64,000 bases of DNA from Tubulanus polymorphus (Eukaryota; Nemertea; Palaeonemertea; Tubulaniformes; Tubulanidae), in NCBI RefSeq assembly GCF_964204645.1, contig NC_134025.1, forward strand, positions 21,358,001-21,422,000, written 5' to 3'. Of the stretch, positions 1-64,000 are shown piece by piece. Position 1 is the stretch's first letter. Each line of letters opens with the position of its first letter. The notes beneath the pieces are model-generated. The model did no database searches. It was not told the origin of the DNA and saw only the letters and a list, made by a program, of their open reading frames with translations. The position numbers and the translations under genes are program-made.

Positions 1-35
1 GATGGCGGGAAATACAGCGTGTAGCGTGAAAACAG

Positions 36-38
<3 letters not shown>

Positions 39-121
<83 letters not shown>
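39..121. repeat. (TA)n microsatellite
   Basis: Uninterrupted TA dinucleotide run of about 80 bp near the left edge. Length polymorphism and assembly error are likely here. Open frames across it are artefacts. Confidence 0.97.
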
Positions 122-125
<4 letters not shown>

Positions 126-1752
126 CGTATATTGATCTGTTTGTTTGTGCTCGGCAGCAAAAATATATTCAAACACGATGTTACGAATCTTGTAATGTAG
201 CAATTATGTTCAGGTTCGATGAACTGAATTTTCCCATATTTGTCTTGCTGAATGATTCTAATATTTGCAACTATTATGACTTAAGTTATTAAACTTGTCC
301 ACGTACTTATTTCGGGTCTGGTTTCTGATTTTGATATTGTCAAGACTTAACTTCCAAAAAACAATCAAACATAATAGTAAAGTGTTTGAAACGAAGCTTT
401 GCTCTCTGTTATCGCGTTTCGCTGTTTTTCTGAATTGCCACATGCGATCTGGTAATTAAGTACGCGCGCGTGTACGTACAAGTGTTCCGACATTGGTGGC
501 GGTGGAAACTAATGACGTAAATCAAAATATCGATTTGTGAATTGAAAGATGAAAGTATAGTATGTCTATATACTGGTAATACTGTGCGAACACCTGTTTT
601 ATCCTTTCCAGAGAGGAGCTGGCTTCCTCCTTCAAATCCCTCTGATTCTGACTACGTTTTGGACTTATCAGCAGTTATTAACTGATTTTTCTTTTTGATA
701 TTTAAGAAGTTTTATTTTATGTTCATAAATTTGACAAGAATACATAGTCCAAAACTGATATGATTTTTGGCAAATTGATAGCGTTCGTCTTCGGGGAATT
801 TATGGAGTAAGCCGTTCTTTTCTGGAAAAGTCTGTATGGTTAGATTCTTAAAATGATTAGTACAGTACAGCACAGTATTTCATCTGGCAATTCGTTACAT
901 ATATTATTTCCTTAGCAGGTGGATGGCTAATGCAAAGGAAATATGTTCTACTCAAAAGTCAAAAGCCATTCGACTGCTTGGTGCATCGAATCACAGTTAC
1001 GATTTGTGCCTAGTTCCATAGTTGATTTGGGGAACTCGGTCCATGGGGCATAATTTTCAAAAACCTTCATTTGCAGTTTTGTTAACTAGTATTACCTTAA
1101 GCGTGGTGGTTAACTGAATTGACTACCTTAACCGGTAATAGTTCAGTTAAGCGCTGATGGGTTGAGATTAATACTGGTCTGTAAAACAACGCGTTGGAAA
1201 GTAGCCCCATGTCCAGTTATGACGAGTAATCCTTAAACATAGTATTTCAAGTTGATAGATCAGTTTAGACGGATGGTCTCGAATCTTAGCTGACGCTGAC
1301 ACATGGCTTTGGCGTAGACGTATCTTCTGAGCATCATTGTATTCATGATTTTCCATTTCGTAGATAAGCCGCATTCACGCCACGTTATTGAGAATTGTCC
1401 AGATGTAGTCTGTTGCTATTTAGAACGGACCAAATGTCCACCCTGGGAGAAAATCTACACTAAACTACTCCGTTTTAGAACCGACCAATTTAGACTCGCC
1501 AAAAAGACCCATCCAGGTCCATCACGAAGTGCGTGAATAGGAACCTGTCAATCAGTGGTACTTACTAGGCATAAGAGCGGATATATAAAAACCTGTGCGA
1601 CTGAATATCTCTGGTTTGGTCCTTTTGAATTTAGTCCATTCCGGGTGCAGGACAAATTAGAATGGACTCGCAGCAGCGACGGCGTGAACGCGGCTCTGAT
1701 CATCATCTGTATCCGGTGGACGTTACTGACCCGTGTACTTCCATTGTTACAG
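122..1752. other. Non-coding DNA, probably intron of the CREB3L gene
   Basis: No convincing exon is visible. The next exon starts in phase 0 in the middle of a membrane segment, so the bZIP-coding exons must lie further left, outside the window, and this stretch is best read as intron. Short open frames around 1345-1750 show no recognisable domain. Confidence 0.5.
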
Positions 1753-4700
1753 GTGCTTGTGTTATGTTTTGCCATGTTTATGGGAAGTTGGTCTCCGTCT
1801 ACGATCCTAAATATTGGTTATACAAACACGACGCCCGAATTAATGACAATACCGAAACAACGGCCATCCTTGGATCGGATAATCGGGCCGGATCTGAGAG
1901 ATCCGCGCACCGACGCTTACTCGACCCCGAACAGTAAGTATTTCGATATCGTTTATTGATACGGTTTCATTTTATTCACAAATGGAACCATTATCTACGT
2001 CCAAGGAAACTGACGTTAACGAGATGGCTATATTGGATTTAGTTTAATCTGCCTCGGTCTGGGTTATTTAGGTCGAACAACATATTCACAGCAATTCAGG
2101 GGCCACTTGCTCAAAAATTTATTAGAATTAACCAGTAGATAGTTGACATAGTGACAATTAAAAGTTCATTGTTACTATGGTATTTATCTGGGGCCAGTTG
2201 CTCAAAAGTTGGTTAGAGTTAACCAGTGGATAGTTGGCATAGTGACAATTAAAAGTTCACTGTTACTATGGTATTTATCCGCCGGTCATCTTTAACCAAC
2301 TTTTGAGCAACTGACCCCTGCCTGTTATCTTCAACCAACTTTTGAGCAACTGGCCCCTGGACTATGATTATATGATATTTATCAGCAATTCTGGACTGTA
2401 TATGATTTGATTCCATTTTAATGCGAATCGAATGTGGGCGTACTAAAAAGGAATGTTGAAATACCTGATTTCTATAGTGCGTTGTACCACCAACATTCCT
2501 CTATAGTAACTTTTAAAATTTAGCGATTATAGCTGGATAAAGATATTAAAACGGTGGTTGGTGCGTTTCCTTGATTTTGTTTGTGTATATTTGTGTGGTG
2601 GGTGATCAGGCGTCATATACAGAAACACTGCATGTATTATCATCTATCAGTTGCACACGGGTTGGTTATTTTAATAAACACTGACACGAAAAACTAGAAC
2701 AATCAAAGGATTAAACCATGCTTTACGAGATAGATAGGGCTATACGGCGAGCGATATGTATTACGAAGATATGGAACCACGTGTGTTCGGATAGCAATGC
2801 GACGAACATCTGTGTCGTTCTCTCTCTCTCTCTCTCTCTCTCGGTAATTCGTACCCACGCAGCTGTCTAAGCGCCGTGTATACATATCTCGCTGCATTTG
2901 CATATCGGATATTTTTACGACGAATTTCACTCCGTCGTCTGAAATATGGTCAACGCCGCGGACACATGTGCTTATACGTACATGTGTGCGGGCTACGAGA
3001 ATTAATCATATGTCGTTTGTACTCTCGCGGTTTCATCGCGATCGCGTGTTCCTAATGTTAGTTCAACATTTACGGGTATTGCTTCGGGAGAAAATTATCG
3101 ATAAAATGCGCTTGGAACGCTACCATATTGCTGTCGAAATAATTAGATCAACGTCTTTTGTATAGTTCAGCCTAAATTAAACCTATTTGCGGTACTGGAA
3201 TGCGACTTATAAGCTTTGAAGAAAATATAAATCTAATCAAATCTGTTGAAAAATGGGTCTGAAAATCTTAATATAATGGGTGAATCGGTGGTAAATCCTT
3301 CAGCAATTAAGATTATTTCCATGGAGCCAGGGTCAACAAGTTGTTCAAATATTGTTAGCTGATTCAAATTTCATCTTGATAGTACTCGGTGAAGCCTTGT
3401 TATAACGATTTATTGATTGTTACAAATTCAATTGAATGATTTCATACCAGATATATGATGAACTATCAGCCGTAACAAACAGAAGTTGGTTTCCTGAAGT
3501 TCCTTGCAACGAGGTTCTATTTTATGAAACATTAATTCTAACTTCGATTTGATTTCGAAATCTTCGTCGACAAATGATTTCATTCGGAACGTAAAAAACG
3601 ATTTTGACGTCAATGAATTGATTCTCCCGATCCTTAACTATAACTTTTACTCCGCGAGTTTTGCTATCTGCGGTATTTGATTTCGTTTTAGTCGGATGGG
3701 ATTGGGTATTGATTAATACTAATCATTTTGATACCGCGTCGAGGCGCATGAGGGAGTCGCCGCGTTATCGCCAGCCATTTGTGGGTTAACAGATGGTTTC
3801 ATTCGCGTTAACTGTCGCAGCTGATGCAATCTATGTTGCGCGTGTGTTCGAATTTCACGAATTAATTTCATATATCGATCTCATTGTTTGCCGATAATTA
3901 CGCTTTCGTATGAAAAAATGAAAATCAAGTTCTAGCTGTATTCGAATATCTAGACGAAAATAGTATATTCAATTCTATATCAGAATGTTATTGTGTTTTT
4001 GGTAAAACTCACTTAACCAATTAGCACTCAGGAATTTCACAATGTAGTGTCCATTACTCCCCAGAAAATTCAAGGGAAAATCACAAGTTTATCACCATAC
4101 AGAATAGTTTATTTCTAGTCAGTTCATGTACAATAAGTTCATGTCATTTTGTAGTAAATAGTCAAGGCTTTCATATGATATAATATTCGATAAGGTGGGC
4201 CACCAAAATCGTGACCTTTTGGCCCCCGATATTCGCCCAGACTTACGGTACTTGGATGTGAGTGCTCTGATCTGTCGTGTTCATACTCCTAATACTCGAG
4301 AATTGAAAATAGGAAGATGTTGATTTCTGTACGGTATTTCGAGGACTTGGGTCTCTAGTTTATCATAAGCTTTTGGCCGAGTCAGATGGAACTAGACTGA
4401 TGTTTTATGAGCCATCTCGCTTGAAAACATTTTTAAGAATCCCGAGTCAGACATAGGTAATATGGAACAAATTGCACGGACCGGTACCATTGGCTGCTTT
4501 ATTTTTGCTTAAATGATTTTCCCTTAATCTTAACGAAATCGGGAGCAAATATCCTGATATCCAAATAGATCAGATTTTAGTATTCTTAGTTTCACCAGTC
4601 TATATCATCTTTCGATTACTTGCAGAAAGGTCGCGTGTCCTCTTGTCGATGATGGAAGATTTAGAAGATCATAGCTTGTACGAGCCGTACGGACCGAACA

Positions 4701-4957
4701 TGCCGTTCATGAACAAAGATGACGCCTGCGACAATAACGACGAGGAGTACAAGTTTCACGATCCCGGTTTACCGAAAGCCGCGCCGTTACCCGAATCGGA
4801 GATGCCGCCGTCGTCGTCGGGCGACGAAGGCGGGCGTGTCGTCGTCGTCAAAGCGGCGACGAAGGCCAACGACACTCGCAAAGAGGTGAAACCGATTCCC
4901 GACATCGCGGCTGAGTTTTCCAGCAACATAGCGGTCGACGTAACATCTACGGCTTGA
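1753..4957 (+). CDS. CREB3L1/2-like (OASIS/BBF2H7, fly CrebA) factor, last two exons
   Basis: Two exons are visible: 1753-1933 (acceptor TTGTTACAG, donor GTAAGT) and 4626-4957 (acceptor TTACTTGCAG), joined in phase 1, with the stop at 4955-4957. The first begins inside a transmembrane helix, VLVLCFAMFMGSW, matching the CREB3L membrane anchor. The second starts RSRVLLSMMEDLEDHS, which resembles the luminal start of vertebrate CREB3L2 and contains an RxxL Site-1-protease type motif (RVLL). The luminal tail is acidic and Ser/Pro-rich. In this family the protein sits in the ER membrane until S1P/S2P cleavage frees the N-terminal bZIP part to activate secretory-pathway genes. The bZIP region is not in the window. 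The family assignment rests on remembered similarity over about 35 residues. The second exon could be read from an internal ATG, but phase agreement across the 2.7-kb intron argues for the spliced form. Confidence 0.72.
2097..2359. mobile_element. Foldback MITE in the CREB3L intron
   Basis: The ends form a 20-bp inverted repeat (CAGGGGCCACTTGCTCAAAA at left, reverse complement of the right end with one change). Inside, a segment of about 100 bp (TTAACCAGT...GGTATTTATC) is tandemly duplicated, and the TTGAGCAACT motif recurs near the right end. There is no coding capacity, so it is a non-autonomous element. Confidence 0.75.
2819..2842. repeat. (CT)n microsatellite
   Basis: Twelve or so CT repeats inside the CREB3L intron. 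Confidence 0.95.
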
Positions 4958-7189
4958 ACGTAAGCGATTGTGAACAAAAAAAAAACAACCAACGTCTACG
5001 TAGAGTAATAGTGTCAACCATAGCCTCGTGTAAAAACGTCTCGCCGTTGTATCAATTATACCCCGCTAGAGGGCTCTGACGAGTTGTAGCGACTTCAACT
5101 TCGTTGAATGCGAGCAGCGTCGGCGCGAACGTTAGCTCTAGCCGCTATCCCTTTCAAGTCTTAGTTCCGTAACTTCTCTCGCGAAGGTTTCAGAAATATT
5201 ATGTACAGTTAAACGTCGACATATGTTGTACATATCGATATGTATTACCTACTCGATATATCGGTTGTAAAATGCTTCGAGGTTCTCGTGGGTCGAAGAC
5301 GTATCAATAATGGTCTGGTGCCTGGTGATGAAGATGATGATGTTTGAAAAAATGAAATTCGTGGAAGACGACGTGTGGCTCAAATACTCAAAACAACAAC
5401 AAAGATAAAAAACATTTTGAACAACAAGAATATCGTAATGAGTCTCGAGAACTGATATGGTTTTCTAAACGACGATAGTTGCATTTGTGAATCGACGTAC
5501 GAAAGTACGCGTGTTTTAAAAGAACCCGACATTTTCTGACCGAAATGATGGCATTATTTTATATATGAGGTCAATATGGAACAAATCGTACGGACCTGCA
5601 CTACTGGATGCTTTGTATTTCACTTCAGTTTAAGCGTCATCGTTTCTGCTATGCGCGTTTTATATAGGTCCGGCTAAGTGATGGGCCTACTTTTTGAGAA
5701 ATTATTTTTGTTGCGATGATCTTTTGAATATGTACATATATAGAAATACCACACTAATCACTTAGGGCCATAAACCTCTTTCCAGTTTTCGCTGCATAGC
5801 AGTGCTATCTGATCTGCTGCCCGCAAGATTGAACTTTATATATTATAAAGATGGCGACGCTGTCGCTGTCGAATTCATGCTCGACTAGAGCTATGGTGGC
5901 GATGGCTTATGATAGAATCAAGAGGTAAATGATGAATATAGTTCACGATTCAAGCGACGATTAAATGTGCTATTATTTTGTGTTCGGTCGTGCCAAGGAA
6001 ATGATCCCCCACTGCGTCGATAGTTTCCTTGCCCTGGGATTCTGCGTGCTAGATTTTCGGTATGTCGAAGCTAGGTCGTCGGGTATGACGGCGGACGCTT
6101 ATCGAAATTCGGGTAAAAAAAGAGTTGTAAATTCTGTTGTACTACGCGAATGTGTTCATTTTCTCCAGCGCGAGTCGATTGAGTGCGTATCAGATCATTT
6201 ACTCGTTTAAGTCACTTGCCGGAGGTCGTTCTATTACGATGATCACCATGGAATGGAATTCTATCTCAACTTAGATATTGATGAATTTTTTAAATGATTG
6301 ATAAGTGACTGAAAACATTTATTCATAAATCATTATATGTCTTAGCATATCATTACTGTCGGAATGGGGGCCAGTTTTGTTGTGCATGTTCGGTGCAAGG
6401 GTTTTATCGGAAATCTTTCTATCAGTGTATTTTTATATAAGAAACGACGAAAAAAGAATTCTCGCCAAAAAAATAAAAGATTGTACAAACCGATGCATTT
6501 TTTCGCGGAGTGAATGAGGTTGAATGAGTCCGCGTGACTTTCGCAGGCAGAGTCCATCAGTTATCAATATTTCACACTTTTGTCTGAACTCAAAAACCTA
6601 CCCCATATAATGTATATCGTTACTGATATATTTATCGAAGAATGTATGATTTATTTCTGATATCACGTTTTATGATTAATGGCCTACTACTATCAGTGTA
6701 CGTATATGTATATATCGGGGTTATCAGGAATATAAGTGTTGTACCAGAAGAAAGAAGGTGCAGTATATTCAAGTGTTCTCCAATCTGATAGGTCAGTTTA
6801 CACCTTAACCTGCAAGAGTTATTCGTAAAAAGTTTTTCGTGTGCCGGTTGATCTGCGTGGCAATTGAAAAAACGTATTCAATCATGAATTCCAAACTATT
6901 GGAAATGAAACTTTAGTTTATGGACATAGTTATGAGATGGTAAAAAAAGAATAAACATCTTATCCAAGGAATTATTTTTTGGGGATTTTAATACAATACA
7001 TTGGAAAGTTAGAATATTCACAATTTTGTGTTACATTGCCAATGTCTGCGGATGTAAGACTCTGCAGTCGTTTTACTTCGGTTGCCTACTGCAGTCCGTA
7101 AGTGTGTCGGGCAGGCTAAGGATTAAATGATATACCTGGTTTACAGACCAATCAGTGGAATTTTACACTTATGTGCTCTAAATTCCTAG
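4958..7189. other. Probable 3' UTR of the CREB3L gene, then non-coding DNA
   Basis: Follows the CREB3L stop. I see no clear AATAAA, so the 3' end cannot be placed. A diverged direct repeat (TATGGAACAAAT, CGGACC, GGATGCTTT or GGCTGCTTT) occurs at 4458-4500 and 5571-5615, one copy in the intron and one downstream. An 81-codon open frame at 5965-6210 has no recognisable domain. Confidence 0.45.
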
Positions 7190-7351
7190 TACAGTAGACT
7201 CTGCCTACAGCGGTACCGGTCAGTGCGGTAATCCGCTCAAATCGGTACGATAATAAAAAGATTTTCAGTCCCTGCTGCTGTTTATGTGTTTAAAATCTCT
7301 ACCAATAATTTTCTGGTCCTGGAACGACCGCTATAGGCGGAGAATACTGTA
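7190..7351. mobile_element. Tc1/mariner-pogo-like MITE
   Basis: Imperfect inverted ends (TACAGTAGACTCTGCCTACAG at left; the right end reads as TACAGTATTCTCCGCCTATAG on the other strand), consistent with TA target sites. The CAGTAGA.TC.GC start is typical of pogo/Tc1-type MITEs. No coding capacity. Confidence 0.65.
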
Positions 7352-8661
7352 AGTCTTATTGGACAGTTAACTATTATATCTCAGACCATTCAGATTGGCA
7401 TTCATCGGCATTCGACACCACTATTCTTATTACTGGCCTTAAAATTTGTTTTGATATCCTAGACTGATCCGGCTGGTATAAAATAGCGCATGTGTAATTA
7501 ATTGGCTTCGGATTTTTGTATATTAATGGTACAATTTAGTAGCATGTGGAATATTCCATCTACGTCCATCATATACACACAGTATATACATGTATATATG
7601 TCTATATATACCAGGTATATTATTCTTTTTAGCTCGCTGGATTTGTGCTTGTAAAAAAAAAGAAGATTCGATCTAATCATGATTAAATGTGCAAATTCTG
7701 TGTCTAAGATCCCTCGATTAATATGTGAATGTCTGTGCTGAGATTGGAAGTACACAACCAGTACGACTCGTAATTCTTTCAAAGTTCTGCTAGAATTGAT
7801 ATTATTGCGGGCAGGTCAAAATCGATAAGATGCTTTGTCGAAAGAGTTCAAAAATTTATGAATGGTGAGAAATGAGATTTTTCTTCTCACGGATATTCCT
7901 TACTAGTTTTTTGTGTGCAAAATTTTGCTATTTCGATTTTAGCCCACTAGGGACTCGTTCATCGGGAGGCATTATTCAATATTGTAATTTGCCAATGACC
8001 AAGCATTTCGCCGAGTAGGCATCGGGTCCCCAGCACCCCTCGTTTTTTATGAAGTCGCCCACTTCGGGGACAGCTACTTATTATTTTGTTATAGTCTACT
8101 AACTAGTACTTGTTAAGATATACGATTTTCAGACTTTATCAGTTGAATGCCTTGCGTTGATATTCTTATAATATGCTTTTCTAGAACTAGAAAATTCAGT
8201 TGATTTTTTGATACCGATTTATGAATTTTTACGAAATGCTTTCGGCGCTTTTCTTCTAGTAAAAAAAGTAAATGACTGAAATACTTTTATAATCGTCGAA
8301 GCTATAATCGTCGAAGCTATACGGAAGCCATTGTTACTCAAATGTTTCGCGTTGTTGCATGTGGATGAACTACCGAAAACCTGTGCGTGTTATAAGAATC
8401 GGTTTCATGAATCGGAACCATCTGCTGCCCGGGTGGCATGTGTCTCGCGCAAATTTCATTCATTTTATATAGATCCGATTCTTCGAAAATCCATCAATTA
8501 TCAGACTGAATTTTCACCGCTATACTATACCTACTCTCCTCCGTGCTATAGAAGTTTTACAGCGGACTCTGCTGTTAATTTACTGTAATTTGCTTTTACA
8601 GACGTCAATCAATCTGAAGCCTGAACCCATTATTTCAGAAATTCGATACTTTATCACTGTT
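7352..8661. other. No gene seen
   Basis: AT-rich unique-looking sequence. A 16-bp unit (ATAATCGTCGAAGCT) is duplicated in tandem at about 8290-8320. No exon or RNA gene is recognisable. Confidence 0.5.
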
Positions 8662-8922
8662 CAGGGGCGGATCCAGGATTTTCTAGAAGGGCGGTTGCTC
8701 TGCTGGTCATTCCCCCTAAGATTTGAGAAAAACTAGTCTAAATTTTATGCATTCCGAGCATTTTTTTTTTGGCAAATTGCCTGATCATCTCATATACTCA
8801 ATATGAAGCTTCTACTTTTAAATGTAACTTTGTAAAACTGAAAATAAACAGGACGAAGGAAATTTCCAAATGGGGTGGGCTGTTTCGGGTGCCCCCCCCC
8901 CCCCCTGGATCCATGCCTGCAG
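8662..8922. mobile_element. hAT-like MITE with CAGGGGCGGATCCAG end
   Basis: The left end CAGGGGCGGATCCAGGATTTT is mirrored by CTGGATCCATGCCTG at the right end next to a 14-15 bp C run. This end sequence is common in hAT-type non-autonomous elements of animals. A solo end of the same type (CCTGGATCCGCCCCCTG) occurs near 26402. No clean 8-bp duplication is seen. Confidence 0.55.
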
Positions 8923-9968
8923 TTTTTCCCAATTTAGATTATCTACGCTTCGCTTGTCTTCGGGACATCACCGTAGACGTTTGTAATCGAAAGTAATGAG
9001 AATCGTGTATTTTCGATATTGGTCATAACAACAATTTCTCCAAAAGTAAAACAACTACACCGGTAAATGTTTGAAGGGTCAGACCGCTGATTGATTCCTG
9101 CACTAAGCCACGTATACCGATTATGCGTTTCGGAAAAATGGAGTCTGCTGTAGACATCACTATGTGATTGTATATCTCTGTGAAAAAATCCAATGACTGG
9201 TGATAATGATATTTGTTTCACTATTATTTGAAATTTTATATAGTTTTGTTGTAAAGATTATTGAATTTTTTTTCTCTATTCATGTTTTTAACGCGCGCGA
9301 ACATTGTTTTGTATGTTAGTATGTATGGATGTATGTAAAATCTAACTTGAGTGTGGTGTAGGTGCAAGGAAATGTTTAAGCTCTGCTTTTAAGATAAAGA
9401 AAATTCTCAGGAATCGTTAATCTTCATAAATTTTGTTACATTCTTGTCTAATGTTACAACAATTTGGTATTGAAAATTGCGCATTGTACTGTTGAGGCTA
9501 GAAAATCGATACCTTGTTTCTCATTTCCGCTGAGCTTATCTACGCGGTACATTACTATTTTAAGATCATGATCAAGCTTACCATAACAGATCCGGCAGCT
9601 ATAGGAATGAACTGATTACAAATTTTATTGCAGTTTACAAAAAATGACCCGGCCGATTAACAAGGCATCATTTTTTGCTTAATTTCATAATCTCTTTGAA
9701 AAACGAAAAGATCATCTGAATTTCGGAGTTTTCAAATATGATAATGAATCGATTTTCTGGTTGTTTTGATACTGAATGAAAATAGCTCTCATTAAGACTG
9801 ATCAGGCTTTTATGCTGGTTTTTTCAGCTCTGCACATGTATATAAAGTACATGGATCACTTGTACCCCACGAACTGTTATGTAAGTGAACTGTCGTCCTG
9901 GAACTTGGTCCGTCGTTAACTTTCAACTCAGTTGAAAAAAATAGTTGAATCTGGTTTATAAAACATCA
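8923..9968. other. No gene seen
   Basis: AT-rich sequence without recognisable coding or RNA features. Short open frames lack domain similarity and start or splice context. Confidence 0.45.
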
Positions 9969-10088
9969 GGGCCCGGCTTTATAGACTGGTGTTATCTTTA
10001 ACCCGGGGGGGGGGGGGGTAACTTAATCGCAAATGAATTGAGTTTGCCCTCCGTGTTAAAGATAATACTAGTCTATAAAACCGGGTCC
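9969..10088. mobile_element. Short foldback MITE with G run
   Basis: Arms GGCCCGGCTTTATAGACTGG and the complement of CTAGTCTATAAAACCGGGTCC fold on each other, followed inward by GTTATCTTTAAC against GTTAAAGATAAT. A 14-bp G run sits beside the inner left arm. Length is about 120 bp. Confidence 0.7.
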
Positions 10089-10170
10089 AGTACTATTGTA
10101 TTATGGTTACCGTAGAAAACGTGTGAAATAGCCACCGGAAAATCAGTTTGCCGAAACGAATATTTGGTTG

Positions 10171-10336
10171 TACAGTCTAATCTGCTGTATTCAGATCGGA
10201 TTTGATCTAATCAGGACAATATTTACAGTCCATTTGTTCATTGATATAAAAGAAAATGACCTTTAATCCGGATTTGCTGTAAACTGGATGAATTTTGTTG
10301 GTCGCGAATGATTCGAATTAAGCGGATTCTACTGTA
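10171..10336. mobile_element. pogo/Tc1-like MITE
   Basis: Begins TACAGTCTAATCTGCTG and ends ...CGGATTCTACTGTA, giving imperfect TACAGTAGAATCCGC-type terminal inverted repeats with TA at both borders. No open frame. Confidence 0.6.
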
Positions 10337-10560
10337 TTCATTTTAAGTGCTTCGAAATAAATTGTTTCAGCCTAATACGTTAAGACGTGGTTGGTTCCAC
10401 TATAATATTATTATTCATCGTATTACTATTAAAATATTATATATATTTATTAGTTTGTAGTCGCAAGAGAAAACCGTACGAAGTATGCCTTATAAAGAGA
10501 CAATATCATAATTATATTATTCAGATTATCATTATGTTAGTGTTACCCTAGTCGATGATA

Positions 10561-10586
10561 ACAAAAACCAAGATTTTATTTGCCGG

Positions 10587-10664
<78 letters not shown>

Positions 10665-10697
10665 ACAAAAACCAAGATTTTATTTGCCGGAAATTGT
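10561..10697. repeat. (TA)n tract between two copies of a 30-bp direct repeat
   Basis: A 31-bp sequence beginning ACAAAAACCAAGATTTTATT occurs immediately before and immediately after a TA run of about 75 bp, with a second shorter TA run after the second copy. The structure is a tandem duplication of repeat plus microsatellite. Confidence 0.9.
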
Positions 10698-10813
10698 ATA
10701 TATATATACATATATACCAACCGACACCCAGTTTCGGTTTGAAGTTATGGAAGTATCCATCGAATTACGTACACTATCAAAAATTAGTTCATTTTACGAT
10801 GACTCCATCCTCC

Positions 10814-10890
10814 CTCGGCTGGGATTCGAACCAGATGGCATCGCTACACTCAGCAAATCTCGATGCCGTCGGGTTCGAATCCTTGCCGGG
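10814..10890. repeat. Inverted repeat with two RNA pol III B-box-like motifs
   Basis: Two 30-bp arms (10814-10843 and 10861-10890) are near-perfect inverted copies separated by 17 bp. Each arm contains GGTTCGAATCC, the canonical tRNA B box, once per strand. No tRNA cloverleaf could be completed, so a tRNA-derived (SINE-like) foldback is the most economical reading. Confidence 0.5.
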
Positions 10891-11524
10891 AGAGAACTGG
10901 AAATGGAATCGGAGTTATTTTGAGTTAAAAATTTTTTTAGTGTATATTGCGTTATAGTTACATAGCTTGAAAATATTATAGTGCAATATAAGAATAATTG
11001 AAGTGTTGTTATTGATTTTGATTAAAGAACGACATCGGCTAAATTATTATATATGTAATTGTAGAATGATAAATGATGGATGCATGCAGCATGGTTGATG
11101 ATGATGAGCGCTCTCTGGTATATTTTGTTATGTCCGATCAGATGAGCATTGAATGTGTAGTAAACCAAATAAAAAACAAAACTTGTACACCTGCTGAAAA
11201 AATGTTTTTCGTTGCGTTTGCATGGCGGAAGGAGAGTTTCTTGGAAACTCAATCGCGGAAAAAGAGGACGCACCTAAATCGATTTGACAATTCGGCTTAA
11301 CAATGGACTCGAACATTCTTTGTTGGCCACTCTATCCGAGCTTAGAGTAATCATTTGACAAGTATTACTCAAAGATCAGAGCCCCACGTAGTTTTTGGGG
11401 TAACGCATTTAAAGCCCGAAGACCCTTTAGACGTACGGAATTTCCTGGCGTCTTCTATTTCAGGCGAGGATGTGTATACTGCTAAAAAAGACGACGGAGA
11501 AGATAATTGAAGTGACAGTGAAAT

Positions 11525-11605
11525 TACGCGCACTCACCGGGTTCGAACCCGGGTCTCGTACTTCTGCCATCATCCCCGGCAGGCGTAGCTTAGGCTTGCC
11601 ACAGT
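11525..11605 (-). other. Possible tRNA-derived SINE fragment
   Basis: Contains a perfect 16-bp palindrome CCGGGTTCGAACCCGG (11537-11552), which is a B box with its T-stem, preceded on the minus strand by a GC-rich segment where the 5' half of a tRNA-like structure would lie. No anticodon arm could be folded with confidence. Confidence 0.25.
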
Positions 11606-13012
11606 ATACCAATATAACTTGAGTCTGGTAGCATCAGAAATGATCAACGGATGACGCACGAAAGAAATAAGAATGGTGACTGAATTTCAAAAGCGAGGTA
11701 TGATGATCCTTTTGTTTCAGAGTCGCCCCACTTTTTGCTTAACAAACATTTTTATGCTTTTTTCAAAAGCACACTGTACCGCGTAACAGCTCGTCGTTCT
11801 CTGTACTAGGTGGTTGGCTCACGACTTCTTATGCTTCTGTGAATGAGACCGTGAAATGACCCCAAAACGCATCTCCGGCGATTGAATTTTCAAAATTTTT
11901 CTGGGGGAGGGCCCCCTGACCACCCTTTAGAAATAAGCCTCTCCACTGAAAAATTCCTTCCGACGGCTCTGTTTATACACACGTTTTAAACCTATTGTTA
12001 AGACAAATTAATGCCGAGGAGATAGAATAAGAGTATAAGGGCCTAGGATTAATCCTTGGGATCACCGTGGTGAAGTGTGCATCGGAGGGAATTGAAAGAT
12101 ACACATGGCCAGTTTTAATGGTGTGACTCTTAGGACCAGGTTGAGAATATGCATATCGTATCATCTCACCACACGAAAGAGAAAGGATTGCCACTAAGCA
12201 TGTACTTGGTCGAGTCTGAAAAACGACCGTAAGACATCAGCTATCTTCAAATAGGGCAAATCAGAAGGAAAAAATATTTATACTCATTAGTAATTCCTTT
12301 TTTATGTAATTGGAATTCATTCGGGTAAATAATTGAAAAAAATGCAATAGCCATGACTGTCTGTCAAGAATTCGATTAAAAATTGAATGTGAAGATTTCT
12401 TCACCCCGGAGACACTTACATTACTGATATACGTATATCTTGATTTTCCGTGAGATCCTAGGAATGATAAAACAATTTCCTAGTTGATATTTGTGACTTA
12501 ATGATATTTTTATCTGGTAAGTTAGCTGTGGTAAGTTAGCCTTGATCGGATGACCTTTTACACTCAGAGCGACTTTCACATCCAACGTCAAAAAGAATCG
12601 TAGTTTCGTGGAGTGCGAACGAGGAACTTTGTGACTTGAATTAGCCAAGTCAAATTATAACTGGTTTCAAAAGAATAGATTTACGAAGACTAACTTACTC
12701 ATAACTATCATGCAACGTTTATTTGTCAAAAGTTGTAAAAATTTCATCATTTTATTGTTGATCCTTTTTTTTCATTTACAATCGTGTACTCTAGATCTAT
12801 GATGAATAAAATTGATTTGAATTTTACCGGGATTTATTGTAGTACTAGATTACATCAAGTGAGTGGACCAGAAGATATCAGCAGGAGACATGACCTTCCA
12901 ACTGATAACTGACAGCACGAGCTAAATGAAATAAATGTAAATGGCATAAATTTCTTACATTTTTCTTATTGTCTCTTTAATTGGCGTTATTCGATTCACA
13001 TGGCCATCTCAC
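11606..13012. other. No gene seen
   Basis: AT-rich DNA downstream of pseudogene E. Homologues of exons 11-14 of the CAP genes would be expected here if the gene had once been complete, but I could not see them. Confidence 0.4.
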
Positions 13013-14375
13013 CTGGGCAAATGCTGCACATAAGCGGGCAATATTCCATGAGAACATTAGAATACCTGCAGTATCTTTACCCCAGCTGCCTCCTTGTGGC
13101 GCACAGAACTGCTTATCTGTGGCCTTGGAGCAAATAACTGAAATTAAATGAAGTTGATATTCCAGATTTCGGTTATTTATTTTCGGTGAACACCACCTCT
13201 AGAATTAAGGCTAAAACGAGAGATGCATATAATGCTTGTTTTCTTGTAGTAACCTGCATCATTACTTACTTCCACAATCGGGTTTTCGGAACCATTTTTG
13301 AGGAAAACACGCACATTCGCATGTATTCGGGTCCATGGGTGCTCCATTGAGACAGACTTTTTGTTGACAATCTGGATAAACGGAAAATGGTGAATGGTTT
13401 TTCAGGAGCCGCAAGAGTATCCTATACGATAAGCATTTCAGGGCATTATTTTTTGTTTTGCATGCTCATTCATTTCGTTTTATTTTAAGACAAGAACAAT
13501 CTAACCGAGATAGAACAAATACCCCTCAGTTCAGAAAAACTTACCGCATAAACCATTTTCAACCTTAGTATCGGGGCATTTCGAGCCTTGAGGACCTTCT
13601 TCGCATGGTTTTGTTTAGCCTTTCGAATTACCACTAAAAGTACCTAATTCTATCATATTCACCTCATACGTCGTAATTTTGCATTTACAGATTAAAGTTT
13701 ACGTTGGTCACTTACGCTCGTCCATAGTTGCACGTATATGCATTTCGTGGGCATTGGGCATTTCGCGAAACCACAACCAAGTCTAGTCGACGTCGTCACC
13801 CAAACGACCTAGTTACGTACACATGATTTTAGATATTAGAAATTCTTTCGTTTTCATCGATAAATCGGTTTTGTTATTCTGGATCAAACTGCAATTTGTG
13901 CAGACCTGTGTAAAATGACCGACCACGCCGCCTGTTGAACCAACGCCATACTTGAAACGTGCTTCTTCGCTAAACCAATAGTTAATAACGCTAGTCCAGG
14001 AGAGATATTCTGCCCGAGAGTGATTCGACCTTGAAACATTTCACATCTTTGCACCAAAACATTGTAGTATGTAATTTTTATGATTTATCACGGCCCATCA
14101 CCGGGAAATTGAATATTATTCTACGATTAAAACTAATACAAGCAATTCCTACTACTACGTATTGCTTTGAATCATAGAATTGGGGCGCATCTGACCTGGA
14201 ACATTTCTGTTCTTATTTGCATCGTGCACAACTTTACACGAATCGGCTAGTTTCTGGGCAATCATCGCAACTTCTATGTCCCAGTACTGCGTCAAAATTT
14301 GAAAAAAAATTGTATACACTGATGATTTTTTCTTGTATCCGCAAATAAAACGTACCAATTTCATCATTTTCGCAG
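13013..14375 (-). pseudogene. CAP/EGF/ShKT gene copy E, 3' part (exons 4 to 10), disrupted
   Basis: Minus-strand relics of exons known from genes A and C: exon 10 ShKT module 13013-13137, exon 9 EGF-like 13270-13371 (still open), exon 8 13545-13633, exon 7 13716-13808, exon 6 13906-14029, exon 5 14196-14286 (still open), and the end of exon 4 up to 14375. Lesions: a TAA inside exon 8; a 1-nt deletion in exon 10 beside the third Cys; a 2-nt deletion in the second CAP signature of exon 7; a net 13-nt loss in exon 6. Exon 4 is broken by the 10.8-kb gypsy-type element, and its remainder continues at 25189. Several independent frame breaks make this a pseudogene and not an assembly error. It is the most diverged copy of the cluster. 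Confidence 0.88.
14372..14375. repeat. Target-site duplication GCAG, left copy
   Basis: GCAG abuts the 5' LTR here and the 3' LTR at 25189-25192. Removing the element and one copy restores a sequence resembling exon 4 of the intact paralogues. This fixes the element borders. Confidence 0.8.
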
Positions 14376-14975
14376 TATTGGAGTAATAAATTACCTATTT
14401 AGACAGTGGGAAATAAGCCGGAGTTCAAGGCAGTAGTTGCGGTTAGCAGGCGACCTACGTGAATACTTACGTCACACATAAGAGAGAAGCATAGAAGATA
14501 GGTGAGAGTGACGTGGGTGTCTACGTGGGAAAGCTTGTTATAGCAGCAGCCTTGAGCTCTGGAAAGTTGAGTTATAAATTTAGCGCTCGTGACGTATAAC
14601 ACACGTAGAAATGATTTACATGGCCAGTAGGACTGTAGTAATAGAATAAGACGTCTCTGGCGATGAGGCCAAGCGGTGTGGAAATATACGTCACGAGCGA
14701 AGGAAGAATAAGTATAAAAAGGGAGGGTTTTAATGCAGTGGGGTCGAAAGCTTGGTCGGTAGAGCTGGGTCGGTTGAGCTAGTGGTTAGAACTAGAGGGG
14801 ACGTGCTAGGAAGATTGTAAGAAGAGAGTATAAGAATAAAGATCTGGATCGATAGAAGAAGCTAGTTGTAGTTAATTTATGAGAAGAACCCCAAGGAACT
14901 ACGCTGGTGAAACGCAAACAACGCAGGTGGTCAACACACGTCACCCGGACACTGGGAAAGAGGACCCCCACAACA
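14376..14975 (+). repeat. 5' LTR of the gypsy-type element
   Basis: 600-bp direct repeat matching 24589-25188, starting TATTGGAGTAATAAATTACC and ending CCCCCACAACA. A TATAAAA box lies at 14713-14719 and an AATAAA at 14835-14840, marking the likely U3/R area. Confidence 0.95.
14713..14719 (+). promoter_or_regulatory. LTR TATA box
   Basis: TATAAAA about 120 bp before AATAAA inside the LTR; the same motif is at 24926-24932 in the 3' LTR. It probably drives genomic transcription of the element. Confidence 0.6.
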
Positions 14976-14976
14976 C

Positions 14977-14994
14977 TGGTGGAGAATAGCGGCA
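14977..14994 (+). other. Putative primer-binding site
   Basis: Begins TGGTGGAGAATAGCGG one base after the 5' LTR. A leading TGG pairs with the CCA end of a tRNA primer. The tRNA species was not identified. Confidence 0.5.
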
Positions 14995-15072
14995 GAATTC
15001 CGGTCTCGCAGCCAAGCTAGTGGTGAGTGATATTATACAAAACTTTGAATCGATTTATAAAAACTCTGGTTT

Positions 15073-16086
15073 ATGTTTTATAACCAACCCGTTAAACGAA
15101 AAGCACAACTGTTGGGGATGGCAAACGCGGGACAGCAACCGGCCGTGGGACCAGCCAATCCGGCTGTAGGACAAGACGACGACAATGATAGCGACGATGA
15201 AATAATCATTGTCCCGAAAGGCGTAAGCGGGCTGAAACCAGAACATTTTGACGGAACAAACGATCCGGAACCATGGTTAGACGCATTTTTACAATACGTA
15301 AAACTCATGGCATGGAGTGACCGTCAGATACTGAGGAGCTTTCCCTTGTTTTTGAGGGGAGAAGCTCGCTCTTGGTATTTAGGTGTCGATAAAGATAAAA
15401 AAACGCGTGTGGAATGATTTATTACAAGCGTTTAATCAGCGATATAATAACCCGGATCGAAAAATGCTAAAAACTCACCAGCTGAAACACATGCGCATGG
15501 TTTCAGGCCAAACAGTAGACAATTTCGCAGACGATGTTAAACGGAGAGCGAATGAATTGGAATTACCCGCGCATGTGACGTTGAGTACGTTTATTGACGG
15601 TCTCTCCGCGGACATTCGCAAAATCGTTTGGACGCAAATGCCAGAGGATCTGGACAAAGCCATCAAAATGGCTAGTAACGTAGTCCAGATGTTGAAACTA
15701 GATGGCCCTGGTGTTCATCAAGTCGAGACAGCCAACGCGGAGTGTGACGAACTGAAAACAAGAATAAATCAGCTAGAAATTAAACAACGAAAGGAGGAGA
15801 CGATGGCACAGGAAAGTCGGGCTCTTTTACGGGAATTCAACGACCGTTTGAAGCGATTACGTACGCGCGAAATGGAGCTACAAACAATAGATTTCGTTAC
15901 CCTACGTTTAGAGGTCGATGTTACAGGTGTAACATAATTGGACATATGGCTAGAAATTGCAGGGGGCCAGCGAAATCTACCTTTGCAACGGAAAATAGAA
16001 ACATCATTTGTTATCAATGTGGTTTACCTGGACATATTAGCAGATATTGCCGTCGGAATACGAATCGACAACAGCGGACTAATTAG
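15073..16086 (+). pseudogene. gag: gag of the gypsy-type element (two frame breaks)
   Basis: The reading runs in one frame from the ATG at 15073 to about 15405, in the +1 frame to about 15850, then back to the first frame to the TAG at 16084-16086. Retrotransposon-gag hallmarks include FDGTNDPEPWL and GEARSWY, followed by the helical capsid-like part (DNFADDVKRRANEL), a charged coiled-coil stretch and two CCHC zinc knuckles: CYRCNIIGHMARNC at 15919-15960 and CYQCGLPGHISRYC at 16009-16050. The N-terminus has an acidic patch. The first break coincides with seven A residues at about 15398-15405, so a one-base homopolymer error or a real +1 shift are alternatives to decay. In this family Gag forms the particle and packages RNA. 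Confidence 0.85.
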
Positions 16087-16149
16087 GGCTGTAGCAAGGA
16101 TGGCTTAGGGTAGCTGTCCAGAGCTATACAAACAGAGAATGCCCAAGTA

Positions 16150-19077
16150 TTGTATGAGGTAGGATCGGGGATAACGGGGGATAGTGGGCGCTCACAGACA
16201 AAATTGAAATCTCACAAACAAAACTTGACAAAGCAGAAAATTTTGAAAGAAAAACCAAAAGTATTATGCTCTGAGCACCCGCTATCCTTAAATTGTGTTA
16301 TTTTTGATGAACGGATGGATGTTTTGATTGATACAGGAGCAACTCGAAGTGTCATATCATATGAATACTTTTTAAAATTAAGATCCACGGTATTAGTAAC
16401 GCCGTTAGAATATGACGGTTATAAATATGCTACGGTAGCTGATGGGGGTACATTAGAAATATTCGGTATTGTTAAATTAAATCTTAAAATGGAATCAAGG
16501 GTTGTTACGCAAGAATTTCTGATATTAAGGAAATTGGCTCACCCATGTATTCTAGGCATGGATTTCATTAACAGTCAGGGTGTGGTTATTGACACTCCGA
16601 GAAAGCTCCTACATCTGTCATCCGGTCACTCAATACCTCTTCACGAGGGGGCAAAGGTACAATTACAAATTTGTATAGTAGCTAACGATACGGTCACAAT
16701 TCCGCCTGGTACACAGGTGCAGATAAAAGCAAAAATGAAGGGGACGGGAAGAAAGGACGGTGTAGGTTTTGTTCAACAGTCAGCTAGATTATGGGATAAA
16801 TATGGTATTATGGGTGCGGCTAGTATATCTAATATTAAAAGTGGGGTATTACCTGTGCAAGTTTGTAATCCATCAAATTATTCAAAACGGTTAAAAAAGG
16901 GTGCCATTTTAGGAGATGTTACTCTCATCGATTTAGATGCTCCTATCGCAGACGGGTCATATATGACAATTGATAGTGAAGGTATTTCCACGCCTCAACC
17001 TGAAAATCAAAACGATATATTAGATAGTGTGGAAACGGGAGACATATCGGTACAGCAAAAAGCTGATTTAAAATCATTATTGGAAGAATACAGAGATAGG
17101 TTTGCAGAAGGGATATTGGAGTTGGGAACCGCAAAGGGGGTTGAATGCAATATTGAGACTGAAAATGAGGTGCCTATTCGGTCACGACCATATCGGGTTC
17201 CATTAGCGTTGAGGGATATTTTAGATAAGCAGATTGATGAACTTAAAAAGCAAGGCGTTATTGAAGATTCAAATTCAAATTATAGTTCTCCCGCACTTTT
17301 GGTACCAAAACCAGATGGGTCATATCGATTGTGTATTGATTTTAGGCGATTAAATAAGGTATTAAAATTGCAAACGTTACATCCAATACCTCATATCTTT
17401 GACACCTTAACTATGTGCGGCACCGCTAGGCCAAAAATATTTTCTTCTCTAGATTTAAGAAGTGGTTATTTTCAGATCCCGATTTCACAAGAGTCTCGTC
17501 ACAAAACGGCGTTCGTAACGCCTACTGGTCATTACCAATTTACTAGATTACCCATGGGCATAGCATCGGCCCCTAGTATTTTTCAATCCATTATGGCTCG
17601 CCTCTTACATTCATTAGGACACTCTGTTTTGGTTTATTTAGATGACCTTTTAGTATTTTCTACGTGTTGGGAGGATCACTTACAACATTTACGCCAACTT
17701 TTTGAAAGATTACGGGTGGCGGGGTTGACACTTAAACCCAGCAAATGTTTTATTGCTCGACCAAACTGTAAGTTTTTGGGTTTCTATTTAGACGGGGATG
17801 GCATTAGAACTAATCCCGAGAAAGTAAATGTGATTCGAAACTGCCCTGTGCCTACAAATCAAACTCAAGTTCGGTCTTTCCTAGGGGCTGTTAATTTCTA
17901 TAGAAAATTCATTAAGAACTTTTCGGGGCGGGCACGACCATTGACACTATTGACGAGAAAGGGTATACCATTTCTATGGTCTGACGATTGTCAGAAAGCG
18001 TTTGATGACTTGAAACAGGCACTTATAACAGCACCCGTGTTAGCATATCCTTCTCTGGAACGCAAGTTCAAGGTTCACTGCGACGCATCAAATTTTGCGA
18101 TGGGATATTGTCTTGTACAGGAAGGAGACGACGGTCAAGAACACGTAATTGCATACGGTGGACGAGCGCTAACAAAACAAGAACAAGCATATTCCGCTAG
18201 TGAGCGGGAGTGTCTGGCGCTCATTTCAGCCATTAAGTATTATAAAGTATACCTGTATGGAAATCCTTTTACGGTGGTCACAGATCATAAAGCACTGTTG
18301 TGGTTAAAAAAGATGGAGGTCGATGGTCTCGCCTCAGGTCGGCTACAACGGTGGTGCATCTTCCTACAAGGATACCAATATGACGTTGAGTATCGGGCAG
18401 GAGTACAACATGCAGATGCGGATTTCTTGTCTAGATTAAGGTATCCAGAAATAGTGGCTGTTGACACAGGTAACGACGATATCTTGGTGAATTTGCCTAT
18501 GGAACAACGTAAAGATAATGAGTTACGACCTATCATTGATTACCTATTAGACGGATCATTACCAAAAAATGATCGTTTGGCACGACGAATAATCTTGTCG
18601 CACGAAAGGTTTATTCTGGACAACAAGGGTAGTCTTCAATACTTGCAACATTTAAATCGCCGCCAATCTGCTCACTTCTCTCCTTGCTATGTGATACCAA
18701 AACAACTTCGCTTACAAATCCTGCAAGAAACACATGAGGTTTTTGGAGGACACAGTGGCATCAAGTCAACGTATATGCGTCTGAAAAATAGGTATTATTG
18801 GAATGGTATGTTTAACGATGTAAAGGATTTCTGCTTACGATGTAATGTCTGTCAACGGAAAGGGTTGTCTGCAAAAGAGGCTACTAAGGTTCCAATGCAA
18901 ACGGTACGGGTGGAGCCAATTTTCCATAAATTTGCTATGGATATGGTGGGTCCCTTTCCGGTGTCTGACAAGGGGCATAAATATGTGTTGACATGTATTG
19001 AAACTTTTTCATCATATATGGAGGCATTTCCGCTTAAGACGGCATCGGCAGAAGGTTGGTGGATGGTATCATTTTGA
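16150..19077 (+). CDS. pol: pol: protease, reverse transcriptase, RNase H, start of integrase
   Basis: 975-codon open frame in the same frame as the last part of gag, behind stops at 16084-16086 and 16111. Order of domains: aspartic protease with LIDTGATRS at about 16324; reverse transcriptase with YLDDLLVFS at about 17634 and the LPMGIASAPS primer-grip area at about 17550; RNase H with KVHCDASN (about 18070) and TDHKALLWL (about 18280); integrase HHCC finger (HEVFGGHSG ... CLRCNVCQR, 18733-18860); and the first catalytic Asp in FAMDMVGPFP. It copies the RNA genome and prepares it for integration. The frame is lost at about 19050 just after the first integrase Asp, where a few codons seem to be missing; the rest of integrase continues in another frame from 19056. 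This start is not proven, because Pol is normally made as a Gag fusion. Confidence 0.93.
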   Translation: MYEVGSGITGDSGRSQTKLKSHKQNLTKQKILKEKPKVLCSEHPLSLNCVIFDERMDVLIDTGATRSVISYEYFLKLRSTVLVTPLEYDGYKYATVADGGTLEIFGIVKLNLKMESRVVTQEFLILRKLAHPCILGMDFINSQGVVIDTPRKLLHLSSGHSIPLHEGAKVQLQICIVANDTVTIPPGTQVQIKAKMKGTGRKDGVGFVQQSARLWDKYGIMGAASISNIKSGVLPVQVCNPSNYSKRLKKGAILGDVTLIDLDAPIADGSYMTIDSEGISTPQPENQNDILDSVETGDISVQQKADLKSLLEEYRDRFAEGILELGTAKGVECNIETENEVPIRSRPYRVPLALRDILDKQIDELKKQGVIEDSNSNYSSPALLVPKPDGSYRLCIDFRRLNKVLKLQTLHPIPHIFDTLTMCGTARPKIFSSLDLRSGYFQIPISQESRHKTAFVTPTGHYQFTRLPMGIASAPSIFQSIMARLLHSLGHSVLVYLDDLLVFSTCWEDHLQHLRQLFERLRVAGLTLKPSKCFIARPNCKFLGFYLDGDGIRTNPEKVNVIRNCPVPTNQTQVRSFLGAVNFYRKFIKNFSGRARPLTLLTRKGIPFLWSDDCQKAFDDLKQALITAPVLAYPSLERKFKVHCDASNFAMGYCLVQEGDDGQEHVIAYGGRALTKQEQAYSASERECLALISAIKYYKVYLYGNPFTVVTDHKALLWLKKMEVDGLASGRLQRWCIFLQGYQYDVEYRAGVQHADADFLSRLRYPEIVAVDTGNDDILVNLPMEQRKDNELRPIIDYLLDGSLPKNDRLARRIILSHERFILDNKGSLQYLQHLNRRQSAHFSPCYVIPKQLRLQILQETHEVFGGHSGIKSTYMRLKNRYYWNGMFNDVKDFCLRCNVCQRKGLSAKEATKVPMQTVRVEPIFHKFAMDMVGPFPVSDKGHKYVLTCIETFSSYMEAFPLKTASAEGWWMVSF

Positions 19078-20141
19078 GATATGGGATGTTTTCTACTATA
19101 CTTACCGACAATGGGTCAAACTTTATCTCAAAAGTCTTTCAACGAACGGCCATCCTCTTGGGGGGTAGAACAAAAACTACGTCCTCATATCATCCACAGG
19201 CGAATGGTGCTTTAGAAGTACAACATAGACAATTAAACAAATCAATAGCTAAGTTATTAGATGGACAAAGCCCGGGAAAGTGGGACTTATATCTGCAATC
19301 TGCGGTATTCGCAATGAATTCCTCAAATAATATCAATTCGACGTCATTCACGCCTTTTGAAATTGTTTTTGGGCGGATGCCTAAATTGCCCATGGAACTA
19401 GCCATATCAGCTCCAAAAAATGAATATGGGTCTCATGTGGCCTATTTTCAACACTTAATTAAGAAGATGGATATAGTACATGACATAGTTCGTAAGAATC
19501 GGGAACTGAGCAAAATAAAAATGAAGCAGCAGTACGATAAAAATGCTAAAGATATTCAGTTTGAAGTGGGGAGTAAGGTTTTTCTTTATTACCCACATTT
19601 GCCTACTGGGGCATCAAAGAAATTACATTCATTTTGGCTGGGCCCATATGAAATTATTGAAAAAATAGGAGAAGTTAATTACAGATTGAGAACGGATGAT
19701 AATCGAAAGGTTAAAACATTAGTTCCTGTAAATAGGTTGCGTCCGGTTTATGAATCTAAAAAACCGCCTACTTACGACTTACCGCAGACTATTGAAAAAT
19801 TAGATGACTTACCAGGGAACCTCGCCATGGATGAAATCGTTTTGCCCCATAAGAGTCGCCATGTCAAAATCGGCATGACGCCCGCAATTGAACCTCCTAC
19901 TTTGACGCAGAGGGACATGACGTTATCGAAGGGTCGCGAAAATATTGACGGGAAAGACGAGTCGATATACACTGTGTCTCGAATACTCAAACATAGAAGA
20001 CGGGGAGGCAGGTTGTATTATTATGTCGCCTGGGAGGGTTATACGGATAAGACTTGGGAACCGGAGGAGAATTTCTTGGATAGGTCGATCTTGACGGCAT
20101 ATCATCAGAAAGCCAAGAAAAGACGGAAACGACGTGCATAG
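19056..20141 (+). CDS. pol: pol, C-terminal part: integrase core end and chromodomain
   Basis: Continues integrase in a shifted frame: second Asp in LTDNGSNF (about 19100), then the catalytic Glu region (GALEVQHRQLNKS, about 19207), the GPF/Y-like module (FWLGPYEIIEKIGEVNYRL, about 19632), and a chromodomain (about 19968-20085) with YTVSRILKHRR, YYYVAWEGY and TWEPEENFLD, ending in a basic tail KKRRKRR. Chromodomain integrases (chromoviruses) steer insertion toward methylated histone H3. The 21-nt overlap with the upstream frame shows a small deletion or error, not a natural gene border. Confidence 0.92.
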   Translation: MVDGIILRYGMFSTILTDNGSNFISKVFQRTAILLGGRTKTTSSYHPQANGALEVQHRQLNKSIAKLLDGQSPGKWDLYLQSAVFAMNSSNNINSTSFTPFEIVFGRMPKLPMELAISAPKNEYGSHVAYFQHLIKKMDIVHDIVRKNRELSKIKMKQQYDKNAKDIQFEVGSKVFLYYPHLPTGASKKLHSFWLGPYEIIEKIGEVNYRLRTDDNRKVKTLVPVNRLRPVYESKKPPTYDLPQTIEKLDDLPGNLAMDEIVLPHKSRHVKIGMTPAIEPPTLTQRDMTLSKGRENIDGKDESIYTVSRILKHRRRGGRLYYYVAWEGYTDKTWEPEENFLDRSILTAYHQKAKKRRKRRA

Positions 20142-20281
20142 GATATTTGCCACGCACCCAACAGTTGTTGCGAAATTAATTAAGGATAATAGGAGAAATG
20201 AGTATGAGTATAAAGTTGCTGTGTTTTAAGAAATTGTTAGGAAATCAAGAAGTTATGATTTAAAATGTTGTTTTAGGAACC

Positions 20282-21391
20282 ATGGTTCGGAGTATAGTTC
20301 ATATCATTATGATTTGGTCGTGGATAGGACCAATGGCTGCATGGGATGCAGAGCTACGGATGGGGGCTGGAGTAGTGTTCCAGCCAGTTGACGAGATAAA
20401 TGTAGCAGCAACAAAATGGGAACATAGTGTTATGATTCCTTTAGTAGATGTTTCCCGGTTTTCGATGACAATTCCTAATATGACGTGTGGAATGCCCAAT
20501 GCCGAATGCCGACAAATAGAGAAAATGTTTCGCCTAATGCGTTTGCGTAAAATCCGAGCTGATCAAAAATTTAACAGTTCCAGGCGTATGATTGAATCAT
20601 TATTACCTGTTGAAATTCCGAGTACAAGAAGAGAAGGCCGTATGAAACGAACACCACTATCATTCATCGGAGATGTCGCCAGTTTGATTTTTGGGGTCGC
20701 CACTACTGAGCAGTTACAAATAGTGGAAAGACATATGAATAAGTTTGATGCATTACAAAAATTAGATCATAAAGCTATTGTCCAGTTACAAGAACGGTTA
20801 ACTAGCTTTGCCAACGTAACAGATTCTAGATTTAAGTTAGTCAAGTCTCTAGTACGACAAAACAGAGATTATATGTCAAAACTTTCGGAATTCGTTGTAA
20901 ATAATACTATGAATCAGGCTCGTTTACAGGCAAGGGTACATGCACTATCATACGTAGTGCGGTATTCCATTAATTATGGGGATGTTATTGAGGCTATCAG
21001 CAGCCACATGGCCGCGTGGTTGCGCTCCACTAACGTTTTACTATCAAATAGACTACCTGTAGAGTTAATTCCGGTAACAAGTCTCCAGGAAATCTTATCA
21101 AAAATTCGCGTTACATTGAAGAATTTTTACCCCATGTTTGAGCTGGCACATCAAACCCCGAGTTATTATTATTCGCACGCGCGAACGTTTATGGGCGGCC
21201 ATTCCCGCCAAAAATCAGCGTTTCGTCTATTTTTCTGTACTTCGACAAAATGTCATAGTACACCGCCAAAATGTGTTAGCGTAACGTCGAATTGTGTAAT
21301 GCGGCTAAATAACACAGGAGGGCGACACTGTACGGACAGTATTTTGCGGTATTTTTCTCGCATTGCGATCATCTCAAGGTCGTTTTATTGA
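20282..21391 (+). pseudogene. env: env-like (fusion F type) glycoprotein, N-terminal part
   Basis: Starts with a hydrophobic leader (MVRSIVHIIMIWSWIG). A basic furin-type site (RREGRMKR) at residues of about 118-125 is followed by a hydrophobic, fusion-peptide-like segment with FIGDVASLIFGVAT, then a long heptad-like helical region. This order is what errantiviral env and baculovirus F-type proteins show. Near the 3' end the frame drifts into Cys-containing sequence that looks shifted, and the membrane anchor lies in another frame from 21483. This copy therefore cannot encode an intact protein as written. I assign it by architecture, not by an alignment. Confidence 0.7.
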
Positions 21392-21482
21392 AATAATTTT
21401 GCGATTTTGCTATAAGCCGTGACAAGCGTATACAAGTAGGTCCGATTATTTACGGTCAGAAATTAGGGGGACACATAGTTCT

Positions 21483-22154
21483 TTGAAAATCGGTGGTTAT
21501 ATTCTGATTTCGTTAGTAATTGTGGCAATAATAGTATCGGCGGTTTTATGCAAACGATATGAGGCATGGGCGGCGGCAGGGACCGCTTTAACAATGGTTA
21601 AAAGTGTAGAGGCAGGGAATTTGGACATAATTCACGAACAGTTGGATATTGACTTGTCTGCGATTAGGAAGGCATCGGAAACCTTGTTAGATTGGGAGGC
21701 TATAATTGAATGGGCAGTTGTAGGTATGGTCGTATACTCGACACTGCGGTATTTTTTTACTGACGGGTGGCGGTTTATGAGTAGACGTCGGTGGCAGATA
21801 TCATTAGCGTCATGTTCCTCTCCTAGGCTGTCTGCAGAGGTCTTAGCCGAAGTTTAAAATCATGATGGGGCGTCGGCTGTTTTACATTTAGGGTTCGTAT
21901 CTCCTCATTTATGGGAGGAAGTCAAGGCCGTCCAGCCGTTGGCAGAGATTAAGATCAAAACATACGGACCGTTGGTTGCAATCAATGTTACATATGATAA
22001 AAATACCCCTTGCACGAACTGCTTCATTAAAACAATTTACGCCAGTCGGCTTTTCAATAAGCCGCTAAGGAGATTGTGTAGTGGGGAAATTTTTACTAAA
22101 TTTTGGATGGTGCATCAGCGGGATGCAGTCTTAATGAGTGACGACCTCCCATAG
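21483..22154 (+). pseudogene. env-like region, membrane anchor and tail
   Basis: Open frame with a strong transmembrane helix (IGGYILISLVIVAIIVSAVLC) right after its start, then a tail that includes a second hydrophobic segment (IIEWAVVGMVVYSTL). A TAA at 21855-21857 interrupts it, and the same frame stays open again to 22154 with a short Cys-containing segment (TPCTNCFIKT). It most likely is the displaced C-terminus of env plus an extra tail or small accessory product. It is not translatable as one protein as written. Confidence 0.5.
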
Positions 22155-22709
22155 AGATATGGCGGCCAGCCTGTCTATAGCGACTCTTCGCCACAAATAG
22201 CAGTACATGTTATCCCTGCCTAGACTACGGATGAATTTGCTTTCTGAGGCAATGGGTGGGGACTAGCGGCTGACATCTCGGCGATTCGGATGTATCTGAT
22301 CAGTATATCCATTTTTGCATAAATTTCGGCTCATCTTTATAAAATGCACTTAGAAAATTATTATGGAATTATTCATTAATTGTTGAAGCTGTCTGTTGCC
22401 AACATGTGCTGGGCACACGATAATCAACTAAATGATGTACTTGGCATCAGTATTAATTTACGTCGTTGATTGGAGTCGGGACAGGTTGGACAAACCATCT
22501 TAAACGGTTAAAGATCGAGGCGGTCAGTGTATGGAAAGGGAGAGGAACATAATAAAAAAGGGAAACTTTCGGTGTATACTGTTTTAATAATGCTTACTTC
22601 AAAAAAAAGGGGAAGAGAAGTTGGTGGTTTTGTATCTAACTAAATTTGTATTATCATACTAAATGTGGTATAAAAAGAAACGAACTCCAGTGAGTGTAAA
22701 TAGATCTGG
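22155..22709. other. Untranslated internal region of the element
   Basis: No sense or antisense open frame of note between the env tail and the last putative exon of the antisense gene. Confidence 0.5.
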
Positions 22710-24153
22710 TCATTCTTCTCGTTCTGAAATATAGGATTTGTATTTGCATAAGTTTTTTTTTTAATTCCCATATGGTTCATATTGTAATTTCTCGGACTGA
22801 AATACGAATTTGTTATATTTGCTTGTATATTTTATAAAATTCTTACCGGGTTCGCTGCCACTGGAATTTGTAGGTGAAGGAGGTGGGAAGTAGCTAGCCA
22901 GCGACGGCAGGGAGCTGGAGGAGCTGCTTGCAGAAGGGCTAGCAGGGGTATCAGGGATGTGAAGGATCGGATATCGGGAATGGGGACCAGGTAAGAGGGG
23001 GGAATCAGGTACAGGAGGGGAATCGGGAACTCCAAGTGATAGGAGGGGGTGCTGAGAAAGGTCGAGAAAAGGAGTTGGGTTGGGAGAAGAGGTACTGGGG
23101 GATGGGGACATGCGGTTATAGGGTGGAGGTTGTGGCCCCAGACCGGAGGGCGAGGGGTCCACGCTCTGGTCTGTGGGCGCGTTAGTACGACGGGAATAGG
23201 GATGCATGCGGAGGGTGCCGCCGCTTGGTTGCCCCCTTCCCGTGCCCCTTTGCCGCGCCGTATGTTTCCCTCGTGTTGGGGATGGGGTGGATGGAACTGG
23301 GAGCCCTGCGTAAATAGACAATATATATAGAGGTAACATGTGGAATTGTGTTCGTGGCGTTGCCATAGTATAATTATTAGCATTAGAACATATAACTAAT
23401 GGTATACGCAATAAATAAATAAATACGTATGAACTATGGTTGTAAAGAGGGATATATATAATGTATACCTGAAAACGCGGCGCGTAAGTCGTCGGTGGCA
23501 GCCCGAATTATGTTTGATAATTGTTGTCGGTTGCCTGCGTTGCAAAAGTATATTAGAAAAAGCAGTTATAAATTGTTTTTTTTTTGGTACATAAAATGAA
23601 TTAAGAAGTCTTACCGGGCTGTGCTAGAATAAAGCCATACAGCATGTGTAGGACCGGTGAGGCTGATATAAAAAACAAAATATGACAGGATGAGATATAT
23701 ATGTTGTTAATTTTGAGGTTTCTAATTTTATATACTTCATGCTTTGAAGCACGGTATTCGTACGTTGCCGTACAGTACCTTGGTAGTGCTGATTAAAATT
23801 AAAAAAAAAAAAAAAAGGGATTGTATATATAAAAGTATTGTTGCATAATATAATACAACGGTAATGAAATGGACTGAAGTGCAATTAACGTTTTTACAAT
23901 TAGTAATTATAGTTACATGACTAACATTGTTAAAATTCAAGGTTTTTCTGGTATTATATTGTTCACATTTTTAGAAATAGCGCATGGGGTAATAGATCTT
24001 ATCAGGGGCGATGTGACCGTTTAAAATAACAAAGTGCAAGAGTGGCGCATAATGTATTATCGCATGTAATGATAAAACTGTACAAAATGGTTGGTGTGTT
24101 AGTTTATAAGTATTCAAAATAAGTTGCTTACCGAAATACTCTATCGGGTCCAT
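22710..24153 (-). CDS. Antisense, apparently spliced proline/serine-rich gene within the LTR element
   Basis: Proposed exons on the minus strand: 24132-24153 (ATG at 24153, MDPIEYF), 23615-23662, 23469-23534, 22847-23305 and tentatively 22710-22723. Every join uses GT...AG and phase 1, and the five pieces total 609 nt, an open frame of 202 codons plus stop. Donors: GTAAGC, GTAAGA, GTATAC, GTAAGA. Acceptors: TTTTATATCAG, TTGCAACGCAG, TATTTACGCAG, CTATATTTCAG. The large exon encodes a Pro/Ser-rich, low-complexity region (PPPYNRMSPSPS, SASSSSSSLPS) with a basic stretch (RGKHTARQRGTGRG). Exon 3 looks helical (NIIRAATDDLRAAFS). No known family is recognised. The gene lies between env and the 3' LTR, opposite to gag-pol-env, like the antisense genes of some retroviruses. 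The last exon is uncertain: the fourth exon could instead read through to a stop at 22761. No transcript evidence is available. Confidence 0.5.
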
Positions 24154-24572
24154 TGTGAATGATAATCCGGATGGTAATGAGGGTTTAGTCTTTATGGCGG
24201 ATGGAAGTAGAATGTTTCAGAGATGGGGATTTTACTCAGTATCAAGGGTGACTTTTTGGCCAGGTGTACTGTTATTGTTGCTGGTCAGGAAAAAATAATG
24301 GGTTTTTTTTCTCTTTCTACCATCCAGATGTTGAAAATTTATGTGCGTCAGTTGCAAGATTGTTGTATCATTTATCATAAAGCACCATTTTTATTGCCTT
24401 ACGGTGAAGTTCAAGAGGTAAAAGTTGTTAAAAAAGAAAAACAAAAAAGAAAAAGTTGTTTATGGAAGTAAGGGGTACTGATTTTGCACTATTGCTAGCT
24501 ACGGCTCTTTAAAAAATCTTTGGAAGTGTAAACGGGCTTCAGTATTTTTTTGGCGATTGGGGGTCCAATCGT
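24154..24572. other. Region upstream of the antisense start, including a degraded sense frame
   Basis: Holds the space where an antisense promoter and 5' UTR would lie. On the plus strand, fragments of protein-like sequence in two frames (for example HPDVENLCASVARLLYHLS near 24320) are interrupted by stops, so a broken sense accessory frame is possible. Nothing firm. Confidence 0.3.
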
Positions 24573-24588
24573 CTGGAAAGGGGGATGG
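24573..24588 (+). other. Polypurine tract
   Basis: GGAAAGGGGGATGG lies directly before the 3' LTR, as expected for the plus-strand primer of reverse transcription. Confidence 0.7.
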
Positions 24589-25188
24589 TATTGGAGTAAT
24601 AAATTACCTATTTAGACAGTGGGAAATAAGCCGGAGTTCAAGGCAGTAGTTGCGGTTAGCAGGCGACCTACGTGAATACTTACGTCACACATAAGAGAGA
24701 AGCATAGAAGATAGGGGAGAGTGACGTGGGTGTCTACGTGGGAAATCTTGTTATAGCAGCAGCCTTGAGCTCTGGAAAGTTGAGTTATAAATTTAGCGCT
24801 CGTGACGTATAACACACGTAGAAATGATTTACATGGCCAGTAGGACTGTAGTAATAGAATAAGACGTCTCTGGCGATGAGGCCAAGCGGTGTGGAAATAT
24901 ACGTCACGAGCGAAGGAAGAATAAGTATAAAAAGGGAGGGTTTTAATGCAGTGGGGTCGAAAGCTTGGTCGGTAGAGCTGGGTCGGTTGAGCTAGTGGTT
25001 AGAACTAGAGGGGACGTGCTAGGAAGATTGTAAGAAGAGAGTATAAGAATAAAGATCTGGATCGATAGAAGAAGCTAGTTGTAGTTAATTTATGAGAAGA
25101 ACCCCGAGAAACTACGCTGGTGAAACGCAAACAACGCAGGTGGTCAACACACGTCACCCGGACACTGGGAAAGAGGACCCCCACAACA
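24589..25188 (+). repeat. 3' LTR of the gypsy-type element
   Basis: 600 bp, differing from the 5' LTR at about four positions by eye. TATAAAA at 24926-24932, AATAAA at 25048-25053. Followed by the GCAG target duplication at 25189-25192. Confidence 0.95.
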
Positions 25189-26945
25189 GCAGCAGCTGGT
25201 TGGTGTAAATTAATGCCGACAATTATAGTTTCCTTCGATACCAGAACGATTAAGAAATTGAAAATATGGACGGTTGGAATTACTCGCCGCAAGTCAACAA
25301 CAGTAAATGAAAATACAGAGATGATATTGTATTCTTCATCACTTCATCATACGTCAAGGTCACCAATTAGAATAGTTACCGAAAAGTGGTTTCATCGCAC
25401 TTAGAATGTATATAGCCAGTCAGCACAGGAAATAATCGAAGCAGAAGTACTTAAAACTGAGATTTATATCTACGAAGACTGTCACCAACTGTAGGATGTA
25501 CAATTAAAACGGTCTTTTTATCAGGCGTTCGACAATTTTATAATTGTGACAAGCAATGGCAGATACAGCTTACCTCCTGTAGAAGCAATAGTTATACGGT
25601 TTGATATGTATGGGAAAAGATATTGTGTGTGCAGTGTGCACGATAGCGCACACTAGATGTGTGCTGCGGTGCGCACACTGAATGCAAATGGCTCGGGTTA
25701 CAAGAAGGGAGTATGTTGATAAGCATGAGCAATATGTAAGGACTTTTAAGGGATGATTAGTGTAGTAAAGTCTAAGGTTTTTGGTTCAGGGGGAGAACAA
25801 AAGAGAGTACAAAAGAGTACATGAGAGAGATAGTACTAAAAGAGAGTTGGGGAGATAAAGCTGAATAGATGGCGTAAGCAGTAGAGAGAAATGAAGAAAA
25901 GCTTGATCATACCAGATGGAAGTGTTAGTACATGTAGTTGATATCTACATAAGGAAGAGGCAGGTCAGCGAAAGGAACCAGTTACATAGAAGATCCAACG
26001 GCACAGCATTAGTGAGAAGAACGAGGTGACATAACAGTGGTGGAGGTGGTAGTCCCATTACAAGTGGTGGAAAGCGTAGTACCATTACACTCCCATGCCT
26101 TCCGGAAGGCAAAATAAATTTCCAAAATGCCCTTTTAAAATCAAAGTAGTAGAAATTTCGCTTTGATTTTTTGTGTTTCAAGCTATTGGAGTTTTTAGCA
26201 TTTTCAAGCTATTGGAAACCTCTCAAATAGCATCTCGGACCTCAATTTTTCAAGTTTTCTTTTGGGAGCACCCTCAAACCGACAGATATTGGCTTGGCGC
26301 CTACGCCGCTCGCATGGCACGGATCGTCACGTTGTGTTACATCTCTGCCTTTTATTAATAAACAGCGCCCTTTTGAATTTGGAAAGTAATATAAAAAATC
26401 ACCTGGATCCGCCCCCTGACAAGAACGTCGGACCTTATTCACTAACGTCATGCAGGTATGCTTGGATGATTTGAGCTGCGAGACCATTTGCGATGAAAAT
26501 CCTTTTGCGTTGCGTGTTATTCACATAAGTCCTCGCAAAAACTGATTCACAACTTTTCACACAACGGGAACCAGTCCAACCATTTTGCAATATAAAACAA
26601 ATCATTGCAAATGTATCTTTATATCAAAGCTGGATTCCTGTGGTGAACTCATTAAAAACGATTTGCATTTGATTTGATTTATCACCGGAGAAACAATTAT
26701 TATATTTTCATTAACGTGACATTTCGCATACTTATCATCAAATTATTTAGATAGATATAGATTCCATGATGTGGGATGACCGTACGTTTTCTAGTGAATA
26801 AGGTCACAGAATAACTAAAACAGTGATTAAGTTTTAATGGGAATCAATGTGACAAATATTCAGTGGGCAGAACAATATTGATCATGTGATGGAAGTTCCA
26901 CAATTGCTAACAGTAACAAGAACCACGAAGAGCCAAAATAGCCAT
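25189..26945 (-). pseudogene. CAP/EGF/ShKT gene copy E, 5' part (rest of exon 4, relic of exon 1)
   Basis: Directly after the GCAG duplication the sequence reads, on the minus strand, like the Q-P-A-A segment of exon 4 in paralogues A and C, and decays within about 60 bp. At about 26898-26945 a stretch matches the signal-peptide exon of genes A to C (compare 56352-56403), but its donor GTAAG is lost and the frame is shifted. Exons 2 and 3 could not be found. Together with 13013-14375 this is one old gene split by the LTR element. Confidence 0.7.
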
Positions 26946-28076
26946 CCAGTCAAAATATACCGTGATGAAAATGCGACACCATCGGTGTCACCGAAACTTC
27001 ATATTAATGGCCCGCCAGCTGAGGAAATAATTAGAACTACCGTCTGTCTGAAACTCCCAACAGCAAATTAGCTCACGCGATGATAAGCGAATTCAATTAC
27101 ACCATGCAATGATTATTATTCTTTACCCGCAATTGTGAGCAGCATTGATATGCAAACCTTTGGAAATTATAAAGAGAAATCAAAGTTTGATTATTGTTGG
27201 GGTTTCGAACTTGACATAACTGGTACATTTGCGTCAATGCATAATATCACAAAAAAAACCCTACAAATTAGTTTCGATTTGAACAGACACTTTAGCCGTG
27301 ATCACACGGAGACGATTTGGCATCACGGGCCAGAAACGCTCGTTTGGTGACTTGTCGACTGAACGTCTGGTTCAAATGGTGATGAAATTGATACGTAGTC
27401 ATAAGGATGGCGATGGTGCAGATGAGAATGAAAGTCGTGATGATGGTGGTGATTGTGATGATGGAGATGATGGCGGAGGTGTAGATCCACCCCATCCAAT
27501 CATCAGTCGACCAGCCATCCTGTCATCCAGTCGACCAGTATACCACGTTACCTGTGTACAGTCGGTGGGTCTTAATGAAGGACCGAATCACTACCAGCGT
27601 ATGGAATATGTTCATACACCTTTACTCTCACCCCGTATTCTACACTTGGGCCCACATTTCGACGAAGGTCCGAACTGATGCTATTTTGATCTTGTCATTT
27701 TACCTGTATAGAACTGACAGACATTTTCCAACCTGTTCAGATTTTTTACTATAACATATATATTCCACAATTTACATACAACGAATACTTGTACAACGAG
27801 CATTGATGTCGAATTTAGTTACATTTAATAAACTTTCAAAATCTGAGTATATTGTGTTAGATTTCTGATATTCATTTTCTATTCGTTCCATTCGCTGATA
27901 ACGGTACAACCTGAATGGTAGCTGTAATATAGACCTTAATAATGTCTGTATGGTTAAGTCAAATTAATTTCCCAATGTACGACGAAAAGACATGGTTAGT
28001 TCCAGTATCCTCACAGACAGACAGCACACACTCAGACAGTCAGTGCACTTACAGGCAGCCTTGATCCGCATGGATC
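26946..28076. other. Non-coding; GPCR upstream region
   Basis: Contains a low-complexity GATGATGG-rich stretch at about 27400-27480. Just before the GPCR ATG, the ACAGTCAGT...ATCATGAATTC context is shared with the second GPCR (60382-60420), so upstream sequence was duplicated with the coding region. No exon seen. Confidence 0.45.
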
Positions 28077-29024
28077 ATGAATTCAACTCGGATGCAAATC
28101 GGCAGAACTTACAACAGTTACATCGTTCTCATGTCTGCGGTGAACAGGTCTGGTATCTACCGTACTGTGACATTGGTCATTCTGCCTGTTTGGTTCTTCT
28201 TAGGAGCCTTCGGAAATTCAGCTACATTCCTGATAATGATAAACCGCAGATTCCGTAATTTATCTTACGCTAACTATCTTATCGCTTTGTCAGTTAGCGA
28301 TTCTATATGCTGTATCAATTTTACTCTGATGCCTGTTTTACAGTTTTTCCTCTCGCATCTGAACAGTCGCTCAATATTTGTGATAGATTCAGTCATCGGT
28401 TGTCAGATATATGAATTTGTGATGGCGCTTGCAAACTGCAATAGTTCGTGGTTAATAGTAGCTATCTCTCTAGAACGCGCGGCAGTTGTGCTCTTCCCAT
28501 TCACATCTCGCTTGATATGTACACCGAGATTCGCTAGATCTAATATATTGATAATTACTGCTGTGAATGCACTTTTTATATTTCTCACACCTGCTTTGTC
28601 GATACATTTTACTGACCAGTATTTTGGATGTTCCTATGAATTATTGGATCAAATAACATATTTTTTGGCATTTGTCATCCACGTTTTCGTGCTGCCTCTA
28701 ATATATATTATAACATCAAATTCTGTTATAATAATTCAGCTATTCAGAAGTTCAAAAATGGTTTCGTCTGATCAGAAAACTACAAAATCAAAACGTACAA
28801 CAATAATGCTTGTCACAGTTTCACTCGCATTTGCATTATTCTTACTTCCATCCGCTGTAGCTTCAGTTTTACCAATCTCACCGTTGCTGGGAGAATTTCT
28901 ATATGACATATTTATTCAATTTCAAGTATGTAACTATGTGGTAAACTTTTACATATATCTATTACTGGGAAAAGAAATTCGTGAATATTTTTGTACGAAA
29001 ATACGGTGTAGAGGTATTAAGTAA
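28077..29024 (+). CDS. Rhodopsin-like orphan GPCR (intact, single exon)
   Basis: 315 residues with seven hydrophobic segments. Extracellular N-terminus with NST and NRS glycosylation sites; TM1 with GNSATFLIMI; TM2 with LIALSVSDS, where the Asp of class A receptors sits; Cys at the start of TM3 (GCQIYEF) and in the second loop (FGCSYEL) for the usual disulfide; the TM3 end is LERAAVV in place of DRY; basic third loop (TTKSKRTTIM) before TM6; TM7 reads NFYIYLLLG in place of NPxxY. C-tail is short. The coding region is intronless. About 70-80% of residues match a second gene at 59431-60381, so it belongs to a local family. Peptide-type receptors of invertebrates have this look, but the ligand cannot be inferred. 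The start Met is shared by both genes. Confidence 0.9.
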   Translation: MNSTRMQIGRTYNSYIVLMSAVNRSGIYRTVTLVILPVWFFLGAFGNSATFLIMINRRFRNLSYANYLIALSVSDSICCINFTLMPVLQFFLSHLNSRSIFVIDSVIGCQIYEFVMALANCNSSWLIVAISLERAAVVLFPFTSRLICTPRFARSNILIITAVNALFIFLTPALSIHFTDQYFGCSYELLDQITYFLAFVIHVFVLPLIYIITSNSVIIIQLFRSSKMVSSDQKTTKSKRTTIMLVTVSLAFALFLLPSAVASVLPISPLLGEFLYDIFIQFQVCNYVVNFYIYLLLGKEIREYFCTKIRCRGIK

Positions 29025-29440
29025 AATAACCTTTGATTTCAAGTTTACCCGACGTAAATTCACGAAAATGGTTAATACATATTTGAAATTATCAATAATT
29101 TGCTAGACTTATGCAATGGACTCCAGGAGCGAATTTAGCCTAGCTTAAGATTTTTTCCTAATCCAAGAAACTTATGATTCACTTCAGGTACAATCATTTG
29201 TGGGAAATGTGGTTCTCCTTCCGCAGACAACTTAGTTAATAAGGATGCGTATAGAGAAGCTCATTCTGTCAGTCGAATATAGTATTCTACTAACCCGCTT
29301 CAAATGTAGATAGAAGGAAACGTCCCGCAACCGAATTTAAAATGATGACATTCATTTAAATCAAAACCACAAAGCTTTCGGCTGTTGGCTAACAGCTATC
29401 ACCAGGTGGAATGAACCCAGAAACAGACAAGACTATAAAC
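29025..29440. other. Non-coding, with a CTGATGA-type foldback core
   Basis: Between the GPCR stop and the small LTR element. The sequence near 29371-29408 is the minus-strand version of the CTGATGA...GAAA foldback core (here CTGGTGA). AAAC at 29437-29440 may be the target duplication of the LTR element. Confidence 0.5.
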
Positions 29441-29802
29441 ATTTAACAACACTAAATGTCACTGATAATTGTTATACATATTTCATCTATATTTCGTATT
29501 TCTTTATTGTTTTATGTCTCCATCTTATTACTCATTGTCCTCTGAGACTGTTTGTCTGTGTCAGAATGTGTTAATTGTTGTTTGTCTCACTGTCATGTCA
29601 CTACTCGTCACCTTTGTTTTTGTATCATTTTCCATGTCTCAACCTGTCTGAATCTGTGTGATATAAATAGCTATGTGTAAAAATAAAGTCAGTTCCAGTT
29701 TTGGTATTCCAAACTGATAGTTCGCTCGTTACTCTTTCGCTCTGTTCCGGATTTCCGACGTCGACCATTCTTCGAGAATAGGACAGAAAATAGCGTTGCT
29801 AA
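29441..29802 (+). repeat. 5' LTR of the small LTR element
   Basis: Contains ATATAAATAG (29661-29670) as a TATA box and AATAAA (29682-29687). The LTR does not begin with the usual TG: it starts ATTTAACAAC, with TGTCACTG only 16 bp in. The border is fixed by comparison with the 3' copy. Confidence 0.9.
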
Positions 29803-29894
29803 ATTGGTGTTAGAACCGGCGGGCAAGTTTTATATTCAACTGCCCGTATAAGATCCTGGTACCGCGCTCTCAACAGCTAGTTTTCCCCATCACG

Positions 29895-30779
29895 ATGAAT
29901 ATTCTACCACCGGCAGTCGTAGTAACCCTTCAAGAGGCTGGATACCACCAGGCACCTCAGAATTGGACTATTAATGCCGAGGAAGGATGTATCAAAGTTT
30001 CACTGACATGGACAGTCCAGTCATCGAAGCCATCGAAAGCGGTGAAATCGAAGTCTACTCTGAATCGGGACCGTAGACGTATGCAGGAATTCCTGAACCG
30101 AAGGATGCTGAAAACAGAAGTTCCGAAGTCAACGAAATCAGATAACGCTACCATGGACACAGCGGTCATGACTGTCAACGCGACTCATGTTATAAGATCT
30201 CAGACAGTTGAGGACGTCATAACTACCGCTGAAATAAAGAAATTGGAAGAAACTTCGCAGAAACTTTCAGGTGAACTTGTCGATTTGAAGGTCAATTTAG
30301 AATCAAAAGAAAGAACTATTATTGGACAACAAAAAGAAATCTTTGGACTACAATCAAAATTGGATAAATTAAAAATGCGAAATTATCCTTGTCATTGCGC
30401 TAAAGATCCGAAAAACTCTCAAGCATGCGAAGATACATTAACTGATATCGGTGATCTTTACGAAGCAGACCAACCGAAAATCATGGCTGCAAAACGATCA
30501 GGAATATTATATGAGGTCCGGGTGCAAGATCCAATCTCGAGAAAATACGCTGATTTCTTTGTGCACTGGGGACAATCATTATCATCAGTTTTCTATGACA
30601 TTTTGAACAGATACGATTTGGATATAAAATCATTCACCTATCGCGAACCAAATTCCAAAAATAAATGCTTGGACATTGATCGAAATACTTCATTGTGCTC
30701 GTTACATGAATCAGGAATCATCAAACACTTATGGGATAAAAAGGGTAGAAATATAGTTTGGTTAGGAATGAGATTTTGA
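29895..30779 (+). CDS. Protein of the small LTR element (coiled coil, possible ubiquitin-like C-terminus)
   Basis: 294 residues, starting at the first ATG after the primer site. The N-terminus has an AEEGCIKVSLTW motif, followed by a basic stretch (NRDRRRMQEFLNRRML), a heptad-rich coiled coil at about residues 112-158 (IKKLEETSQKLSGELVDL), a CHC motif (PCHCAKD), and a C-terminal block of about 90 residues in which strand, strand, helix, strand order (YEVRVQD, ADFFVHW, SSVFYDILNRY, KSFTYREP) could be a beta-grasp fold. There are no zinc knuckles and no pol motifs. I do not recognise the family. It may be a gag-like structural protein or a captured host protein; the fold idea is only a reading of the pattern. 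The intact frame in a young element suggests it is used. Confidence 0.8.
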   Translation: MNILPPAVVVTLQEAGYHQAPQNWTINAEEGCIKVSLTWTVQSSKPSKAVKSKSTLNRDRRRMQEFLNRRMLKTEVPKSTKSDNATMDTAVMTVNATHVIRSQTVEDVITTAEIKKLEETSQKLSGELVDLKVNLESKERTIIGQQKEIFGLQSKLDKLKMRNYPCHCAKDPKNSQACEDTLTDIGDLYEADQPKIMAAKRSGILYEVRVQDPISRKYADFFVHWGQSLSSVFYDILNRYDLDIKSFTYREPNSKNKCLDIDRNTSLCSLHESGIIKHLWDKKGRNIVWLGMRF

Positions 30780-30893
30780 TTAGCTTGTGAATGATCAATA
30801 CTTTTAATTTGTATAAAAATATTGTTCTCAAATTGATAATTCTTCATTAAATTCATTTCATCTAATTTTCGGGGACGAAAACTTTCAGAACGT

Positions 30894-30904
30894 AGTGGGG
30901 GAGG
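30894..30904 (+). other. Polypurine tract of the small LTR element
   Basis: AGTGGGGGAGG abuts the 3' LTR start. Confidence 0.75.
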
Positions 30905-31266
30905 ATTTAACAACACTAAATGTCACTGATAATTGTTATACATATTTCATCTATATTTCGTATTTCTTTATTGTTTTATGTCTCCATCTTATTACTCATT
31001 GTCCTCTGAGACTGTTTGTCTGTGTCAGAATGTGTTAATTGTTGTTTGTCTCACTGTCATGTCACTACTCGTCACCTTTGTTTTTGTATCATTTTCCATG
31101 TCTCAACCTGTCTGAATCTGTGTGATATAAATAGCTATGTGTAAAAATAAAGTCAGTTCCAGTTTTGGTATTCCAAACTGATAGTTCGCTCGTTACTCTT
31201 TCTCTCTGTTCCGGATTTCCGACGTCGACCATTCTTCGAGAATAGGACAGAAAATAGCGTTGCTAA
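30905..31266 (+). repeat. 3' LTR of the small LTR element
   Basis: Matches 29441-29802 except for one G/T change (CTTTCGCTC against CTTTCTCTC). TATA at 31125, AATAAA at 31146-31151. Confidence 0.9.
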
Positions 31267-32156
31267 AAACACAAACTCATAAGCATCGTTATCGTATTCA
31301 GTTTCACAATTCTGGACCCAGTTCAGCAGTTCTGGACTCACAGTTCCAAACCAAGTTCCACAGTTCCGGGCTCGGTTTAATAATTATGTATTAGACAATT
31401 CAGGATCCTGTTCCAAAATTCTGGTCTCAGTTCCACGGTTCAGGACTCAGTTCCACAGTTCTGGATCCAGTTTCACAGCTCATGGTCAGCATTTAACCCT
31501 TGAGTTAAATTAGTGGAAATCAACAGAACCGACAACTAGTCAGCTACTGTACAGTTGTTTCAAAGAGTTGATTCCAGGCACCCTTATCGTATAGATACTA
31601 TAATGATAATTGGAACTGCATTTAAATAAAAAGTCCCACCAAAGAATATTATGCGACGAATGATTTATTAGAATAAAACCAACCAAGGGTTCTTTCTTCT
31701 ATCCCACTCCACCTGTACTCTGTATTTGTACCAAACATTGAAACCCTTCCCCTAACAGACGTATCTATCAATTGAACGCCCCTTGATGTCGAAAACACTA
31801 TAGAACCAACTCTTGGCTAACTGCCTTGACCTTCATTGTAGGGAAAGATATTTAAAGGACGAATGAAATATTCTAATCCGTGTCACTTTTAAGTAGATGG
31901 AAAAGTTCCACAATCGAATTTCATACGATAAGGTTTATTAAAAACAGAACCACGAAATTTCGGCTGTTGCCTGTAGCTATCATCAGATAAAATGAGACCA
32001 GAAAATGAAAAGACGAAAAACGCATAAACTCGCAGAAAAGTAGCCAGCCATATTTATCTGCAATAAAGTTGTCATTGACTAAGATTTTAATAGGTATCAT
32101 AAATGTCTTGCATATTCGCATTATATATATATTTATACTGTGTGCAATTTTCATAT
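31267..32156. other. Non-coding, 3' flank of gene A
   Basis: The first 250 bp hold imperfect repeats of GTTCCACAGTTCTGGACTCA-type units (31310-31480). A CTGATGA...GAAAT foldback core lies at about 31950-31990 on the minus strand. AATAAA on the minus strand at 31934-31939 could end gene A. Confidence 0.45.
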
Positions 32157-56458: not shown

Positions 56459-57651
56459 GCCCGTCAGATCCGGAAATAATCAAAGCTTGTTCTAATAACC
56501 GAAGTTTATATTTGCAAAGTCCAATTTGCGGCGGCTATATTTCCCAAAGCACATATTTGGATGCAAAACGTAATAGAGCTGTTTAATTTCATTTTAATGG
56601 AAATGACGTTTAATGATATTCCGAGACACAACGACGTGATATCCGACTCTAAAGAAAAACGAATAAGTTGATTTTGATGGGGAAATTTGTCGAGGTGTCA
56701 CGTATGTTAGATTGATGTTAGAGTCTAACTATTATTGTAAAAAAATCCCACTTCCCCCATTTCGTGCGAGTAGTCCTATATAATTAATCTACATAATGTG
56801 GCACACGGGTTTATCAATCAAGTTTCAGAGTAAAATTACATTTCAACCGGATATTTACTATTTCTTTTGGAGAGTGCCGGGGCTCAGGCAATACCATATC
56901 ATCTACTTTATGATAGAGGAACCAGTGGAAAAATTTAAAAGTAAATTTCTTCAAATCATACTCGTTTAAATTTGATTGGTGTACTGATAACATTAATTCC
57001 TTCTTGATATATACCACCATCACACCTATTTCAAGCCATGTGCCGAGGGAGGTAACGCGAGGGGGCTACTGACCTTCGCCAGGAATGCATCTCAAATGAA
57101 ATCCACACACCTACCAACCAGTAGAGGGTCGGAACATAGGCCACCAGCGTGCTTGTAGGAGATGAGGGAAATTGTATATGCGTGCGTTCAAAATTTTCGA
57201 CGTCACTCATGAAAAACCATTCTCTCCAAGCATAGGGCTGGCTACGGGCGCCAGTGTCGCTTTCCAGAACTTATCGTCGCCGCACTTTTTATATCGATTC
57301 CGGAAATTTTGATACCTCAAAATACGTACGTAATTGACCGAAATTTATACTGTAGTTGCGAAGATTGTTGGCAACCATATAATGAACAATACGGCGGTGT
57401 TTCAACGGGCGTATTAATGTAAAACCGCTTTATTCGCTGCCTAGATCCATCCACCCGATAGGAGACATTCAATACTTATCGAATTATCGAAATATGTTTG
57501 TCAGGAATATACTTCGATAGAGCTCCCATGTTGCCAAATTCGTTATAACGCCATGTTTTCCAATGGTCCCAACATTGGCATTATAACGGGCTTTGACTGT
57601 ATATACAATAGTAAATACAGCCCCAATCGAAAAAGACGTGGGTCCAATACA

Positions 57652-57837
57652 GTGTTTGGGTGTGTAAAGTGTTTGCGTGTGTGTAAAGTGTTTGGTTGTG
57701 TGTAAGGTGTTTGCGTGTGTGTAAAGTGTCTGGGTGTGTGTAAAATGTTTGCGTGTGTGTAAAGTGTTTGGTTGTGTGTGAAGTGTTTGGGTGTGTGTAC
57801 AGTGTTTGCGTGTGTGTAAAGTGTTTGGGTGTGTCTG
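57652..57837. repeat. 20-bp minisatellite, about nine copies
   Basis: Unit of the type GTGTGTAAAGTGTTTGGGTG, with GCGT/GGGT/GTTGT variants. Antisense frame gives a threonine/histidine-rich open reading that is a by-product. Confidence 0.94.
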
Positions 57838-58825
57838 CTTTTATCTTTCTGGGGGTTGAGTTTTTTCTCATAAACCTTCTTTGGTTTCAGCTAGCCTCCA
57901 GCACACACTCTATTACTTTAAATTAGTTTTGTACTTGATAGGATAATGGGTTGTGGTTTTAGGACATGAAGCATGTGCCTATCATCTATCTGATCGGTGG
58001 AAAATTACACATATAAAGTTTGGGAAATTCAGCTGAGTCTTCCAGTACCCCTTTTATGTGCACCGATAACTATCTATCAGGCCTTTATAACCAATCTTTT
58101 CTCAATGTAGTTTCATAGTTACCCAAAAACTGAACTTTCCGACGCCTCAGTTAGAATTTAAAGGAATGCTGAACGAAGAGTCCGACAAATACACAGAGAC
58201 ATTCTATTTCACTCACCCGGGTACGTAGCGAAAAGAAATTTCATCAAACCAACGCCCGGGTGTAACCGATATAAAATCTGGTAAAAGTGTGTGGGCCTAC
58301 CAGTTGACGATATACATTGCTCTTTTGTATTCTTACTCTATTCCTATACGTTTAGAACGCGCGCATTTTTTAAATTTTTTAAACAATTCATTAAGTTCTA
58401 GCGGTATTCGTTAATAACGACTTGAAGACTTCAAGAAACGGGCCCTGCACACATAGGAAATTGAAATTTGTTCATTTTCAACCCGCCCCAATCTAAATAT
58501 TAGAGTTAAGATTCTGAACTGTTGCACGGGATCTCGGATATTAGGCCTAAATAAAGTTCATTCGTGTTAGCAGTACATCTTGTCGGTATGAGTTATCGTC
58601 AGTTCAAGATACGATTATTTTTTTTTCTTATCATTAAATTCGAGGGCGTTCAAAACTGATAAATCGTCACACTCCGGGCTCGCTGCACCGATTCACATCC
58701 GGCGCACGTGCCGAACACTAAGTACAGAGTTATGATAACAATTTTACTCCAAACATCAATCAATCAAATGAAAATGTCGTATCATGTGTGACAATTAATT
58801 GTTAAATGTAGAATAAAACCAACGA

Positions 58826-58975
58826 GACGGATAGTACTTCATAGGTTAACTAGTCTATTCGACAGCGGACGAGCTTTCGCTACTACCCCACTCATTCACC
58901 TGATGAAGTAGTTACTATACACAAAGTAGCGAAAGCTCGTACTTCAAATAAAATAGTTAACCTGTAAAGTACTTT
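58826..58975. mobile_element. Foldback element with CTGATGAAG core
   Basis: Outer arms GTACTTCATAGGTTAACTA and TAGTTAACCTGTAAAGTAC; inner arms CGAGCTTTCGCTAC and GTAGCGAAAGCTCG; between them CACCTGATGAAGTAG. About 150 bp, non-coding. Confidence 0.75.
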
Positions 58976-59430
58976 TCGCCAATATAACGCAATATAGATA
59001 TGTTATTTTCCAAGGTGTCAATGAACTTTCAAGTTAAATGCTTATGAAGCAATTCTGCAAACCCGGAACTTCCAATTAATTCCTTGAATTATACGCAATT
59101 CATAATTCGTAATTCTGGTTCATATTATTCTCACAACTTTTACTAGAGTAAGGTTTATATGCCACAAGGGCTTGTCGCGTTGCATCAATGTATGTCATTA
59201 CATCACGTAATTAAAAAGGCCTAATCCTAGCTAACCTTAACCCTAACGCTAGCTGCCCCATACCCTAACCCTAGCTGAGCATTATCTCAACCCCCAGGGG
59301 CAAATTCTGGTAACTGAAACCGTAAGTTTGTCTGGTCAGTGCGGTGAACTTAAACTGTTGCGACCAGTCAGCTGTGGTAACACTATCCACTAATTATCTC
59401 ATTCAAACCCAATCTATTCGAAATCAATGG

Positions 59431-60381
59431 TTATTTGACTGAATGTCTACAGCGTATTTTCATACAGAAATATTCACGAATTTCTCGTCCCAGTAGAAGA
59501 TATATGTAAAAATTTACAACATAGTTACTCATTTGAAACGGTGCAAAAATGTAATAAAGAAATTCTCTCTGTTCCGGTGAAATTGGTAAAAATGTGATTA
59601 CAGTGGATGGAAGCGTAAATATTGCAAATGCGAGTGAAACTGTTACAAGCATTATTGTTGTACGTTTTGATTTTGCAGTTTTCTGATCAGACGAAACCAT
59701 TTTTGAACCTCCGAATAACTGAATTATTATTACCACATTTGATGTTAGAATCAAAGATAAAGGCAACACATAAATCTGGACAACAAATCCTACAAAATAT
59801 ATTATTTGGTCAAACAATTTATAGAAACATCCAAAAAACTGGTCAGTAAAATGTATCGACATAGCAGGTGTGAGACAAAGAAAAAGTACATTCACTGCAG
59901 TAATTATGATTATAGTTAATCTAGCGAATTTCGGTGTACATATCAAACGAGATGTGAACGGGAAGAGAACAACTGCTGCACGTTCTAGAGATATCGCTAC
60001 TATCAACCACGAACTATTGCAGACTGCAACCGCAAATATAAATTCATAGATTTGACAACTGATCAGTGAATTTATCATGAAGATAGGACCATCTTTGAAT
60101 TGCATGAGAACAAACTGTAAAACAGGCATCAGTGTTAAACAGGTACAGTACATAGCGTCACCGAATGACAGAGCGATCAGATAGTTAGCATAAGATAACC
60201 TGCGGAATTTGCGACTTATCATTATCAGGAAAGTAGCTGAATTTCCAAACGCTCCAAACAGAAACAGGACGGGCAGAATGACCAGTGATGCAGTACGGTA
60301 GATTCCAGACCTACTCACCACAGACATGAGAGCGATGTAACTGATGTACGTTCGACCAATTTGTGTCTGAGAAGAATTCAT
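59431..60381 (-). CDS. Rhodopsin-like orphan GPCR 2 (intact, single exon)
   Basis: 316 residues, close relative of the receptor at 28077-29024. Shared features: GAFGNSATFLIMI in TM1, YANYLIALSFGD in TM2, ISLERAAVVLFPFTSRLICT after TM3, basic TAKSKRTTIML before TM6, NYVVNFYIYLLLG in TM7, EYFCMKIRCR C-tail. Cys residues for the TM3-ECL2 disulfide are present (SCQIYEF, FGCFYKL). Differences concentrate in the extracellular loops and TM4-TM5, as expected if the ligand differs or selection is relaxed. It lies in opposite orientation to the first copy, so the pair arose by a duplication that included inversion. No introns, no frame breaks. Confidence 0.9.
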   Translation of the reverse strand: MNSSQTQIGRTYISYIALMSVVSRSGIYRTASLVILPVLFLFGAFGNSATFLIMISRKFRRLSYANYLIALSFGDAMYCTCLTLMPVLQFVLMQFKDGPIFMINSLISCQIYEFIFAVAVCNSSWLIVAISLERAAVVLFPFTSRLICTPKFARLTIIIITAVNVLFLCLTPAMSIHFTDQFFGCFYKLFDQIIYFVGFVVQIYVLPLSLILTSNVVIIIQLFGGSKMVSSDQKTAKSKRTTIMLVTVSLAFAIFTLPSTVITFLPISPEQREFLYYIFAPFQMSNYVVNFYIYLLLGREIREYFCMKIRCRHSVK

Positions 60382-60790
60382 GATTCATGAGGATGAGAGT
60401 GTACTGACTGTCCGAAAGTACTAACTGTGTCAGAGTGTACCGAGTATGATATTATGTCCTTGTTCTGCAAGATTCATCATCAACAACGAATAGAAAACCA
60501 ATTCTCAGAAATCAAACACAATTTACTAAGATTTTGTTAAAGTTTATTATTGTGTAAATGTATATGAAACAAAATCAAATATCAATATTCGTTTTACATG
60601 AAGTCATTATAAATGATGAAGCCTCAGGAGTTCTCAATTTTCAATAACAAAGAGAAATTTTCCATTTTGTATTAAAAAGCGAAAAAGTTACGTAGGTTCG
60701 AACAGGGAAAATCCTGGATGCAAGCAAGATAATTACCAGACCACTGAAGTTCAGTGAGGTGACTGGTGACCATTCAAGAGCAGTGCGACC

Positions 60791-60791
<1 letters not shown>

Positions 60792-60832
<41 letters not shown>
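60792..60832. repeat. (TA)n microsatellite in GPCR pseudogene tail
   Basis: TA run of about 40 bp replacing the C-terminal tail coding sequence of the pseudogene. Confidence 0.95.
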
Positions 60833-60833
<1 letters not shown>

Positions 60834-61268
60834 TTTGCGCAAAAATACTCACGAATTTCATGTCCCAGTAAAAGGTATATGTAACAATTTGCGACATAGT
60901 TACACAATTGAAGCTTAGTGAATACTTCACATAGAAATCCTCTGAGTCGTGTAGAGATAGGCAGGAATACAGTAAATGAGTTTGGCATTGTGAAAATAGC
61001 GAATGCGAGTGAAACTGTTACAAGCATTATTGTTGTACGTTTTGATTCATAGTTTTCTTATCGGACGAAATATTTTTGAACCCATGGATAAGCGTAATAT
61101 TATAACAGAATTCGATGTAATGATCAAAGTTAGAGGCAGAAGAAAAGCGTGGCCAACCAATACAGCAAATAGTAAGAACTGATCGGAAAATTTGTAGTAG
61201 AAACATCCAAAAAACTGGTCAGAAAAATCCATAATTACTAACACCATTACTGAACCATTTTCATACAC
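60833..61268 (-). pseudogene. GPCR pseudogene, TM5 to TM7 only
   Basis: Minus-strand reading shows SDQFFGCFY and a TM5-like helix, a 1-nt deletion after GSK in the third loop (the expected Met-Val junction), then the TM6-TM7 part in another frame (MLVTVSLAFAIF, NYVANCYIYLLLG, REYFCAK). TM1-TM4 are missing; a LINE fragment begins where they should be. The tail runs into a TA microsatellite. It cannot make a receptor. Confidence 0.88.
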
Positions 61269-61289
61269 TTAATAAACAACCCAACTTTT

Positions 61290-61752
61290 ATAATACTGAA
61301 CCCCCAGAGGGGCATTTGAATTTCGATTTTGCAATGCTGGATTTTGATGCTCTTAATAGAGATCTAACTGAAGAAGAAGTTATAAATGCGATCAAAAAAC
61401 TAAAAAATAACAAGTCACCCGGACCCGATGAGATAATCAACGAAACGCTTAAATCAGTTGCAGATAATTTATCACCCGTTCTCACTACCTTATTTAATCG
61501 TATCCTGGACTCAGGAATTTACCCACACGGCTGGGGTTTATCAACAGTAATTCCGCTTTTTTAAAAAAGGGGACCCTTATTGCCCAGATAACTACCGGTG
61601 CATTTCACTACCGAGCTGTATGGGCAAATTATTTACTAGCCTTGTCAACAGTCGATTATCCGAATTTCTAGAGTGCAACCAGTTGTTAAATCTTATACAA
61701 GCAGGCCTTCGCAAGAAACATGGGGTCACTGACCATATCTTTACATTGAAAT
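61290..61752 (+). mobile_element. LINE fragment, start of reverse transcriptase
   Basis: Plus strand: DLTEEEVINAIKKLKNNKSP followed by GPDEIINETLK, STVIPLF, then a shift at a poly-A and KKGDPYCPDNYRCISLPSC, VNSRLSEFLE, HGVTDHIFTLKS. This is RT domain 0-1 of a CR1/Jockey-like LINE, truncated at both ends, with one frame break. Confidence 0.85.
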
Positions 61753-61755
61753 CCG

Positions 61756-61772
61756 TTAGGGTTAGGGTTAGT
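61756..61772. repeat. Telomere-like TTAGGG units
   Basis: CGTTAGGGTTAGGGTTAG directly after the LINE fragment; only two and a half units. Confidence 0.6.
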
Positions 61773-62000
61773 TAACACAAGCAGATAACAGAAGTAAAAA
61801 ATCTTAGTCGGGTAAGATTTGACGATCAATATGGCGCATGTGAGAAATCCGTGTGATGTCCGTGCGTTCCATATCAGATCGAGCGAGATATTGCAGATTG
61901 TATCAAAAATACAAAAGTGTTTATCACCTTCATATATTACTAATCATAATCCAAATCAAGAATTCAAGTGTAACAAGAACTTTATGTATATGACGCGGCG

Positions 62001-62006
62001 TTTATT
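62001..62006 (-). terminator. Poly(A) signal of gene D
   Basis: AATAAA on the minus strand, about 100 nt after the gene D stop, in the 3' flank shared with genes B and C. Confidence 0.5.
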
Positions 62007-62105
62007 TTGCAATACATGCACAGGTTGTCATTGATTAAGTTTGCTATAGGTATCATTAATATCTTGCACGTCCGATTTATATACTAAGTGCAATTTTGAT
62101 ATCGC

Positions 62106-63967
62106 TTAGGGCCTACTGCACGCCCTGGAACAAGACGTAGATATTGAACCGTTACGTTTGGTGCAACTACATTGTCTGTAGTTTCCTATATTCTTTTTGG
62201 TCTCCCCGATAGCGATAAACGTACCATGAACAACGCATCCTAAAGACAGAAATTACAAAAATACGTTGAGTTCAAACCCCTCTACCTTGATAAAGGTGTT
62301 CCTAAGAAATAGGAATATAATTTAACTTTTCATAATGATTTATCTTTATGAATTTCTGTAATTATCATTAGCTATCAGTGTGCATTCATATGAAAGATAA
62401 TCAATGTTACCAGTTGTTACTTGGTAGCCGGACTTCGTACACTTTACTTGAGCTGTCGGTACCGTAAATACTTCTCCAATCTTCCTGACAGTATTGGATC
62501 CATCCAAACACGAAGGCGCTGTTACAATAATTAGAGTATGTATTTTTTTCGAGATACAATTTTGAATACGGCTAGGTAGTTGATTTATATATGAATATTT
62601 GAAAAGGTGGTAGGAAAAGATTAAAAAAGAAAATAAGCGGCGAGGAAAGAGTTTCTGTAAATTAGCATAGGTTATCATATGATTTTATTCTAAAATAAAC
62701 ATGAGAATAACAATAGAGTTTCTCCTTTGCAGATTGCAGACACTAAAATGTAAAAGTACTCCTTGTTCGTTGGGTTGGGCACGTTGTCTGGTTTATATGA
62801 GCAAACAAGGCGGTCCACTTACCTAAACAGATTCCACACAAAACAGGACATTTGGTTTTTGCCCTGGAATCCCAACAGTGCACTTTTCGCCAGTAGGACC
62901 ATGTTATTGGAAGACCGCACTCAGTAGGATCCGGTTTCGGACAAACGCCTTTGAAATGAACAAAATCAAACAACATCTAGTTATCCAGAACCAGGAGCGA
63001 GATTAAGAAGCCAGGCAGGAATAAGTGCTAAACTTATGGTCTAAGGCCGGATAGGGTCCGGTGTGGCTTTTAAAATACACTTCAGGAGCTGGATGCACTG
63101 GCTTAGTTAGGACTACTCAAATTCAATATATTATGTATATATACAAATATCCACATGTTACGTATAGGTAACTTAAACCATGGTTACCTTTTGATTGTGT
63201 TGTAGTTGATGTATCAGAACCGTCAGTAGAACCACCAGTAGATGCATCAGTAGAACCATCCGTAGAACCATCGGTAGAAACGGAGCCAGATGTGATCTTT
63301 GCTCCCCCTTCTGGTTGATTGCTAACGTCACCAGCTAAGTGATACAAATATAAATATTAATATTCTGATATCTTACACCACTTCCCTCTGTCACCCTCAC
63401 CCTTTAGTTCAATTCACAAGATCACCATACCTGGGCATGTATTACACATCTTCGGACAATATTGCATGGGAACATTTGAATACGCGCAGTAATCTTTACC
63501 CCATTTGCCGCCTTGTGTCGCACATATCCAATGATCATTAGCGTCGGAGCAAACAACTGAAGTAACACGAAATTCCGATAATTTATTTATTTTCGACGAT
63601 AACCACCTAGTTAAATAATTTACTATCACTAACAGCCCGATGCAATCACATCTTTTATTTAATATTTGTTTCACTTACGTCCACAATCTGGTTTTCGGAA
63701 CCATTTTTGCGCTTGTAACACGTGCATTGACATGTATTCGGGTCCATCTTAGCCCCATTGAGACAGATCTTATCTTTACAATCTTCGCAAATGGAATATA
63801 GAGTATATAAAATATTTGTCATTAAGACAGCGATGATTCAACCACGTTGAACCGATCAAACCCTGGATCCAATCTTACCACATAAACCATTTGCATCTTT
63901 AGTATCGGGACATTTTGTGCCTTGTGTACCTTCTTTGTATGGCTTTTTCGATTGTCCTATATTACCA
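62106..63967 (-). pseudogene. CAP/EGF/ShKT gene D, 3' half, with frame break; continues beyond the window
   Basis: Exons 8 to 14 are visible: 63879-63967, 63679-63782, 63431-63556, 63188-63334, 62823-62948, 62411-62518, 62106-62239. Domains are as in gene C: hinge, EGF-like, ShKT (one codon shorter), linker with TDGS repeats, second ShKT (one codon longer), VWC-like end CSRACSRP and TAA. Exon 9 is 104 nt where A, B, C and E have 102: an extra GC at about 63710 shifts the frame inside the EGF-like module, and the shifted reading meets a stop in exon 12. All other exons and splice sites look intact, so either a very recent inactivation or a base-call error is possible. Exons 1-7 lie to the right, outside the window. 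Confidence 0.8.
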
Positions 63968-64000
63968 CTTAAATGAATATACATATTGTGCATAATTGAA
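63968..64000. other. Intron 7 of gene D, cut by the window edge
   Basis: Follows the acceptor of exon 8 (TTAAG) on the minus strand. Confidence 0.6.

Follow-up and report, generated by a model that had tools for sequence, protein, structure and literature searches.

Does the DNA between the env-like gene and the 3' LTR of a retroelement in the nemertean Tubulanus polymorphus encode, on the strand opposite to gag, pol and env, a spliced protein-coding gene, and what would such a gene do for the element that carries it? A sequence-only reading of the stretch of 64,000 nucleotides that was analysed, here called the window, had proposed a gene of five exons at this place. Our comparison of this gene with its copies and relatives in the 268-Mb assembly indicates that it is very probably a real spliced coding gene, and it is likely, if with somewhat less assurance, that it is an accessory gene serving the element.

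The host of the gene is a chromodomain Ty3/gypsy element with an env-like gene. It spans positions 14376 to 25188 (about 10.8 kb) and has the following parts:

14376..14975, plus strand: 5' LTR, 600 bp; the local alignment of the two LTRs has four mismatches and no gaps
15073..15937, plus strand: gag, in the window copy as two overlapping frames (15073-15417 and 15383-15937)
16150..20141, plus strand: pol with protease, RT, RNase H, integrase and chromodomain, in the window copy as two overlapping frames
20282..21857, plus strand: env-like gene with a basic cleavage-type site, a fusion-peptide-like stretch and a later hydrophobic segment
24589..25188, plus strand: 3' LTR, 600 bp, with five TGACGT (CRE/ATF-like) motifs

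The element is flanked by a probable 4-bp target duplication, GCAG, at 14372-14375 and 25189-25192, from which we infer the exact start of the LTR. The second gag frame matches Retrotrans_gag (E 3.2e-6, above the cut-off) and Ty3_capsid (E 1.1e-4, below the cut-off), and the first has no significant Pfam match. The Pfam matches of pol, i.e. gag-asp_proteas, RVT_1, RT_RNaseH, Integrase_H2C2 and Chromo (the last in the second frame, E 7e-10), follow each other in the order PR-RT-RH-IN with the chromodomain after the integrase, as in the chromovirus type. For the env-like gene, we presume the nature of the cleavage-type site and of the fusion-peptide-like stretch; the gene lacks a significant match in Pfam (best E 0.29 and 0.22), its matches in the PDB are at chance level, and its ORF has no homologue outside the host genome at E up to 0.001. 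The sense genes of the window copy are not intact: gag and pol each extend over two frames (in three other copies, pol is a single open frame of 1355 aa), and a repeat with related sequence at dozens of genomic places breaks up env (21192 to about 21408).

This repeat often occurs as inverted pairs about 1.2 kb apart and could be the end of a DNA transposon or a MITE. Other env-like sequences, 20-34% identical to the env of the window and with frames of up to 909 aa, are present at dozens of places in the genome; several of them adjoin pol matches, which points to a wealth of env-bearing elements in this single genome. Elsewhere in the window there are two ORFs of rhodopsin-family GPCRs, one of them at 28077-29024, and near the latter a direct repeat of at least 300 bp (29441-29740 and 30905-31204, 100% identical, 1464 bp apart) that is probably a recent local duplication. 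A 123-bp repeat (13264-13386 and 33480-33602, 80% identical) flanks the region of the element.

The antisense gene is made up of the following parts, which are given together with their counterparts in the divergent relatives L053, L054, L055 and L057 described below:

24132..24153, minus strand: exon 1, 22 nt, with the ATG; 22 nt and the donor GTAAGCAA in the window, L053, L054, L055 and L057
23615..23662, minus strand: exon 2, 48 nt in the window, L053, L054, L055 and L057
23469..23534, minus strand: exon 3, 66 nt; 66 nt in L053 and L055, 60 nt in L054, 70 nt in L057 (frame broken)
22847..23305, minus strand: exon 4, 459 nt (453 nt in L053), with the basic patch, an HPYSR motif and the Pro/Ser-rich body
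22710..22723, minus strand: exon 5, 14 nt, ending in ...EREE and the stop; 14 nt in L053 (...EQEE, stop) and in L054, not located in L055 or L057
24131-23663, 23614-23535, 23468-23306 and 22846-22724, minus strand: introns 1 to 4, GT-AG, phase 1

Every base of the proposed model, five exons on the minus strand starting at the ATG at 24153, could be confirmed, giving 202 codons followed by the TGA at 22712-22710, and the same is true for its four GT-AG introns, all in phase 1. The statement that stops are present in the introns and absent from the joined exons holds as well: retention of intron 1, 2, 3 or 4 alone brings in 5, 2, 4 or 1 in-frame stops, and the spliced frame is open. The gene indeed lies in the interval between env and the 3' LTR, opposite to gag-pol-env, and its product is, as had been described, rich in Pro (19%) and Ser (17%) with a basic patch in exon 4. 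This product of 202 aa has a net charge of 0 and consists of a conserved N-terminal segment (exons 1-3), the basic patch with HPYSR, the Pro/Ser-rich body, which is taken to be disordered and has two conserved short hydrophobic motifs (PFLDLS and LPSLAS), and an acidic end. The GC content is 61% in exon 4 and 24-29% in the introns. If a strict donor is defined as an exonic G followed by GTAAG, GTGAG, GTATA or GTAAA, there are four in 22640-24200 in the antisense direction, which are exactly those used in the model, and another four in the sense direction.

The spliced ORF alone is modest, even weak evidence that is not far above chance. A spliced ORF of at least 202 codons is possible in 7 of 230 random 1.56-kb segment-strands of the window and in 4 of 182 outside the element, these segments overlapping each other and in part including real genes. 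Moreover, the longest spliced ORF that these splice rules permit in this region has 298 codons in antisense, more than the proposed model, as against 52 in sense. The case rests on the other copies.

Searches with the exon-4 protein brought to light, in addition to the near copies discussed further below, the relatives L053 (C10; match to the exon 4 of the window with E 2.2e-5), L054 (C6), L055 (C12) and L056/L057 (one place, C7). The gene in L053 is open and has 200 codons in exons of 22, 48, 66, 453 and 14 nt, all in phase 1; the lengths equal those in the window save for exon 4 (453 vs 459 nt). Of 183 aligned residues, the two products share 92 (50%), and in the segment encoded by exons 1-3 they share 23 of 43 aa (BLASTP E 8e-15 as a single comparison). 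At the level of DNA, the exons are 0.59-0.79 identical (a range given without shuffle control), and introns 1-4 have identities of 0.81, 0.71, 0.65 and 0.72, which is 0.01-0.04 above the shuffle mean (10 shuffles each). A model-free comparison of 101 stop-to-stop frames with L053 gave antisense exon 4 (E 9.7e-31) and exon 2 (E 3.2e-8) as the best matches, followed by the sense-strand shadow of exon 2 (E 3.6e-6). With the low-complexity filter on, the exon-4 match was lost and exon 2 was best at E 1.1e-6; the similarity of exon 4 depends partly on low-complexity sequence.

The dN/dS value of window and L053 is 0.21 at a dS of 2.4, where synonymous sites are saturated; the values are 0.32 for window and L055, 0.39 for L053 and L055 (109 codons), 0.26 for window and L054 (43 codons) and 0.12 for L053 and L057 (23 codons). 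Between L053 and L055, the introns (0.79-0.89) are as alike as the exons (0.77-0.81). Exons 1-3 and their splice sites are kept in L054, L055 and L057, though these genes have decayed: exon 4 has a frame break in L054 and is gone after 191 nt in L055, and the frame breaks in exon 3 in L057. Conservation beyond single copies is apparent from the open genes of two lineages, A (the window type) and B (L053), from the remnants of a third lineage, C, and from the dN/dS values. The exon structure and phases of the divergent relative together with the codon constraint between lineages support the gene as a probable coding one.

With a limit of E 0.001, neither the 216-aa ORF over exon 4 nor the alignment of the two products (the best 7983 candidates scored) yielded a homologue outside the host genome. 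The antisense product has no Pfam match at E up to 10, thus no bZIP and no other known domain, and chance-level matches only in the PDB. A single-copy relative in the host was absent from the genome searches with exon 4, exons 1-3 and 5 being too short for this purpose; one place outside the family was found at E 0.46. Among more distant elements, L064 and L066 have no match of the two products at E up to 1, and L063, beside a decayed pol, has one weak match (E 0.40). On the strand opposite to pol, L064 has a single ORF of at least 70 aa (73 aa, at 4278-4499). L066 spans 2.8 kb and may miss part of the 3' region, and three distant stretches are too few to generalise.

What do the nearer copies tell us about selection? 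The gene region matches ten main places in the assembly including itself (L001-L010): six A-type copies (the window and L002-L006), the C12 group L007-L009, which is about 10% different from A, and L010, which keeps exons 1-3 only. L002-L006 agree with the window in the ATG, the stop and all eight splice dinucleotides; L007-L009 have kept the ATG and the six sites of introns 1-3, but LTR sequence stands in place of the end of their exon 4. The frame is open in two of the six A copies, the window and L005 (with 1159 extra bases, all within intron 1), and broken in four, by a stop at codon 71 (L002), a 1-nt deletion (L003), a 5-nt insertion and a 17-nt deletion (L004), and a deletion of more than 100 nt in exon 4 (L006). 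The changes within A are distributed over the three codon positions as 10/7/3, i.e. without constraint, and the pair window-L005 has a dN/dS of 3.0 on 9 changes. The fixed differences between A and L007-L009 are distributed as 8/6/20 (chi-square p 0.006), the changes within L007-L009 as 8/5/12, and four pairs of A copies with L008 or L009 have dN/dS values of 0.27-0.33. These fixed differences affect exons (34/530) and introns (45/703) at the same rate (6.4%); the third positions change more than the introns, the first and second less.

The comparison of copies and of dN/dS that the sequence-only reading had called for has two sides: constraint between lineages stood the test, both toward L008 and L009 and toward L053, but the youngest copies, with most A frames broken, gave no sign of it. 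Constraint is visible in the codon pattern only and between lineages only, and the nearer exons are not more conserved than the introns; it is from the codon pattern that we argue that the protein matters. We read this as a constrained gene in the replicating lineages, with dead copies decaying. Indeed, L007-L010, L054, L055, L057 and a remnant on C6 are truncated, decayed or partial. On C12, the region 6571000-6597200 (L055, L007-L009, L062) is an array with units about 10 kb apart, in which A- and B-type pieces of LTR and antisense gene are mixed.

The gene is linked to its element. Wherever near-identical pol was found, at eight places (95-100% protein identity over at least part of pol, among the matches listed; 47 of 1284 candidates scored), there is also the gene or what is left of it, opposite to gag-pol and between pol/env and the 3' LTR, the position that defines the antisense additional ORFs (aORF-3R) of LTR retrotransposons. 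One pol segment on C6 is 79% identical in protein and 95% in DNA; the C6 element has exon 1 only, beside an LTR copy that is about 76% like that of the window, and is similar there to L054. On C4 (19.94-19.96 Mb), 14 kb separate the part with pol from the part with the gene. A piece of env adjoins the gene and an unrelated env lies in the interval; we infer that the two parts belong together.

The C10 element, which carries the open B gene L053, is 95% identical to the window in gag-pol DNA, and its env is 99.7% identical over 651 bases and about 83% over the last part. Its A-like stretch continues to about 240 bases into L053, where identity drops, and its LTR aligns with that of the window in blastn over 68 bases only. 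Since the LTR parts of the C10 element are identical over 578/578 bases, it is probably recent. A departure of this element from the A type at 21191 was considered and rejected; the sequence from 21192 onward is the repeat inserted in the env of the window. The C10 element (L015 around 859) also lacks about 480 bp including the start of gag, as compared to 15024-15505 of the window. L062 on C12 combines a B-type LTR with exons 1-3 that are 98% identical to L053. Between lineages, gene and LTR diverge far more than gag-pol, and A, B and C are versions of an 'antisense gene plus LTR' module on a common body. The co-variation of gene and LTR does not prove that they interact, because one template switch during reverse transcription would link both physically.

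Two further features may be relevant for the expression of the gene:

24389..24417, minus strand: 29-bp block common to lineages A and B, with an AATAAA/TATAAA-type stretch at its end
22583..22588, minus strand: ATTAAA hexamer about 122 nt past the antisense stop, a weak candidate poly(A) signal

The block is 89.7% identical in L053 and the near-identical L062, amid DNA that is poorly alignable, and aligns with L057; it was not matched in L054 and L055. It is a candidate for the antisense core promoter, or alternatively for an upstream splice donor. An ATTAAA or AATAAA hexamer follows the stop after 122 nt in the window, 58 nt in L053 and 202 nt in L054. This signal is weak, since chance alone puts such a hexamer in roughly one of three random 250-nt bins (71/209 and 67/209, by strand). 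The motif TGACGT stands out in the LTRs. The 600-bp LTR of the window has five (0.28 expected) and the 804-bp stretch with the B LTR of C10 has six (0.38 expected), and in both cases none of 500 shuffles reached these numbers. As counts without shuffle control, there are three in the 554-bp LTR piece of C6 and six in the B-LTR piece of C12. Since three more distant elements also hold TGACGT (L064, 6 in 5000 bases; L063, 5 in 5500; L066, 2 in 2800; again without control), the motif may need no antisense partner and may not be special to the family with the antisense gene.

How does this gene compare to known systems? The env-bearing Ty3/gypsy elements of the errantivirus type are similar in their gag-pol-env order and, as we presume, in the basic cleavage-type site and the fusion-peptide-like segment; the element of the window differs from them by the chromodomain at the end of pol and by the antisense gene. 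The response elements in the HTLV-1 LTR are CRE-like. HBZ of HTLV-1 acts on CREB-2 at LTR response elements, and HBZ and the APH genes of HTLV-2/3/4 are likewise spliced antisense genes near the 3' LTR of an env-bearing element, as passages of PMC10186651 describe. According to the same passages, APH-2, 3 and 4 have no bZIP domain; HBZ has one, whereas the product of the window, with its five coding exons, has none (no Pfam match at E up to 10). The spliced and unspliced forms of HBZ differ at their 5' ends. The HBZ and APH mRNAs start in the 3' LTR; in the family of the window, the splice sites are conserved, and a conserved TATA-like block lies outside the LTR. Deltaretroviruses belong to a different class of retroelements, with a possible sequence relation to the gene of the window compared by Pfam only; the two may resemble each other in their way of working and are probably unrelated in sequence.

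Antisense additional ORFs between pol and the 3' LTR are described, in passages of PMC7264820 and PMC11963269, for the plant elements Grande (gene23), RIRE2, Retand (ORF4) and PvRetro13 and for the fungal element Boty; that of Grande has its own upstream promoter and a nuclear product. These ORFs are like the gene of the window in position, orientation and presence in most copies. The latter has four introns, a place behind an env-like gene and a chromodomain element as its carrier, and may differ from the plant and fungal ORFs in these respects. The word 'intron' is absent from PMC11963269 and PMC7264820, which does not settle the splicing of the plant genes. The ORF of Retand carries TRP28 (PF04195), which the product of the window lacks at Pfam E values up to 10. 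Passages on elements of bdelloid rotifers (PMC5408684), on Troyka (PMC12440569) and on Odin (PMC9040795) mention no such antisense gene, and the open-access titles and abstracts searched contain no multi-intron antisense gene in an animal Ty3/gypsy element. Thus, antisense ORFs in LTR elements are known, and one with four introns in an env-bearing chromodomain element of this kind was not found in the open-access literature searched.

We propose that the antisense transcript would start upstream of 24153, either at the TATA-like promoter near 24389-24417 or inside the 3' LTR, would lose its four introns and would end past 22710. By analogy with HBZ and APH of deltaretroviruses, the resulting protein of about 200 aa may be a nuclear one that influences how the element is expressed, probably by way of CREB/ATF-type factors where the LTR has its TGACGT motifs. 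The parts of the product would fit a transcription-type adaptor, and the LTR carries the CRE-like motifs. Introns that are present in reverse complement in a sense RNA are not spliced. The introns of the gene would therefore survive retrotransposition because of their antisense placement: the sense genomic RNA carries their reverse complement, does not present them as introns and would remain unspliced. That the protein regulates LTR-driven expression is an idea we hold tentatively, as a real possibility that falls somewhat short of probable. For the complete scenario, a fast-evolving accessory gene that is spliced in antisense and exerts nuclear control over the element via CREB/ATF at the LTR, the arguments for and against are nearly in balance, with a slight tilt to the negative.

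Other explanations have to be weighed against this scenario. A GC-rich block with fortuitous splice sites could yield such a frame by chance, as the equally long spliced ORFs in 7 of 230 random segment-strands illustrate, but the preservation of exon structure, phases and product in L053 speaks strongly against this, and so do the retention of exons 1-3, splice sites included, in L054, L055 and L057 and the first ranks of antisense exons 4 and 2 among the 101 frames, with exon 2 still best after filtering; we find this explanation hardly credible. Alternatively, a host gene might have been captured in antisense orientation by one element and carried along as a passenger without benefit. Its intron-bearing structure resembles a cellular gene, and transduction by retroelements has been described (in passages of PMC7264820). 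Such a passenger would hardly be expected to occupy one position in lineages whose proteins are about half different, and to show codon constraint between them, and searching the genome with exon 4 revealed no host relative in single copy (E 0.46 for the only place that is not part of the family). We consider this very improbable.

The most serious competitor is a real spliced accessory protein that acts outside transcription, be it in assembly or budding, in RNA export or against host defence such as small-RNA silencing. Fast change between lineages, with 50% amino acid identity beside 95% DNA identity in gag-pol, is what is expected of a protein that interacts with the host, and the env-like gene suggests an extracellular step, which would favour such a role. 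The product of the window contains PPPY at residue 105, which we take to be of the late-domain type, and YPIL at 157. PPPY is not conserved, however: it is absent from L053 and changed in L007-L009 (P105S, P106L, Y108H), and for this reason we rejected the idea that the protein functions chiefly through a PPxY late domain. Taken together, a role outside transcription is possible, if on the unlikely side. Finally, the antisense transcript might act mainly as an RNA, by interference or as a source of dsRNA or small RNA, with the open frame as a by-product. Non-coding antisense transcripts of micropia and other elements (passages of PMC7264820), the frequent frame breaks in recent copies and the equal difference of exons and introns between A and L007-L009 are in favour of this idea. 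It is at odds with the similarity at the protein level, the excess of third-position changes and the dN/dS values of mostly 0.2-0.4 between lineages, and also with the contrast between the introns of window and L053, which are near the shuffle level, and the splice sites, phases and protein ends, which have been retained. A function as RNA is therefore improbable in our view.

Returning to a nuclear regulator encoded by a spliced accessory gene, its widest form would be that an env-bearing chromodomain lineage, apparently of animals, independently evolved a circuit like that of complex retroviruses, in which a five-exon antisense product controls a CRE-motif LTR, gene and LTR evolve together as an exchangeable unit on a gag-pol-env body that stays the same, and the antisense placement lets the introns survive. 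As a whole, this is doubtful. A few vertebrate retroviruses are known to have regulatory genes in antisense, and plant and fungal elements have antisense ORFs to which no role has been assigned. A conserved antisense gene with four introns in an env-bearing Ty3/gypsy element would show that this strategy arose again outside the retroviruses, and it would be a clear example from nature of multiple introns that outlast retrotransposition owing to their antisense placement. Annotation that seeks long sense ORFs would miss such genes. Since there are two lineages with open genes, whose products are 50% alike and each of which has its own LTR, cross-specificity would be measurable in this family.
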